The notes under the pieces: model-generated | Databases searched by the model: none | Told to the model about the DNA's origin: nothing | What the model saw: the letters and a program-made list of their open reading frames with translations, nothing else | Assembly (NCBI RefSeq): GCF_014836985.1 | Contig: NZ_JACSPU010000002.1 | Coordinates: forward strand, 1-64,000 | Reading direction: 5' to 3' | Origin: Planococcus wigleyi | Lineage (GTDB): Bacteria; Bacillota; Bacilli; Bacillales_A; Planococcaceae | DNA length: 64,000 bases | Made by a program: the position numbers and the translations under genes | Shown here: positions 1 through 64,000 of the stretch, piece by piece | How positions within the stretch are numbered: position 1 is the stretch's first letter | Layout of the letters: the number at the start of each line of letters is the position of its first letter

Positions 1-36
1 GTTCGTCCTGAGCCAGGATCAAACTCTCCATTATAG
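1..36 (-). rRNA. rrs: 16S rRNA gene, 5' end only (cut by window edge)
   Basis: The reverse complement of the first 30 bases contains the universal 16S start AGAGTTTGATCCTGGCTCAG followed by GACGAAC. The mature 5' end should lie near 34-37. Only the first few dozen bases are inside the window, and the gene continues leftwards out of it. Its place directly downstream of gyrA on the same strand matches the origin-proximal rRNA operon of Bacillales. The exact mature end is estimated by analogy with other Bacillales 16S genes. Confidence 0.95.
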
Positions 37-224
37 AGTAGTTGATTGCTCAAATACTTGCTGGCGTACCGCCGTCCCGAAAGACGCACGGTTCGCTTTG
101 ATCTGCGTGAGCTGATCAGTAAGTTTTGCGCGGGCCGCGTTCAACGGCCGTTGCTGTATGTTGACGTTTTGCTGTTCAGTTTTCAAGGTTCAAGTTGTTT
201 GCCGCGCTCATTGGCGACTCAACT
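37..224 (-). other. rRNA operon leader
   Basis: This is the transcribed leader between the rRNA promoter and 16S. On the minus strand it contains CTTGAAAACTGAACAG (about 176-191), an element often seen in Bacillales rRNA leaders and spacers. GC-rich dyads follow at about 130-155. They could take part in antitermination or in forming the processing stem with sequence downstream of 16S. No coding gene is supported here, although open frames cross it. Confidence 0.7.
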
Positions 225-254
225 AATATACCATGCTTACGTAATAGAAGTCAA
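225..254 (-). promoter_or_regulatory. Vegetative promoter of the rRNA operon
   Basis: On the minus strand a TTGACT -35 (249-254) and a TATATT -10 (225-230) are separated by 18 bp. An A/T-rich tract lies just upstream (255-300), like an UP element. Transcription would start near 218 and run through the leader into 16S. Confidence 0.7.
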
Positions 255-755
255 CACTTTCTGCAAAAAACTTTAAAACTAATAAAAATGCCTGTGGTAA
301 AAATGAAAAAACTGAAGTTTTGCCAAAGAATAAGGCTTGCAGTAAAGCCTTGATCCAGTCTGCAGATACCGCATGATCCACTCTATAATCTTTGCAGCAT
401 GTGCTGTTGCTGTCTTACTGCCAAAAGAAAGACTTTACCGAAAAGCTTGCTGGCTACCAAAAGGAATCAACCATAAGACGGCGCCGAACAGTCCCACTTT
501 CAAAGACTAAACCATCATATTCTATAGAGTTCCGGCTTTTATAAAAACGAAAGCCCTCCAATACTTTTCTCTTTCTCTTAATGATAGAAGAAACAAACGC
601 TACAAGTTTATTGCGGGCAGACGCTACTGCATTCGTACGACTTTAATCCGTTTGTTCGATCCGGAAGATTCATTCTTACCGCACAACTCTCTGAACAGCT
701 GTTCCCGCTCCTGCAGGCGAGAATGTCCGCATTCTTTCATTGCTCGCTGTTTCCA
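255..755. other. Intergenic region between the rRNA promoter and gyrA
   Basis: About 500 bp lie without a convincing gene. An A/T-rich tract abuts the rRNA promoter. A small hairpin (AAGGCTT arms, 332-351) is present. I found no second rRNA promoter with both boxes at proper spacing. Open frames here lack ribosome binding sites and family resemblance. Confidence 0.6.
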
Positions 756-790
756 TAAAAAAAAGCCGGCTGAATATGATCAGCCGGCTG
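756..790 (-). terminator. Intrinsic terminator of gyrA
   Basis: Inverted repeat AGCCGGCTGA (764-773) / TCAGCCGGCT (780-789). Read on the minus strand the stem is followed by a run of eight T. It lies 12 bp after the gyrA stop codon. Confidence 0.93.
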
Positions 791-801
791 CAAAAATCCA
801 A

Positions 802-3384
802 TTATTCTTCGTCTTCTTCTGGAGTTTCTTCTATATCATCAATCTTCTCATCAGCTACAACGTCTTCGTCTTGGAAAACATCTGCTTCAGCACTTTCTTC
901 AATCAAAGTTTTCTCAACATCTTCATCGATGTCTTCCAGATCGTCAGGCATTTCAATATCTTTCTTCACTTTAGCTACAGTTGCCACAATTTCATCTTCA
1001 CCCAATCGGATCAACCGAACGCCTTGTGTGCTTCTGCCCGTCGTTGAAATATCGTTGACATCCATACGGATCAAAATGCCATTGACGGTAATCAGCATAA
1101 TATCTTCTGTTCCATTCACCGTCCGTACCGCAACAAGAGGTCCGTTTTTGTCGGTGATTTGGCAAGTCTTGATTCCCATACCGCCTCGGGATTGAACGCG
1201 GTACTCGGATTCTTTCGTCTGTTTGCCGTATCCTTTTTCCGTGATGACCAATACATTGTCGTTTGGATCCAAAATCTCCATGCCGACCACTGCATCTCCT
1301 TCACGAAGACGGATGCCCCGAACGCCACTGGCAGTTCGGCCCATGCTGCGGATATCGGTTTCAGGGAATCGGATCAAGGCACCGTCTCTCGTACCGATGA
1401 CCATTTCCTTATTGCCGTCTGTCAGCTTCACTGAAATCAGTTCGTCTTCTTCACGAAGGCTGATGGCAATCAAACCGTTTTGGCGAATGTTGGCATAATT
1501 CGTCACAGGCGTCCGTTTGCTGACTCCTTCACGCGTCGTAAAGAAGAAGAATGCATCTTCTTTGAATTCGTTGACACGAATAACAGCTGTGACTTTCTCT
1601 TCCTTGCCGATTTCCAACAAGTTGACCAATGGCAAGCCTTTGGCAGTACGGCCGTATTCAGGAATCTGATAGCCTTTTTTACGGTATACTTTCCCTTTGT
1701 TGGTGAAGAACAGGATCGTATCGTGAGTAGACGTGTACAGCAAATGTTCGACGAAATCATCTTCGTTCGTACCCATTCCCTGTACGCCGCGCCCTCCACG
1801 TTTCTGGCTGCGGTAAGTATTGGCTGGAAGACGTTTGATATAGCCATTATGCGTCAGCGTCAATACAGATGCTTCCACTGGAATCAAATCTTCGTCTTCA
1901 AACATTTCCGCTCCGCCGGTTGTGATTTCAGTTCTCCGTTTGTCGCTGAAACGTTCTTTTATTTCAAGCATTTCTTCCTGGATGATCTCAAGAATGCGGT
2001 ATTCATTCGCTAAAATCTCTTTAAGGTCGTCAATCAATTTGACAAGAGCTTGATATTCTTCTTCAATTTTGTCTCTTTCCAATCCAGTCAAACGCTGTAG
2101 GCGCATATCTAAAATGGCTTGAGATTGGCGTTCAGTCAAGTTGAAGTCGGACATCAGCCCATTGCGTGCCTGCTCAGCAGTCTGTGATCCACGAATCAAG
2201 GCGATGATTGCATCAATGTGATCCAATGCAATACGCAGTCCTTCAAGGATATGTGCGCGGTCTTCCGCTTTCGTCAATTCAAATTGCGTCCGGCGGCGAA
2301 TCACTACTTTTTGATGTTCCAGGTAGTGGAACAGAATTTCTTTTAGGCCAAGAACTTTTGGATGGCCGTCTACAAGCGCCAGCATATTAATACCGAAGCT
2401 TGTCTGCATTGCGGTTTGTTTGTACAAGTTATTCAATAACACACTCGCACTCGCATCTCTGCGCACTTCAATAACGATGCGCATGCCGTTGCGGTCAGAC
2501 TCATCCCGAAGATCGGTGATGCCATCAATCCGCTTGTCACGCACAAGCTCGGCAATTTTTTCGATCAACCGGGCTTTATTCACCTGGAAAGGAATTTCGT
2601 TGACGATGATGACTTCCTTGCCGTTGGCTTTTGTTTCAATATCGACTACTGAACGGATCAGGATGGAACCTTTGCCCGTTTCGTAAGCACGGCGAATGCC
2701 GCTGCGGCCAAGGATGATGCCGCCAGTCGGGAAATCAGGTCCTGGAATGAATTCCATCAGCTCTTCCGTAGTAATTGCCGGGTTTTCAGCCAATGCTAAA
2801 ACAGCATCAATGGTTTCACCCAAATGATGAGGAGGAATATTGGTAGCCATACCAACTGCAATGCCTGAAGTTCCGTTGACCAATAGATTCGGAAAACGGC
2901 TCGGCAAAACAACCGGCTCTTTTTCTTGTCCATCGTAGTTGTCTCTGTAATCAATTGTGTTTTTATTCAAATCACGGAGCAATTCCATGGAAATTTTCGA
3001 CATTTTGGATTCCGTGTAACGCATCGCAGCTGCGGAATCGCCATCAACCGACCCGAAGTTACCGTGTCCATCTACCAGCATATAACGGTAGCTGAAATCC
3101 TGTGCCATGCGGACCATTGTTTCATAAACAGCTGTGTCACCGTGGGGATGGTATTTACCAATAACATCTCCGACAATACGCGCTGATTTTTTATAGCCTT
3201 TGTCTGAAGTGATCCCTAAATCGTACATTGCATAAAGAATGCGGCGATGGACAGGTTTCAGTCCATCACGCACATCCGGTAAAGCACGGGAAACGATAAC
3301 GCTCATTGCGTAATCCAAAAATGAAGTCCGCATTTCCGTACTTATATTTATTTCTTCAACACCACTGCTAGGCCGTTCAGCCAT
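802..3384 (-). CDS. gyrA: DNA gyrase subunit A
   Basis: Breakage-reunion subunit of DNA gyrase (A2B2), which introduces negative supercoils in the cytoplasm. The 860-residue product is somewhat longer than B. subtilis GyrA because of a very acidic C-terminal tail rich in Asp and Glu. The N-terminal winged-helix/tower domain holds the quinolone-determining segment around residues 68-90 and the catalytic Tyr123 in AAAMRYTE. The C-terminal beta-pinwheel begins after the GyrA box [11 protein letters not shown]. Position 84, usually Ser in Bacillus and the classic fluoroquinolone site, is Thr here. It follows gyrB by 30 bp in the same orientation, so the two are probably co-transcribed, and it ends in an intrinsic terminator. 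Confidence 0.98.
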
Positions 3385-3414
3385 ACCTGCAGCCTCCTCT
3401 CAACTCTCTATCAC

Positions 3415-5448
<2,034 letters not shown>

Positions 5449-5507
5449 TTATTAAATGACGGCTCAGCTATTCAAAGGATATGTGCGGGTGCATAAGGCA
5501 TTTGTTT

Positions 5508-6620
5508 TCACTTCTTGACTGTCCCGGCAGAAACCTCAAACAAGCGGGCACTTTGAATCGTTTCGTGCTGGATGCCTTCAACGCTGGTTGTTGTGACAAA
5601 CGTTTGGACAGACCCTTTGATCGTATTCAATAAATGCGATTGCCTGTAATCATCCAATTCGGAAAGGACGTCATCCAGCAACAGGATCGGCGCTTCTCCG
5701 ACTTCTTGCTTGATCAATTCGATTTCCGCCAATTTCAGAGACAATGCAGTGGTGCGTTGCTGTCCCTGTGAGCCGTAAGTCTGGACATCGTAACCATTCA
5801 CGAAAAATTGAAGTTCATCACGGTGTGGACCCACCAGCGTCACTCCACGTTCGATTTCTCGTTTCCTGACCTCTGCCAATTTCTGCTCTAAAAAAGACGC
5901 CATTTCCTCAGGCGTCCAGTCGGGCTTTAAACCGTTGATCGGCTGATAACGGATTTCAAGTTGTTCCAGCCCCCGGGAAATGCCGTGATGGATCGGTTCA
6001 GCCCACTTCTGCAAAAGCTCCATAAACTGATACCGCTTGCGGATGATTTTGACAGCCGACTCGATAAATTGTTCGGTATAAACGTCAAACATGACGTCAT
6101 TGATTGTTTGTTTCCCATAATGTTGCTTTAATATATGATTTCTTTGTTTGAGGAGTTTTTGATAAGTTACTAAATCATGCAGATAAACTGGAGAAATTTG
6201 TCCAATTTCCATATCAATGAACCGTCTGCGGACCTGTGGACTGCCTTTTACAAGATGCAGATCTTCAGGAGCAAACATCACGACATTCAATTGGCCGACA
6301 TAATCACTCAGCCTGCGTTGTTCCAAATGATTGACTTTCGCTTTCTTCCCTTTTTTTGACAATGTAATTTCAAGGGGCAGTTTGCCGTATTTACGGTAAA
6401 CATCAGCTTTTATTTTACCATATTCGGCGTCCCAGCGTATCAATTCCTTGTCATTGGAAGTGCGATGGGATTTAGCCATGGATAAAACATACAAGGATTC
6501 CATGATATTGGTTTTTCCTTGTGCATTCTCTCCTATAAAGACGTTGATGTCTGGAGAAAACTCCAGTTCCAGCGTTTCGTAGTTTCGATAATTGACAAGC
6601 TCGAGGCGGTCAATCCGCAT
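5508..6620 (-). CDS. recF: DNA replication and repair protein RecF
   Basis: SMC-like ATPase that binds gapped DNA and helps load RecA during single-strand gap repair with RecO and RecR. The product is 370 aa, the same as B. subtilis RecF. Walker A is GENAQGKT (30-37). The Walker B/D-loop [11 protein letters not shown] and a signature-like [16 protein letters not shown] lie in the C-terminal third. Its ATG lies inside the end of the yaaA gene (11-bp overlap), so the two are translationally coupled in the dnaA-gyrA replication cluster. Confidence 0.98.
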
Positions 6621-6849
6621 CGAAGCTCATGCCTTCAGCCGTCACGATACGAAAATCTCCAAACCCTGGAATGTTGACCAGATCATCAGGGCGCAATTTG
6701 CGGCCTCTGCGGTTTTCAGCTTCCCCGTTTACAAAAACCTCGTGTTCGCCTAAGAACCATTTGGCCATTCCGCCAGAACTTATCGTGTCTGTCATTTTCA
6801 ATAATTGGCCAAGCGTAATATATTCAGTCTCAATCCCGATTTCTCTCAA
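6610..6849 (-). CDS. yaaA: S4-domain RNA-binding protein YaaA
   Basis: Small S4-domain protein (79 aa) always found between dnaN and recF in Bacillales. In B. subtilis it is linked to ribosome assembly, but its precise role is not settled. The S4 fold is visible as [23 protein letters not shown] followed by a [19 protein letters not shown] segment. The start codon is TTG at 6849, with AAGGATGAG about 7 bases upstream. The 3' end overlaps recF. Confidence 0.93.
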
Positions 6850-6908
6850 AATGCACTCATCCTTCGATTCATAGTCTATCCCTTTATTTTACCCTATTTT
6901 AGCTAAAA

Positions 6909-6939
6909 AGTAAAAAGGATAGCCTATATGGCTATCCTG
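6909..6939 (-). terminator. Terminator after dnaN
   Basis: On the minus strand AGGATAGCC-ATATA-GGCTATCCT is followed by TTTTTACTTTTT. It sits 17 bp past the dnaN stop codon, so yaaA-recF-gyrBA may depend on read-through or on their own promoter. Confidence 0.85.
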
Positions 6940-6955
6940 AGGGTCTGTTTTAAAT

Positions 6956-8092
6956 TTAATAGGTTCGGACGGGAAGAATAAGCTGCAAAATCGAATCATC
7001 CAATGCCGATTTTAAAATGAACGGGCGCATCGCTCCAGTGAACTGGATGACGACATCCTGTCCGTCGATCGCTTTCAATGCATCCATCATAAATTTAGCA
7101 CTGAAAGAGATTTTCAATTCTTCTCCTTCGATGCTTTGTGCTTGAAGCTGCTCTTCCACTTTCCCGACTTCCGGAGAATTAGATGAAACTTCGACCTCAC
7201 TGCCGGAATTAGTAGAGAAGCGTACAACGTTGTTGCGTTCTTCTCTTGCCAGCAAGGATGCACGGTCAATTGCCTGAAGCAATGAACGGCCGTTTACTGT
7301 AACAGTTGTTTTGTATTCTGCTGGAATCAGGCGGCTGGTGTCCGGATAGTTCCCTTCCAATAGACGGGAAAAGAATAAAATGTGTTTGGATTTGAAGAGA
7401 ACCTGCTGGTTGGTCATGACGATTTCCACTGCTTCAGAAGTGTCATCCAGAATTTTATTCAACTCAGTCAAACTCTTGCCGGGAATGACAACACTGTATT
7501 CCCCTTCCGGCAAAGTTTCGAGTTTTGTTTTACGGCGTGCCAAACGGTGGCTGTCAGTTGCTACACAAACAAGCTCCCCATCTTTGACTTCCCAATGAAC
7601 GCCTGTCAACACAGGACGTGTTTCAGAACTTGATACAGCAAATACCGTTTCGCGGTTAATGGTCTTCAATAGATCTGCTGGAATGGTAAACAGCCGATCA
7701 TCTTGAATATCAGGCAATTGTGGATAATCCATCGCATCCAACCCGATCAAATGGAATTCTGACTTCCCTGAACGGATATGAGTCTGGAAATTTCCTGTGA
7801 TTTCGATTTCCACTTCATTTGTCGGTAATTTACGGATGATTTCACCAAAAACTTTGGCTTGAAGAACAATGCTTCCTCCATTGGTAACTTGGATGATCTG
7901 CTCTCCATCTTCTTCAGCTGGAATAAACGTTTGGATCGTGATGTCAGAATCACTTCCTGTCAATCTCATTCCTTCAGAAGAAACGTCCATTTTAATTCCT
8001 GTCAAAATCGGAATGGTCGTTTTTGAACTTACTGCTTTCATTACATCGTTTAATCCTTCAACTAGTCGCTCACGTTTTATCTCGAATTTCAT
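6956..8092 (-). CDS. dnaN: DNA polymerase III beta subunit (sliding clamp)
   Basis: Ring-shaped processivity clamp that tethers polymerases to DNA. The product is 378 aa, normal for the family. Three repeats of the clamp fold are expected from the length. The N-terminus MKFEIKRERLVEGLNDVMKA and the C-terminus ending ILPVRTY match Bacillales DnaN. It is preceded by the dnaA-dnaN intergenic half of the origin, and expression is probably partly from the dnaA promoter. In B. subtilis the clamp also recruits the initiation regulator YabA to DnaA. Confidence 0.98.
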   Translation of the reverse strand: MKFEIKRERLVEGLNDVMKAVSSKTTIPILTGIKMDVSSEGMRLTGSDSDITIQTFIPAEEDGEQIIQVTNGGSIVLQAKVFGEIIRKLPTNEVEIEITGNFQTHIRSGKSEFHLIGLDAMDYPQLPDIQDDRLFTIPADLLKTINRETVFAVSSSETRPVLTGVHWEVKDGELVCVATDSHRLARRKTKLETLPEGEYSVVIPGKSLTELNKILDDTSEAVEIVMTNQQVLFKSKHILFFSRLLEGNYPDTSRLIPAEYKTTVTVNGRSLLQAIDRASLLAREERNNVVRFSTNSGSEVEVSSNSPEVGKVEEQLQAQSIEGEELKISFSAKFMMDALKAIDGQDVVIQFTGAMRPFILKSALDDSILQLILPVRTY

Positions 8093-8265
8093 TCTCGAAC
8101 CTCGCTTATATATATATTTTATTTAAAGGCTTTTAAAGTAATAGTAGTAGTAGGGCCTGTGAATATGTGGATAAGCCTTTTAAAGTCAATAAAAGCAGCT
8201 TATCCACATGTAGACAGTCTGTGCATAAACTGCTTGCTTATTTATTGGGTTATCCACAAGGGATT
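8093..8265. other. oriC: oriC, unwinding half (dnaN-dnaA spacer)
   Basis: The spacer contains perfect DnaA boxes TTATCCACA at 8200-8208 and 8250-8258 and its complement TGTGGATAA at 8166-8174. Next to the last are a GC cluster (GGGCC, 8153-8157), five tandem triplets TAATAGTAGTAGTAG (8139-8153) and an AT-rich tract (8106-8138, including TATATATATTTTATTTAAA). Read on the minus strand the order is DnaA box, GC cluster, DnaA-trio, DNA unwinding element. That is the basal unwinding system described for B. subtilis. Confidence 0.88.
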
Positions 8266-9609
8266 TTACTTGCCGAGTGAACTTTTGATGTCTTTTACAT
8301 CTTGCTGAAGCTGTTGATTATCTTTCAGCATCTTGGAAATTTTGTCGTGCGCATGAATAACCGTCGTATGGTCACGGCCTCCGAATTCTTCACCAATTTT
8401 CGGCAAAGAGAAATCGGTCATTTCACGGGACAAATACATCGCCACTTGGCGCGGATAAGCAATGTCCTTGGTGCGGCGTTTTGTTTTGAAATCTTCCAGT
8501 TTGACGTTGAATTGCTCACCGACCGCGTTTTGGATGTCCAAAATCGTAATCACTTTCGGCTTGGAATTCGGCATGATGTCTTTTAAGGCTTCAGCTGCCA
8601 ATTCTGCACTCATATCACGGTTGATGAGAGAGGAGTAAGCCACAACACGGATCAAAGCCCCTTCCAATTCACGGATATTGGAGTCGATGGAGTTGGCAAT
8701 ATAGGTCATAACGTCGTTTGGAATATCCAAACCATCAGCTTTTGCTTTTTTGCGCAAAATGGCGATGCGTGTTTCCAGATCAGGCGGGGTAATATCAGTG
8801 ATTAAGCCCCATTCAAAGCGGGAGCGGAGCCGATCTTCCAGTGTTGGAATTTCTTTTGGCGGCCGATCACTCGAAATGATGATCTGTTTGGATTCTTCAT
8901 GCAGTGTGTTGAATGTATGGAAGAATTCTTCCTGGGTCTGCTCTTTGCCCGCTAAAAACTGGATGTCATCAATCAAAAGAATATCGACACCTCTGTATTT
9001 ATCGCGGAATTCTCCAGTTTTATTGTCACGGATCGAATTGATGAATTCGTTCGTAAATTTTTCCGAAGATAAGTAAACCACTTTAGCATTCGGGTTGTGT
9101 TCGAGGACATAATGTCCAATTGCGTGCATTAAATGTGTCTTCCCAAGTCCTACTCCCCCATAGATAAACAGCGGATTATAAGCTTTTGCTGGAGCTTCGG
9201 CCACGGCCAAAGAGGCGGCATGGGCAAAGCGGTTACCTGAACCAATGACAAATGTGTCAAAAGTATATTTAGGGTTCAGCATACCAGGCAAAAACTCTTG
9301 CTGCTGGTCTTGCCCCGGTTTAATGCGAGGTGCAGGGAGTTGAAAATCATCCATATCCTGATCTTTTGGCACAACAAATTTAATCATCATATCATCGCCG
9401 GTGGAATCCGATAAGATCCCTGTAATCAAATGGACGTAATGGTTTTCCAACCAATCACGTGCAAAAGAATTAGGCGCTGAAATAGTGACTGTATCATCCT
9501 GGTAGGATAAAAGCTTTGTCGATTTTAACCATGTTTCAAAACTTGGTTTGGAGATTTTGGTTTCAACTTGGGCTAAGACACTCGACCATAGTTCGTCTAA
9601 GTGTTCCAA
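8266..9609 (-). CDS. dnaA: Chromosomal replication initiator DnaA
   Basis: AAA+ initiator that binds DnaA boxes and opens the origin. The product is 447 aa (B. subtilis 446). Domain I (about 1-85) is followed by a short linker. The AAA+ domain has Walker [10 protein letters not shown] and Walker [10 protein letters not shown]. The C-terminal helix-turn-helix carries the box-recognition signature [11 protein letters not shown]. The start codon is TTG at 9609, with GGAG 8 bases upstream, and the N-terminus [16 protein letters not shown] aligns with the family. DnaA boxes lie on both sides of the gene, so it probably represses its own promoter. Confidence 0.98.
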
Positions 9610-9631
9610 TAGCTCGTCTCCTTTATATGCA

Positions 9632-9659
9632 ATTATATTTTAGAGTATACCATACACAA
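9632..9659 (-). promoter_or_regulatory. dnaA promoter
   Basis: On the minus strand TTGTGT (9654-9659), 16 bp and TATAAT (9632-9637) lie 23 bp before the TTG start. An alternative extended -10, TGGTATACT, overlaps the spacer. A DnaA box (9670-9678) lies just upstream, as expected for autoregulation. Confidence 0.6.
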
Positions 9660-9660
9660 A

Positions 9661-9970
9661 ACCACAGCTTGTGGATAACATTTGCAAACAAGGTGGTGAA
9701 TAACTATCCACACCTTACCCACAATTTGTGGATAACTTATTTAGGATGAAAACTGTTAACAAGTGAAAACAAGTTAATGTTACCAAAAAAGATGAGACAA
9801 CACAAGAAGTTCTTTAAGTTATCCACATTTCTTTTTTTGTTCACATTGAATCTATCCACAAGGAGTTCTTATGTTAAAAAACTGTAGATAAGGCATGTGG
9901 ATAATTATTTTTTGAAAAAATTAATGCACAGGGGATCAAGGGATAAAAAAAGAAACTGTGTATAACTTAA
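9661..9970. other. oriC: oriC, DnaA-box cluster between dnaA and rpmH
   Basis: DnaA boxes TGTGGATAA or TTATCCACA occur at 9670-9678, 9727-9735, 9829-9837 and 9896-9904. One-mismatch boxes occur at 9704-9712, 9852-9860, 9883-9891 and 9957-9965. They are in mixed orientation over about 300 bp of gene-free DNA. This is the upstream half of the bipartite Bacillales origin, and strand polarity of genes switches here. Confidence 0.92.
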
Positions 9971-10014
9971 GAGATGGAGAAGAAGAGGATCTGAAGAGGT
10001 TTTACAATAAGATA

Positions 10015-10044
10015 TTGACATTTATACCCGTGCGCCTTTATAAT
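10015..10044 (+). promoter_or_regulatory. Promoter of rpmH-rnpA
   Basis: A consensus TTGACA (10015-10020), 18-bp spacer and TATAAT (10039-10044) lie 56 bp before the rpmH start. It drives the rightward operon away from the origin. Confidence 0.9.
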
Positions 10045-10099
10045 AGTCGAGACTGTCTTTAGAAAAATAGTTAACTCTTTATATAGGAGGTGTCTTATA

Positions 10100-10237
10100 A
10101 TGACATTGCGCACATATCAACCAAATACACGTAAGCACAGCAAAGTACACGGCTTCAGAGCACGTATGAGCACAAAAAACGGACGCAGAATCATCGCTGC
10201 ACGCCGTCGCAAAGGAAGAAAAGTATTATCAGCTTAA
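10100..10237 (+). CDS. rpmH: 50S ribosomal protein L34
   Basis: Tiny basic ribosomal protein of the large subunit, 45 aa. The sequence runs from [19 protein letters not shown] to GRKVLSA. The central [14 protein letters not shown] and the C-terminal [11 protein letters not shown] are the family signature. The N-terminus has MTLRTYQ in place of the usual MKRTYQ, which makes it one residue longer. Ribosome binding site AGGAGGTG (10085-10092) is 7 bases upstream. It lies at the canonical position next to rnpA. Confidence 0.98.
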
Positions 10238-10239
10238 GT

Positions 10240-10270
10240 CCACTGACCGCATCAGTGGTCTTTTTTTCTT
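10240..10270 (+). terminator. Terminator/attenuator between rpmH and rnpA
   Basis: CCACTGA (10240-10246) pairs with TCAGTGG (10252-10258), followed by TCTTTTTTTCTTTT. Partial termination here would give more L34 than RNase P protein. Confidence 0.9.
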
Positions 10271-10317
10271 TTCTGCTGCATTTTAGCGGAGAGGCATTAA
10301 AATAAGCAGGTGAAAGA

Positions 10318-10659
10318 ATGAACAAGCACCAACGGATCAAGAAGAACAAAGAGTTCCAGCATGTTTTCAAAAAAGGAAAATCTTTTGCGAATCGGCAGTT
10401 TATTGTTTACGTATTAAAAGGTGAGCAGCCCGAATTTCGCCTGGGATTGTCCGTCAGCAAAAAAGTAGGAAATGCAGTAGCCCGCAACCGTGTTAAACGG
10501 TATATCCGGCAAACGTTCCTGGAATTGAAGGACGATTTGCTGCCGAATGCAGACTACATTATCATCGCCCGACCACAGGCGGCCACATTGGATTTTCATG
10601 AAAGCAAGAAAAGTCTTGAACACGTATTGAAAATAGCACGTGCATTACCCAAGAAGTAG
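10318..10659 (+). CDS. rnpA: Ribonuclease P protein component
   Basis: Protein subunit of RNase P, which with the rnpB RNA removes the 5' leaders of tRNA precursors. The product is 113 aa. The hallmark is the basic helix around [18 protein letters not shown] with the RNR motif, preceded by [12 protein letters not shown]. Ribosome binding site AGGTG is 6 bases before the ATG. It is followed at 60 bp by yidC. Confidence 0.97.
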
Positions 10660-10719
10660 AAGACCGTGCCGAATAGATGTTATTATAGAAGTAATTGAAA
10701 TTAGTTTGGGGGAAGAAGG

Positions 10720-11499
10720 GTGAATAAGAAATTAGTTTTACTTATTTCACTGATTGCAGTTACGTTGCTGCTTTCCGGCTGTACGGAGTTTGATCAGCCA
10801 ATCAGTGACCAGAGTGAAGGGTTTTGGAACGAATTTATCGTTTGGCCGTTAGTATCAGCCATCACGTACTTCAAGAATTTACTGGGAACTTATGGCTTCG
10901 GGATTATTGCCGTTACGATCATCATCAGATTGGTAATGCTTCCATTGATGATCAAACAAACGAAAAGTTCGAAGCGTATGCAGGAAGTACAGCCTGAACT
11001 TGTTAAGTTAAAAGAAAAGTACAAGTCGAAAGATGCTGTAACGCAACAGAAATACCAAACAGAAATGATGGCGTTGTTCCAGGAAAAAGGCGTTAATCCG
11101 ATGGCAGGTTGTTTGCCTGTCTTGATCCAAATGCCTGTCTTGATTGGGTTCTATCACGCAATCAGCCGAATGAACAATACACCTGAAATCGATTTGGGAG
11201 CGTTTCTCATCTTCCCATTGGCAGAGCCAAGCATTATTTTAGCGGTAATCGCAGGGTTGATGCAGTTTATCGTTTTGCGGACTGGACCAGCTATGGACAA
11301 TCCACAAATGAAGATCATGATGTATTTCATGCCGGTAATGATCATTGGATTTGGTATTATCTTGCCGTCCGCATTGACACTTTACTGGGTTATTGGAAAT
11401 ATCATTTCACTTATTCAAAACCTGTTCATCTACCGTCCATGGGAGAAAAAAGAAGTGCAGCAACCTGTTAAAACGAAAGCAGGAGGGGTTAAAAAGTGA
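10720..11499 (+). CDS. yidC: Membrane protein insertase YidC (SpoIIIJ type)
   Basis: YidC/Oxa1 family insertase that places membrane proteins alone or with SecYEG. The 259-aa product starts with GTG. It has a lipoprotein signal with Cys21 in LLSGC, typical of Gram-positive YidC. Transmembrane segments follow around TYGFGIIAVTIIIRLVMLPL and in the C-terminal half, with IQMPVLIGFYHAI and LYWVIGNIISLIQ. The conserved Arg in the hydrophilic groove corresponds to IIIRLVM. It overlaps jag by 4 bp, the usual arrangement. In Bacillus the origin-linked copy is SpoIIIJ. Whether this organism has a second copy cannot be seen. Confidence 0.96.
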   Translation: MNKKLVLLISLIAVTLLLSGCTEFDQPISDQSEGFWNEFIVWPLVSAITYFKNLLGTYGFGIIAVTIIIRLVMLPLMIKQTKSSKRMQEVQPELVKLKEKYKSKDAVTQQKYQTEMMALFQEKGVNPMAGCLPVLIQMPVLIGFYHAISRMNNTPEIDLGAFLIFPLAEPSIILAVIAGLMQFIVLRTGPAMDNPQMKIMMYFMPVMIIGFGIILPSALTLYWVIGNIISLIQNLFIYRPWEKKEVQQPVKTKAGGVKK

Positions 11500-12242
11500 A
11501 ACAGATTACGCAGACGGGTTTAACTGTTGAAAACGCGATATCTGAAGCATTAGAAAAACTCCAAGTTACACGTGAAGAAGTAAGCATCAAGATCATTCAG
11601 GAACAGAAAAAGGGTTTTTTCGGATTTGGGGCCAAAAAAGCAGAAGTTGAAGTCACAGTCATCGAAAAAATGCCGATTTCGGAAAAATCGCTGGATGAAA
11701 CATCAGAAAAACTTGAAGAAATTCAGGAAAAATCTGAACTTTTGCCTAAAAAAGAGGAAGAAGAGGAAGCGATTCCGGCTCTTTCCAATGAACAAGCAAT
11801 CCAGGAGACAAAAAATTACATTCAATCCATTGCTGAAGGCATGAAGATCGAAGATTTATCGATTACGCATGAGCAGCGGGGGAAAAAAGTGAATTTTTAC
11901 TTGGAAAGCGAAAAAGTGGCGATGCTGATCGGAAAACGGGGACAAACCTTGAACTCCCTTCAGCAATTGGCACAGCTTGTTGCCAATAAATACTCAAATC
12001 AGTTTATGATGGTCGAATTGGACGCTGAGAATTACCGGGAGCGCCGCCAGGAGACACTGGAGCAGTTGGCAGACCGGATGGCGGATAAAGCGATCCGGAC
12101 TGGTGGGCGTGTACAGTTCGAACCGATGCCTTCTTATGAAAGAAAAGTCATTCATCAGGCGTTATCAAGACGTCTAGACATTGATACGCATTCTGAAGGA
12201 AAAGATCCGAACCGTTATTTGGTCATTGAACCTCATAAATAA
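11496..12242 (+). CDS. jag: RNA-binding protein Jag/KhpB
   Basis: Cytoplasmic RNA-binding protein with an N-terminal Jag domain (about 1-55, including GFFGFGAKKAEVEV), an acidic Glu/Lys-rich linker, a KH domain (ESEKVAMLIGKRGQTLNSLQQL with the GxxG loop GKRG) and a C-terminal R3H domain (RRQETLEQLADRM, ERKVIHQAL). The start codon is GTG, overlapping the end of yidC. In streptococci KhpB acts with KhpA on cell-division mRNAs, and the client set in this group is not known to me. It ends at an intrinsic terminator. Confidence 0.95.
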   Translation: MKQITQTGLTVENAISEALEKLQVTREEVSIKIIQEQKKGFFGFGAKKAEVEVTVIEKMPISEKSLDETSEKLEEIQEKSELLPKKEEEEEAIPALSNEQAIQETKNYIQSIAEGMKIEDLSITHEQRGKKVNFYLESEKVAMLIGKRGQTLNSLQQLAQLVANKYSNQFMMVELDAENYRERRQETLEQLADRMADKAIRTGGRVQFEPMPSYERKVIHQALSRRLDIDTHSEGKDPNRYLVIEPHK

Positions 12243-12249
12243 GCTTGAA

Positions 12250-12273
12250 TCCGCCGATCTGGCGGTTTTTTTT
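12250..12273 (+). terminator. Terminator after jag
   Basis: CCGCC-GATCT-GGCGG (12251-12265) followed by eight T, 9 bp after the jag stop. Confidence 0.93.
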
Positions 12274-12707
12274 ATGCCGAATATGCTGCTTCAAACAAGA
12301 ATTTCTATGGTTTTCCCGGAATCTCTGTATTTCTTGTATAGCTAAGCGGCTGCAGTGATTAAAAAGATAGGGGAGTTTCAGTTTCTACATGAAAAATGAA
12401 ATTTGAATTGTTGGAAAGCCGGAAATACGGAGATTTCGCGTTAAACCAAGCCAATACAAAAAGCTTTGTGAACTTTTGAAGCGGAATTTTATTAAGGCGA
12501 AGCACTGTGTCTTTTGATTTCGACCATTTTATGCTATTGTAGTATGTTAGAAAGCCATGTGCATTTACTGGTTGTCCACATGTGGACAACTTTTTTAAAG
12601 CGTAAAATAAAGTTATGAACATAGATTTTGGTAATCAGGCCGACGCGCTGTTTTATTTGTTATCCACAGGACAGCGGGAACGCCTTTCTTTAAGAGGAGG
12701 AAACATC
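12274..12707. other. Gene-free region upstream of mnmE with DnaA boxes
   Basis: About 430 bp with no supported gene. It contains the perfect 20-bp palindrome GTTGTCCACATGTGGACAAC (12571-12590), in effect two back-to-back one-mismatch DnaA boxes, and a perfect TTATCCACA at 12660-12668. B. subtilis has an experimentally known DnaA-binding region at the same gene (trmE/thdF). The frame that extends mnmE upstream to 12615 crosses the second box and is not conserved. Confidence 0.75.
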
Positions 12708-14093
12708 ATGGAATTCGACACAATCGCTGCGATATCGACACCGAGCGGAGAAGGAGCAATTGCAATTGTCCGTTTGAGCGGTCCGGAAGCAGTAGCTATT
12801 GCGGACAAATTATTCCGGGCTCCCAGCAAAAAAGCGTTGGCTGTTCAGCCTACACACACCATCCATTACGGACATCTTGAAGATCCGGCCACAGAGGAAG
12901 TAGTGGAGGAAGTTATGGTCTCCCTCATGAAAGCCCCTAAAACCTTCACACGTGAAGATGTCATTGAAATCAATTGCCACGGTGGAATTGTTTCAGTCAA
13001 TCGAGTACTGGAATTGGCGTTGCGCGCAGGAGCAAGACTTGCAGAGCCTGGCGAGTTCACCAAACGGGCATTTTTGAACGGCCGCATCGATTTGTCGCAG
13101 GCAGAAGCAGTGATGGATTTGATTCGCGCGAAGACGGATCGTGCCATGGATGTTGCACTCAACCAGATGGAAGGCCGGCTATCCAAGCTGATCGGTACAT
13201 TGCGCCAGGCATTACTGGAATCAATTGCCCAAATGGAAGTGAACATCGATTATCCGGAATACGACGATGTGGAAGAAATGACACGTCCGGTTATGCTGGA
13301 AAAATCAAAATGGGTGCAATCGGAAATCGAGAAATTGCTGCAGACTTCCTCACAAGGCAAAATTTTGCGAGAAGGGCTTTCAACCGTCATTTTGGGGCGT
13401 CCCAATGTCGGAAAATCTTCTTTATTGAACAGCCTTGTTCAGGAAAATAAAGCCATTGTCACAGAAATAGCGGGAACAACCCGTGATATAATAGAGGAAT
13501 ACGTAAATGTCCGTGGTGTTCCATTGCGTTTAGTCGATACGGCAGGCATCCGGGAAACGGAAGACATTGTCGAACGGATCGGTGTTGAACGTTCACGAAA
13601 AGTGTTGAAGGAAGCGGATTTGATTCTTTACGTTCTGAATTATGCAGAAGCACTGACTCCGGAAGATGAGCTGCTGTTTGAAACAGTCAAGGATATGGAC
13701 TATATTGTCGTTATCAATAAAACCGATTTGCCGCAGAAAATCGACTTGGAACAAGTACAGAGACTGGCGGGCGATAAATTGTTGGTGACCACTTCTCTGA
13801 TTGAAGAAGAAGGGATCGATCAGCTTGAAGAAGCGATTGCTGACCTGTTCTTCCAGGGAGAGATCGAAGCAGGGGACATGACCTATGTATCCAATGTGCG
13901 CCACATCGCATTGCTGCATCAGGCACATCAAACTATTTCAGATGCGATCGGAGCAGCCGAAATGGAAGTTCCCGTGGATATGATTCAAATTGATGTCACT
14001 CGAACTTGGGAAATTCTTGGTGAAATTATTGGAGATACCGCAGATGACGGCCTCCTGAACCAATTATTCTCTCAGTTCTGTCTAGGGAAATAA
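12708..14093 (+). CDS. mnmE: tRNA modification GTPase MnmE
   Basis: With MnmG it makes the 5-aminomethyl or carboxymethylaminomethyl uridine at wobble position 34 of several tRNAs. The product is 461 aa from the ATG at 12708, where AGAGGAGG stands 7 bases upstream and [14 protein letters not shown] matches the family start. The N-terminal formyl-THF-binding domain precedes a helical domain split by the G domain. The G domain has GRPNVGKSS, the DTAG of LVDTAGIRE and NKTD. The C-terminus ends FCLGK, the conserved Cys-x-Gly-Lys motif. It is 22 bp upstream of mnmG. Confidence 0.97.
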
Positions 14094-14115
14094 AACTCGA
14101 AGGGAATGAACGAAC

Positions 14116-16005
14116 ATGCCACAATACGAAGCAGGCACGTTCGATGTCATCGTTGTAGGAGCAGGACATGCAGGAGCGGAAGCCGCTCTTGCATCTGCAC
14201 GGATGGGCGCTAAAACGCTTGTTTTGACGATGAATCTGGATATGATCGCATTCATGCCATGCAACCCATCAATCGGTGGGCCGGCAAAAGGCATTGTCGT
14301 ACGTGAAATTGACGCACTTGGCGGAGCCATGGGGCGCGTTATCGATAAAACACACATTCAAATGAGAATGTTGAATACAGCTAAAGGACCGGCTGTACGC
14401 GCTTTGCGTGCACAGGCGGACAAAGTGCTTTACCAACAGGAAATGAAGCGCTTGATGGAAGAAGAACCGAATTTAACTTTGCATCAAGGCATTGCTGAGG
14501 AATTGGTTGTAGAAGATGGTAAAGTACAAGGGTTGATTACGCAGGTAGGAGGCATTTACCGTGCCAAATCCGTCGTTATTACAACAGGGACATTCCTGCG
14601 CGGCGAAATCATCATTGGGGATCTGCGTTATTCAAGCGGACCGAACAACCAGCAGCCATCTATTAAATTGGCAGAAAACCTGGAAAAACTCGGCTTTGAA
14701 ACGGTCCGTTTCAAAACGGGTACGCCTCCACGCGTCAACAGCAACAGCATTGACTACAGCAAAACCGAAATTCAGCCCGGCGATGAAGTGCCGCGCGCTT
14801 TCGGCCATGAGACCACCGAATACATTACAGATCAACTGCCATGCTGGCTGACTTATACAAATGAAAAGACCCATCAGATCATTGATGACAATCTGCATCT
14901 GTCGCCAATGTATTCCGGGATGATCAAAGGAACCGGGCCGCGCTATTGTCCGTCAATCGAAGACAAGGTTGTCCGTTTCAATGACAAACCACGTCATCAG
15001 ATCTTCTTGGAGCCTGAAGGCCGTAATACGCGTGAGGTTTACGTACAGGGCCTTTCAACCAGTTTGCCGGAACATGTGCAACGACAGCTTCTAGAATCGA
15101 TTCCAGGGCTTGAGAAGGCAGAAATGATGCGTGCAGGCTATGCCATCGAATACGATTCCATCGTGCCTACACAATTATGGCCGACATTGGAGTCAAAACA
15201 GATTGAAAATCTTTATACTGCCGGGCAAATCAACGGAACTTCCGGTTATGAAGAAGCGGCTGGCCAAGGATTGATGGCTGGCATCAATGCAGCGGCTAAA
15301 GTGTTGGGCAAAGAAGAAGTTATTCTCAGCCGTTCTGACGCCTATATCGGTGTATTGATCGATGACTTGGTGACAAAAGGGACCAACGAACCTTATCGCT
15401 TGTTGACTTCCCGTGCGGAATACCGCTTATTGCTCCGCCATGACAACGCAGATATGCGTTTGACAGATCTTGCCTACTCAATCGGCATGATTTCAGAAGA
15501 ACGCTACGTGAAATATTTGGCGAAAAAAGAGCGTATTGAAGAAGAAATCAAACGTTTAAGAAGCATCATGATCAAGCCGAACGAAACGACCCAGCAAGTG
15601 ATTCGCGATGCTGGCGGCAGTGAATTGAAAGACGGCATTCGCGGAGCGGATTTATTGAAACGCCCGGAAATGACCTATGACATGATTTCGCAGCTGACAA
15701 CGTCGGTAGTGGATCTGGAAGACGAAGTAAAAGAACAAGTCGAAATTCATATCAAATATGAAGGCTATATCGAAAAATCGTTGCAGCAGGTCGATAAACT
15801 CAAAAAAATGGAAAACAAAAAAATTCCGGAAAACATCGATTATCATGCCATTTCAGGAATCGCTACAGAAGCGCGTGGAAAACTGGCGGAAGTCCGTCCG
15901 CTTTCCATCGCACAGGCTTCTCGCATCTCTGGCGTGAATCCGGCTGACATATCCATCTTATTGGTGTATATTGAACAAGGAAAGATTGCTAAGATTTCAG
16001 TGTAA
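14116..16005 (+). CDS. mnmG: tRNA uridine-5-carboxymethylaminomethyl modification enzyme MnmG
   Basis: FAD-dependent partner of MnmE in wobble-uridine modification. The product is 629 aa. The dinucleotide-binding motif [12 protein letters not shown] lies near residues 12-23. [11 protein letters not shown] and FKTGTPPRV(N) are family signatures, and the C-terminal helical domain with [11 protein letters not shown] binds MnmE. The start has GAAGGGA upstream. It is probably co-transcribed with mnmE. Confidence 0.98.
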
Positions 16006-16076
16006 ACACGCAGGTGGGAGCACCTGTTCGGTATCATGGGACCCCCGTGAACAAAAGGCATAAGCTAGACAACAGA

Positions 16077-16110
16077 ATGGGCTGGCTCACACCAGCCCAT
16101 TTGCTTTTAC
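16077..16110 (+). terminator. Probable weak terminator after mnmG
   Basis: Perfect 9-bp stem ATGGGCTGG (16078-16086) / CCAGCCCAT (16092-16100) followed by TTGCTTTTA. A second small hairpin, CAGGTG-GGAG-CACCTG (16011-16026), lies closer to the mnmG stop. The T tract is short, so partial read-through into rsmG is likely. Confidence 0.55.
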
Positions 16111-16144
16111 ATAGAAAACCCATAACAAGAGGGAGGAAGCCAAC

Positions 16145-16858
16145 TTGAATGAACAACAGTTTAAAGATGCCCTCAGCGAAAAAGGGATCCTCTTAACAGA
16201 GGAGCAACTTGAACAATTCGGGATTTACCATAAGGAACTGGTTGAGTGGAATGAAAAAATGAACCTTACTGCAATTACGGAACAAACTGCTGTTTACTTA
16301 AAACACTTCTATGACTCCATTACTGCAGCTTTTTATATAGACTTTACAAAACCGATGAAGATTTGTGATGTCGGTGCAGGTGCAGGATTCCCCAGTATCC
16401 CACTAAAAATTTGTTTTCCCCATATCGAGGTTACGATTGTGGATTCATTGAATAAACGCATTCAATTCCTGGAGCATTTGAGTGGTGAACTTGGTCTTAC
16501 GAAAGTTAAATTTGTTCATTCGCGGGCAGAAGATTTCGGCCAGTCGAACCATCGTGAAAGCTACGATCTGGTAACTGCACGTGCGGTAGCCAGACTGTCC
16601 GTGCTGGCTGAATTATGTGTGCCTCTTGTTAAAAAAGGAGGCGTATTCGCAGCTATGAAAGCTGCATCAGCATCAGACGAATTGGAAAATGCCGAAAAAG
16701 CGTTGCAGAAGCTCGGAGTGAAATTGGAAGCTGTTCATTCGTTCCTGCTGCCAGTGGAAGAAAGCGAACGCTATATTCAGGTCTTCAAAAAATTCAAGGA
16801 AACGCCAAAAAAATACCCTAGAAAAGCCGGAGTTCCAAATAAATCGCCAATCTCGTAA
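16145..16858 (+). CDS. rsmG: 16S rRNA (guanine-527-N7)-methyltransferase RsmG
   Basis: Methylates G527 (E. coli numbering) in the 530 loop of 16S rRNA. Loss gives low-level streptomycin resistance in other bacteria. The 237-aa product has the SAM-binding motif [14 protein letters not shown] near residues 77-90, then [12 protein letters not shown] and the catalytic-region [18 protein letters not shown] lies before the ATG. The stop codon coincides with the first base of a parS site. Confidence 0.97.
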
Positions 16859-16874
16859 TGTTTCACGTGGAACA
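16859..16874. other. parS centromere site
   Basis: TGTTTCACGTGGAACA is a 16/16 match to the ParB (Spo0J) binding consensus TGTTNCACGTGAAACA read on the other strand. It lies directly at the end of rsmG and upstream of noc, a conserved parS position in Bacillales. Confidence 0.95.
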
Positions 16875-16944
16875 TTTTTGCCGATGGAATAATAGCGATG
16901 AAGATTAAGCAGCTAAGTGAGCTTGCAAAAGGTGGTGCTTGAGG

Positions 16945-17808
16945 ATGAAAAGTCCTTTTTCCCGTTTCTTCGGAGGCGGCGATAAAGCAAATGATACAGC
17001 GAAGAAGGAAATGGTAGAACACAAAGCTTCAGAAGAAGTCATCAAACTGCCGCTCGACAAAATACATGCCAATAAATATCAGCCAAGAACAGTCTTCGAT
17101 CAAGAAAAGATTGAAGAATTGGCAAGAACCATCCATGTTCACGGCGTTATTCAACCGATTGTAGTCAGGAAGTCAGAAGTTGAAGGCCAGTATGAGATCA
17201 TAGCAGGGGAACGGCGTTTCCGTGCCATGAAGTCACTGGAATGGACCGAAGTGCCGGCCATTATCCGAAACTTGAGTGACAAAGAAACGGCCTCCATCGC
17301 ATTGATTGAAAATCTTCAGCGTGAAGAACTTACTTCAATTGAAGAAGCACATGCTTACCAAAATCTGCTGGAAATTCAGGAGATTACACAGGAGGCATTA
17401 GCGCAACGTCTTGGAAAAGGCCAATCGACAGTAGCTAACAAACTTCGGTTATTGAAATTACCGGAAGAAATCCAAACAGCGTTGTTGAACCGCCTATTGA
17501 CGGAACGGCATGCAAGAGCCCTTTTGAAAGTGAAAGATGCAGAACTTCAGAACAAGTTGTTCGAAGAAACGATTGAAGAGAGCTTGAATGTAAAACAGTT
17601 GGAAGAAAAAGTGAGCAAGCTGCTGACGCCTCAACCGAAAAAACCGAAAGCCCGCAGAAAAGCATTCAGCCGAGATATGCGGATTGCGATGAATACCATT
17701 AAAGAGTCCTTGAATATGGTTTCTAAAAGCGGCATTGATTTGACGGCAGAAGAGGAAGAACACGAAGATTATTATCAAATCACAGTAAAAATTCCAAAAA
17801 AGAAATAG
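16945..17808 (+). CDS. noc: Nucleoid occlusion protein Noc
   Basis: ParB-related CTP-binding DNA-binding protein that brings chromosome and membrane together to keep FtsZ off the nucleoid. The product is 287 aa from the ATG at 16945. GGTGG lies 10 bases upstream, and [12 protein letters not shown] matches the membrane-binding amphipathic helix of B. subtilis Noc. A TTG two codons upstream is a less likely start. The ParB N domain has [12 protein letters not shown], the CTP-pocket motif GERRFRA and [13 protein letters not shown]. The helix-turn-helix [20 protein letters not shown] is the region that distinguishes Noc from ParB specificity. It ends at an intrinsic terminator. Confidence 0.95.
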
Positions 17809-17812
17809 TAGA

Positions 17813-17845
17813 GGCTCTTTCCTTCTTGGAAAGAGCTTTTTTTAC
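17813..17845 (+). terminator. Terminator after noc
   Basis: GCTCTTTCC (17814-17822) pairs with GGAAAGAGC (17828-17836), followed by seven T. Confidence 0.92.
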
Positions 17846-17966
17846 TAGCTTTGCCATCATATTGTTGAAAAATTTTGATACAATAGGAAAATGGAGCCCG
17901 CTAAAATAGCATAAATAGAGGTTCCGCAGTAAAATGAAGAGAGTATTAAAGAAAGTTGGTGCAAGT

Positions 17967-18728
17967 GTGGGTAGAACTATTGCGATCGCCAATCAAAAGG
18001 GCGGCGTAGGGAAAACAACGTCTTCAGTGAACTTAAGTGCCTGCCTTGCTTATTTGGGCAAAAAAGTTCTGTTAATAGATATCGATCCTCAAGGGAATGC
18101 CACGAGTGGAGTGGGTGTAAACAAAGGGGATGTCGATCAATGCATCTATGAAGTTTTGATTGATGATGTAGATGTAAAGAGCACCATTATGGAAACCAAG
18201 GTGGAGAATCTGCACGTGGTTCCTGCTACAATTTCGCTTGCAGGCGCTGAGATTGAATTAGTTTCAACCATTTCAAGAGAAGCACGCCTGAAAAACGCCT
18301 TAGCAGAAGTCAAAGATATGTACGATTACATAATCATTGATTGTCCACCGTCATTAGGGTTGTTGACTTTGAATTCATTGACGGCATCTGATGCGATCAT
18401 TATTCCGGTGCAATGCGAATATTATGCGTTAGAAGGACTAAGCCAATTATTAAGTACTATTCGCTTAGTGCAAAAGCATTTGAATCATGATTTAATGATT
18501 GATGGTGTGTTGTTGACCATGCTGGATGCCCGAACAAATTTGGGCATGCAAGTGATTGAAGAAGTGAAGAAATATTTCCAGGATAAAGTTTACAAGACTA
18601 TTATTCCTCGGAATGTAAGACTTAGCGAAGCACCAAGCCATGGAGAGCCAATTATCATCTATGATCCAAAATCCAGAGGCGCAGAAGTGTATTTAGAATT
18701 GGCGAAGGAAGTGATTCATAATGGCTAA
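17967..18728 (+). CDS. soj: Chromosome partitioning ATPase ParA/Soj
   Basis: Walker-type ATPase that works with ParB in origin segregation. In Bacillus it also controls DnaA activity. The product is 253 aa from the GTG at 17967. Family resemblance begins at GRTIAIANQKGGVGKTTSSVNL, which holds the deviant Walker A KGGVGKTT. An ATG at 17934 in frame would add 11 residues (MKRVLKKVGAS) and has AGAGG about 12 bases upstream, so the start is uncertain. VLLIDIDPQGNATSG and YIIIDCPPSLGLLT are conserved. The stop overlaps spo0J by 8 bp, so the pair is coupled. Confidence 0.95.
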   Translation: MGRTIAIANQKGGVGKTTSSVNLSACLAYLGKKVLLIDIDPQGNATSGVGVNKGDVDQCIYEVLIDDVDVKSTIMETKVENLHVVPATISLAGAEIELVSTISREARLKNALAEVKDMYDYIIIDCPPSLGLLTLNSLTASDAIIIPVQCEYYALEGLSQLLSTIRLVQKHLNHDLMIDGVLLTMLDARTNLGMQVIEEVKKYFQDKVYKTIIPRNVRLSEAPSHGEPIIIYDPKSRGAEVYLELAKEVIHNG

Positions 18729-19554
18729 AGGATTAGGAAAAGGTATCAATGCGTTGTTTCCTGGCGAAACAATCAATGAAGCGGATAAAGTTACCCAAAT
18801 CAGTATCAGTAAAATCGGTGCAAACCCATATCAGCCGCGCAAAATTTTTGATCAGGCAGCTTTAGAGGAACTGGCGGAGTCCATTAAGGAACACGGCATC
18901 CTACAGCCGATTGTCGTAAGAAAAAAAGGTGAAAAATTCGAATTGGTAGTGGGGGAACGCCGTTTCCGTGCAGCTAAGTTGATTAAATTGAAAGAAGTTC
19001 CGGCAATCATCAAAGAGCTGACCGATCAGCAAATGATGGAACTTGCTATATTAGAAAACCTTCAACGCGAAGACTTAACGCCGATTGAAGAAGCGGAAGC
19101 TTACCAGAAATTGATGGAAGCTTTGAATTTAACGCAAGAGCAGCTTGCTTTCCGATTAGGGAAAAGCCGGCCTCATATCGCCAACCATGTCCGCCTGTTG
19201 GCCTTGCCTGCAAACGTCCGAAAACTCATTTCTGACAAGGAATTGTCGATGGGCCATGGACGTACGCTGCTAGGTTTAAGAAGCAAAAAACTTATTCCGG
19301 AAACTGCGGAAAAAGTGGTCAAGGAAAACCTCAATGTGCGTCAGCTTGAAAATCTCGTACAGCGATTGAACGAAGATGTTCCACGTGAAACAATTGAAAA
19401 AAAGAAAGATATTTTTATAGAAGAAAAGCAATCTGAGTTAAGAGATCGTTTCGGTACGAATGTACAAATCAAGAAGAGCAAGAACAAGGGGAAGATTGAA
19501 ATCGAGTTTTTCTCAGAAGATGATCTGGAGCGGATTTTAGAGTTGTTAAGCTGA
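18721..19554 (+). CDS. spo0J: Chromosome partitioning protein ParB/Spo0J
   Basis: CTP-dependent sliding clamp that loads at parS and recruits condensin to the origin. The product is 277 aa, starting MAKGLGKGINALFPG as in the family. HGILQPIVVRKK, the CTP-binding GERRFRA and ENLQREDLTPIEEAEAYQ are followed by the helix-turn-helix FRLGKSRPHIANHVRLL and a C-terminal dimer domain. The gene contains its own parS site at 19377-19392, as in B. subtilis. It overlaps soj. Confidence 0.97.
   Translation: MAKGLGKGINALFPGETINEADKVTQISISKIGANPYQPRKIFDQAALEELAESIKEHGILQPIVVRKKGEKFELVVGERRFRAAKLIKLKEVPAIIKELTDQQMMELAILENLQREDLTPIEEAEAYQKLMEALNLTQEQLAFRLGKSRPHIANHVRLLALPANVRKLISDKELSMGHGRTLLGLRSKKLIPETAEKVVKENLNVRQLENLVQRLNEDVPRETIEKKKDIFIEEKQSELRDRFGTNVQIKKSKNKGKIEIEFFSEDDLERILELLS
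19377..19392. other. parS site inside spo0J
   Basis: TGTTCCACGTGAAACA is a perfect consensus parS within the codons for DVPRETI of Spo0J. B. subtilis has a parS at the same place. Confidence 0.96.
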
Positions 19555-19557
19555 CGA

Positions 19558-20051
19558 GTGCCTATTTCCCAAAATGGGAAATAGTTTCAGACTGTAGACA
19601 AAGTCTATTCAAAATGCATAACAGTGTATACCTCCAACCAGGCTGGCCACTTCGCTTTCCGTGGGCTCAGCTTCAGCCTCCTCGTCACTGGCGTTCCTGC
19701 GGGGTCTTCAGCTTTCGCTGTTCCCACAGGAGTCTTCGTGGCCAACCCGGTTGGAAGCGTCCTGCTTCAAAAAAGAGAGTAAGCTAGTCAGTCACATAAA
19801 AAACAGCTTAGATGAAACGAATCATCACGTGACTGAAAGATCCGAAGCGCAAGGCGGCGACTCCTGCGGGATAGCGAAGTGTCGAAATCCACTCGGACCC
19901 GAGTCCGAGTTAGTTCGGCGCGAGCCCGCGGAAAGCGTCCGCCTGGAGCGCAGGATCTGGTGTAAACAAGATAAAATGAACAATTATTCTTTAAAAGATA
20001 TCACTATTCTTTTGTCTACAAGCTGTGCCTATTTCCCAAAATGGGAAATAG
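19558..20051. repeat. GC-rich intergenic repeat element with terminal inverted and flanking direct repeats
   Basis: A 27-bp direct repeat, itself a hairpin (TATTTCCC-AAAA-TGGGAAATA core), occurs at 19558-19584 and 20025-20051. Between the copies lies a segment bounded by the 10-bp inverted repeat TGTAGACAAA (19593-19602) / TTTGTCTACA (20011-20020). Inside are two further dyads. CCAACCAGGCTGGCCAC (19634-19650) pairs with GTGGCCAACCCGGTTGG (19738-19754). A second pair of arms is AGATCC...AAGGCGG (19838-19857) / CCGCC...GGATCT (19939-19958), around CTCGGA/TCCGAG. The GC-rich halves resemble intergenic repeats I recall from Bacillales genomes (CTCCTGCGGG and GCCCGCGGAAAGCG motifs). No coding gene is credible. 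The first hairpin probably also terminates soj-spo0J. Confidence 0.75.
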
Positions 20052-20171
20052 GTTCTGTTTTTGATAGGTGAAATACGGTGGGGATTGGACGAAGACGTAA
20101 AATCGACCTTCAAAAGAGGGAGAAGAGAGTCGGAAAAGAATTAACGCATATTGTGGGAGAGGAGAAATAAA

Positions 20172-20885
20172 GTGGTTCTCTTAGGGACGTTTATAAATGC
20201 GGTTTTAATTGTAGTGGGAACCATTATTGGACGGGCTCTTCGCAATATTCCTGACAAGATGAAAGAGACGGTCATGTATGTGATTGGACTGGCGGTCATT
20301 GTGCTTGGTTTGCAGATGGGATTTGAAAGCCGAAATTTCGTCATTGTCATCATTAGTCTGGTACTTGGAGCGGTTCTTGGAGAATGGGCAGATCTGGATG
20401 GCAAACTGAATGCCTTTGGCCATTGGATTGAGCGCATGTTGGGAGCGAAGGAAAGCAAAGGCAGCATCGCACAAGGGTTTGTAACTGCCACCTTGATTTT
20501 TGTCATCGGAGCGATGGGAATTATCGGGGCAATGGAGAGCGGCTTGAGCAATGAACACGGAGTGCTGATCTCCAAAGGGATCATTGATGGATTCACATCT
20601 ATTGTATTGGCTTCTACACTTGGTTTTGGTGTTTTGCTTGCTGCCGTTCCTGTATTTGTTTATCAGGGTTTGATTGCTTTGTTTGCTACTCAAATCAGTC
20701 GGGCTATTCCAGATGCTGCATTAGATATGTTCATTATGGAAATGACTGCGACAGGCGGCGTTATGATCGCTGCCATCGGTTTGAATATGATGGGTCTTAC
20801 GAAAATTAGAGTGGCCAACCTATTGCCTGGAATATTGGTGGTCGGAATAGTGGTCACGGTCATCTATAAATTTAACTTGATGTAA
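20172..20885 (+). CDS. DUF554 family membrane protein
   Basis: Multi-pass inner-membrane protein of the DUF554 family (E. coli YqgA, B. subtilis YdfK group), function unknown. The product is 237 aa from the GTG at 20172, with GGAGAGGAG 7 bases upstream. A longer frame from 20151 would put unconserved charged residues in front. About six to seven hydrophobic segments are seen, the first being GTFINAVLIVVGTIIG. ATLIFVIGAMGIIGAMESG and GGVMIAAIGLNMMGLTKI are family features. It stands between the repeat element and an MscS channel gene (19-bp gap), with which it is probably co-transcribed. Confidence 0.9.
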   Translation: MVLLGTFINAVLIVVGTIIGRALRNIPDKMKETVMYVIGLAVIVLGLQMGFESRNFVIVIISLVLGAVLGEWADLDGKLNAFGHWIERMLGAKESKGSIAQGFVTATLIFVIGAMGIIGAMESGLSNEHGVLISKGIIDGFTSIVLASTLGFGVLLAAVPVFVYQGLIALFATQISRAIPDAALDMFIMEMTATGGVMIAAIGLNMMGLTKIRVANLLPGILVVGIVVTVIYKFNLM

Positions 20886-20904
20886 GAGGTAGGAAGGTGA
20901 AAGA

Positions 20905-21792
20905 GTGAATTTAGAGAAAATAACGCATGAAATAACAACTGTATTGTCGGACCAGGAGATGTGGATTGACTTGGTTGTCATTTTATTGAAAGTGGTTTTG
21001 ATCACCATCGCTGCGGTTGTACTGGTGAAAGTTTTGCGTGTTGTCATCCGTAAAACATTTTCTGTACGCATTAAAGGGCCATTGCTATACAACGAACGCC
21101 GGCAACAAACTTTGTCGAAGCTATTGTCCAACGTTGTAGCCTATGTCGTGTATTTTATAGCGGCTGTTTCGATTTTATCGACGTTTACAATTGATATTAC
21201 CGGCTTGATCGCCGGAGCTGGGGTGCTCGGCTTGGCCGTTGGTTTTGGTGCGCAAAACCTGGTGCGCGATGTGATTACAGGGTTTTTCATTATTTTTGAA
21301 GATCAGTTTTCAGTAGGGGATTACGTCCGCATTGGTGCTGCAGAAGGCACTGTCGAAGAAATCGGTTTGCGGACAACAAAAGTGAAAGCATGGACAGGGG
21401 AGCTGTTTATCTTCCCTAACGGCACCATAACAGATGTCGTAAACTTTTCGATTCACAATTCCATTGCGGTCGTCGATGTCAATATTTCGTATGAATCGGA
21501 TATTACCCGCGTGGAAAGTTTGATTATGGAATTTTTGGACGGTCTCCAGGATCGCTACGAACAAATCATCAAGCCGGCTGAATTGCTGGGTGTCCAAAAT
21601 TTGACGACCACTGAAATTGTCATGCGGATCACTGCAGAGACATTGCCGATGCAGCATTTCGCTGTAGCCAGAGGAATGCGGCGCGACTTGAAGGACTTCC
21701 TTGATCATCGTGGAGTCGAAATCCCGTATCCGCGTATGGTAATGATGCAGCGTTCTCCAGAAGAAGCGCTTGGAAAAAACGCAAACAGTTAA
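20905..21792 (+). CDS. MscS-family small-conductance mechanosensitive channel
   Basis: Membrane channel that opens under tension and releases solutes on osmotic downshock. The product is 295 aa, starting with GTG after AGGAAGGTG. Two N-terminal membrane segments (about 20-45 and 65-90) precede the pore helix region GLIAGAGVLGLAVGFGAQNLVRDVITGFFIIFEDQFSVGDYV, the hallmark of MscS. The beta domain with FPNGTITDVVNFS and the cytoplasmic cage follow. B. subtilis YkuT is a relative. It is in a short run with DUF554 and DUF951 genes. Confidence 0.93.
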   Translation: MNLEKITHEITTVLSDQEMWIDLVVILLKVVLITIAAVVLVKVLRVVIRKTFSVRIKGPLLYNERRQQTLSKLLSNVVAYVVYFIAAVSILSTFTIDITGLIAGAGVLGLAVGFGAQNLVRDVITGFFIIFEDQFSVGDYVRIGAAEGTVEEIGLRTTKVKAWTGELFIFPNGTITDVVNFSIHNSIAVVDVNISYESDITRVESLIMEFLDGLQDRYEQIIKPAELLGVQNLTTTEIVMRITAETLPMQHFAVARGMRRDLKDFLDHRGVEIPYPRMVMMQRSPEEALGKNANS

Positions 21793-21811
21793 TATAGAAG
21801 GAGGCAGGCTC

Positions 21812-22012
21812 ATGGAAATGAAGGAGTTTGGACTGAACGATATAGTTGAAATGAAGAAAGGCCATCCGTGTGGAGCTAATGCGTGGAAGATTATCCGTAT
21901 GGGGGCTGATGTCCGGATTAAATGTGAGGGCTGCCAGCATAGTGTCATGCTGCCGCGTATGGAATTCAATAAGAAAATGAAAAAAGTTTTAGTAAAAGCC
22001 GAAGCGGAATGA
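21812..22012 (+). CDS. DUF951 protein, small zinc-finger-like
   Basis: 66-aa protein of the DUF951 family, nearly always found next to mscS and ychF in Firmicutes. Its function is unknown. The start at ATG 21812 has GAAGGAGG 7 bases upstream. A longer frame from 21770 overlaps the end of the mscS gene and is not conserved. The core EMKKGHPCGANAWKIIRMG and RIKCEGCQHSVMLPR holds three Cys (CxxC plus one) that could bind zinc. Confidence 0.93.
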   Translation: MEMKEFGLNDIVEMKKGHPCGANAWKIIRMGADVRIKCEGCQHSVMLPRMEFNKKMKKVLVKAEAE

Positions 22013-22016
22013 AAAA

Positions 22017-22045
22017 TGGACATTTTCAGGTTCTATTCCTATAAT
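22017..22045 (+). promoter_or_regulatory. Promoter of ychF
   Basis: TGGACA (22017-22022), a 17-bp spacer and TATAAT (22040-22045) lie 55 bp before the ychF start. Confidence 0.7.
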
Positions 22046-22100
22046 GGAATGGTTGTGTAAAAAATAATTCGTTTTATATAGAGGAAAGGTTGTGCATCCT

Positions 22101-23201
22101 ATGGCATTAACTGCAGGGATTGTAGGATTACCAAACGTAGGGAAATCCACATTATTTAATGCAATAACAAAGGCGGGCGCTGAAGCAGCAAACTATCCGT
22201 TCTGTACAATAGATCCAAACGTCGGAATCGTTGAAGTACCGGATGAGCGACTTGATAAATTGACTGAACTAGTAGATCCGAAAAAAACCGTACCGACGGC
22301 TTTTGAATTTACCGATATTGCCGGAATCGTAGAAGGCGCCAGCAAAGGTGAGGGATTAGGAAATAAATTCCTTTCCCACATTCGCGAAGTTGATGCGATT
22401 TGCCAAGTTGTCCGTTGTTTTGCTGACGACAACATCACGCACGTAACTGGAAAAGTGGATCCGATTGCTGATATTGAAGTCATTAACCTGGAATTGATCT
22501 TAGCAGATATGGAAAGCATCGAAAAACGCATTGCGCGCGCAGCAAAATTGGTGAAACAAAAAGACAAAGACGCTGTTGCTGAAGAACCGGTTCTGATGAA
22601 ATTGCGTGAAGCCTTTGAAAATGGCCAATTGGCGCGTTCAATCGAATTCACAGAAGACGAACTGCGCATTGCAAAAGGTCTGAACTTATTGACGATCAAA
22701 CCGATGCTGTACGTAGCAAACGTATCAGAAGATGAAATCGCAGATGCGGACAACAATGAATACGTTCAACAAGTCCGTGATTTTGCTGCTAAAGACAATG
22801 CAGACGTAATCGTAATTTGCGCGAAGATCGAAGAAGAAATGGCTGAACTGGAAGATGAAGAAAAAGAAATGTTCCTTGAAGAGTTGGGCATTAAAGAGTC
22901 TGGACTCGATCAACTGGTCAAGGCTTCATACAGCTTACTTGGATTAGCCACTTACTTTACAGCGGGTGTCCAGGAAGTTCGTGCATGGACATTTAAAAAA
23001 GGCATGAAAGCACCACAATGTGCCGGCGTCATCCACTCTGACTTCGAACGCGGATTTATCCGTGCCGAAACTGTGGCTTATGAAGACCTGGTTGAAATAG
23101 GTTCAATGGCAGCAGCTAAAGAAGCAGGAAAAGTGCGCCAAGAAGGTAAAGAATACATCGTCAAAGATGGCGACGTAATGTTGTTTAGATTTAACGTCTA
23201 A
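22101..23201 (+). CDS. ychF: Redox-regulated ATPase YchF (Obg-like)
   Basis: P-loop NTPase of the OLA1/YchF group that prefers ATP to GTP, binds ribosomes and negatively affects oxidative stress responses in other bacteria. The product is 366 aa from the ATG at 22101, the same length as B. subtilis YyaF. G1 is [13 protein letters not shown] (residues 7-19). [20 protein letters not shown] is the switch II region. The altered G4 is seen as YVANVSEDE (in place of NKxD). The C-terminal TGS domain includes [20 protein letters not shown]. An intergenic repeat begins exactly at its stop codon. Confidence 0.97.
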
Positions 23202-23331
23202 AAGCGGAGGCGCCTGTCCAGCCCCGACAAGCGCTGGAGACCTTGCTGGTAATGACGTACTTTGCCATTGCTGGCAGGGCGAAGCGACCTCGAGGGGCTA
23301 GGCGCCGCAGCTGGATAAGTCTAAAAGCGGA
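23196..23331. repeat. GC-rich Bacillales-type intergenic repeat at the ychF stop codon
   Basis: The 13-bp sequence GTCTAAAAGCGGA occurs at 23196-23208 and again at 23319-23331. Between them lies a palindromic segment with arms GGCGCCTG/CAGCCCC (from 23208) and GGGGCT/AGGCGCC (23293-23305). The motif AAAAGCGGAGGCGCC...CCCCGACAAGCGCTGGAG is one I recall from many Bacillales intergenic repeats. The left copy supplies the ychF TAA stop. No coding gene inside. Confidence 0.75.
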
Positions 23332-23392
23332 AACGACCGTTCTGCCTTAAAAGTATTTAAAGTTCGAATGTGCAGTACCACAAAACTAAAAA

Positions 23393-23424
23393 GCAACCGG
23401 ATGCCTTACCGCATCCGGTTTTTG
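23393..23424 (+). terminator. Terminator downstream of ychF and repeat
   Basis: AACCGGATGC (23395-23404) pairs with GCATCCGGTT (23411-23420), followed by TTTG. It stands 17 bp before the next gene, so it could also act as a leader hairpin for that gene. Confidence 0.7.
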
Positions 23425-23440
23425 CATGGAGGAATAGAAG

Positions 23441-23821
23441 ATGTTGTTATTTGCATACGGAACGCTGAAACAAGGCGGGAAGTATCATTGTTATTTGGAA
23501 GAAGCGGAATTGGTGGAAGAACAGGCAACAGCAAAAGGAATCTTGTACGATACCGGAATGGGCTACCCGGCAATGGTTTTGTCGGATAATGGGCAGGTTG
23601 AAGGAGAACTTTATGAAATTCCTGACGTCCTTTGGCCGGCTTTGGATTATTTGGAGGACTATTCAGGGAATCCTGAAACCGATTTGTATGAAAAGGTGAC
23701 GATTACCGTGCAGGCGGGAAGCGAAACGCTTGAAACGCTCGTTTATCTGGCAAAAGATGAAAAAATACTGAAGCAGCAGATCTCTACAGGAACATGGGAT
23801 GTAGTTCATTCGGTAGTATAG
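23441..23821 (+). CDS. Gamma-glutamylcyclotransferase-like (AIG2/GGCT) protein
   Basis: Small 126-aa enzyme of the GGCT/AIG2 fold, predicted to act on gamma-glutamyl amines or peptides with release of 5-oxoproline. Substrate is unknown. The N-terminal LLFAYGTLKQGGKYH is the family signature (YGTLxxG). A Glu in the middle (EGELYEIPDVLWPALDYLEDY) would be the general acid/base. ATGGAGGAATAGAAG precedes the ATG. It ends at a bidirectional terminator shared with the convergent DUF3267 gene. Confidence 0.88.
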   Translation: MLLFAYGTLKQGGKYHCYLEEAELVEEQATAKGILYDTGMGYPAMVLSDNGQVEGELYEIPDVLWPALDYLEDYSGNPETDLYEKVTITVQAGSETLETLVYLAKDEKILKQQISTGTWDVVHSVV

Positions 23822-23851
23822 AAAAAGCGCCGATATCAGTCGGCGCTTTTT
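23822..23851. terminator. Bidirectional terminator
   Basis: AAAAAGCGCCGA (23822-23833) pairs with TCGGCGCTTTTT (23840-23851). It serves the GGCT-like gene (plus) and the DUF3267 gene (minus), whose stop codon lies inside the loop. Confidence 0.93.
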
Positions 23852-24396
23852 CTATGTTCAGGGTATTGATCATAGACGTGCAGGCGCGGCAATGAAGGGT
23901 CATCAATGATCCATGCGGCATTTTTTTCTTTGCGTAATTCCTTATACATGATGAAGTCGCCGAACGCTCCAGCGGTCAGCATGGCACCGAGCAGGACAAG
24001 CACCTGGCTGTCGAGCCAAAAGCCTATTACAGTAGGAAGAGCAGCTGTCATCCAAAAAGGCAGCAGCAGTGCTTTGCGCATGGCGTGATTCTGCAGAGGT
24101 TTGTTAGTGGTGGCATAAGCAACACCAAGTTTCAAATTAAGGCCATAATTCAGGGAAGACACCGGGACTTTTCCAAATACCACAAAGCCGATCAAATGGA
24201 AGATTTCATGGACGACAATCAACAGCAGGTAGCCGATCAGAAACAACAAAATTCCCGACAATGAAAAATAAAAAGATAATGGTTCGTTCAAAAAATGATA
24301 GGCAGCTGCGAATGCCGCCAATAAAATGACATTGAACCAAAGTGCTTTGGGTGCTATTTCTTCCATTTTCAATTCAATGATATGGGTGGGTGTCAT
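23836..24396 (-). CDS. DUF3267 membrane protein with HExxH motif
   Basis: 186-aa membrane protein of the DUF3267 family. Hydrophobic segments lie at about 20-36, 44-62 and in the C-terminal half. HEIFH (63-67) sits at the edge of a membrane helix, the layout of site-2-type metalloproteases, so a membrane zinc protease is possible but not shown. No second zinc ligand motif is certain. It is the only minus-strand gene in this plus-strand block and is convergent with the GGCT-like gene. Confidence 0.85.
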   Translation of the reverse strand: MTPTHIIELKMEEIAPKALWFNVILLAAFAAAYHFLNEPLSFYFSLSGILLFLIGYLLLIVVHEIFHLIGFVVFGKVPVSSLNYGLNLKLGVAYATTNKPLQNHAMRKALLLPFWMTAALPTVIGFWLDSQVLVLLGAMLTAGAFGDFIMYKELRKEKNAAWIIDDPSLPRLHVYDQYPEHRKSAD

Positions 24397-24457
24397 GCCT
24401 TCACATCCTTTGCATCTATAATCAAAAGTATAGTTGAATCTAAATGGAAAATCGCGC

Positions 24458-24486
24458 TTGCGGGACCTTGTGAATTGTGATACAAT
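24458..24486 (+). promoter_or_regulatory. Promoter of rpsF-ssb-rpsR
   Basis: An extended -10 (TGATACAAT, 24478-24486) has a poor -35 TTGCGG (24458-24463) 17 bp upstream. The start would be near 24493, giving a leader of about 80 bases. Confidence 0.65.
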
Positions 24487-24516
24487 ACTGTGATGTGAGT
24501 AATATTTATGAATTGC

Positions 24517-24556
24517 TTGCTCCTTGCCCGCTGGATACAGCAGGGCCCAAGTCCAT
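24517..24556 (+). promoter_or_regulatory. Candidate S6:S18 autoregulatory leader of rpsF
   Basis: The rpsF leader folds into a hairpin from CTTGCCCGCTG to CAGCAGGGCCCAAG around a GATA loop. An unpaired or bulged CCG lies on the 5' arm (24528-24530). A CCG-containing hairpin in the rpsF leader is the known binding site of the S6:S18 complex in many bacteria. The assignment rests on this fold drawn by eye. Confidence 0.55.
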
Positions 24557-24573
24557 GAGGAGGTGACAACACG

Positions 24574-24861
24574 ATGAGAGAATATGAATTAATGTATATC
24601 ATTCAGCCTGCAATTGAAGAGGAAGCTAAAAAAGCTCTAGTTGAGCGTTTTAACGACATCCTTACTTCTAACGGTGCTGAAATCATCGAGTCGAAAGAGT
24701 GGGGTAAACGTCGTTTAGCTTATGAAATCAACGATTTGCGTGAAGGTTTCTACCAGATCGTAAAAGTAAACGCTGGTTCTGAAGCTATCAACGAATACAC
24801 ACGTCTTGCGAACATTAACGAAGACATTATTCGTCATATCGCTGTACGCAAAGACGCGTAA
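24574..24861 (+). CDS. rpsF: 30S ribosomal protein S6
   Basis: Small-subunit protein that pairs with S18 on the platform of the 30S subunit. The product is 95 aa, starting [18 protein letters not shown], with [20 protein letters not shown] as the family core. Ribosome binding site GAGGAGGTGAC lies before the ATG. First gene of the rpsF-ssb-rpsR operon and probably feedback-regulated through its leader. Confidence 0.98.
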
Positions 24862-24911
24862 ACAGGATAATGGCACTGCAAATTTTTTGACTTGAAGGAG
24901 GTTGAATTCTG

Positions 24912-25385
24912 ATGATTAACCGAGTTGTTTTAGTCGGAAGACTGACAAAAGATCCAGATCTTCGTTACACACCAAGCGGCGCGGCAGTTGCCCGTTTTAC
25001 ACTTGCTGTAAACCGGACATTCTCCAACGCTCAAGGTGAACGCGAAACTGATTTCATTAATTGTACCGTTTGGCGCAAACAAGCTGAAAACACAGCGAAT
25101 TTCCTGAAAAAAGGAAGCTTGGCTGGCGTTGAAGGCCGCATCCAGACTGGTAGCTACGAGGGACAAGACGGGAAACGCGTCTATACGACTGAAGTAGTGG
25201 CGGACAGTGTTCAATTCCTTGAACCGAAGAATGCCAATACAGACCGTTCACAAGGGCAGCAGCCTTCCTATCAACAGAACCAATCACCGAGTCCAAGTCA
25301 GCAAAACCATACTCGTGTAGATGAAGATCCATTCTCAAGCGGCAGCGGTCCGATAGAAGTATCGGATGACGATTTACCGTTCTAA
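24912..25385 (+). CDS. ssb: Single-stranded DNA-binding protein
   Basis: Tetrameric protein that coats single-stranded DNA at forks. The 157-aa product has an OB fold at 1-105 ([42 protein letters not shown]), then a Gln/Ser/Pro-rich linker and the acidic tip DDLPF that recruits partners. AAGGAGG stands before the ATG. It lies between rpsF and rpsR as in B. subtilis ssbA. Confidence 0.98.
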
Positions 25386-25434
25386 GATGGACTGAAGCTG
25401 ACGAACAACTACTAAGCAAAGGAGGTAATTCGAT

Positions 25435-25671
25435 ATGGCACCACGTCGCGGAGGAAAAAAACGGAAAAAGGTTTGTTACTTCACTTCCAACAACATCACG
25501 CACATTGACTATAAAGATACTGACCTTTTGAAGAAATTCATTTCTGAAAGAGGAAAAATCTTGCCACGCCGTGTTACAGGCACTAGCGCTAAATGGCAAC
25601 GTAAGTTGACAATCGCTATTAAACGCTCACGTATCATGGCACTTCTACCGTTTGTTGCGGAAGAAAGATAA
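25435..25671 (+). CDS. rpsR: 30S ribosomal protein S18
   Basis: Small-subunit protein, 78 aa, partner of S6. [30 protein letters not shown] and the C-terminal [29 protein letters not shown] are typical. AAAGGAGG precedes the ATG. Last gene of the operon, with an intrinsic terminator 60 bp downstream. Confidence 0.98.
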
Positions 25672-25730
25672 TTAAAGAAAAGCGAAAGCGCCCTAGAATC
25701 TGGGTGCTGGAGTCTGGACAATGATTTCAA

Positions 25731-25758
25731 AAAGACCGGGAAACCGGTCTTTTTTTTA
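25731..25758 (+). terminator. Terminator of the rpsF-ssb-rpsR operon
   Basis: AAAGACCGG-GAAA-CCGGTCTTT followed by further T residues (25731-25757). Confidence 0.95.
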
Positions 25759-25940
25759 TGCCTTGAAACCGGTTGGTAGCCAGGCAAAGGTGCAATGCAA
25801 GAATGTAGTTTTTAAGAGGTGGCTTGTAGAATATCGAAGCGCCCGATGACCGAGTTTAAAGAAACCCAAGAGTTGTCCCCTTTGTGTCCGCTTCTCTTTA
25901 AAAGTCGGGCTTTTGCGCATTTCCCCAGACACTGCTGGTT

Positions 25941-25969
25941 TTGTTCAGGTTAATGAATCATGGTACAAT
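25941..25969 (+). promoter_or_regulatory. Promoter of yybS-gdpP-rplI
   Basis: TTGTTC (25941-25946), 17 bp and TACAAT (25964-25969) with TGG just before it (extended -10). It lies 44 bp before the yybS start. Confidence 0.75.
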
Positions 25970-26012
25970 TACAAGGATGAAATCTACCCGAAAGAAGGGG
26001 AAAAACAGTCAT

Positions 26013-26972
26013 ATGCAAAATCAACAAACGCGACAACTTACAAATGGGGCGATGATGGCGGCGGTCTTTACCGTACTGCTGGCGATCTCGGTATATGTGC
26101 CTGTTTTAAGTATAGTAAGTACTTTGTTTCTCGCATTGCCGGTCGCTTGGTACAGCGCAAAATATCCCTGGAAAGCTTCAGCGCTTTTCGCATCGGTCTG
26201 CCTGGTGCTGTCCTTTATCATCGGCGGGCTTTTGTCAGTGCCGCTGGCGTTGATTCATGTACCATTGGGATTGGCAATCGGCATTTCAATTTATTATAAG
26301 AAAAGCAAACTATTTATGTTCATGGGTGCGAGCATCGTGCTCTTGGCATCATTGATGATCCAATATGTGGCTTCCATTGCTTTGTTCGGCATCAATGTCC
26401 TGGAAGAGTTTAAGAACATGTTCGATCAATCTTATGAGCAGGCAGGTTCTATGATGAAGACGATGGGAGCTTCCGAGGCTTCCATAAAAGAATACAATGA
26501 GCTCGTGGCGCAAATGCAGTTTTCATTTGAAACGCTTTTGCCGGTGCTGCTGGTATTGGGTGTGTTCATCACGGTCTGGGTCTTGCTGCTGATCCTGCTG
26601 CCAATCTTGAAACGCTTGGGGATTGCAATTCCTAAGTTTCCGCCTTTCCGGAACATGAAATTGCCGAAATCCGTTTTATGGTATTATTTAATCGTGTTGC
26701 TTGTCTCGCTGTTATCGGAATTTGAACCCGGGACGATGGCATACATGATTTTCATTAATGCATCCGTGCTGCTTCAATTCCTGTTATTCCTGCAAGGTGT
26801 TTCTTTTTATCATTTCTACATCCACCAGGAAGGCTGGCCGAAATGGGTGACAGTGCTGGTGACGTTCTTGGCATTGCCGCTGCAATCATTTACGAGTATC
26901 GTCGGAATCGTAGACCTTGGATTTGATATTCGGGGCTGGGTCAAGCGGGCACACGAGTTTAAAGGAAAATAA
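26013..26972 (+). CDS. yybS: DUF2232 membrane protein YybS
   Basis: Integral membrane protein of about eight hydrophobic segments, 319 aa from the ATG at 26013, function unknown. A longer frame from 25941 runs through the promoter, so it is rejected. GAAGGGG lies about 12 bases upstream. NGAMMAAVFTVLLAISVYVPVLS begins the first pair of helices, and the C-terminal WPKWVTVLVTFLALPLQSFTSIVGIVDLGFDIRGW is well conserved. DUF2232 resembles the S-component-like membrane folds. It is 14 bp upstream of gdpP, a fixed pairing in Bacillales that suggests a link to c-di-AMP or osmotic control. Confidence 0.9.
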   Translation: MQNQQTRQLTNGAMMAAVFTVLLAISVYVPVLSIVSTLFLALPVAWYSAKYPWKASALFASVCLVLSFIIGGLLSVPLALIHVPLGLAIGISIYYKKSKLFMFMGASIVLLASLMIQYVASIALFGINVLEEFKNMFDQSYEQAGSMMKTMGASEASIKEYNELVAQMQFSFETLLPVLLVLGVFITVWVLLLILLPILKRLGIAIPKFPPFRNMKLPKSVLWYYLIVLLVSLLSEFEPGTMAYMIFINASVLLQFLLFLQGVSFYHFYIHQEGWPKWVTVLVTFLALPLQSFTSIVGIVDLGFDIRGWVKRAHEFKGK

Positions 26973-26986
26973 GGAGCTGAAGAATA

Positions 26987-28963
26987 ATGTCGGCTTTTTT
27001 TAGAAAGAGAAAACTTCGATATCCGCTTATTGCGCTGCTGTTTCTTGGTATTGTGGCAGCGATTCTGATTTCACTCTGGTCGGAATGGGCAGCGGGAATA
27101 TTTACGCTGCTTTTTATTATTGCCTTCGCTGTAGCGTGGGTGACGGAAAAAAGAGTTTATGAAGCCACTGAAAAACACATTGAAACTTTGTCCTACCGAA
27201 TGAAGAAAGTCGGAGAGGAAGCATTGCTCGAAATGCCGATCGGGATTTTGCTGGTCAATGAAAAATACGACATTGAATGGGCTAACCCCTATATGACATC
27301 GACACTTGAGTACGATACATTAATCGGCGAATCTCTTTATACCCTGTCGGACGAGTTCCATACATTGGTGAAATCAGAGGAACCGAGAGAGCTAACCATT
27401 ACTTTGGGAGAGCGCAAATACCGCGTATTCTACAAAGCGGATGACCGGTTGTTCTACCTTTTCGATATTACCGAGCAAGTGGAAATCGAGACGCTTTATT
27501 ACGCGGACCGCACGGTTATCGGTATTTTGTTCATTGATAACTACGATGAATTGGCACAAGGCATGGATGATCAGACGCGCAGCAATCTCAACAGCCTGGT
27601 GACTTCGCTCGTCAACCAATGGGGCGCCGATCATGGGATTTTCGTCAAACGCATTTCATCCGACCGTTTTATGGCAGTCTTCAACGAGTCGATTCTGAAG
27701 GAATTGGAACTGTCCAAGTTCGCCATTTTGGATGACATCCGTGAAGTTACCTCCAAAGATAATTTGGCATTGACTTTGAGCATCGGAGTAGGAGCCGGAT
27801 CTGCATCATTAGTCGAGCTTGGAGGCCTGGCTCAATCCGGGCTGGATCTGGTGCTCGGCCGCGGAGGAGATCAGGTTGCCATCAAACATCCAAGCGGAAA
27901 AGTGAAGTTTTACGGAGGCAAGACCAACCCGGTCGAAAAACGGACACGGGTCAGGGCGCGCGTCATTTCCCACGCGTTGCGTGATTTGATTCAGGAAAGT
28001 GATCAGGTCTTTGTCATGGGCCATAAAATGCCCGATATGGATTCGATTGGCGCTGCTGTCGGTGTCGCTAAAATGGCCGCGATGAATAAAGTCAAAGGCC
28101 GCATCGTCATCGACTTTGATGAGTATGACCGCAGTGTCATGAGGCTCATGGAAGAAATTGAAGGTGCTCCAGAGCTGTTTGAACAGTTCATCACGCCTGA
28201 AGAAGCGCTGGCGGACATGACCGAACATTCCCTGCTGGTCATCGTGGATACGCATAAGCCGTCGATGGTCATAGATGAACGGCTGCTGCAGCGGATGGAA
28301 CGGGTCGTTTTGATTGACCACCACCGCCGAGGCGAAGAATTCATTACCAACACCATGCTGGTTTACATGGAGCCTTATGCTTCATCGACGGCTGAATTGG
28401 TGACCGAATTGATTGAATACCAGCCGAAGCATGAAAAACTGTCTATGCTGGAAGCGACAGCTATGCTGGCCGGAATCATTGTCGATACCAAGAGCTTTAC
28501 GTTAAGGACGGGGGCGCGGACATTTGAAGCAGCTTCTTATCTGCGGTCGAATGGAGCGGACACCGTGCTGGTACAGCGGATCCTGAAAGAAGACTTGGAA
28601 ACTTATGTTGAACGTGCGAAAATCGTTCAGACGGTGGAATTTGTCGGAGACGGCATCGCTATCGCCAGAGGCGAACCTGGACGCGTATACAGTCCGGTGT
28701 TGATTGCCCAGACCGCAGACATCCTGCTGACGATGAAAGACGTCAACGCGTCTTTCGTAGTGGCTGAGCGCTCAGAAGGCGGCATCGGCATCAGTGCCAG
28801 GTCGCTTGGAGAAGTGAATGTCCAGATTGTTATGGAAAATCTTGGCGGAGGCGGCCATTTAACCAATGCGGCCACCCAGATGCCGAACGCAACGATAGAA
28901 GAAGCCATTGGCCAACTAAAAGCGGCCATTATGGAAAACAATGAAGGAGGAACAAACGAATGA
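26987..28963 (+). CDS. gdpP: Cyclic-di-AMP phosphodiesterase GdpP
   Basis: Membrane-anchored phosphodiesterase that cleaves c-di-AMP to pApA and so controls potassium uptake, osmolyte balance and beta-lactam tolerance. The product is 658 aa. Two N-terminal membrane helices (about 10-55) are followed by a degenerate PAS domain (about 75-150), a degenerate GGDEF domain (about 170-305) and the DHH/DHHA1 module. Metal ligands are visible in [30 protein letters not shown] and [19 protein letters not shown] lies before the ATG. It overlaps rplI by 4 bp. Confidence 0.97.
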
Positions 28964-29409
28964 AAGTGATCTTTTTGAAAGACGTAAAAGGCAAAGGCAA
29001 AAAAGGTGAGATTAAAAACGTGGCGGATGGCTACGCACATAACTTCCTGTTGAAAAACAATTTGGCGATTGAAGCGAACCAGGCGACCATCAGCAAATTG
29101 GACGGACAGAAGAAGAAAGAACAGAAGGAAGCTGATCTTGAGCGCCAGGAAGCTGAACAGCTGAAAGAAAAGCTGGAAAGCCTGACGATCGAACTGACAG
29201 CTAAATCAGGAGAAGGCGGACGCATTTTCGGATCGATCACAACCAAACAAGTGGCAACAGCGCTTGAGAAAAAACACGGCATCAAATTGGACAAGCGCAA
29301 AATGGAATTGGACGACGCAATCCGCGCGCTTGGCTATACCAATATTCCTGTAAAATTGCATCATGATGTGTCTGCTACGCTTCGAGTTCATGTTACTGAA
29401 GAAGCGTAA
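28960..29409 (+). CDS. rplI: 50S ribosomal protein L9
   Basis: Elongated large-subunit protein, 149 aa. The N-terminal domain [26 protein letters not shown] is the family signature, joined by a long charged helix to the C-terminal rRNA-binding domain ([16 protein letters not shown]). GGAGG lies before the ATG within the end of gdpP, so the two are coupled. Confidence 0.97.
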
Positions 29410-29421
29410 GGTGGAAGACCG

Positions 29422-30777
29422 ATGAACGAAATGATAGATCGTGTCCCCCCGCACAACCATGAAGCCGAACAATCGGTTATTGGCGCCATCTTTTTAGAAC
29501 CGCCATCTCTCATCACGGTTGCTGAAATCGTGATGGCAGAAGATTTTTACCGGATTGCCCATCAGAAGATTTTCCAGACGATGCTGAACTTGGCGGATCA
29601 GGGAAAAGCGATCGATGTGGTGACCGTGACAGAAGAGCTTTCGGTCAAAAAAGAGTTGGAAGACATCGGCGGCCTATCGTATTTGACGGAAATCGCCAAT
29701 GCTGTACCGACGGCCGCCAACGTGGCGCATTACGCCCATATCGTTGAAGAAAAAGCATTGCTGCGCCGCCTCATCCGAGTAGCGACGACGATTGTCGAAG
29801 ACGGCTTTACGCGCGAAGATGAAGTGGAAGCATTGCTTTCCGAAGCGGAAAAGAAAATGATGGAAGTATCGAGCCGAAAAAAAGCCGGTGACTTTACCCA
29901 CATCAAAGATGTCCTGGTCAAGACCTATGACAACATCGAACTTTTGCATACACGCAAAGGAGACGTTACAGGCATCCCTACAGGCTTCCGAGACCTCGAT
30001 AAGGTAACTGCAGGGTTTCAGCGAAACGACTTGATCATCGTGGCTGCACGGCCTTCTGTCGGTAAGACGGCTTTCGCTTTGAATGTCGCGCAGAACGTTG
30101 CGACTAAAACAGACGAAAACGTCGCCATCTTCAGTCTGGAGATGGGCGCAGAACAGCTCGTCATGCGTATGCTTTGTGCGGAAGGCAATATCGATGCCCA
30201 AGTGTTGCGTACAGGTGCCCTTCAGAACGAAGACTGGCGCAAGCTGACGATGGCTATGGGAAGTTTGTCCAATGCCGGGATTTTCATCGATGATACACCG
30301 GGTATCCGCGTCAACGACATCCGTGCCAAATGCCGCCGCCTGAAACAGGAATACGGACTTGGCATGATCATGATCGATTACCTTCAGTTGATCCAGGGAC
30401 CCGGTAAATCCGGTGAAAACCGTCAGCAGGAAGTATCGGATATTTCCCGTTCCCTAAAAGGCTTGGCGCGTGAACTCGAAGTTCCGGTCATCGCCTTGTC
30501 GCAGTTATCCCGTGGAGTGGAGCAGCGGCAGGACAAGCGGCCGATGATGTCGGATTTACGTGAATCCGGAAGTATTGAGCAGGATGCCGATATCGTATCC
30601 TTCCTGTACCGGGAAGATTATTACGACAAAGAAACAGAAGACCAGAACATGATTGAAATCATTATTGCCAAACAGCGTAACGGCCCGACCGGTACCGTAA
30701 AACTGGCTTTTGTGAAAGAATACAATAAATTCGTCACCATCGACTGGAGCCAGCATGAATCCGGCGGAGACTTTTAA
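29422..30777 (+). CDS. dnaC: Replicative DNA helicase DnaC (DnaB family)
   Basis: Hexameric 5'-3' helicase of the fork, named DnaC in Bacillus and DnaB in E. coli. The product is 451 aa. The N-terminal domain (about 1-150, PPHNHEAEQSVIGAIFLEP) binds primase and the loader. The RecA-like motor has Walker A ARPSVGKTAF, Walker B MIMIDYLQLI and the SDLRESGSIEQDADIVSFLYR arginine-finger segment. It starts 12 bp after rplI. Confidence 0.98.
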   Translation: MNEMIDRVPPHNHEAEQSVIGAIFLEPPSLITVAEIVMAEDFYRIAHQKIFQTMLNLADQGKAIDVVTVTEELSVKKELEDIGGLSYLTEIANAVPTAANVAHYAHIVEEKALLRRLIRVATTIVEDGFTREDEVEALLSEAEKKMMEVSSRKKAGDFTHIKDVLVKTYDNIELLHTRKGDVTGIPTGFRDLDKVTAGFQRNDLIIVAARPSVGKTAFALNVAQNVATKTDENVAIFSLEMGAEQLVMRMLCAEGNIDAQVLRTGALQNEDWRKLTMAMGSLSNAGIFIDDTPGIRVNDIRAKCRRLKQEYGLGMIMIDYLQLIQGPGKSGENRQQEVSDISRSLKGLARELEVPVIALSQLSRGVEQRQDKRPMMSDLRESGSIEQDADIVSFLYREDYYDKETEDQNMIEIIIAKQRNGPTGTVKLAFVKEYNKFVTIDWSQHESGGDF

Positions 30778-30825
30778 ACACGAACATTAAATGTGGTAAC
30801 ACATTTATATGTTCGTGTTTTCTTC
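30775..30825 (+). terminator. Terminator after dnaC, with CGAA motifs like PurBoxes
   Basis: A long inverted repeat with arms AAACACGAACAT (30776-30787) and ATGTTCGTGTTT (30809-30820) and inner arms AAATGTG/CACATTT ends in GTTTTCTTCTGTTTT, so it can terminate dnaC transcripts. The outer arms carry CGAACATT and, inverted, CGAACATA. That is the core of the PurR operator. It lies 15 bp upstream of the purA -35 box, so a double use is possible. Confidence 0.7.
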
Positions 30826-30834
30826 TGTTTTGTA

Positions 30835-30863
30835 TTGACGACAGTCCATTTCATTGATACAAT
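30835..30863 (+). promoter_or_regulatory. purA promoter
   Basis: TTGACG (30835-30840), 17-bp spacer and TACAAT (30858-30863) with extended TGA before it. Confidence 0.85.
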
Positions 30864-30908
30864 AAACACTGTTTGAGACAGGGCATATGCCTAACGGAGG
30901 TGCGGACG

Positions 30909-32195
30909 ATGACATCAGTCGTAGTAGTAGGAACGCAATGGGGAGACGAAGGAAAAGGGAAAATCACTGATTTTCTATCTGAACATGCAGAAGTAATTGC
31001 ACGTTACCAAGGCGGGAACAACGCTGGACACACTATCATTTTTGGTGGAGAAACGTACAAATTGCATTTGATTCCTTCAGGAATTTTTTATAAGGATAAA
31101 GTATCGGTAATCGGAAACGGTATGGTTGTAGATCCAAAAGCGCTTGTGAAAGAACTAAAAGGGCTTCACGACCGTGGAGTGACAACCGAGAACCTGCGCA
31201 TTTCCAACCGCGCACACGTTTTATTGCCATACCACATCAAGCAGGATGAAGTAGAAGAAGCACGCCGCGGAGCAAATAAAATCGGAACAACAGGCAAAGG
31301 CATCGGACCTGCTTATATGGACAAAGCAGCACGTGTCGGAATTCGCATGGCGGATTTACTGGACCATGTTGTGTTCGAAGAAAAGCTGCGCATGAACTTG
31401 AAAGAAAAGAACCGTCTGTTCGAGAAGTTCTACGAAACAGAAGGCTTTACTGTAGAAGAAATTATGGAAGAGTATTATGCATATGGCCAGGAAATCGCCA
31501 AATACGTAACGGATACGTCAAAAGTATTGAACGATGCAGTTGACGCTGGCCGCCGCGTGTTGTTTGAAGGTGCTCAAGGCGTTATGCTTGATATCGACCA
31601 AGGGACTTACCCATTTGTTACATCTTCGAACCCGGTAGCGGGCGGAGTGACAATTGGTGCAGGTGTCGGCCCGACAACAATCCAGCACGTCATCGGCGTC
31701 TGCAAAGCCTATACATCACGTGTCGGCGATGGACCATTCCCAACGGAATTATTCGATGAAGTGGGCCAGCAGATCCGCGAAGTCGGCAAAGAATACGGAA
31801 CAACCACTGGACGCCCACGCCGCATTGGCTGGTTCGACAGCGTTGTTGTCCGCCATGCAAGACGCGTCAGCGGTTTGACAGATTTGACCGTCAACTCGAT
31901 CGACGTATTGGCAGGCCTTGATACGGTGAAGATTTGTACAGCTTACCGCTACCAGGGAGAATTGATTACGGAATACCCAGCGAACTTGCGTATGCTTGCT
32001 GAATGCGAACCCGTCTATGAAGAACTTCCAGGCTGGCCGGAAGATGTAACAAACTGCAAATCATTGGATGAACTTCCTGCAAACGCACGCCATTACCTGG
32101 AGCGCATCGCTCAGTTGACAGGCGTACAAATTTCGATTTTCTCTGTCGGTCCTGACCGCAACCAAACGAATATTGTTACAAGTGTTTGGAGATAA
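30909..32195 (+). CDS. purA: Adenylosuccinate synthetase
   Basis: First step from IMP to AMP: IMP + Asp + GTP gives adenylosuccinate. The product is 428 aa from the ATG at 30909, preceded by GGAGGTG. A TTG at 30873 in frame would begin inside the leader and is not conserved. The P-loop is [11 protein letters not shown] (8-18), catalytic Asp and His lie in [11 protein letters not shown] and NNAGHTI, and [12 protein letters not shown] and the guanine-binding SVGPDR complete the site. It has its own promoter and terminator, probably PurR-controlled. Confidence 0.98.
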
Positions 32196-32213
32196 TACTA
32201 AACATTGCTGATG

Positions 32214-32248
32214 AAAGCAGTCGCCTCAGGGCGGCTGCTTTTTTGCGT
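32214..32248 (+). terminator. Terminator after purA
   Basis: AAAGCAGTCGCC (32214-32225) pairs with GGCGGCTGCTTT, loop TCAG, followed by further T residues. Confidence 0.93.
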
Positions 32249-32571
32249 TTACCGGGCTCTTTTAACATTTTCGCCACAAATGAAAAAGAGGGAAACAGAT
32301 AAATGTGACAAGTATGACGAGAAAAAAGAGAATGGCAGTTGAAAGAGAGAGGAATGTGCGTTTATTTCCCGGTGATTTCTCTCAGGTATTTTGCTGTAAA
32401 GCAAAATAAATCCAATTAATAACTATAAGTGGATGAAATGATACGTTTCCGTTACGAGTGCTAAGAATCTGCTGTTCAGGTGTTTGGATATGATAAAGTT
32501 GGGAAGGAAAAAACGATATTGCAGAATGGCTGCAGTGCAGCACTCGAATAAATGAAGGAGTTACATAAGAA
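32249..32571. other. purA-M23 peptidase intergenic region
   Basis: About 320 bp without a gene. A hairpin ATTTTGCTGTAAAGCAAAAT (32388-32407) and an 11/14 match to the Noc-binding site (ATTTCCCGGTGATT, 32364-32377) are present. No clear sigma-A promoter or tandem WalR box was found for the downstream wall peptidase. Confidence 0.55.
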
Positions 32572-33849
32572 ATGAAATACAGATTAAAAAACAACAAAGC
32601 GCGCCAATTGAAAGTAGGAGCTGCAGCGGTGCTGTTGGTGTCCGTGATTGGCGCGAATACCATATTTGCGAAAGATGCACCAAAAGAGCTGGAAACAATC
32701 CATCATTTATACAGTAACGGAAACTACATTGGAGCGGTTTCACAAGAGGGGCCGGTTGAAGAGCTGATCGAAGAAAAGCTGGTGGAAGTGGACCAGCAAT
32801 TCAAGGATTTGAAACTGCAGCCGAGCGAGGACTTTAAAGTGGTGACCGAACAGAGTTTTTCACCCAATGAAGCTGACGAGGAAGAAGTGCTGGACCGGCT
32901 GGATGGACAATTGGAGATCAAAGCATCGTCGTTTGCACTGGCTCTTAATGATGAACTGACGGTTTATCTGAAGGATCGGGCAGCTTATGAAGAAACGGTT
33001 CGGCTTTTGAAGCTGGCAGCCGTTTCTGAAGAAGAATTGAAAATCTGGGAAGATCAACAGGCTGCTGCAGAAAACTGGCGGGAAGTGGAGGCAGGAGAAA
33101 CACGGATAGCTGATCTGGCCATCAGCCATAAAATCTCAGGAGTGACCCGGCAGGTTGACCCGGCAAAAGTCTTGACTGCCGAACAGGCAGCTGCTTTCCT
33201 GCTGGACAAAGCTAAGGTAAAAGTTATGGTGACAAAACAACAGAACGAAAAACAAGCCGTCGATTACAAAGTCATTGAAAAAGAGGATTCGACGTTATTG
33301 ATTGGCGAAACGAAAGTGGAACAAAAAGGGCAACAAGGCGAAAAAATGGTCAGTTATACAATACGTGAAGAAAACGGAAAACAGCTGGAGCGCGTGGCAG
33401 GGGAAGAAGAAGTCCTCAAGGAGCCGCTAGAGGAAATTGTGCTGAAAGGCACCAAAGAACTTCCAACTGTCGGAACCGGAGAATTTGCATGGCCTGCTGA
33501 AGGCGGTTATATTTCAAGTGGGCGCGGGCAGCGCTGGGGAAGAATGCATAACGGCATCGACATCGCCCAACCGGATGAATTGACGATTAAATCTGCCGAC
33601 CATGGCATTGTCAAAGCAGCAGGAGCTGCAGGCACTTTTGGAAACCGTGTAGTAGTCGATCATCAAAACGGCTATGAAACCATTTACGCTCATCTGTCTT
33701 CCATTGATGTAAGGGTGGGAGATAAGGTCCCGAAAGGCACCAAGCTTGGGAATATGGGCAGTACAGGGCGTTCAACGGGGCTTCATCTGCATCTGGAAAT
33801 ATCATTGAATGGAGTTACGCAGAATCCGTTAAACTACATCTCTTCATAA
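32572..33849 (+). CDS. Secreted M23 (lysostaphin-type) metallopeptidase with G5 domain
   Basis: Exported peptidoglycan endopeptidase. The product is 425 aa with an N-terminal signal or anchor (basic KYRLKNNKARQLK, then VGAAAVLLVSVIGANTIFA, about 15-35). The middle holds a helical region and a G5 domain around KVEQKGQQGEKMVSYTIRE. The C-terminal M23 domain has zinc ligands in MHNGIDIA (His, Asp) and LHLHLE. Ribosome binding site GAAGGAG precedes the ATG. Its position just before walR, the master regulator of wall hydrolases, suggests it works in wall growth. Homologues stand here in related genera. Confidence 0.92.
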   Translation: MKYRLKNNKARQLKVGAAAVLLVSVIGANTIFAKDAPKELETIHHLYSNGNYIGAVSQEGPVEELIEEKLVEVDQQFKDLKLQPSEDFKVVTEQSFSPNEADEEEVLDRLDGQLEIKASSFALALNDELTVYLKDRAAYEETVRLLKLAAVSEEELKIWEDQQAAAENWREVEAGETRIADLAISHKISGVTRQVDPAKVLTAEQAAAFLLDKAKVKVMVTKQQNEKQAVDYKVIEKEDSTLLIGETKVEQKGQQGEKMVSYTIREENGKQLERVAGEEEVLKEPLEEIVLKGTKELPTVGTGEFAWPAEGGYISSGRGQRWGRMHNGIDIAQPDELTIKSADHGIVKAAGAAGTFGNRVVVDHQNGYETIYAHLSSIDVRVGDKVPKGTKLGNMGSTGRSTGLHLHLEISLNGVTQNPLNYISS

Positions 33850-33856
33850 AGTTCCA

Positions 33857-33888
33857 GGCCGCGCCATGAAAATGGCCGGTTTTTTCTT
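33857..33888 (+). terminator. Terminator after the M23 peptidase gene
   Basis: GGCCGCGCCAT-GAAA-ATGGCCGG followed by TTTTTTC. Confidence 0.8.
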
Positions 33889-34040
33889 TGGTGCTTACGC
33901 CATGCCTGCCTGATCCGATCAGGGGCTTAGCCGCTGATAGGTGCGAAATGCCCTAAACAATGATAAAGTATAGGGTAGTAAAGAATGTGCAACGGCTGTC
34001 AAAATAGGGTGTAAGCGGGAAGAAAAAGGGGAGAAAAATG

Positions 34041-34748
34041 ATGAGTAAAACCATTTTGGTTGTAGACGATGAGAAACCGATTGCAGATATTCTGCAGTTT
34101 AACTTAAAAAAAGAAGGCTTCAACGTGGTATGTGCTTACGATGGAGATGAAGCGATTAAGATTGCCGGTGAAATTCAGCCGGATCTGATGTTGTTGGATA
34201 TCATGCTGCCGAACCGTGATGGTATGGAAGTGTGCCGAGAAATCCGTAAGAAATTCGATTTCCCGATTATCATGCTGACGGCGAAAGACTCGGAAATCGA
34301 CAAAGTTCTCGGCTTGGAATTGGGGGCAGACGATTATGTCACAAAGCCTTTTTCAACCCGTGAATTGATTGCGCGTGTAAAAGCAAACTTGCGCCGCCAA
34401 AACATTGCGCCTGCTGAAGAAGAAGGGCAGAATTCAAACGATATTCAGGTCGGTTCATTGACGATTCAGCCGGATGCCTATTTGGTCCTGAAGCGTGATG
34501 AAACCATTGAATTGACCCACCGTGAATTCGAGCTGCTCCATTACCTCGGAAAACATATCGGCCAGGTCATGACGCGGGAGCATTTACTGCAGACTGTATG
34601 GGGCTATGATTATTTCGGGGACGTTCGGACAGTGGATGTCACAATCCGTCGCTTGCGTGAAAAAATCGAAGACAACCCAAGCCATCCGGCGTGGATCGTG
34701 ACACGCCGCGGCGTGGGCTATTATTTGCGAAACCCTGAACAGGAGTAG
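34041..34748 (+). CDS. walR: Response regulator WalR
   Basis: Essential OmpR-family regulator of cell-wall hydrolases. The product is 235 aa. The receiver domain starts [16 protein letters not shown], with phospho-acceptor Asp in [13 protein letters not shown] and the conserved Thr and Lys in MLTAKDSE and [10 protein letters not shown]. The C-terminal winged helix has [18 protein letters not shown] and [20 protein letters not shown]. Two consecutive ATG codons exist (34038, 34041). The second has better spacing from GGGGAG. It lies 9 bp before walK. Confidence 0.98.
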
Positions 34749-34757
34749 GTCGAGTTA

Positions 34758-36587
34758 ATGTCTAAAGTGAATTTTTTAAAATCGATACATGTGAAGTTTG
34801 TATTAATCTATATTCTGTTGATTTTGCTGGCGATGCAGATCATCGGACTTTATTTTGCCCAGCAGCTTGAAGAAACCCTGAAAGGGAACTTTGAAAGCTC
34901 CATTAGAGACCGTATGGAAATTATTGAATTCAGTGTCCGGGAAGAAATGATCAAAGAGCGCACAGAGGAAGACCTGACTCTCGAGCAGACATTGCGGACC
35001 GTATTATATGGTTTCCAGTCGGACGACATCATTGAAATACGCGTCGTCAATACACGCTACAGCATTCTGGCGTCGTCAGTTATCGAAAACCAGTCATCCG
35101 TTGGCCAACGTTCCACGAATGATCTCGTCCGGCGTTCCATCATCGGAGAAACAGAGCTGGAGCAAACGTATGTGGATGAAGAAAGTGAAGAACGCATATG
35201 GGTGCGAACGCAGCCGATCATTGCAGCTGGCGGGGAAGTATTGGGAACGTTATACGTCGTGGCGGAAATTGAGAATGTCTATGACCAAATGGACGACATC
35301 AACTCTATTTTGGCTGTCGGCACCGCGATTTCTCTTGTGATCACGGCGATTTTGGGGATTCTGGTTGCCCAAACTATTTCACGTCCGATTGCTGATATGC
35401 GGAGACAAGCGCAGGCAATGGCTAAAGGGAATTTCTCACGCAAAGTGCGCGTTTACAGCGATGATGAAATCGGGCAGCTTGCCCGTGCCTTCAACCACTT
35501 GACGAACCGGCTGCAGGAATCCCAGCAGTCGACTGAAAGTGAACGCCGCAAGCTGGCATCTGTCCTTTCCAATATGACCGATGGCGTTTTGTCGACGGAC
35601 CGAAGAGGCCGCATTATCCTGATCAACGATCCGGCTCTGCAACTGCTGAATGTTTCACGTGAAACGGTGATTAACCGTCCGGTAACCAGCATATTGGGAC
35701 TGGAAGAGGAATATACTTTTGAAGATTTGATTGATATGAAAGAGGCACTGACGCTCGATTTCAGTTCATATGAGCAAAGTACTTTACTGCGGACGACGTT
35801 TTCAGTCATCCAAAAAGAAACAGGTTTTGTCAATGGGCTGATTGCAGTCCTGCATGACAATACAGAGCAGGAAAAAATCGATATGGAACGCCGTGAATTC
35901 GTGGCCAATGTCTCGCATGAATTGCGGACCCCATTGACGACCATGCGCAGTTATTTAGAGGCATTGGCGGATGGGGCTTGGCAAGATCCGAACCTGGCAC
36001 CAAACTTCCTGAATGTCACGCAAACAGAGACGGAACGGATGATCCGGCTCGTTAATGATCTGCTGAAATTATCGAAAATGGATTCCAGTGACACGGAATT
36101 GAGCAAAGAAATGGTTGAGTTCAATGTCTTCTTCAATCGCATCATTGACCGTTTCGAAATGTCGAAATCCCATAAAGTCCGCTTTGAACGGCAGTTGCCG
36201 AAAGAACAGTACTTTGTGGAAATCGATCCTGATAAATTGACGCAGGTGATTGATAATATCATTTCCAATGCCTTGAAATATTCGCCGGAAGGCGGAAAAG
36301 TCCGTTTTGGCATGACCGTGGAAGAAGGATTCCTGCTGATTCAGATCAGTGATGAAGGAATGGGCATTCCAAAAGAAAATGTGGATCGCATTTTCGACCG
36401 CTTTTATCGCGTAGACCGCGCGCGTTCCCGCGAAATGGGGGGAACAGGTTTAGGATTGGCCATTTCAAAAGAGATGATTAACGCTCATGGCGGCGTCATT
36501 TGGGCAGAAAGCAAGTATGGGAAAGGAACGACTATTTTCTTTACATTGCCTTTCGAAATGGACGACGATGGAGGTGAGTGGGATTGA
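34758..36587 (+). CDS. walK: Sensor histidine kinase WalK
   Basis: Membrane kinase paired with WalR, 609 aa. Order: first membrane helix (about 13-35), extracellular Cache/PAS-like domain (about 36-180), second helix (about 183-205), HAMP (about 205-258), cytoplasmic PAS (about 265-370), HisKA with His387 in VSHELRTPL, and HATPase with NIISNALKY, DEGMGIP and GGTGLGLAI. The GTCTAAAG-like start region is preceded by AGGAG. Codons 298-303 (NVSRET) contain a sequence one base short of a consensus parS. Its stop overlaps walH. Confidence 0.98.
   Translation: MSKVNFLKSIHVKFVLIYILLILLAMQIIGLYFAQQLEETLKGNFESSIRDRMEIIEFSVREEMIKERTEEDLTLEQTLRTVLYGFQSDDIIEIRVVNTRYSILASSVIENQSSVGQRSTNDLVRRSIIGETELEQTYVDEESEERIWVRTQPIIAAGGEVLGTLYVVAEIENVYDQMDDINSILAVGTAISLVITAILGILVAQTISRPIADMRRQAQAMAKGNFSRKVRVYSDDEIGQLARAFNHLTNRLQESQQSTESERRKLASVLSNMTDGVLSTDRRGRIILINDPALQLLNVSRETVINRPVTSILGLEEEYTFEDLIDMKEALTLDFSSYEQSTLLRTTFSVIQKETGFVNGLIAVLHDNTEQEKIDMERREFVANVSHELRTPLTTMRSYLEALADGAWQDPNLAPNFLNVTQTETERMIRLVNDLLKLSKMDSSDTELSKEMVEFNVFFNRIIDRFEMSKSHKVRFERQLPKEQYFVEIDPDKLTQVIDNIISNALKYSPEGGKVRFGMTVEEGFLLIQISDEGMGIPKENVDRIFDRFYRVDRARSREMGGTGLGLAISKEMINAHGGVIWAESKYGKGTTIFFTLPFEMDDDGGEWD
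35651..35666. other. parS-like site inside walK
   Basis: TGTTTCACGTGAAACG matches the parS consensus at 15 of 16 positions. The core TTTCACGTGAAA is a perfect palindrome. It lies about 26 kb from the dnaA-rpmH origin. Confidence 0.8.
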
Positions 36588-37909
36588 AATACGTAGAGCA
36601 AATTAAGTCGATAGCATTGTTTTTGCTGATCCTGCTCAGTCTGGCATTGACCTTTACAATCTGGACGTTCACTCCTACCCACGAAACCATCGCGCCTTCA
36701 GCCATCGTTGAAGAGCCGATAGCAGAAATCAAGAACACGGAAGAAGTTGTCCGCCCGGTAAAAGTGCTGTTCCATAGCGAAGAGACTGTTACAGGAACTG
36801 ATGAACAAAGCAGTATCGAGGCAATATTGGACGCGGTGCAGCTTTGGGAAATCCGGGATATAAGGCTCGTTCAGGAAGAAGCGACTCCTGATGCTGTTGA
36901 ATCCTATATGCACAGTTCCGAGCGAGCGGTCATTTATTATCCAGGTCCGATTCCTTTTCCGGTATTCGATTCGATAACCAATATTGCAGATGTAGCGATT
37001 CCCGAATCTTCCTTTAACCGCATTGTCATCGAATGGGAAGCGCCTGCTAATGATCAGCCAGCACTGTATTTTATCAATACGGTATCCGGCAGAATTTATA
37101 AAGCGACCATTCCGCCGGCAGCGTTCAAGCAATTCGAAGAGGAATTTGTTACTAAGGCGGCTGAATACGAAACATATATCACGGATGAAGCAATCGGCTC
37201 ATTGCCGATTTATGTGCAGGAAGGCGATGTCGAAAAACCGAGAGTGAATTATTTGCTGGATGAAATATCAACGGCAAGATTTGCCGAATCATTGCTGGAC
37301 AGTCCAGGACTGGCATTGTCAGCGGATTTCATGACACAGGAATACACAGATGATTCGGGTGCTTTGATGAGGGAAAACTCAAATAACAAAAGCATCAGCT
37401 ATGTCCAGCCAAAAGCGGAAACTTCAGATCCGGCAATCCCTTCAGATCTGTTGTTCGATTCACTTGGATATGTCAATGAACATGGCGGCTGGACCGATCA
37501 GTATTTCTACGAAGGCATGAATTCATTGAAGCAGCAAATTAAGTACCAGCTATATATCGAAGATTTGCCGGTTTTCAGCACAAGCATAGCCACAGGTTTA
37601 GAGATTACCTGGGGAGTGGATGCAGGCGAGGAACAAGTGTACAGCTATCTTCGGCCAACCTATCAATTGGAATCTGAAGCAGAAAAAAGAATGATGGTAC
37701 TGGCTTCCGGAAAAGATGCCCTGAATGCCGTTAAACAGCTGGATACCGATTTGTCTGCTATAACGGATATTAAACCGGGCTATAAATTGACGGAAAGCGA
37801 AGAAAATAAGTTGATCACGTTTGAACCGGCTTGGTATTTCGAAACGAATGGTGCCTGGACAGAACTGACGAGTGAACTGACAGGAGGTCGTAAGCTTGGA
37901 TTGGAATAA
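36584..37909 (+). CDS. walH: WalRK regulatory protein WalH (YycH)
   Basis: Single-pass membrane protein with a large extracellular part that, with WalI, modulates WalK in Bacillales. The product is 441 aa from a TTG at 36584, 6 bases after GGAGGTGA. A GTG two codons earlier lies too close to that site. The N-terminus KYVEQIKSIALFLLILLSLALTFTIWTF is one membrane anchor. The remaining protein has the YycH three-domain layout, with no catalytic motif. It overlaps walK and walI. Confidence 0.93.
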   Translation: MKYVEQIKSIALFLLILLSLALTFTIWTFTPTHETIAPSAIVEEPIAEIKNTEEVVRPVKVLFHSEETVTGTDEQSSIEAILDAVQLWEIRDIRLVQEEATPDAVESYMHSSERAVIYYPGPIPFPVFDSITNIADVAIPESSFNRIVIEWEAPANDQPALYFINTVSGRIYKATIPPAAFKQFEEEFVTKAAEYETYITDEAIGSLPIYVQEGDVEKPRVNYLLDEISTARFAESLLDSPGLALSADFMTQEYTDDSGALMRENSNNKSISYVQPKAETSDPAIPSDLLFDSLGYVNEHGGWTDQYFYEGMNSLKQQIKYQLYIEDLPVFSTSIATGLEITWGVDAGEEQVYSYLRPTYQLESEAEKRMMVLASGKDALNAVKQLDTDLSAITDIKPGYKLTESEENKLITFEPAWYFETNGAWTELTSELTGGRKLGLE

Positions 37910-38705
37910 AACCAAGACCATCTTTATTATTGTCTTTTCCATTTTGAACGTCTTTTTATATTCCTTGTATTTGGATCGCTATACAGAAGCCGAGAATTTA
38001 GAAGAACTTCCCGAATCATCGGTGGATGAAAAATTAAAAGACGACAAAATCACATATTCAAACCTTCCGGAAAATGTTCAGGATATGCCTTATATTCGAG
38101 GCGACATTAAAACCTTCACGGCTAAAGAAGCACCAAAAGATAATGTACGTGTCAATATTCAGGACGGCAAGCAGCTCCAAGTAGCTTTTGAAAAGCCAGC
38201 TGCTCTGGCAGGAGAACCGGAAAGCGCTGAAGCATTGACTGCTTTCCTTGAAAAGGAAGTCCATAAAGGCACTTCCTACGGATTATGGGAAATTGATAAA
38301 GAACAGAACAAAGCGGTCTTTTTCCAAATTTTTAACGATGAAATGCTTTATTTCAGTGAATATGGAAAAGTCACGGTTTACTGGAATGAAGATGGCGATG
38401 TTGTCCGCTACGAACAAACCATGTTTACGGATATCATCGAAAATCAGGAATCCAAAAAATTATTGTCAGCCATCACGGCGATCCATACGCTGTACCAAAA
38501 AAATGCGCTGGAACCCAACTTGACCATCACAAAGACCGAATTGGGTTATTCCATGCATGTTCAGGTTTCAGAAAGCCGGCAAATGTTTGTGCCGACTTGG
38601 CATATTGAAGCGGAACTTTCAGATGGCAGCCGCCAGGATTATTTTGTTAATGCGGTAAAAGATGGCGTCATCGAATTGAATCAACCACAAGAGGCAGTAG
38701 AGTAA
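37896..38705 (+). CDS. walI: WalRK regulatory protein WalI (YycI)
   Basis: Partner of WalH: one membrane helix (MDWNKTKTIFIIVFSILNVFLYSLYL) and an extracellular domain, 269 aa. The start codon is TTG at 37896 with AGGAGG upstream, inside the end of walH. The N-terminal DWNKTKTIFI is the family signature. In B. subtilis it restrains WalK, in S. aureus it activates. Confidence 0.94.
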   Translation: MDWNKTKTIFIIVFSILNVFLYSLYLDRYTEAENLEELPESSVDEKLKDDKITYSNLPENVQDMPYIRGDIKTFTAKEAPKDNVRVNIQDGKQLQVAFEKPAALAGEPESAEALTAFLEKEVHKGTSYGLWEIDKEQNKAVFFQIFNDEMLYFSEYGKVTVYWNEDGDVVRYEQTMFTDIIENQESKKLLSAITAIHTLYQKNALEPNLTITKTELGYSMHVQVSESRQMFVPTWHIEAELSDGSRQDYFVNAVKDGVIELNQPQEAVE

Positions 38706-38717
38706 GGAGATTTTGCT

Positions 38718-39506
38718 ATGCAATTCAGTGTATTAGCCAGCGGCTCAAGCGGCAATGCCACTTATATAGAAAACGAAGGACATTCCTTTTTGGTCGATGC
38801 CGGATTGAGCGGCCGCAAGATGGAAGAATTGTTTGCGGCAATCGGCAAGAAAATGAGTGATTTGGACGGCATCCTGGTTACTCATGAACACAGCGACCAT
38901 ATTAAAGGGCTCGGCATCGTGGCACGCAAGCACAAGGTGCCGATTTATGCCAATGCCAAAACCTGGACGGCGATGGATGGATTGGTCGGAGCGATTCCAG
39001 TCGAACAGCGATTTCATTTCGATATGGATACCGTAAAGACTTTTGGTTCACTGGACATCGAATCATTTGCAGTGTCGCATGACGCGGCGGATCCGATGTT
39101 CTATGTTTTCCATGCAGGCGGACGGAAGCTGTCATTGATCACCGACACAGGTTATGTCAGCGACCGGATGAAAGGCGTTATCCAGGCATCGGATGCCTAT
39201 GTGTTTGAAAGCAACCACGATGTCGGCATGCTGCAGATGGGCCGTTATCCATGGTCTGTCAAACGCCGCATTCTCAGTGATGTCGGACACGTTTCCAATG
39301 AAGATGCCGCAGTGGCAATGAGCGAAGTGCTCGCTGAAAAACCGACACGCATCTATTTGTCGCATTTGAGCAAAGACAACAACATGAAGGATTTGGCGCG
39401 CATGAGCGTCGAACAGACCCTGCAGTCAAAAGGCATCATCGTCGGAGAATACGTCAATCTTCTCGACACCGATGCCAACATCCCAACTAAATTAGTCATT
39501 GTGTAA
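38718..39506 (+). CDS. walJ: MBL-fold hydrolase WalJ (YycJ)
   Basis: Cytoplasmic metallo-beta-lactamase-fold protein, 262 aa. The metal motif is [10 protein letters not shown] near residues 57-66, with SDTGYVSD-like [11 protein letters not shown] and LSHLSKDNN supplying further ligands. In other Firmicutes YycJ acts as a 5'-3' exonuclease and affects mutation rate and coordination of division with replication. Last gene of the wal operon proper, and a terminator follows. Confidence 0.94.
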
Positions 39507-39513
39507 GTTTATT

Positions 39514-39558
39514 GCTGTTGAAACGCCATTTTGTTGGCTATTCAACAGCTTTTTTATT
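39514..39558 (+). terminator. Terminator after walJ
   Basis: GCTGTTGAA (39514-39522) pairs with TTCAACAGC (39541-39549), followed by TTTTTTATTTT. Confidence 0.88.
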
Positions 39559-39896
39559 TTCAGAACTTAAACTGGCTGCTCTCCGTTCCGGTGCTCACTT
39601 TCGGGCTTACAGGAGGTGGTGCGACAGGACGTCGCGGTACCATCTGCCAAGAGTTCGCGCAACTGCATTCCAAACATCTAAGTATAGAAAACAGGATTTT
39701 TAAGAGTTAAACCAAGATGTAAGAATTAACTCTTTACCATTAAGCGAGCTCAGCGATGTAAAAACAGGCGCTTCAACTTGCTTTGTCAGCTTCAACTTTC
39801 TAAACTGTAAAAGTAAGTATAAATTACAGCTTTCAGGAGTCTTAATGAGCGGCTAAGCGGGGTAAACAGGTACTAGATAAAGAAAGGATGAAGGCA
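39559..39896. other. walJ-htrA intergenic region
   Basis: About 340 bp with no supported gene. A GC-rich stretch (39570-39670, with GTGCTCACTTTCGGGC and GGACGTCGCGG) looks like the decayed copy of an intergenic repeat. The right part is AT-rich with no clear promoter boxes. A promoter for htrA must lie here, because walJ ends in a terminator. Confidence 0.5.
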
Positions 39897-41099
39897 ATGG
39901 GCTATTACAATCAAACACCGAATGGCAGGCAAAAGCCGAGCCGTTTGGGCGCATTTGCTGCCGGGCTTGCAGGAGTGGCGGCGGGTGCATTATTGGTATG
40001 GTTATTGTTTTATTCGATGCCGGGGTTGATACCGGATAGTGGCAATGAAACACAGATTGTCCAACAGGAAACCGAAGGACGTTCTGAAGCAGTTTCAGTG
40101 GACATCACGACAGATGTCACAGAGGCAGTAGAGATTGCGGCGGATACGGTTGTAGGCGTGACGAATCTGCAGGCAGCCGGAGATTTTTGGTCGCAATCAC
40201 CTGGACAGGAGCAGGCAGTGGGCACGGGGTCAGGCGTCATCTATAAAAATGAAGGCGGAATCGCACATGTAGTGACCAATCATCACGTCATTGACGGTGC
40301 GAATGGCATCGAAGTGACATTATCAGATGGTTCCAAAGTGGAAGCTACGTTGGTCGGCAGCGACATCTGGACGGATTTGGCTGTTCTTGAAATGGATGGA
40401 GCCAAAGTACAGGCGGTTGCCCAATTCGGTAATTCAGATGTTTTAAAACAAGGAGAGACCGTCATTGCGATCGGTAATCCCCTAGGGCTGGATTTTTCAG
40501 GTTCAGTGACCACAGGTGTGGTTTCGGGAACGGATCGGGCAGTTCCAGTCGATTTGAACGGTGATGGACAAGAGGATTGGCAGGCTGAAGTTCTTCAGAC
40601 AGATGCCGCCATCAATCCAGGAAACAGCGGCGGTGCTTTAATCAATCTGGCAGGCCAATTGATCGGGATTAACTCCATGAAAATCGCAACATCTGCCGTG
40701 GAAGGCATCGGCTTTTCGATTCCCATCAATTCTGCAATGCCAGTCATCAATTCGATTGAAGAAAATGGAGAAATGATCCGTCCCGCGATGGGCATTACGC
40801 TGATGGATTTGATTCAAGTGCCTCAAGCGCAGCGTCAAGATACGTTAAATCTTCCTGAAGATATCACACAAGGTGTCGTGGTCAATTCAGTAGTGGAAGG
40901 ATCAGCAGCGGAGAAAGCCGGAATGGAGCAGTTTGACGTCATTGTAGAGATGGACGGCGTAGCCATCACAGACATCATCGAATTGCGCCAACATCTGTAT
41001 AATGAGAAAAAAATCGGAGATACCATGACAGTAAGCGCATACCGCGACGGCGAACTGATGGAATTTGAATTGGAACTTGTTGATAACTCAGCTCTATAG
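39897..41099 (+). CDS. htrA: HtrA-like serine protease (YyxA/HtrC type)
   Basis: Membrane-anchored quality-control protease with its catalytic domain outside the cell. The product is 400 aa from the ATG at 39897 (AAAGG 9 bases upstream). An ATG three codons earlier is too close to that site. A membrane helix lies at about 18-40. The trypsin-like triad is His130 (TNHHV), Asp160 (WTDLAVLEMD) and Ser244 (NPGNSGGAL). A PDZ domain occupies about 300-390 (GVVVNSVVEGSAAEKAGM). An insertion with the DLNGDGQEDWQ motif resembles a calcium-binding loop. In B. subtilis this gene ends the wal operon. Confidence 0.95.
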   Translation: MGYYNQTPNGRQKPSRLGAFAAGLAGVAAGALLVWLLFYSMPGLIPDSGNETQIVQQETEGRSEAVSVDITTDVTEAVEIAADTVVGVTNLQAAGDFWSQSPGQEQAVGTGSGVIYKNEGGIAHVVTNHHVIDGANGIEVTLSDGSKVEATLVGSDIWTDLAVLEMDGAKVQAVAQFGNSDVLKQGETVIAIGNPLGLDFSGSVTTGVVSGTDRAVPVDLNGDGQEDWQAEVLQTDAAINPGNSGGALINLAGQLIGINSMKIATSAVEGIGFSIPINSAMPVINSIEENGEMIRPAMGITLMDLIQVPQAQRQDTLNLPEDITQGVVVNSVVEGSAAEKAGMEQFDVIVEMDGVAITDIIELRQHLYNEKKIGDTMTVSAYRDGELMEFELELVDNSAL

Positions 41100-41106
41100 G
41101 ACAGAG

Positions 41107-41142
41107 AACCTGTGTAGATACTTCTATACAGGTTTTTTTGTT
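41107..41142 (+). terminator. Terminator after htrA
   Basis: AACCTGTGTAG (41107-41117) pairs with CTATACAGGTT, followed by TTTTTTG. Confidence 0.85.
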
Positions 41143-41319
41143 GGATAAATCGTTTGAGTGATTTATAAGTTGAAGCAATAATGCAATATAGTCGATATTC
41201 CGCAAACCCGCTGTCAAAGATTTTATATACCATTCTCGAATTCTCTATTTTAACTTCAACAATAAACTTTCGTGTAATACTATTTAAATTCGCTTATTTT
41301 TAGATGAATGACAAGATAC

Positions 41320-41735
41320 AATTCCCGAGAAATAAGAAAAAGACATGTGGATAACTTTTTTGGTGTTAATTTTTTATTAACAATCCACAGAAGGAGAAAA
41401 GCTTCGCTATCCGTAGCTCTTTTCTTCTGTTAGAATGGGTTGTGGATAAAAGAGAATGAAATGTGTATAACTGTGTGGAATATTCGGAAATCGAAAGAGG
41501 TGAAAAAAATGAAGATTAACTGCTGTAAAAACCATGTAGAGCATGCATTAGACATGTTCGTAGCAAAGGCTGAAACATACCCGATTCTTACTGAACTATC
41601 TGAAAAAGAAAAGTTATCCACAAAATGCGACTACTGTGAAGAGACTGCAACGTATCTTGTGGCAAATGCATAACTGGGCACAAGATGTAGAAAATCCTGT
41701 GGATATGTGTATAACATCTGTGCGTAACTTGTTTG
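41320..41735. other. DnaA-box cluster around the CxxH/CxxC gene
   Basis: Perfect DnaA boxes occur at 41346-41354 and 41441-41449 (TGTGGATAA) and at 41614-41622 (TTATCCACA, inside the small gene). Near matches TGTGTATAA and TGTGGATAT occur at 41463, 41698 and 41707. A 12/14 match to the Noc-binding site lies at 41320-41333. B. subtilis has a known DnaA-binding cluster at the same gene (yydA, rlmH). The 41143-41319 stretch before it shows no gene. Confidence 0.8.
41509..41673 (+). CDS. CxxH/CxxC small protein (BA_5709 family)
   Basis: 54-aa protein of unknown function, regularly found between htrA and rlmH in Bacillales. Start ATG 41509 follows AGAGGTG. A longer frame from 41440 is not conserved. 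CCKNH near the N-terminus (C-x-x-H) and CDYC near the C-terminus form a probable zinc site. TTATCCACA, a DnaA box, is embedded in the codons for LST just before CDYC. Confidence 0.9.
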   Translation: MKINCCKNHVEHALDMFVAKAETYPILTELSEKEKLSTKCDYCEETATYLVANA

Positions 41736-41762
41736 TAAATTTAATGTGAAGGGGGATAACTT

Positions 41763-42242
41763 GTGAATATCTCAATTATCAGTGTCGGAAAGCTGAAAGA
41801 AAAGTACTTGAAGTCGGGCATCGAAGAGTACACAAAACGGCTGGGAAGCTATACAAAGATAAATGAAATAGAAGTAGCAGACGAAAAAGCGCCCGAGCAA
41901 TTGAGTGATGCCGACATGGAAATCGTCAAAAAGAAAGAAGCAGAGCGGATTTTGGCGAAGATTGCACCGGACGCATATGTTATTGCATTAGCAATCGACG
42001 GCAAAATGAAGACTTCCGAGCAGCTGGCAAAAGATATCGAATCACTCATGACCTACGGCCGCAGCAAAATCGTTTTTGTCATCGGAGGATCGTTGGGGCT
42101 TCATGATGAAGTATTAAAGCGTGCGGATGAAAAACTGTCGTTTTCAAAAATGACCTTTCCACATCAGTTGATGAAATTGATTTTAGTGGAGCAGGTTTAT
42201 CGGGCTTTTCGGATTATGAAGGGTGAACCTTACCATAAGTAA
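41763..42242 (+). CDS. rlmH: 23S rRNA (pseudouridine-1915-N3)-methyltransferase RlmH
   Basis: SPOUT-class methyltransferase acting on helix 69 of 23S rRNA in assembled ribosomes. The product is 159 aa, the same as B. subtilis YydA. The start codon is GTG with AAGGGG upstream. The SAM-binding knot is [14 protein letters not shown], and the C-terminus [33 protein letters not shown] is nearly invariant. Confidence 0.98.
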
Positions 42243-42575
42243 ATGAGGTTTATCCTATAAATAAAGTCTAACTTATACATGAATTGTCCAAATGCTAAAG
42301 ACAATCCAGTTATGGAAACTATCCAAGAGAAACAGATTTTATCAGTTGGATATGCTGAATATTGATTTAAATTCTGTTATTTTAGTGGAATATCCTTGGT
42401 AAGGCCACCGCGTTTATTAGGATAACTCACTCAATGAAGCAATTGGACCGATTTACTTTTTTAAAAAAAAATTTATAATGATTAAGGATGGATTTTTATT
42501 GGGATTTTCTCTTAAAGCGTTTTTATATACTGGGTTAAGAGAAAGCTTGAAGCATAGAAGGCGGGACTGAAATTA
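42243..42575. other. rlmH-DUF1846 intergenic region
   Basis: About 330 bp, AT-rich, without a gene I can support. No convincing terminator after rlmH and no strong promoter boxes before the next gene were found. Confidence 0.5.
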
Positions 42576-44084
42576 ATGAAAAAAATTGGATTTGATTCGG
42601 AGAAATATTTGCAAGAACAATCAGCTTACATCCTAGAACGGGTGCAGCAGTACGATAAACTTTACTTGGAATTTGGCGGGAAATTGATAGGCGACAAACA
42701 TGCCAAGCGTGTCTTGCCTGGATTTGATGAAGATGCCAAAATCAAACTATTGCATACACTGAAAGAAAAGGCGGAAATCATCATCTGTGTCTACGCTGGA
42801 GACATCGAACGAAACAAAGTCCGTGAAGATTATGGCATCACTTATGACCAGGATGTCTTGCGCTTAATTGATGAATATCGGGCATATGGCATTTCTGTCA
42901 ACAGTGTCTTGATCACTCGTTATCAAGGGCAACCAACAGTCAAAGTATTTATGACAAAGCTTGAGAGAAGCGGAATTAGCGTCTGCATTCACCGTGAAAT
43001 CGAAGGTTATCCGACAAACGTGGACGCGGTCCTTGGGGAAGAAGGATTTGCGACAAATCCTTATATCAAAACGACAAAGCCGATCGTGGTAGTAACGGCC
43101 CCTGGCCCGGGCAGCGGAAAGCTCGCCACCTGCCTTAACCAAATGTACCATGAGAATAAACTGGGGAATGAAGTCGGCTATGCCAAGTTCGAGACTTTTC
43201 CGGTTTGGAACTTGCCGTTAAAGCACCCGGTAAATATCGCTTATGAAGCGGCTACCGTCGATTTGAAAGACGTAAATATGATTGACAATTATCATTATGA
43301 AGCATACGGCAAAGTTGCGATCAATTACAATCGCGATATTGAGACGTTCCCTGTCATCAAACGGATTATTGAAAGGATTACCGGTAAAGAGTCTGTTTAC
43401 AGCTCACCGACTGATATGGGGGTTAATCGTCTGAAATCGGGCATCACTGACGATATGGTTGTGCAGGAAGCTGCCAAGCAGGAAATCATTCGCCGCAGTT
43501 TCATCGTAGAGAACGACTATAAAAAAGGGCTTGCTGATGAAGACAGTGTGCGCCACATGCAAGTAATTTTGGAAGAAACCGGTTTAAAGAAAGAGGATCG
43601 GGTACCTGTATTGCCGGCCCGTAATTATGCAAAAGCAATCCAAGCGCAAATTGACAGCACGAATTTGCAAGCCGTAATTGCGATAGAACTGCCGAATGGC
43701 GAGATAATCACCGGTCGAACGACCACTTTAATGGATGCTTCAGCAGCCGCGATTCTGAATGGGTTGAAGAAATTGACCAATATTTCCGATGAAATTAATT
43801 TGTTGTCGCCGATGATTTTACAAACGATTCAACGTTTGAAAACCGATGATTTGAATAGCCGCGTCCCGACATTAAGCGCCAATGAAGTGCTCATTGCACT
43901 GGCAATCAGTGCGGTCACCAATCCTACTTCTGAGCTGGCTTATAAGCAATTGCCAAATTTAAAAGACAGCCAAGCTCATTCCACGGTTATATTGAATAGA
44001 GAAAACGAACAAACCTTTAAGAAGCTTGGAATCGACATCACCAATGATCCGGTGTATCCAACTGAGAACCTATATTACAATTAG
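42576..44084 (+). CDS. DUF1846 family protein
   Basis: Conserved 502-aa protein of the DUF1846 family, function not established. The structure of a streptococcal member is known but no activity is agreed. The N-terminal [22 protein letters not shown] and [23 protein letters not shown] are the family signature. [22 protein letters not shown] resembles a phosphate-binding loop (GPGSGK), which points to nucleotide binding by inference. GAAGGCGGG precedes the ATG. It stands alone between terminators. Confidence 0.9.
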
Positions 44085-44090
44085 ATTTTA

Positions 44091-44142
44091 GAAAACACCT
44101 GCCTTTTTCTTCTTACCTAGAAGTCTGAGGCAGGTGTTTTTC
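44091..44142 (+). terminator. Terminator after the DUF1846 gene
   Basis: AAAACACCTGCCT (44092-44104) pairs with AGGCAGGTGTTTT (44128-44140), followed by T. Confidence 0.88.
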
Positions 44143-44384
44143 AATTATAGAGTTTACTGAAAAGGGGTGGTCTTCTAATGAGAAGACTGCACCTGAGCTA
44201 GTAGACTTATTCAGTAACGCAATCTCGCAAAAGAGCTTAGTCATCAGACTTAGCTCTTTTTGTTTTAAAGAAGAATAAATCAAATAAACCTCGTTTAGAT
44301 ACAATACGGTGAGCCTTATCATAAGTAGGGGAGAATTTCTAAAATAAACGCAGAAAGATATAAGCCAAGTCGCTATCCCTGCAC
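44143..44384. other. Intergenic region with a second hairpin
   Basis: No gene seen. A hairpin AAAAGAGCT...AGCTCTTTTT (about 44229-44262) could be another terminator, and GTCTTCTAATGAGAAGAC (44170-44187) is a small dyad. Confidence 0.5.
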
Positions 44385-44425
44385 TAAAAAAGAAGCGCCA
44401 GGATCATACTCTTGGCGCTTCTTCA
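44385..44425 (-). terminator. Terminator of the fdhA-glcG transcript
   Basis: GAAGCGCCAG (44391-44400) pairs with TTGGCGCTTC (44411-44420). On the minus strand it is followed by TTTTTT. It can work in both directions. Confidence 0.88.
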
Positions 44426-44446
44426 TATAGAAATTTCTTTACAATG

Positions 44447-44857
44447 TTAATGCTTATTGAATACATTAGCGCCGGCTTCTGCAACTTGCACATCATGCGG
44501 CACGCTGCTCCCGCTGACGCCTATGGCTCCCATTACTTTGCCATTCAAGATAAGAGGGATTCCCCCGCCAAAAACGACAAGGCGTCCGTTATTGGTTGTA
44601 TTTAATCCGTAAAGTTCAGCTGCAGGAACCGTTGCATCAGCTAGGTTCGATGTAGGCATTTTCAAGGCTACGGATGTCCAAGCTTTGTTTTGGGAAATAT
44701 CGATACTCGCCAACCACGCATCATCCATCCGGTGAATGGCCATTAGGTTGCCGCCATCATCCACAACGGAAATAACCATGGCAACGCCAATTTTAGTTGC
44801 TTCTTCTTCAGCGCCAGCAATAATTTCTTTTACCAGTTCTAAAGTGATTTTTTCCAA
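44447..44857 (-). CDS. GlcG/HbpS family protein
   Basis: 136-aa protein of the GlcG/HbpS (DUF336) family. Members bind heme (HbpS) or accompany glycolate and diol use (GlcG, PduO C-domain), and the role here is not known. The core is DDGGNLMAIHRMDDAWLASIDISQNKAWTSVAL, then FGGGIPLILNGKVMGAIGVSG. The start codon is TTG at 44857 with AGGAGG 9 bases upstream. It lies 45 bp downstream of fdhA on the same strand and shares its terminator, so a part in aldehyde metabolism is likely. Confidence 0.88.
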   Translation of the reverse strand: MEKITLELVKEIIAGAEEEATKIGVAMVISVVDDGGNLMAIHRMDDAWLASIDISQNKAWTSVALKMPTSNLADATVPAAELYGLNTTNNGRLVVFGGGIPLILNGKVMGAIGVSGSSVPHDVQVAEAGANVFNKH

Positions 44858-44902
44858 AGGAATTAACCTCCTTGTTTTTCCATAAGCAGATAAGAAAGCA
44901 AT

Positions 44903-46120
44903 TTACTTATTGAAATGTCCATGGGGATCAATGACAAACTTCTTGGAAGCTCCTTGGTCAAATTCAGCATATGCCTCTGGTGATTGATCTAATGTAATGA
45001 TCGTTGCGTTTACCGCTTTGGCAATTTGTGCTTTTCCGCTTAAAATCGACATCATCAAGTCACGATGGTATCTCATGACCGGAGTTTGGCCTGTTACAAA
45101 AGTATGTGCTTTTGCCCAACCAAGCCCTAAGCGTACCTTCAGTGTTCCGATTTTTGCATCTTCATCGACCGCGCCTGGATCGCCGGTTACATAGAGCCCC
45201 GGTATCCCAAGACGTCCGCCTGCACGAGTGACTTCCATAATGGAGTTTAATACGATAGCTGGAGCTTCACCTGCACCTTCTCCATGTCCGCTGGCTTCAA
45301 AACCAACACAGTCAATGGCACAATCAACCTCTGGGACACCCAGGATTTGAGCGATTTGTTCGCCGAGATCTGAATGTTCCCGAAGATTTACAGTTTCACA
45401 GCCGAAACTATGGGCCTGTGCAAGGCGCTCCTTGTTTAAATCACCTACGATAACGACAGAGGCACCCAGCAGTTGGGCTGAATGGGCAGCAGCTAAACCG
45501 ACAGGGCCAGCTCCAGCGACATAAACCGTAGATCCTGGTTTTACACCTGCACTCACAGCGCCGTGATAGCCTGTCGGGAAGATATCGGAGAGCATCGTTA
45601 AATCAAGGATTTTTTCCATGGCTTGATCTTTATCCGGAAATTTCAGCAACTGGAAATCTGCATAAGGGACCATGACGTATTCCGATTGGCCGCCGACCCA
45701 TCCACCCATGTCGACATAACCATAAGCAGACCCAGGACGATCCGGGTTTACGTTCTCGCAAATATGTGTGTCTTGCTCTTTACAGCTGCGGCAGCGGCCA
45801 CAAGCGATATTAAACGGGACAGATACCAGGTCGCCTTTTTTTATGAATTCAACATCACGGCCGACTTCAATGACTTCACCTGTAATTTCATGGCCAAGGA
45901 CAAGCCCTTCAGGAGCGGTCGTCCGGCCACGCACCATGTGTTGGTCACTACCGCAAATATTCGTAGTCACAACTTTTACTACCACTCCATGTTCGCATTT
46001 GCGCCCTACATTCAACGGATTTACCCCGGGACCGTCTCTGATGATTAATTCAGGGTAGCTAATATCTTCAACCGCTACAGTTCCAGCACCTCTGTATACA
46101 ACCGCTCTGTTTCCTGCCAT
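44903..46120 (-). CDS. fdhA: Glutathione-independent formaldehyde dehydrogenase
   Basis: Zinc-dependent NAD dehydrogenase that oxidises formaldehyde to formate without added thiol, like the Pseudomonas putida enzyme. The product is 405 aa from the ATG at 46120. GGAG lies 9 bases upstream and touches the alternative ATG at 46129. Catalytic zinc ligands Cys56 (NICGSDQHM) and His77 (GHEITGE) and the structural zinc Cys107, 110, 113 and 121 are all present. The Rossmann motif is VAGAGPVGLAAAH. The long N-terminal insertion GPGVNPLNVGRKCEHG is specific to this group and encloses NAD. It is divergent from an HxlR-type regulator. Confidence 0.94.
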   Translation of the reverse strand: MAGNRAVVYRGAGTVAVEDISYPELIIRDGPGVNPLNVGRKCEHGVVVKVVTTNICGSDQHMVRGRTTAPEGLVLGHEITGEVIEVGRDVEFIKKGDLVSVPFNIACGRCRSCKEQDTHICENVNPDRPGSAYGYVDMGGWVGGQSEYVMVPYADFQLLKFPDKDQAMEKILDLTMLSDIFPTGYHGAVSAGVKPGSTVYVAGAGPVGLAAAHSAQLLGASVVIVGDLNKERLAQAHSFGCETVNLREHSDLGEQIAQILGVPEVDCAIDCVGFEASGHGEGAGEAPAIVLNSIMEVTRAGGRLGIPGLYVTGDPGAVDEDAKIGTLKVRLGLGWAKAHTFVTGQTPVMRYHRDLMMSILSGKAQIAKAVNATIITLDQSPEAYAEFDQGASKKFVIDPHGHFNK

Positions 46121-46336
46121 TTCTGTCATCTCCTATCTAATTTTTTACATATAGAGATTCACTCTTTACACCGGGGCAGCATCATAGAAGGGGAAAACTT
46201 TAAGAATTAATATTAAATATTCTCTATCTTCGATTTATTCTAAATTATAATTCTTTTTAATGGAAGAACGCACTTTTTTGTGAGAAGGTTACCTAAAGGA
46301 TACTTTCAGGAAGAAATGGAAGAAAGGGGCAGTCTG
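46121..46336. promoter_or_regulatory. fdhA-hxlR divergent control region
   Basis: This AT-rich spacer must hold both promoters. TATAAT stands at 46246-46251 (plus) without a good -35. An imperfect dyad AGAATTAATATTA/AATATTCT lies at 46203-46223. It could be the operator of the HxlR-type regulator, but this is inference. Confidence 0.4.
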
Positions 46337-46708
46337 ATGGAAGATTTGCGGTCAGAAATAAAAAGGGAAATTGAGAGCGGTGAATTTAATTGCGAAAAAG
46401 AACTGACCTTATCGATTATCAGCGGTAAATGGAAAATCATCATTATTTACTATTTGGGAACAGAGGGTGTGTTGCGCTTTAGTGAAATTACACGATTGCT
46501 TCCCAAAATTTCACACAAGGTACTGACTACTCAAATTAGAGAATTAGAGGAAGATGGGATTGTCCATCGGAAAGTCTTTGCTGAGGTTCCGTCTAAGGTA
46601 GAATATTCGTTAACGGCTTTGGGAGAAAGCCTCATTCCAATCGTTTTAATGATGGATGAGTGGGGGAAGAAAAACATCAAACACTTTCCTGTTGCAAAAA
46701 ATGTGTGA
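46337..46708 (+). CDS. hxlR: HxlR-type formaldehyde-responsive regulator
   Basis: Winged-helix transcription factor of the HxlR (DUF24) family, 123 aa from ATG 46337 with AAGGGG upstream. A longer frame from a GTG at 46280 has no such site. [25 protein letters not shown] closely matches B. subtilis HxlR, whose Cys11 and Lys13 are cross-linked by formaldehyde. Here they are Cys19 and Lys21. [28 protein letters not shown] is the recognition helix region, and [16 protein letters not shown] the wing. Divergent from fdhA, so most likely its activator in response to formaldehyde. Confidence 0.88.
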
Positions 46709-46742
46709 GGATTCCTTCGTGGGGAATCCTTTTTCGTTTTTC
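46708..46742 (+). terminator. Terminator after hxlR
   Basis: AGGATTCC (46708-46715) pairs with GGAATCCT (46723-46730), followed by TTTTCGTTTTT. The stem starts on the last base of the hxlR stop codon. Confidence 0.9.
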
Positions 46743-46892
46743 CTAAGGCGTCTTCGCTGTTTTGCTCCATATCTTTAGGGATTTCTCAGCGCCGGAGCAT
46801 ATATCGTAAACAAATGAAATTTATTGCTATACTTTTAGATGTAGAAGAAGCAACCATACTAACTAATGATTGAGAAAGAAAGGTGAACTGTT

Positions 46893-47510
46893 ATGAAAAT
46901 ACTTGTTTTCGGTGCTACTGGCGGTGTAGGGAAGGAAGTCGTGAAGCAGGCCGTGGAAAATGGCTTCGAGGTTACAGCGTTCGTTCGGACACCGGCAAAG
47001 CTGGAAGTTGCACATGATCAGTTAACCGTGGTTAAAGGCGATGCCTTCAACCAAGCGGAAGTCTCCGCAGCAATTGCCGGCCATGGTGCGGTCGTATCGT
47101 GCTTAGGTTCGAGCCAGGGCATGAAAAAATCAACAGAACTCCGAGAGATGGTTAAACATATCGTAACAGGCATGCAGGAGCATGGCGTGAAACGGATTGT
47201 TTATACGGCCTCTGCAGGGATTTATAACGAATTGCCGGGCATAAGCGGGAAATTGATGATGGGCATGCTCAAGAATGCGCTGACAGATCACCGGGCTGCA
47301 ACTGATTCTATTAAAGCACATGGACTAACCTATACAATTGTCCGGCCGATGGGGTTAACCAATGGACCGTTTTCGGGAAACTACAGAGAAGCGGCAGAGG
47401 GTGTACCTGAAAAATCAAAGTCCATCTCACGGGCAGACGTTGCCCACTTCATCTTAAAAGCATTAAAGGACAATAAATATGAAAATGCATCGATTGGAAT
47501 TGCCAATTAA
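46893..47510 (+). CDS. NAD(P)-binding atypical short-chain dehydrogenase
   Basis: 205-aa protein with an N-terminal MKILVFGATGGVGKEVVKQA Rossmann motif (GxTGxxG type). AFVRTPAKLE follows, and YTIVRPMGLTNGP stands in the C-terminal half. This is the biliverdin reductase B/NmrA-like group, which includes NAD(P)H-dependent reductases and sensors. The substrate is unknown. AAAGGTG lies before the ATG. It is 183 bp after the hxlR terminator with its own spacing, so a link to the formaldehyde genes is only positional. Confidence 0.85.
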   Translation: MKILVFGATGGVGKEVVKQAVENGFEVTAFVRTPAKLEVAHDQLTVVKGDAFNQAEVSAAIAGHGAVVSCLGSSQGMKKSTELREMVKHIVTGMQEHGVKRIVYTASAGIYNELPGISGKLMMGMLKNALTDHRAATDSIKAHGLTYTIVRPMGLTNGPFSGNYREAAEGVPEKSKSISRADVAHFILKALKDNKYENASIGIAN

Positions 47511-47597
47511 ATCGTATAACAACTCAAGCGGGACCAAGACGTTCAGCAAGTCCTGAAGGATAGCTGGAATGGAAAGCATACGGAGGAGGAGTCGGAA

Positions 47598-48080
47598 ATG
47601 ATCAGCGAAACCGATTTAAAACATTTGCGCCGATGTGTGGAATTGGCGGAAACCGCATTAGAAAAGGGCGATGAGCCGTTTGGTTCTGTCCTTGTTTCGG
47701 CTGCTGGAGAGGTGCTATTCGAAGACCATAACCACGTAGCTGGCGGCGATCATACACAACATCCCGAGTTTGCGATTGCGCGCTGGGCAGCCAATCATAT
47801 GGCACCGGAAGAAAGAAGCGAAGCGACGGTCTATACGTCAGGGGAACATTGTCCGATGTGTGCTGCGGCTCATGGCTGGGCCGGTTTGGGCAGAATCGTT
47901 TATGCGAGTTCTTCCGAGCAATTGGCGGGGTGGTTAATCGAACTGGGCGCTGCTCCGTCGCGTGTGCGGAATCTGTCCATTCAAGAAGTAATCAAAGACA
48001 CAGTGGTAGACGGGCCTGTTCCTGAGCTGGCGGAGCACATGCACGAGCTCCATGGCCGGCTGCATAGAGCGAAACAGTAA
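47598..48080 (+). CDS. Nucleoside/cytidine deaminase-family protein with HPE site
   Basis: 160-aa zinc deaminase of the CDA fold, related to guanine and tRNA adenosine deaminases. The zinc site is His55-Pro-Glu57 (HPEFA) and Cys85-Pro-Met-Cys88 (HCPMC). Most relatives have His-Ala-Glu, so the middle residue is unusual. The EPFGSVLVSAAGEVLFEDHNH strand supplies the usual Asn/His. GGAGGAG precedes the ATG. The substrate cannot be told from sequence. It ends before a strong bidirectional terminator. Confidence 0.87.
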   Translation: MISETDLKHLRRCVELAETALEKGDEPFGSVLVSAAGEVLFEDHNHVAGGDHTQHPEFAIARWAANHMAPEERSEATVYTSGEHCPMCAAAHGWAGLGRIVYASSSEQLAGWLIELGAAPSRVRNLSIQEVIKDTVVDGPVPELAEHMHELHGRLHRAKQ

Positions 48081-48110
48081 GCCTCCATTGGAAAATAAGC
48101 ACATACCGAC

Positions 48111-48168
48111 AAAAAAAACAGGACTGTGGCAAGAGATTGAATCTCTTCCACAGTCCTGTTTTTTTTGA
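48111..48168. terminator. Bidirectional terminator, long perfect stem
   Basis: AAAACAGGACTGTGG with AAGAGATT (48116-48139) pairs with AATCTCTTCCACAGTCCTGTTTT (from 48140), almost without a loop, flanked by A and T tracts. It serves the deaminase gene (plus) and ahpF (minus). Confidence 0.93.
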
Positions 48169-48175
48169 GCTTTTC

Positions 48176-49723
48176 TTATACTAAAACGGGTACTTCACTT
48201 CTGATGAGGTGGTCGAAAGCACTCAACGATGCTGTCGCACCCGATCCCATTGAAATGATGATTTGTTTGTATGGAATGTTTGTGCAGTCTCCCGCCGCAA
48301 ACACACCCGGTACGTTCGTAGCCCCGCGTTGGTCGATGATGATCTCACCGTACTTCGTGCGTTCCACTACGTCGCCTAACCAGTCTGTATTTGGAACCAG
48401 ACCGATTTGGACAAATACGCCCGATAATTCAATGTGTTTTTCAGCCCCTGTTTGAAGGTCTATATAAGAAATGCCGTTCACTTTATCGGTCCCGGTGATT
48501 TCCTGCGTTCGTGCATGCGTGATGACTGTTGCATTCGGCAGGCTGCGCAGGCGGTCCTGAAGGACTGAATCTGCTTTCAGCTCTGCATTGTATTCAAGAA
48601 CAGTTACATGGTTTACAATGCCCGCAAGGTCGATCGCTGCTTCGACGCCGGAGTTGCCGCCGCCAATTACGGCTACGTCTTTGCCTGCGAATAACGGGCC
48701 ATCACAATGTGGGCAGTAAGCTACCCCTTTATTCTTGAATTCAGCTTCGCCTGGCACCCCGACATTGCGCCAACGGGCACCTGTTGAAAGAATGACGGTT
48801 TTGCCTTTTAGGACAGCCCCGTTTTCAAGTTCGATTTCGATGAACTCTTTCTTTTCTAAACGCTTGGCACGCTGCAGGTTCATCACATCGATGTTGTACT
48901 CTTTCACGTGTTCTTCAAGGCTCGCGGCAAACTTCGGCCCTTCAGTATGCTTGACGCTAATGAAGTTTTCGATGCTGAGTGTATCCAGCACTTGTCCGCC
49001 AAAACGTTCGGCAACAATGCCCGTACGAATGCCTTTGCGTGCAGCATAGATGGCTGCACTTGCACCCGCTGGTCCGCCGCCGACAACAAGAACTTCGTAA
49101 GGCTCTTTATCCGCAAATTCGGACGCATCCGGGGCACTGCCTAATTTAGCTAGCAACTCTTCCAATGACATCCGCCCGCTGGAGAACGATTCTCCATTTA
49201 AGAAGACAGTTGGGACTGCCATGATGTCTTTGCTCTCAACTTCTTCTTTGAATGCGCCTCCGTCAATCATCGTATGTGAGATGTTGGGGTTAAGCACACT
49301 CATTAAGTTCAAGCTTTGGACAACTTCAGGACAGTTCTGGCAACTTAAACTGATGTAGGAGTCGAAATGGTAAGTGCCTTCAATTTTTTTGATTTGGTCA
49401 ATCAGTTTCTGATCGACTTTTGGCGCACGGCCGCTTACTTGCAATAAAGCAAGGACCAATGAAGTAAATTCATGGCCAAGGGGAATGCCCGCAAACGTGA
49501 TGCCGGTTTCTTCTCCGATCCGGTTTACGCTAAAACTCGGTGTTCTTTCCAACTGCGTGTGTTCGACTTTAATCTTGGCAGACATCGAAGACAATTCATC
49601 CACCAATGCCAACATATCACGGGAGACGTTGTCAGAGCCTGCGCTGACTTTCAACAGCACATCGCCTTCCAATAATTGAAGATATTGTTCTAATTGAGCT
49701 TTTATTTCTGCATCTAGTATCAT
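48176..49723 (-). CDS. ahpF: Alkyl hydroperoxide reductase subunit F
   Basis: Flavoprotein that passes electrons from NADH to AhpC. The product is 515 aa. The N-terminal tandem thioredoxin folds (1-200) carry the redox pair in [12 protein letters not shown] binding begins at [19 protein letters not shown], the thioredoxin-reductase-like disulfide is [10 protein letters not shown], and the NADH motif is [14 protein letters not shown], with GVFAAGDC near the end. It is 12 bp downstream of ahpC in the same operon. Confidence 0.97.
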
Positions 49724-49735
49724 TATCAGAACTCC

Positions 49736-50305
49736 TTAAATTTTACCTACAAGGTCAAGGCTTGGCTTAAGTGTTGCGCTGCCTTCTTCCCATTTTGCAG
49801 GACAAACTTCTCCTGGGTTGTTGCGCACATATTGTGCGGCTTTGATTTTGCCGACAAGCGTACTTGCATCACGGCCAATGCCGTCCGCATTGATTTCTGC
49901 TGCTTGCACAACACCTTCTGGATCAAGGATGAATGTACCGCGTTGTGCCAGACCTGCTTCTTCGTCCAGTACATCAAAGCTGCGGGAAATTCGTTGAGAA
50001 GGGTCACCGATCATGATGTATTCGATTGTGCTGATCGCATCTGAATGATCATGCCATGCTTTATGGGTGAAGTGAGTATCCGTTGAAACTGAATATACTT
50101 CAACACCTAAACTTTTTAGCGTAGCGTATTGCTTTTGAAGATCCTCAAGTTCCGTAGGGCAAACGAAAGTAAAGTCTGCCGGGTAGAAGCAAACCACACT
50201 CCATTTCCCTTTCATGTTTTCTTCAGTAATGTCGATAAATTCTCCGCTTCCGGCATTGTAAGCTGAAGTGGCAAATGGTTGGATTTCTTTTCCGATCAAA
50301 GACAT
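49736..50305 (-). CDS. ahpC: Alkyl hydroperoxide reductase subunit C (peroxiredoxin)
   Basis: Typical 2-Cys peroxiredoxin that reduces hydrogen peroxide and organic peroxides. The product is 189 aa. The peroxidatic Cys49 is in [12 protein letters not shown] and the resolving Cys168 in [18 protein letters not shown] and the ring-forming C-terminus are present. TAGGAGGA precedes the ATG. First gene of ahpCF, with PerR-like boxes upstream. Confidence 0.98.
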
Positions 50306-50330
50306 ATAAAATTCCTCCTAAGTATTATCT

Positions 50331-50345
50331 TTAGAATGATCATAG
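50331..50345. promoter_or_regulatory. Second PerR-like box in the ahpC leader
   Basis: TTAGAATGATCATAG fits the 7-1-7 PerR consensus TTATAAT-N-ATTATAA at 11 of 14 fixed positions. It lies about 26 bp before the ahpC start. Weaker than the upstream box. Confidence 0.4.
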
Positions 50346-50405
50346 TTAATGACTTCATAAAAAATACCAACCGAAGTTATCTACTCGATTAATATGATTA
50401 TTTAA

Positions 50406-50420
50406 CTATAATTATTCTAA
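50406..50420. promoter_or_regulatory. PerR-like operator of ahpCF
   Basis: CTATAATTATTCTAA fits the 7-1-7 PerR consensus at 12 of 14 fixed positions. It lies just downstream of the ahpC -10 box, a position where repressor binding would block transcription. Confidence 0.65.
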
Positions 50421-50431
50421 TCCTACTATTA

Positions 50432-50459
50432 ATGGTATATGAAATAAATTCTTTGTCAA
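50432..50459 (-). promoter_or_regulatory. ahpCF promoter
   Basis: On the minus strand TTGACA (50454-50459), 16 bp and TACCAT (50432-50437). Confidence 0.6.
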
Positions 50460-50804
50460 AGGTAACCCTTTATTTTGAGTTTTTCCTTTAAATACGGTAA
50501 AAAAAGGAACTTAAAGTAAAAATCCAACACTTCCAGAAAACCAAATTCAACTTTAAAATCTGGTGAATTTAGAAAATATATATATTTCAGAATACTATTG
50601 ATTCTTATTTATTAATTTGCATTCGAGTATGGAGAAATAGTTTGTTTCGCTTATTGCAGGATGACAGTCAAACCTGAATTGACTGTCATCCTTTCTTCAT
50701 CTTAAATATTGTTATAATGAAGAGGTGGTAAAAGCTGCACAAAAACCTTGGATGTCTTTTTATGCATCACACGGATTTTATTAGCCAGGGAGTTGGACTT
50801 GAAA
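50460..50804. other. ahpC-DUF4317 gene-free region with a perfect hairpin
   Basis: AT-rich spacer without a gene. GGATGACAGTCAA (50659-50671) and TTGACTGTCATCC (50679-50691) form a perfect 13-bp stem with a 7-base loop, followed on the plus strand by TTTCTTCAT. No plus-strand gene lies upstream. TATAAT at 50713-50718 without a clear -35 may be the promoter of the next gene. Confidence 0.55.
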
Positions 50805-51998
50805 ATGAATAAAAAAGATATAGCAGATATTCGCAAGCGATTTAAACTGGATACCGATCTACTGAAGATCGCGGAAATTTATAATATCTACATCCAGCAG
50901 GAAAGCACGGAAATCTTCCACGAGGAAAGCCGTTCTTTTGCCATGTTGGACCGCGATCAGCAGGAATTGTTCCTTGAGAACTTTAAAAAAGTCTTGGGCG
51001 GCAAACTGGATGCGAAGATGTTTGAAGTGAAATTCCAGCCTCAGGAAGAAGGGCAAGCGGATCATACGCAAAAGCTTTTGTATGAAGGGCTGGAGGCAAG
51101 TGAGGTTGCTGAATGGAAAGCGAATATGCAGCGCATCGCCTTGAAGATGGTGGAAGAACGGCCATACGAAAAAGACATGGTGGTCACGTTCATCCGCGGG
51201 AATTATCATAAGACGACAAGACGCCAGCCCGATGAGACGGAAATCGATATGCGGGACGAAGTGTATACGACATCGTTTATCCTTTGCAGCATGAACCAGA
51301 CGGAACTGCCGAAAAGCTCATTGGTCTTTGATTTTGTCGAGAAAGAGTATAAAGCGAATGTACTGGTCGATCCGGTCATCAAGCTGAGCTCGCCGATCGG
51401 CGGATTCCTGTTCCCAAGCTTCACGGACAATGCCGCTGATATCCATCACATCTTGTACGCAGCAGGCAAAGCGAATAAACCGGATTTCCAGTTTATCGAG
51501 AACGTCTTGAATGGCGACGAAATTGTTACAGCTGAGGAAGAGAAAGCGGTCTTTGAAGAAATTGTGAAAGCTGTCATTGGAGAAGAAGTGAACTCAAGAA
51601 CACTTGCCGGTGTTTACGATGAAATCAATCAGATGCTCGTCGTAGCAGAAGAAAGTGAAGATGATGAAGAAAGCGCGCCGGTTCTGGATACAACAGAAAT
51701 TACACGTGTGCTGAAAGCGAGCGGCGTCAAAGAAGTCAGCCCCGAAAAAGTGGAACGGGCTTTTCAGCAAGTGGTTCAAGACAAAACCTACGAAATGAAA
51801 GCAAGCCATATCGTTCCAAGTTATGCGTCCAAGTCCATCAAAATCAACACGAAAGTCGCAAATATCGCAATCAGCCCTCAAGACTTACGATACGTCAAAG
51901 AAGTCAATTACAACGGCAAACGCTGTATTCTGATTGAAGTGGAAGAAGACACGATGATCGAAGGGTTCAAGCTGCTTGCGGAAGAAGAGCTGGAGTAG
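50805..51998 (+). CDS. DUF4317 family protein
   Basis: 397-aa cytoplasmic protein of the DUF4317 family, function unknown. MNKKDIADIRKRFKLDTDLLKIAEIYNIYI is the family N-terminus and decides the start at ATG 50805. GGGAG lies 13 bases upstream, and alternative TTG codons sit 6 and 12 bases earlier. The middle part includes LFPSFTDNAADIHHILYAAGKANKPDFQFIENVL. The acidic stretch EESEDDEESAP links two lobes. It has no membrane segment or signal peptide and stands alone before a terminator. Confidence 0.85.
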   Translation: MNKKDIADIRKRFKLDTDLLKIAEIYNIYIQQESTEIFHEESRSFAMLDRDQQELFLENFKKVLGGKLDAKMFEVKFQPQEEGQADHTQKLLYEGLEASEVAEWKANMQRIALKMVEERPYEKDMVVTFIRGNYHKTTRRQPDETEIDMRDEVYTTSFILCSMNQTELPKSSLVFDFVEKEYKANVLVDPVIKLSSPIGGFLFPSFTDNAADIHHILYAAGKANKPDFQFIENVLNGDEIVTAEEEKAVFEEIVKAVIGEEVNSRTLAGVYDEINQMLVVAEESEDDEESAPVLDTTEITRVLKASGVKEVSPEKVERAFQQVVQDKTYEMKASHIVPSYASKSIKINTKVANIAISPQDLRYVKEVNYNGKRCILIEVEEDTMIEGFKLLAEEELE

Positions 51999-52040
51999 GA
52001 GAGAAAATCTGTGTCCATCCAGTTAAAGAAAACAATCAAT

Positions 52041-52089
52041 AAACCTCATTCAGCCCTGTTACAGAGAGCTGAATGAGGTTTTTTTTTAC
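52041..52089. terminator. Terminator after the DUF4317 gene
   Basis: AACCTCATTCAGC (52042-52054) pairs with GCTGAATGAGGTT (52068-52080), followed by seven T. It may also stop the convergent isomerase gene. Confidence 0.92.
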
Positions 52090-52102
52090 TAATGATCCAC
52101 AC

Positions 52103-53071
52103 TCACGTCCACCACATCTCGCCAACAGACTCTTTCACCAGTACAGGTTTCAGATTTTCCACAGCTTTCGTAAATCCTTCATCGATCGACATCAGCCCGT
52201 CTTCGTGTTCGATGCTGACGACATAATCGTAGCCGTAAAGGCGCAAAGTACTGATGATGTCAGCCCAGGTCTTTTGGTCGTGGCCGAATCCCACGGTACG
52301 GAAATACCAGGCGCGGTCTTTCATCTGAGAATAGTCGGTCATGTCCGTCAGGCCGTTTCGGTTTGTGTTTTGTTGGTCGATGGCGGTGTCTTTGGCATGG
52401 AAATGATGGATGGCGTTTTCGCGTCCGAGAATTTTGATGGCTTCCACCGGATCGATGCCTTGCCACCACATATGGCTCGGGTCCAGATTGGCGCCGATAG
52501 CCGGACCGCATGCTTCCCGCAGCCGCAGCATGGTCGCGGGGGTGTGGACGGAAAATCCGCCGTGCAGTTCAAGGCCGATTTTCACATTGAGCGATTCGGC
52601 GAGCTGGTTCTTTTCTTTCCAATAAGGAATCAGTTTTTCTTGCCATTGCCATTTCAGGATTTCCTGGAAATCGTTTGGCCAGGCGGCAACTGGCCAATTG
52701 GGATAAAGCGCGTTTTCGTGGTCGCCGGGACAGCCGGAAAACGTGTTGACGACTGGAACTTCGAGTTTCGAAGCCAGCTGCAAGGTCTTGATGAGCAATT
52801 CGTCTGCAGGACCGGCAATTTGCTGTTGCGGATGGAGCGGGTTGTTGTGGCAACTGAGCGCGCTGATCATCAGACCGGCATCTTCAATCTTTTGCTTGAA
52901 AGCTTTCTGTTTTGCTTCATCTTCAAGCAGTTCGTCCAATTTGCAATGGGCATCTCCCGGGAAGCCGCCAGTAGCCAGTTCAATTGCCTCGATGCCTTTT
53001 GAAGAGACGTAAGCCAACATATCTTCAAAGTTTCTATCGGAAAATAATACGGTAAAGACTCCTAACTTCAA
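52103..53071 (-). CDS. Sugar phosphate isomerase/epimerase-like TIM-barrel protein
   Basis: 322-aa member of the xylose-isomerase-like/AP endonuclease 2 superfamily, which includes inosose dehydratases, ketose epimerases and lyases on 3-keto glycosides. The start is a TTG at 53071, 6 bases after AGGAGGG. Longer frames read into the promoter. Metal ligands typical of the fold are visible: Glu in IGLELHGGF, Asp and His in GANLDPSHMWW, His in HHFHAKDT and Glu in VSIEHEDGLM. It is divergent from the LacI gene and has the same kind of operator, so it belongs with the sugar ABC cassette. Confidence 0.9.
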   Translation of the reverse strand: MKLGVFTVLFSDRNFEDMLAYVSSKGIEAIELATGGFPGDAHCKLDELLEDEAKQKAFKQKIEDAGLMISALSCHNNPLHPQQQIAGPADELLIKTLQLASKLEVPVVNTFSGCPGDHENALYPNWPVAAWPNDFQEILKWQWQEKLIPYWKEKNQLAESLNVKIGLELHGGFSVHTPATMLRLREACGPAIGANLDPSHMWWQGIDPVEAIKILGRENAIHHFHAKDTAIDQQNTNRNGLTDMTDYSQMKDRAWYFRTVGFGHDQKTWADIISTLRLYGYDYVVSIEHEDGLMSIDEGFTKAVENLKPVLVKESVGEMWWT

Positions 53072-53109
53072 TAGAATCCCTCCTCTTAATATTTCTGAAT
53101 ATACTGTCA

Positions 53110-53123
53110 TGTAAACCATTACA
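53110..53123. promoter_or_regulatory. LacI-family operator upstream of the isomerase gene
   Basis: TGTAAACCATTACA matches the palindrome at 53218-53231 in 12 of 14 positions. On the minus strand it lies just after a TTGATT/TATGTT promoter (about 53127-53155), so the repressor would block the isomerase gene. Confidence 0.65.
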
Positions 53124-53183
53124 TTACTAACATATAGAAATAATACGCTTAAATCAATCTATTTCAAAGTAAAAAAATACTTA

Positions 53184-53212
53184 TTGACAGATAATTCTGA
53201 ATAAATTAAGAT
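53184..53212 (+). promoter_or_regulatory. Promoter of the LacI gene and ABC cassette
   Basis: TTGACA (53184-53189), 17 bp and TAAGAT (53207-53212). The operator palindrome begins three bases later. Confidence 0.75.
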
Positions 53213-53214
53213 GA

Positions 53215-53234
53215 AAATGTAATCGATTACATTT
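53215..53234. promoter_or_regulatory. LacI-family operator, perfect palindrome
   Basis: AAATGTAATCGATTACATTT is a perfect 20-bp palindrome with the central CG typical of LacI-family operators. It covers the expected transcription start of the lacI-type gene. Confidence 0.85.
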
Positions 53235-53271
53235 CGGAACAAGAGCTTGGGGTTAGAAAGAAGGAACGTAT

Positions 53272-54261
53272 ATGGCAAACATCCAGCAAGTGGCTAAGCA
53301 GGCAGGCGTTTCAGTTGCAACAGTCTCTCGGGTACTCAACGGTAAAGACAAAGTAAGCACAAAAACAAAACTAAAGGTAGAGGAGGCGATCCAATACTTA
53401 AATTATGAACCGAGCATGCTCGGCCGGAACCTGCGGAATTCCGAAAGCCGCATTGTGTTGATCCTGATTCCCTCGATTTCCAATCCGTTCTATTTTGAAG
53501 TCATCAAAGGAATTGAAAATATGGCACTCAGCCAGAATTACAGCATTTTGCTGTGCGAAACGGATTCGAAGCCGGAAAAAGAAGAGATTTATTTTGATTT
53601 GGTTCGGAAAAAGATGGCAGATGGCATCATTTCGATGGATCCGGCGGTAAATGTGGAGACATTGAAAGAACTGGCTGAAAACTATGCCATTATCCAATGC
53701 AGCGAATACGGGGGAGGCATCGGAATTCCTTATGTCACCATCGACAGCGAAGAAGCTTCTTACCATGCGGTAAAGCACCTGATCCAGATTGGACACAGAA
53801 AAATCGCCTTGATGAATTCCGACGAGAAATTCCTCTATGCACGCGAACGGCGGATGGGATACGAGCGGGCACTTCAGGAACATGGCATTCCGTTGGACGG
53901 AGAGTATATCTTCTATACACAGGAATTGGGCTTCGAACAAGGCCAACAAACGATGAAAAAAATTCTTCAGTTGCAGGACCGGCCGACAGCTGTTTTTGCG
54001 GTATCGGATTTATTGGCAATCGGTGCATTAAAAGAGATTAATGCAGCAGGACTCCACGTACCGGAGGATGTGGCCGTAGTCGGTTTTGATAAGATTGATT
54101 TTTCCAATATGACGAACCCGGCACTGACAACGGTTGCCCAACCGATGTACAAGATGGGAACGGTAGCGGCAAGGATGCTGATTGAAAAGATACAAGGGAA
54201 AACAGTGGACAGCATCGTTTTGGGCCACGAACTGGTCATCAGGGAATCGACAACCGGATAA
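53272..54261 (+). CDS. LacI-family transcriptional regulator
   Basis: 329-aa repressor. The N-terminal helix-turn-helix is ANIQQVAKQAGVSVATVSRVLNG, followed by the hinge YEPSMLGRNLRN and a periplasmic-binding-protein-like sensor domain (from about 60: RIVLILIPSISNPFYFEVIKGIE). GFDKIDFSNM and PALTTVAQPM are typical of the C-lobe. AAGGAACG precedes the ATG. Two matching palindromes flank the divergent promoters, so it probably represses itself, the downstream transporter genes and the isomerase gene. The effector is probably a sugar or glycoside. Confidence 0.93.
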   Translation: MANIQQVAKQAGVSVATVSRVLNGKDKVSTKTKLKVEEAIQYLNYEPSMLGRNLRNSESRIVLILIPSISNPFYFEVIKGIENMALSQNYSILLCETDSKPEKEEIYFDLVRKKMADGIISMDPAVNVETLKELAENYAIIQCSEYGGGIGIPYVTIDSEEASYHAVKHLIQIGHRKIALMNSDEKFLYARERRMGYERALQEHGIPLDGEYIFYTQELGFEQGQQTMKKILQLQDRPTAVFAVSDLLAIGALKEINAAGLHVPEDVAVVGFDKIDFSNMTNPALTTVAQPMYKMGTVAARMLIEKIQGKTVDSIVLGHELVIRESTTG

Positions 54262-54272
54262 GGAGGCTGAGG

Positions 54273-54313
54273 CCAGCGCTCTGTTATTAAAAAGCTTGAT
54301 GATGGAGCGCTGG
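54273..54313 (+). other. Hairpin between regulator and binding-protein genes
   Basis: CCAGCGCTC (54273-54281) pairs with GAGCGCTGG (54305-54313) with a 23-base loop and no T tract. It may protect or process the mRNA of the highly expressed binding protein. Confidence 0.5.
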
Positions 54314-54379
54314 GCTTAGCTGATACGTAAGCATTCAGGTTAAGAAACGGGTTTTCAAAAATATAAAGGGGTGAATAAA

Positions 54380-55363
54380 GTGAAGAAATTGTGGATCATT
54401 TTATTGTCTTTTATCACAATTTTCGGTTTGGCGGCATGCGGCAGTTCAGAAAGCGGCGGCTCCGGTTCTACGGATGAAGAAGCAAGCGGCGACGAGCAAT
54501 TGACGATTGGGATCTCTCTTCCTTCGGCAACGCATGGCTGGATGGGCGCTTTAATTGACAGTGCTGAAAAGCAGGCGAAGGCGTTAAAAGAAAGTGAAGG
54601 CATTGATTATGTCATGACCAATGCGGAAGATCCGAATACGCAGGCAAACGACGTGGATGATCTGATTGCACAAGAAGTAGACGTTATTGTCATGCTGCCG
54701 ATTGAATCCGCGGCTTTGAGTCCGGTCGGACAAAAAATCAAAGATGCGGGCATCCCGTTGGTCATTGTTGACCGGGAACTTGAAAATGATGCGGCAACGG
54801 TGGTGGTTAAAGGAGACAATGAAGGAATTGGTGTCAATGCAGGAAAATACTTCGTTGAACAATTGAATGGCGAAGGGAAAATCGTTGAAATCACTGGCCC
54901 TCCAAGTTCTGTGACGGAACAGCGGGGATCTGGGTTTAAAGAAGCAGTTGCGAGTGAATCAGGAATGGAAATTATTGCATCACAAAGCGGAGACTTCTCG
55001 ACTGAAAAATCATTGGAAGTCATGCAGAATATTTTGCAGGCAAACCCTGAAATTGATGCCGTCTTCACGCAAGATGATGGGATGGCATTAGGCGTACTGC
55101 AGGCCATTAAAGAAGCCGGCCGTACGGATATCCAATTTGTTACAGGTGCCGGCGGAGCAAAAGGCGTTTTTGAAGATATCCAAAACGATGGGCTTATGAA
55201 AGCTACGTTCCTTTACTCGCCGACTATGGTGGAAGATGCAGTGAAAATTGCGGGAGACATTGCCAAAGGCGAAGAACCGGCTGAAGCGATGGTTGTAAAA
55301 GAAGCAACGCAGGTAACAAAAGAAAATGTCGATGAGTATTACGATCCTGAATCGAAATTCTAG
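54380..55363 (+). CDS. Sugar ABC transporter substrate-binding lipoprotein
   Basis: 327-aa lipoprotein with lipobox LAAC (Cys20) after the signal KKLWIILLSFITIFG, anchored outside the membrane. The mature part is a type I periplasmic binding protein of the ribose/galactose group (LTIGISLPSATHGWMGALIDSAEKQAKAL, VIVMLPIESAALSPVGQKIKDAGIPLVIVDREL, VFTQDDGMALGVLQAIKEAG). The start is GTG at 54380 with AAAGGGGTG 6 bases upstream. A GTG at 54371 overlaps that site. First gene of the transport unit. Confidence 0.93.
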   Translation: MKKLWIILLSFITIFGLAACGSSESGGSGSTDEEASGDEQLTIGISLPSATHGWMGALIDSAEKQAKALKESEGIDYVMTNAEDPNTQANDVDDLIAQEVDVIVMLPIESAALSPVGQKIKDAGIPLVIVDRELENDAATVVVKGDNEGIGVNAGKYFVEQLNGEGKIVEITGPPSSVTEQRGSGFKEAVASESGMEIIASQSGDFSTEKSLEVMQNILQANPEIDAVFTQDDGMALGVLQAIKEAGRTDIQFVTGAGGAKGVFEDIQNDGLMKATFLYSPTMVEDAVKIAGDIAKGEEPAEAMVVKEATQVTKENVDEYYDPESKF

Positions 55364-55374
55364 ACGAATTGCCG

Positions 55375-55408
55375 GGAAATGCAATGGAGCCATTGCATTT
55401 CCTGTTTT
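55375..55408 (+). terminator. Attenuator-like hairpin between binding protein and ATPase genes
   Basis: GGAAATGCAATGG (55375-55387) pairs perfectly with CCATTGCATTTCC (55390-55402), followed by TGTTTTCC. Such hairpins after the binding-protein gene commonly stop most transcripts or shield the mRNA end. Confidence 0.65.
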
Positions 55409-55427
55409 CCTATAAGGGGGTAAAGGC

Positions 55428-56942
55428 ATGGCTTCACATCCTTTTGTGGCAATGAACACCATCGAAAAATCATTTAATGGCGTACCGGTCTTGAAGAAAG
55501 TAACACTGGAAGTGGAAAAAGGTGAAATTCATGCATTGCTTGGTGAAAACGGAGCGGGAAAATCGACGTTGATGAATATTTTAGGCGGTGTCCATCAACC
55601 AGACAACGGACAGATCTTCATCAATGGCGAGGAAGTTAAAATGGCGGATCCGCATGTTTCACAGGCACAGGGCATCAGCTTTATTCATCAGGAGCTGAAC
55701 ATGGTCGGTGATTTGAGGGTTTATGAAAACATGTTTCTAGGTTCAGAAATTCGCAATAAAATCGGATTTTTGAACGTGGAAGAAATGTGCCGCCAAACCC
55801 GCGAAATTTTAGCGGAACTTGGCGTTACCATCAACCCGAAAGAGTATGTCCGCAACCTTGCGACTTCCTATAAGCAATTGATCGAGATTTCAAAAGCGCT
55901 GCTGCACAAGTCGCAATTGATCATCATGGATGAACCGACGACGTCGCTTGCAGAGCACGAAGTAAGCCGACTTTTTGTTCTCATGAAGAACTTGAAAAAG
56001 TCCGGCGTTTCCATCATCTATATTTCCCATAAGTTGAAGGAAATCCAGGAAGTATGTGATCGCTATACGGTTTTGCGGGACGGCCAGTTGGTGAAGACCG
56101 ATGTCATGGAAAATGAGAATCTGGAAGTGATCACCAAGCTGATGGTGGGCAAATCCATTTCCCAGGAACGGTATGTGCATGGGCATGAGTTTGGTGAAGT
56201 GGCGCTGGAAGTAGAAGGATTGACGAGCGCCGGCTTATTTAAAGATATTAATTTCTCCGTCCGCCAAGGACAGATAGTGGGCTTTACGGGTCTTGCGGGC
56301 GATGGCAGAACGGAACTTTTTGAAAGTTTGTTTGGTTACCGGAAGAAATACTCAGGCATCGTGAAAGTGAAAGGCAAACCCGTGAAGATTAATCATCCCC
56401 GAAAAGCGCTGCAAGCGGGAATGGGCTATGTGCCGAAAGACCGGAAAGAAAATGCGATCATCAAAGATTTAAGCGTCATCCATAATATGAGCTTGTCATC
56501 GATGGGGAATTTTGAGCGGTTGGGTTTTATACAGGGCAAAAAGGAACAGCAGAAGTTCCAGACCTACAAAGAAGCCTTGAATATCAAAGTGCACAATCCG
56601 CGAATCACCATCGATAAGTTAAGCGGCGGAAATCAGCAGAAAGTCATCATCGCCAAATGGCTGGAAGCGGAGACGGATATCCTGATTTTCGATAACCCGA
56701 CACAAGGAATCGATGTGGGGGCCAAACAGGAGATTTACCAGCAGATTCTGATGCTTGCGGAGTTTGGCAAAGCCATCATTATCCTGTCATCCGAAGCCCC
56801 GGAAGTGATGCGGATTTGCCACGACATCAACGTCATGTACCACGGCGAAATCACTGCGCGCTTCACAGGCGAAGAGGCAAGCGAAGAGGAAATCATGCAT
56901 TATGCCACAGGAGCAAAAAGGGAGGGAGAGAAAATTGGCTAA
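55428..56942 (+). CDS. Sugar ABC transporter ATP-binding protein, double domain
   Basis: 504-aa RbsA/MglA-type ATPase with two fused cassettes that powers monosaccharide import. The N-cassette has Walker A LLGENGAGKSTLMN and Walker B LIIMDEPTTSL, but its signature segment is RNLATSYKQLIEIS. The C-cassette has LSGGNQQKVIIAKWL and ILIFDNPTQGIDVGA. Its P-loop is degenerate (GFTGLAGDGRTELFE), as is usual for RbsA. AAGGGGGTAAAGGC precedes the ATG. It overlaps the permease gene by 8 bp. Confidence 0.95.
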   Translation: MASHPFVAMNTIEKSFNGVPVLKKVTLEVEKGEIHALLGENGAGKSTLMNILGGVHQPDNGQIFINGEEVKMADPHVSQAQGISFIHQELNMVGDLRVYENMFLGSEIRNKIGFLNVEEMCRQTREILAELGVTINPKEYVRNLATSYKQLIEISKALLHKSQLIIMDEPTTSLAEHEVSRLFVLMKNLKKSGVSIIYISHKLKEIQEVCDRYTVLRDGQLVKTDVMENENLEVITKLMVGKSISQERYVHGHEFGEVALEVEGLTSAGLFKDINFSVRQGQIVGFTGLAGDGRTELFESLFGYRKKYSGIVKVKGKPVKINHPRKALQAGMGYVPKDRKENAIIKDLSVIHNMSLSSMGNFERLGFIQGKKEQQKFQTYKEALNIKVHNPRITIDKLSGGNQQKVIIAKWLEAETDILIFDNPTQGIDVGAKQEIYQQILMLAEFGKAIIILSSEAPEVMRICHDINVMYHGEITARFTGEEASEEEIMHYATGAKREGEKIG

Positions 56943-57909
56943 TATAGACGCAAAACAATACAGCAGGGAATCTCCAAGCATGAAAAGCCGGATGTCCTGG
57001 CTTTGGTCGGAATACAGCGTCATTATCGCATTTGTCATCATTTATATCGGCGCTTCTGCGATGAACCCGCGATTTCTTGATATGAACAATCAACTTAATA
57101 TCCTGATGCAAGTTTCGATTATCGGGATTATCGCACTTGGCATGACCGTCGTCATGCTGTCAGGTGGCATCGATTTGTCGGTCGGTTCCGTTCTGGCGCT
57201 CGCTGGTGTGGTGTCAGTGCTGGCATTGAATGCCTCCGGCAGTATTTGGATCGGCGTTTTGACAGCGCTTTTGGTCGGTTCGTTTGCCGGGTTCCTGAAT
57301 GGCCTGATGGTCGCGAAAGGAAGAATCGCCTCATTTATCGCTACGCTCGGAATGATGGCAGGGGCACGTTCCATCGCGCTTTATATCGCGGAAGGCGGCA
57401 GTGTGTCGGGTGAAGTCAGTGGATTTACCGCTATCGCCAACAGTGATTTTTGGATTTTTGATTTTCCTGTCATCATTTTCTTCGTAATGGCTGTGCTGAT
57501 TTATGTATTGATGCACAAAACCCGATTCGGCAGGTACGTCTATGCCCTGGGATCAAACGAAAAAGCGGCCATGCTGTCGGCGATCCGAGTAGACCGCATT
57601 AAAATTGGGGTCTATACGCTGATTGGAACCTTGGTCGGAATTGCGGCTGTCATTGAAACGTCACGGCTGAATTCGATATCTTCCTCAAGTTCAGGTGCGC
57701 AATACGAACTTGACGCCATTGCAGCCGTTATCATCGGGGGCACGCGCATGACCGGTGGACGCGGAAAAATAATCGGAACGATTTTTGGCATCTTGATATT
57801 GGGAATCTTGAACAACATGATGAATCTGATGAATGTTTCTCCTCACCTTCAGGGATTCGTTAAAGGATTGATCATCATTATTGCAGTGGTATTTCAAAAA
57901 AGAGAATAG
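56935..57909 (+). CDS. Sugar ABC transporter permease
   Basis: 324-aa RbsC-type permease (BPD_transp_2) with eight or more membrane segments. The start is a TTG at 56935, 4-5 bases after GGGAGGGAG, inside the end of the ATPase gene. MLSGGIDLSVGSVLALAGVV and the coupling segment YALGSNEKAAMLSAIRVDRIKI are typical, and AIAAVIIGGTRMTGGRGKIIGTIFG is the conserved C-terminal loop. It is 11 bp upstream of the oxidoreductase gene. Confidence 0.95.
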   Translation: MANIDAKQYSRESPSMKSRMSWLWSEYSVIIAFVIIYIGASAMNPRFLDMNNQLNILMQVSIIGIIALGMTVVMLSGGIDLSVGSVLALAGVVSVLALNASGSIWIGVLTALLVGSFAGFLNGLMVAKGRIASFIATLGMMAGARSIALYIAEGGSVSGEVSGFTAIANSDFWIFDFPVIIFFVMAVLIYVLMHKTRFGRYVYALGSNEKAAMLSAIRVDRIKIGVYTLIGTLVGIAAVIETSRLNSISSSSSGAQYELDAIAAVIIGGTRMTGGRGKIIGTIFGILILGILNNMMNLMNVSPHLQGFVKGLIIIIAVVFQKRE

Positions 57910-57920
57910 GAGGAGATGGG

Positions 57921-58979
57921 ATGGGCATCAAGGTAGGCATTATCGGATGCGGGTCCATAACGAAAATGCGCCATGCACCGGAATATACAGCAAATCCCTA
58001 TGTCGATGAAATCGTTTTTTATGACCGGAACCTCGACCGGTCAGAAGCGATGGTGGAACTGTTTGGGGGAACGCTCGTAAAGAGCGTGGATGAGCTGTTT
58101 GCTGATCCTGACATCGTGGCAATCAGCGATTGTTCCTCAAATGAGCATCATCATCTATTTTCTACACGGGCGCTTCTGAGCGGCAAGCATGTCCTGTGTG
58201 AAAAACCGATTTCGTTGACGGTGGAATACGCGAAAGAAATTTTGGCGGCCCAAAAAAAATCCGGGAAAAAGCTGATGGTTGACCATAACCAGCGCTTTAC
58301 ACGCGCCCACCAGAAAGCGAGGGAAATCCTTGCCGGCGGGGAACTTGGAAAGGTGCTGACGTTCCGTACAGCATTCGGACATGCAGGGCCGGAAGCCTGG
58401 GGCATCAATAAGACCAAGTCCACCTGGTTTTTCAAAAAGGAGCGGTCCGGATTTGGCGTAGGCGGAGACCTTGGCATCCACAAAATCGACTTGCTGCATT
58501 ATTTGCTCGATGATGAAATTGTTCAAGTGAGCGCATTTCAAGGAGCGTTGCATAAAGTGGATGAAAACGAGGAGCCGATAGAAGTATGCGACAATCTGGT
58601 ATGCAGCCTGGCAACCCGAAAAGGGCGTCTCGGAAACGCAGCCTTTTCCTGGACCTATTATGGAGAAGAAGACAACAGCACCGTTGTCTACTGCGAGAAA
58701 GGCATCATGAAAATTTATCATAACGAACAGTACCAGCTTGAAATCATCATGCAATCCGGTGAAAAAGTAAATTACGAGCTGGAAGCCATCCAAACTAACG
58801 ATAACCAGACACCCAGCGGCGTCATCGATGCTTTTATCGACGCCATCCGCCTCGACCAGGAACCGATTGTTACGGGTGAAGATGCACTCAAATCGCTGAA
58901 AGTGATGTTAGGCATCATGGAAGCGGCTGATACAAAACAAGTGGTCACCATCGAAAAAGAGTCTCTCCTTCATCGATAA
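57921..58979 (+). CDS. Gfo/Idh/MocA family oxidoreductase
   Basis: 352-aa NAD(P)-dependent sugar or polyol dehydrogenase. The Rossmann motif is VGIIGCGSITKMRHAPEY, the catalytic Lys lies in HVLCEKPISLTVEYA, and the C-terminal alpha/beta domain has GDLGIHKIDLLHYLL with conserved Asp/His. Relatives oxidise inositol, 1,5-anhydro sugars, levoglucosan or glycoside C3. GGAGGAG precedes the ATG. As the last gene of the LacI cassette it probably carries out the first oxidation of the imported sugar, before the divergent isomerase/lyase-like protein. Confidence 0.92.
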   Translation: MGIKVGIIGCGSITKMRHAPEYTANPYVDEIVFYDRNLDRSEAMVELFGGTLVKSVDELFADPDIVAISDCSSNEHHHLFSTRALLSGKHVLCEKPISLTVEYAKEILAAQKKSGKKLMVDHNQRFTRAHQKAREILAGGELGKVLTFRTAFGHAGPEAWGINKTKSTWFFKKERSGFGVGGDLGIHKIDLLHYLLDDEIVQVSAFQGALHKVDENEEPIEVCDNLVCSLATRKGRLGNAAFSWTYYGEEDNSTVVYCEKGIMKIYHNEQYQLEIIMQSGEKVNYELEAIQTNDNQTPSGVIDAFIDAIRLDQEPIVTGEDALKSLKVMLGIMEAADTKQVVTIEKESLLHR

Positions 58980-58997
58980 GGAGAGACTCTTTTTGAA
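58957..58997 (+). terminator. Terminator of the sugar cassette
   Basis: AAAGAGTCTCTCCTT pairs with AAGGAGAGACTCTTT, followed by TTGA. The left arm is inside the end of the Gfo/Idh coding sequence and the stop codon is in the stem-loop. Confidence 0.9.
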
Positions 58998-59072
58998 TGC
59001 TTCTGGACGCAATAATCGTTTGGATGAAGAGTCATCTGTTCAGTGAATGTAGAGAATTAAAAATAATTGGTT

Positions 59073-59113
59073 TTAAAACCTAGTTGACAAGTAGGTTTTA
59101 ACTGTAGTCTAAT
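59073..59113 (+). promoter_or_regulatory. Esterase promoter with a long operator-like dyad
   Basis: TTAAAACCTA (59073-59082) and TAGGTTTTAA (59092-59101) form a perfect 10-bp inverted repeat spaced by 9 bases. The -35 TTGACA (59084-59089) lies in the spacer, and TCTAAT (59108-59113) is the -10 after 18 bp. A repressor bound here would block RNA polymerase directly. No regulator gene is adjacent. Confidence 0.75.
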
Positions 59114-59188
59114 GTGAATAAGCTTTTTTCAGTACTAGTAAGACCAAACAACAAAATATAGCTTTAGAACAGGCAAAGGAGGATTCAA

Positions 59189-59965
59189 ATGGCTGCTGAA
59201 CGACATCCGGTCATCCCACAAGCTGAATCATTTTTTCTAAAAGGCACTAGCACGGGAATATTATTGTGCCACGGCTTTTTAGGCACGCCGCAAAGTGTGA
59301 GGGATTTGGGCGAGGCCATAGCTGCACGTGGCTATACAGTTTCTTGTCCTAGACTTCCAGGCCATGGCACGCACTTCAAAGACCTTGAGCATTTTGGCTG
59401 CGATGATTGGTTCGCGCGGATAGAAGAGGCCTATAATGAACTGCGACAGACATGTTCCAGCGTTATCGTCATCGGGCAATCGATGGGCGGGACCTTGAGT
59501 TTGGATTTGGCCAGCCGCCACTTCGACATTGAAGGAATTGTCCTGATCAATCCGGCGATCAATATCCCTGCGTTTGAAACATACCGCACTCAACCATCTT
59601 CCACTTATGTTACAGAAGGCCAGCCGGACATCAAGAAAGAGGATGCAGTGGAAATCACTTATGAGCAGGCGCCAGTGAAAGCGTATCACCAATTATTGCA
59701 TTATATGAATGCGGTTGATGCTAAACTCTCGGACGTGCGTTGTCCGGTCGTTTGTTTCCAATCGCTTGAAGATCATGTTGTCCCGCCGAGCAACACAGAC
59801 TATATTCTTACTAAAGTTCAATCAGAAAACACCTATAAATATGAACTGCAAAACTCGTATCATATTGCCTCTATGGACCATGAACTGGATTTTGTCGTCG
59901 ACAAGGCCATTCAGTTTGTTGAAGAGACGCTTTCAGTGGAAGCCGGAGAAAAACTTCAGAAATGA
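59189..59965 (+). CDS. Serine carboxylesterase (Est30-like alpha/beta hydrolase)
   Basis: 258-aa cytoplasmic alpha/beta hydrolase close to Geobacillus Est30 and other Bacillales carboxylesterases, acting on short-chain esters or monoacylglycerols. The nucleophile is Ser98 in GQSMGG, with Asp195 in SLEDHVVPP and His225 in SYHIASMDHELD. The oxyanion loop is CHGFLGTP. AAAGGAGG precedes the ATG. It stands alone between terminators, with its own dyad-bearing promoter. Confidence 0.93.
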   Translation: MAAERHPVIPQAESFFLKGTSTGILLCHGFLGTPQSVRDLGEAIAARGYTVSCPRLPGHGTHFKDLEHFGCDDWFARIEEAYNELRQTCSSVIVIGQSMGGTLSLDLASRHFDIEGIVLINPAINIPAFETYRTQPSSTYVTEGQPDIKKEDAVEITYEQAPVKAYHQLLHYMNAVDAKLSDVRCPVVCFQSLEDHVVPPSNTDYILTKVQSENTYKYELQNSYHIASMDHELDFVVDKAIQFVEETLSVEAGEKLQK

Positions 59966-60002
59966 CATAATTTCTAATTAACTAGAAATGAAGAGATAAA
60001 AT

Positions 60003-60055
60003 TGAAAAGACTGTTGAAAAGAAGTTGGTTCTTTTCAACAGTCTTAACTTTTGCT
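60003..60055 (+). terminator. Terminator after the esterase gene
   Basis: AAGACTGTTGAAAAGAA (60007-60023) pairs with TTCTTTTCAACAGTCTT (60029-60045), then AACTTTTGCTT. Confidence 0.88.
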
Positions 60056-60196
60056 TGAGTTTTCATTAGCAAAAATCATCATTTTCGGGTGGGATGGTTG
60101 AGTGAGCTTAAGGATGCAGTTCTGCCATATGGATTGGATGCCGTTAATCGGTTAATATTTTACTTGATTCCGGAAGAGTTTGTTTGGTGTCTCCTT

Positions 60197-61645
60197 TTAC
60201 AATTGCAGCCCGGTCCATTGCCAATAAGAAAAATAAAACAGCATCATTACGCCGATGTAAATCGGCATTAACAGCAAACTGATTTTCAGTAGAGTTTTTG
60301 CATCGTATGAGTTTTCTTCATCCTCATAAAAGAGCAGCAATGCTTTTGAACTGACAGGGAACGTTACGCAATAGTTCATGCCGATTAAACTTAAAAAAAC
60401 CACGGTAGATGGGTTTGCCCCGATTGCTTCACTGAACAGCAAGAAACCTGGGATAAAGACGATGGCACGAGTGGTATGTGAGGTAATATATAAATGGCTT
60501 GTCACGGATACGAGCAGAATAGCCAACACAATCTGCCAATCTGGAGCATCTGCAAATAGCTGGAGAAAGAACAGCATTTCTTTTTCCACCCATTTGACCA
60601 CTCCTGTATCCACTAACACTTTCCCCAATGCTGCCGCTGCGGCCACAAAGATGATCAAATTCCATGAAACAGACTTCATTCCTTGTTTCCAGCTAATAAT
60701 ACCGTAGGTTGGTGCCATGACAAAAATCGCACCGACCATTGCCACGAAAGCAATGTCATAGCCGTGAATGCTTTCCGTCATCCAAAATGCAATCAAAGAA
60801 ACCAACACGAGTAATGTCTTTTTTTCTATTGGATTCATTCGTTTTTTCACTTCGGAACGTTCAGCCATTTGGCTGTTTTCCAGCAGTTCCCCTCCATTTT
60901 TTGGCCAAAGCGTCCATTTCACAACGAAAAAGGAAACAATCGTCATCACGATGGCAAAAGGGAGTCCCCAGATGAACCACTGGATAAAAGAAATGGACTG
61001 CTGGGCTGTACTTTCAAGCAGCCCAATACCGATTAAATGTGAACCGGCTCCGATAAAAGTAGCGGAAGTGCTCATTAAGATGAGCAGCGGCGCTAACAGA
61101 ACCAAGACACGTTGTTCTTCTTCCGTATATTTTTTGCTTAGTTGATTGATGATCGGCATAGCTAATGCTGCCCGACCGGAAGTGGAGGGGATAAAAAACA
61201 CAGTCGCAACTATAACAGCATTTATGCCCGCCAGCACGTTTCCTTTTTTCTTTGATTTGCTCAAGATAATGACTACTAACCTCTCTGCTAATCCAGACTC
61301 TTTGACGGCATTTCCAATAATAAAAGAGCCGATCATCAACCAGATAACTTGTTCTGAAAGGGATGTATACAGCAAATCCGGTTCGGCAGCCTTCATAATA
61401 ATAACGAATCCAATAAGTGAAATGGCAACAAATCCAGCTGGCATTTTCGTAGTAACCCATAGCGTCATCGCTGACAGGAAAGCGAATAAAGCAACCTTTG
61501 GCGGATAGTCCAGAGTATCGATTGACAATATAGCTAAGAAAAAGAAGACATGGAGGCCAGCAAGAACTGCCGGCTTCGAGTATAAAGAATTTCTTACAGT
61601 TAACAGCCGCTCTTTTTTAAGATGATTTTCGAATCCTTTCATCAT
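60197..61645 (-). CDS. DASS/SLC13-family anion permease
   Basis: 482-aa membrane transporter of the divalent anion:sodium symporter/ArsB-like group, with about 11-12 hydrophobic segments. The scaffold motif region is FFIPSTSGRAALAMPIINQLSKKY, and the second half has LVSVTSHLYITSHTTRAIVFIPGFL with the SHT motif typical of substrate/sodium sites. Two ATG codons in tandem open the gene (61645, 61642) with GAAGGTG upstream. It begins 1 bp after the glycerate kinase stop, so the two form an operon, and glycerate or a related hydroxy-acid is a likely substrate. Confidence 0.9.
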   Translation of the reverse strand: MMKGFENHLKKERLLTVRNSLYSKPAVLAGLHVFFFLAILSIDTLDYPPKVALFAFLSAMTLWVTTKMPAGFVAISLIGFVIIMKAAEPDLLYTSLSEQVIWLMIGSFIIGNAVKESGLAERLVVIILSKSKKKGNVLAGINAVIVATVFFIPSTSGRAALAMPIINQLSKKYTEEEQRVLVLLAPLLILMSTSATFIGAGSHLIGIGLLESTAQQSISFIQWFIWGLPFAIVMTIVSFFVVKWTLWPKNGGELLENSQMAERSEVKKRMNPIEKKTLLVLVSLIAFWMTESIHGYDIAFVAMVGAIFVMAPTYGIISWKQGMKSVSWNLIIFVAAAAALGKVLVDTGVVKWVEKEMLFFLQLFADAPDWQIVLAILLVSVTSHLYITSHTTRAIVFIPGFLLFSEAIGANPSTVVFLSLIGMNYCVTFPVSSKALLLFYEDEENSYDAKTLLKISLLLMPIYIGVMMLFYFSYWQWTGLQL

Positions 61646-61646
61646 T

Positions 61647-62828
61647 TTAGAGGGACACCTTCTTTAATATGCCCTGATCAGTCATCCTCCAGCCGATGGC
61701 TACTTTCCGCAATGCGGAGTAAGTGCTTTCCTCGATCCATTTCGGTGCATTTATCATAGCCGATTCCATTGAAACAGGTTTTTGAATAATACTGCTGTAG
61801 GCATCTATCCCTGCCTGGTAGTTTAATTCTGCTCCTTCTCCGATGGTTCCCGTAATTGCAATTACCGGAATATGGCTTGTTTTGGCGATTCGCGCCACTT
61901 CCGATGGAATTTTTCCGTTCGGCGTCTGGAAGTCCAAGCTGCCTTCTGCTGTAAATACGATATCTGCTGTTGAAATTTCTTTTTCTATATTGATAAAATC
62001 CATAATGATATCGAAGCGGGGATGCAGGATTGCATTGGTAAATGCCAGAAGTCCTGCCCCTAATCCTCCAGAAGCACCGCTCCCTGGCAATGAACGGACA
62101 TCTAATCCTGTTTCGTTCTGTATAGCTCCCGCATATTGCTCCAATGCTGAGGATAAGACATCCACCTGTTTGGGAGTTGCTCCTTTTTGTGGTCCGAAAA
62201 CGCGCGCTACACCTTTTCTTCCGCATAAAATATTCTTCCAATTACATGCGACATCGATGGATATATTCTTCAACCGGCTATCTACATTTGCTGCAAGAAG
62301 AGAGTCCACTTCCAGTAAATCTTCTCCTCCTTTGATCTGGACCGGTTGTTGTTTCTTATCAAAAAATTGGACGCCTAATGCCTGAGCCATCCCAGCGCCG
62401 CCGTCTGAAGTGCCGGAATCTCCACAGCCGATCAAAATATGGTCTATACCAAAATCGAGAGCAGCAACAATTAATTCGCCTACTCCATAAGTTGTCGTTT
62501 TTAAAGGATTCCGTTCGTCATGGGGAACAAGTTTCAACCCTGCCACTGCTGCCATCTCAATAACTGCTATTCGTTTGCCGTTCTCTTGGTAAAAGCCGAA
62601 GTAACTATCAATTTTCTTTCCGACAGGCCCGGTCACTTTTTTATTAACGATAATCCCGTCTTTTATATTGATAATGGTTTTGACAAATCCTTCACCGCCG
62701 TCAATCATTGGAATCACAACTGTATTAATCGATGGATCAAAACGTCTGACGCCCCGATCCATTGCTGCTGCCACATCTTCTGCATCCAAGCATTCTTTAA
62801 AACCAGAAGGTACGATTACAATTTTCAT
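61647..62828 (-). CDS. glxK: Glycerate kinase
   Basis: 393-aa glycerate kinase of the GlxK/GarK family, which phosphorylates D-glycerate to 2-phosphoglycerate for entry to glycolysis. MKIVIVPSGFKECLDAEDVAAAMDRGVRRF, MIDGGEGFV, GCGDSGTSDGGAGMAQALG and GSGASGGLGAGLLAF are signature segments. AGGAGGAG precedes the ATG. It is followed immediately by a DASS permease gene, probably its transporter. The symbol is by family. garK would be equally possible. Confidence 0.94.
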   Translation of the reverse strand: MKIVIVPSGFKECLDAEDVAAAMDRGVRRFDPSINTVVIPMIDGGEGFVKTIINIKDGIIVNKKVTGPVGKKIDSYFGFYQENGKRIAVIEMAAVAGLKLVPHDERNPLKTTTYGVGELIVAALDFGIDHILIGCGDSGTSDGGAGMAQALGVQFFDKKQQPVQIKGGEDLLEVDSLLAANVDSRLKNISIDVACNWKNILCGRKGVARVFGPQKGATPKQVDVLSSALEQYAGAIQNETGLDVRSLPGSGASGGLGAGLLAFTNAILHPRFDIIMDFINIEKEISTADIVFTAEGSLDFQTPNGKIPSEVARIAKTSHIPVIAITGTIGEGAELNYQAGIDAYSSIIQKPVSMESAMINAPKWIEESTYSALRKVAIGWRMTDQGILKKVSL

Positions 62829-62980
62829 CTCTAAACTCCTCCTAAAACATTGATACTCTCTAAGCTACCCGTGAAATATGAGAGGAAGATGAGATGAACA
62901 TGAGAATTCGAATAGAAATTAGTAAAATACTAGAAAATAATTTAATTAACCCATAAAAAGAAGACAATAAGAGAGTGACC
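62829..62980. other. Upstream region of the glycerate operon
   Basis: AT-rich spacer that should hold the glxK promoter. I could not find a pair of boxes with correct spacing, nor a clear operator. Confidence 0.4.
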
Positions 62981-63028
62981 AAAAAGACGAACTATAAAAG
63001 GCTTTTGCTTAAGCCTTTTATAGTTCGT
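62981..63028 (-). terminator. Terminator after the YdeI-family gene
   Basis: GAACTATAAAAGGCTT (62989-63004) pairs with AAGCCTTTTATAGTTC (63011-63026). On the minus strand CGTCTTTTTGG follows. Confidence 0.85.
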
Positions 63029-63066
63029 ACTTAACCAGACCATTTGGATTGGATTTTTGGTGTTTT

Positions 63067-63636
63067 TCAATAATCAAGCAGCCGCCCATTGTCATGCCAT
63101 TGGCCATACATTTTGTTTTCTTTTGTCTGTTCAATAAATTTGTCCAACCTTTTATTGAAAAGTTCAGGGTCATGTTTATAACTTTGGATGGTATCGATTC
63201 GGATTCTTTTATAGGGTTCAGGGAAGTTCAGGAAGTTTTGATAAACTTGCTCCTCTTTTTTCAGACGTGCTTCAATCTCCTCATCGATGACAAAGGACTC
63301 CGGACGCATATCAGGCAAAACCCGCCGTCCTCTTTCCGCCATCAACCCCAATTTTTCTAATCTTCTTATCCGCTCTTTATTCAACTCGGTAAAATTGCTG
63401 TTTTTCTTCCGCGGCGAAAGACGTTGGGCTGTCTCTGTCTCGGAGAGTTTCTTTTTTGTGCTGTCGATCCAACCAAAACATAAGGCTTCTTCAACTGCGT
63501 CTAAGTATTGAACGACTCCAAGCTGTTCTTTCACACTGACAACCACCCAGCAGAATTTCTCCGTTGCGGAATTTTCTGCAAGCCATTCCCTCAGTTCCTG
63601 CCGGGTCTTCACATCGATCAGATTTTCAATTTCCAT
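63067..63636 (-). CDS. YdeI/OmdA family protein
   Basis: 189-aa protein of the YdeI/OmpD-associated family. Its function is unsettled, and B. subtilis YdeI is a relative. The core WVVVSVKEQLGVVQYLDAVEEALCFGWIDSTKKKLSE, then RLSPRKKNSNFTELNKERIRRLEKLGLM is the family signature. The C-terminal part is helical and basic, ending in a YKHDPELFNKRLDKFIEQTKEN helix. AAGGAGG lies before the ATG. Confidence 0.9.
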   Translation of the reverse strand: MEIENLIDVKTRQELREWLAENSATEKFCWVVVSVKEQLGVVQYLDAVEEALCFGWIDSTKKKLSETETAQRLSPRKKNSNFTELNKERIRRLEKLGLMAERGRRVLPDMRPESFVIDEEIEARLKKEEQVYQNFLNFPEPYKRIRIDTIQSYKHDPELFNKRLDKFIEQTKENKMYGQWHDNGRLLDY

Positions 63637-64000
63637 TTTGGCCCCTCCTTTTTATCAGAGATAATTGCCTTTAGTATAACGGGTAAATAAGTTGGTATGA
63701 AATAGATGATCGGCCTAATAAAGGAGTAATCTGGACAAGAATCCTTATTGTTGGAATTTCCAGATATAGTAAATCCAACTATGACGAAACGGAATACTTT
63801 ATAGCACACCTAAGGAAATCGGGGAGACCTGGTTTCCTTTATTTTTTGGGGTTGTATAGTAAAAGAAAGGGAGAAACTGCGAGTTGCTGAAACTCCGCTA
63901 TACATCGTTCACCAAGGCAGCAAGCAGAGGTTGCTCCTTAGTGCGCCCAGAACTCGCTTTACTTTGCTCTGTCTCTTCATAATACTGAAATTATAAGGAA
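63637..64000. other. Gene-free right edge of the window
   Basis: No gene is supported in the last 364 bases. A stem AAGGAAA/TTTCCTT (63811-63838) followed by TATTTTTTGG looks like a plus-strand terminator without a visible gene. The GC-richer stretch 63870-63960 may be the start of another intergenic repeat cut by the window end. Confidence 0.45.

Follow-up and report, generated by a model that had tools for sequence, protein, structure and literature searches.

Here we describe HxlR2, an HxlR-type regulator encoded back to back with a formaldehyde dehydrogenase gene, which probably activates transcription of the fdhA-hbpS operon in response to formaldehyde and is a paralogue of Bacillus subtilis HxlR. 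We read its signal as formaldehyde because HxlR2 carries a Cys-Lys pair, because of the enzyme encoded next to it and because the two genes are linked across genomes. In the mechanism that we envision, formaldehyde would bridge Cys19 and Lys21 on helix 1 of HxlR2 via a methylene group, by analogy with HxlR. Bridged HxlR2 would bind both halves of a 44-bp operator that directly precedes the fdhA core promoter. This promoter lacks a good -35, and HxlR2 would recruit RNA polymerase to it to drive fdhA-hbpS transcription. FdhA would then oxidize formaldehyde to formate with NAD, as YycR of B. subtilis and the enzymes of Pseudomonas suggest, and HbpS would be made from the same transcript. The sequences themselves show the genes, the motif, the operator with its spacing and the co-occurrence, whereas we infer the inducer, the sign of control and the binding.

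No regulator other than HxlR is known to us in which formaldehyde joins a Cys and a Lys of one helix. HxlR2 combines this pair with a different target and altered transmission residues, and so lets one ask in a natural variant what the bridge requires. In Bacillota it is also a candidate for the regulator of thiol-independent formaldehyde dehydrogenase, and it could serve as a part for formaldehyde biosensors, and the operator matrix described below makes the regulon searchable.

The fdhA-hbpS locus and its divergent regulator

The locus lies in a 64-kb window (the whole stretch of DNA that was analysed) of a 3.75-Mb genome, whose completeness is 100% by the tool's figure. Here fdhA and hbpS occupy the minus strand and the HxlR-family gene diverges from them on the plus strand, as the initial annotation had described; family profiles and gene arrangement agree on this. 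The fdhA gene, for a thiol-independent formaldehyde dehydrogenase, spans 44903..46129 (minus strand), and for FdhA the second ATG (46120) is the most likely start because of its better Shine-Dalgarno spacing and its fit to the MSGNR of 4jlw. The hbpS/glcG-like gene follows after a gap of 45 bp (44447..44857, minus strand; PF03928, 137 bits) and has a TTG start behind AGGAGG. After hbpS comes a terminator-like hairpin with a T-run (44386..44424, minus strand; MFE -21.9 kcal/mol, z -3.83), which would close the fdhA-hbpS transcript. This hairpin is absent from the list of our terminator scan, whose loop limit is 8 and which found 3 terminator-like sites against 2.6 expected in shuffles; a terminator-like hairpin after HxlR2 (46707..46731, plus strand) comes from that scan.

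The regulator gene itself (46337..46708, plus strand) would encode 123 amino acids from ATG 46337, the most likely start. This ATG is preferred because the other candidate that we considered and rejected, GTG 46280, sits inside the conserved operator at 46262-46305. The protein is an HxlR/DUF24-family member well over the curated PF01638 cut-off (113.4 vs 20.8 bits). Its nearest named matches come from Planomicrobium and Planococcus, and among solved structures it matches B. subtilis HxlR best (7bzd/7bzg; E 6.7e-37 for 7bzd). In the alignment with these structures the segment FNCEKELTL is identical, so that the annotators' observation that the window regulator keeps the cross-link segment is confirmed, and Cys19-Glu20-Lys21 of HxlR2 correspond to Cys11-Glu12-Lys13 of HxlR, with the Cys-x-Lys pair intact. 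As described in PMC7835342, HxlR is a positive regulator activated by formaldehyde: the compound links Cys11 to Lys13, helix 1 is broken and DNA binding rises; the C11A and K13A proteins give no response to formaldehyde.

To see how the pair fares among relatives, we can turn to a single alignment of the fdhA group, with 35 proteins, 27 of them distinct (identical ones may be one species from two collections). Both Cys and Lys are kept in 27/27 distinct proteins. The published allosteric residues of HxlR, Met26, Lys34-Glu96 and Tyr99, are not kept in the window HxlR2, which has Ile, Thr/Leu and Asp at these positions. In the group, position 26 is Ile in all 27 distinct proteins, position 34 is Thr in 23, position 96 is Leu in 23 and position 99 is Tyr in 17, where the window protein has Asp. 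This divergence would also suit a regulator that senses some other electrophile or oxidant (methylglyoxal, quinone, hypochlorite) via Cys19 alone, like other DUF24 proteins. In fact, other sensors of electrophiles or oxidants in the MarR/DUF24 family have Cys11 too (PMC7835342), and the operator class of fdhA is shared with a paralogue that lacks Cys-x-Lys. We nonetheless consider such a signal unlikely, since Lys is kept together with Cys throughout the fdhA group when NCEKE occurs in only 6 of 56 proteins of the sample described below, and since FdhA lies far above the formaldehyde-dehydrogenase cut-off. Formaldehyde thus remains our preferred inducer.

A natural variant of the sensing pair was seen at L081:4968-5357, where an HxlR2-like protein in which Glu takes the place of Lys (NCHEE) adjoins a general-type aldehyde dehydrogenase and has an operator of 31.1 bits; it is one case, on a long branch.

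The enzyme passes the equivalog cut-off of TIGR02819, glutathione-independent formaldehyde dehydrogenase (759.9 vs 636.95 bits), aligns with 1kol and 4jlw, and has the formaldehyde dehydrogenase 1kol as its best solved match. A TIGR02819 match over the cut-off was also found in the B. subtilis control genome. The FdhA family takes in B. subtilis YycR, which according to PMC11577753 is a thiol-independent formaldehyde dehydrogenase that was detected by similarity to the Pseudomonas putida enzyme; it uses NAD, and formaldehyde was the only active substrate among those tested. The window enzyme resembles YycR and P. putida FdhA in that TIGR02819 is matched over cut-off and 1kol is its top solved match, and differs in that its gene adjoins HxlR2 and hbpS. 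The available portion of PMC11577753 names HxlR and AdhR for other systems and names no regulator for YycR. The source genome also encodes a formate dehydrogenase alpha subunit (800.2 bits).

Across the family, 29 fdhA loci were found in 27/250 genomes (E up to 1e-120). Upstream of fdhA, 19 of these loci have a divergent HxlR2, which carries NCEKE in 19/19, a motif that was not selected for because the loci were retrieved through fdhA. At the remaining 10 loci there is no HxlR2 within 1.5 kb; thus the enzyme also occurs without the regulator. Within the same distance of fdhA, hbpS is found at 15/29 loci, 13/19 with HxlR2 and 2/10 without, and is missing at 6 of the 19 HxlR2 loci. In a motif-independent sample from 21 genomes, the window's included, NCEKE occurs in 6/56 HxlR-family proteins, four of which adjoin fdhA and two of which lie in hxlAB clusters (the flanks inspected were 1.5 kb for most and larger for the two hxlAB cases). 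The conserved linkage of fdhA and HxlR2 is more than chance. A further set of 80 HxlR loci comprises 15 with fdhA (12 of them also with hbpS), 37 with hxlA and others with DJ-1/PfpI-like or other genes; this set was retrieved partly by an FNCEKE-containing pattern, so that the motif proves nothing there and was not counted.

A bipartite operator in front of fdhA

Between the divergent genes, a block of sequence is nearly constant in the 19 fdhA/HxlR2 intergenic regions, from four genera, while the flanks vary. Here lies a putative bipartite 44-bp HxlR-type operator (46262..46305, minus strand), which reads towards fdhA with an AGTATCC-N4-GGTAAC half and a AAAGTGCGTTCTT half that starts 28 bp on. 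In hxlA promoters from many genera the halves are AGTATAC and AAAGTGCGTACTT; most of the 37 examined have them at a spacing of 28 bp. The fdhA-type operators differ from the hxlA type in letters that they conserve among themselves (GGTAACCTTCTCACAA, GTTCTT).

A matrix for such sites was built from 13 non-redundant hxlA sites, with no Planococcus or Planomicrobium ones among them. Of the 37 promoters, 11 were dropped beforehand: L066 (no site), L094, L097, L101, L113, L114 and L128 (other spacing or first half) and, as near kin, L100, L105, L110 and the genome's own site; 13 of the remaining 26 were then dropped as redundant. This hxlA-trained matrix gives one hit in the 64-kb window, the site at 46262-46305 with 35.1 bits; the next best scores -4.2, and 100 first-order simulated 64-kb sequences reach at most 5.9 bits. 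The other 18 fdhA loci with HxlR2 score from 28.8 to 42.0, which with the window makes 19/19, and none of the 10 fdhA loci without HxlR2 reaches 8 bits (5e-8 for this co-occurrence, on a count that ignores kinship). Among L050-L129, 14/15 fdhA promoters score at least 25 and the remaining one 14.5.

The promoter geometry follows that of hxlA. A putative -10 hexamer of fdhA, TAGAAT (46237..46242, minus strand), lies 34 bp from where the second operator half begins, the offset seen in hxlA promoters. The site therefore conforms to the HxlR-type class as the hxlA promoters define it here, with halves 28 bp apart and a -10 at 34 bp. A -10-like hexamer (5 or 6 of 6 letters) stands at 34 bp in 23/32 hxlA promoters with a site above 25 bits and in 22/26 distinct fdhA-type promoters, one of which (L055) precedes hbpS. 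A simple promoter scan listed no sigma-70-like site at the fdhA promoter. A second -10-like hexamer occurs at offset 27 in 14/26 fdhA-type promoters, and this alternative -10 would place the operator over the -35, as would suit a formaldehyde-responsive repressor of fdhA that is released instead of activated; the MarR/DUF24 family is indeed described as repressors in PMC4776306. We find it very hard to favour repression, however, because the operator-to-promoter geometry is the same as at hxlA, whose HxlR regulates positively. Activation by HxlR2 is thus the sign of control that we would expect.

The second gene of the operon probably shares this control. Among the 14 hbpS genes of the 80-locus set, an operator site within 500 bp upstream is found only at L055, where fdhA is absent. 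Because this is the only hbpS with an upstream site of its own, the fdhA promoter probably serves hbpS as well, which would make hbpS a genuine target of the regulation. At L055 itself, in Oceanobacillus luteolus, HxlR2, the operator and hbpS are kept, with no fdhA between them.

HxlR2 beside the hxlAB system

The initial annotation suggested that the output of HxlR appeared rewired here, from the RuMP enzymes to oxidation by FdhA, and named as an argument against its own proposal an hxlAB operon under another HxlR elsewhere, with the window regulator responding to something different. Our genome search found hxlA (289.4 bits, cut-off 200) and hxlB (257.1 bits, cut-off 160) 223 kb from the window locus on the same contig, together with an HxlR of their own, HxlR1, which also carries FNCEKELTL. 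As far as position tells, then, hxlAB is under another HxlR. Both genes share one strand with HxlR1, a Cof-type HAD hydrolase and an arylformamidase-like gene, and zwf diverges from hxlA. We therefore rejected the idea that the window gene is the genome's sole HxlR with a moved output. What survives of the proposal is that an HxlR-type regulator with an intact pair stands over a formaldehyde module, a view that the shared operator and the hxlA-like promoter geometry support; the rewiring is better described as a second, paralogous branch.

HxlR2 is 52.7% identical to HxlR1 and 54.5% identical to B. subtilis HxlR. In a tree of 86 rows and 118 columns (the frame-broken L115 left out), whose bootstrap had not settled and in which long branches were flagged, the fdhA-linked and DJ-1-linked HxlRs fall in one main clade (support 98/96), and the other (97/87) unites HxlR1 with B. 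subtilis HxlR, without HxlR2. By both tests of HxlR orthology HxlR2 is not the orthologue: it does not group with the B. subtilis protein and does not adjoin hxlAB. Because HxlR1 sits at hxlAB and the tree places B. subtilis HxlR with it, HxlR2 is a paralogue, and most likely a second formaldehyde sensor and branch beside the classic HxlR system.

An hxlA match (E up to 1e-40) was found in 9/19 HxlR2-fdhA genomes and none in the other 10; therefore, the oxidative branch exists there without RuMP. The same count bears on the arrangement in which the fdhA operator is read mainly by HxlR1, both branches forming one regulon with HxlR2 as a minor partner. One operator class with one spacing does occur at fdhA, hxlA and zwf in one genome, but the letters peculiar to fdhA-type operators and the ten genomes in which no hxlA was found leave this arrangement with little chance, and we keep to HxlR2 as the regulator of fdhA.

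Compared with known systems, HxlR2 is closest in kind to B. subtilis HxlR, the DUF24 regulator of hxlAB, with which it shares the identity given above, FNCEKELTL, the bipartite operator type and the -10 spacing. It differs in its main clade, its target fdhA-hbpS, its longer N-terminus and its residues at 26, 34, 96 and, in the window, 99; the nearer relative of HxlR in the source genome is HxlR1 at hxlAB. The AdhR-AdhA-YraA system of B. subtilis likewise has a formaldehyde-inducible aldehyde dehydrogenase with its own regulator, whereas AdhR is MerR-type and the enzyme bacillithiol-dependent (as given in PMC11577753). FrmR-FrmAB is also a formaldehyde-responsive regulator of formaldehyde detoxification, but, as PMC4776306 describes it, FrmR belongs to the CsoR/RcnR family and the FrmAB pathway is glutathione-dependent. 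Among the papers searched, none has both 'HxlR' and 'fdhA' and none both 'BRH1' and 'HxlR'.

Other loci with the operator class

A IUPAC pattern was drawn after the fdhA, hxlA and zwf sites had been seen, so that their perfect matches arise by construction; no fourth perfect match was found in the genome. With up to one mismatch there are 4 genome matches, one of them with a single mismatch, against 0 of the reversed control; with up to two there are 16 against 18, no excess. The single-mismatch site belongs to a DUF24 paralogue of the same genome that has CPV in place of Cys-x-Lys, and scores 32.7 bits. Because this paralogue carries the same class, the operator class is wider than formaldehyde, and we did not use the operator as proof of a formaldehyde response. 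It would indicate that a DUF24 protein acts at the site, the neighbouring HxlR2 being the first candidate. At least three non-NCEKE loci of the 56-locus sample score 17.8-29.0 bits, a lower bound because the upstream stretch is misplaced in some rows, L003 included.

The CPV regulator (L133:1134-1484, minus strand) diverges from a luciferase-like monooxygenase (1645-2718, plus strand), near 261 kb of C10 in the own genome, and sites very like its operator also occur in relatives.

Another HxlR-type operator lies before zwf (L021:8956-8999, plus strand; C14:270955-270998 in the own genome) and scores 28.3 bits; zwf matches TIGR00871 with 492 bits. At related loci that combine a strong zwf match with upstream DNA, zwf is preceded by an operator of 31 bits or more in 7/8 cases. 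In the source genome the probable regulator of hxlAB and zwf is HxlR1, and glucose-6-phosphate dehydrogenase may, together with a dissimilatory RuMP cycle, answer to HxlR.

Cys-x-Lys HxlRs also adjoin DJ-1/PfpI-family genes (L065, L067-L070, L072-L074, L076, L078, L124), with family identity shown for L073, L078 and L124. Eight DJ-1 loci score 8.2 to 21.6 bits (L066-L070, L074, L076, L078), no site above 8 was found at L072, L073 and L124, and the L065 site is located elsewhere; a DJ-1-query scan with its own start calls gave an upstream site in 1/8 cases (L066). The DJ-1 branch is thus a lead only. We give roughly even odds to a broader reading, in which the Cys-Glu-Lys HxlRs are a clade around a single formaldehyde-cross-link sensor and Bacillota have repeatedly changed what it controls: RuMP fixation through hxlAB and zwf, oxidation through fdhA-hbpS, or damage repair of the DJ-1/PfpI type. 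Each output would have its own version of the one bipartite operator, and the window gene would then represent the oxidative branch.

In Paenibacillus timonensis (L066:3049-5369), an HxlR of the fdhA/DJ-1 clade diverges from a DJ-1-like gene, hxlA and hxlB, with a 20.2-bit site between them, and a second hxlA in the same species has a site of 43.7 bits. Counting against our reading, FNCEKE HxlRs of uncultured genomes (L080, L116) lie next to ABC-transporter genes, of the sugar type as shown for L116.
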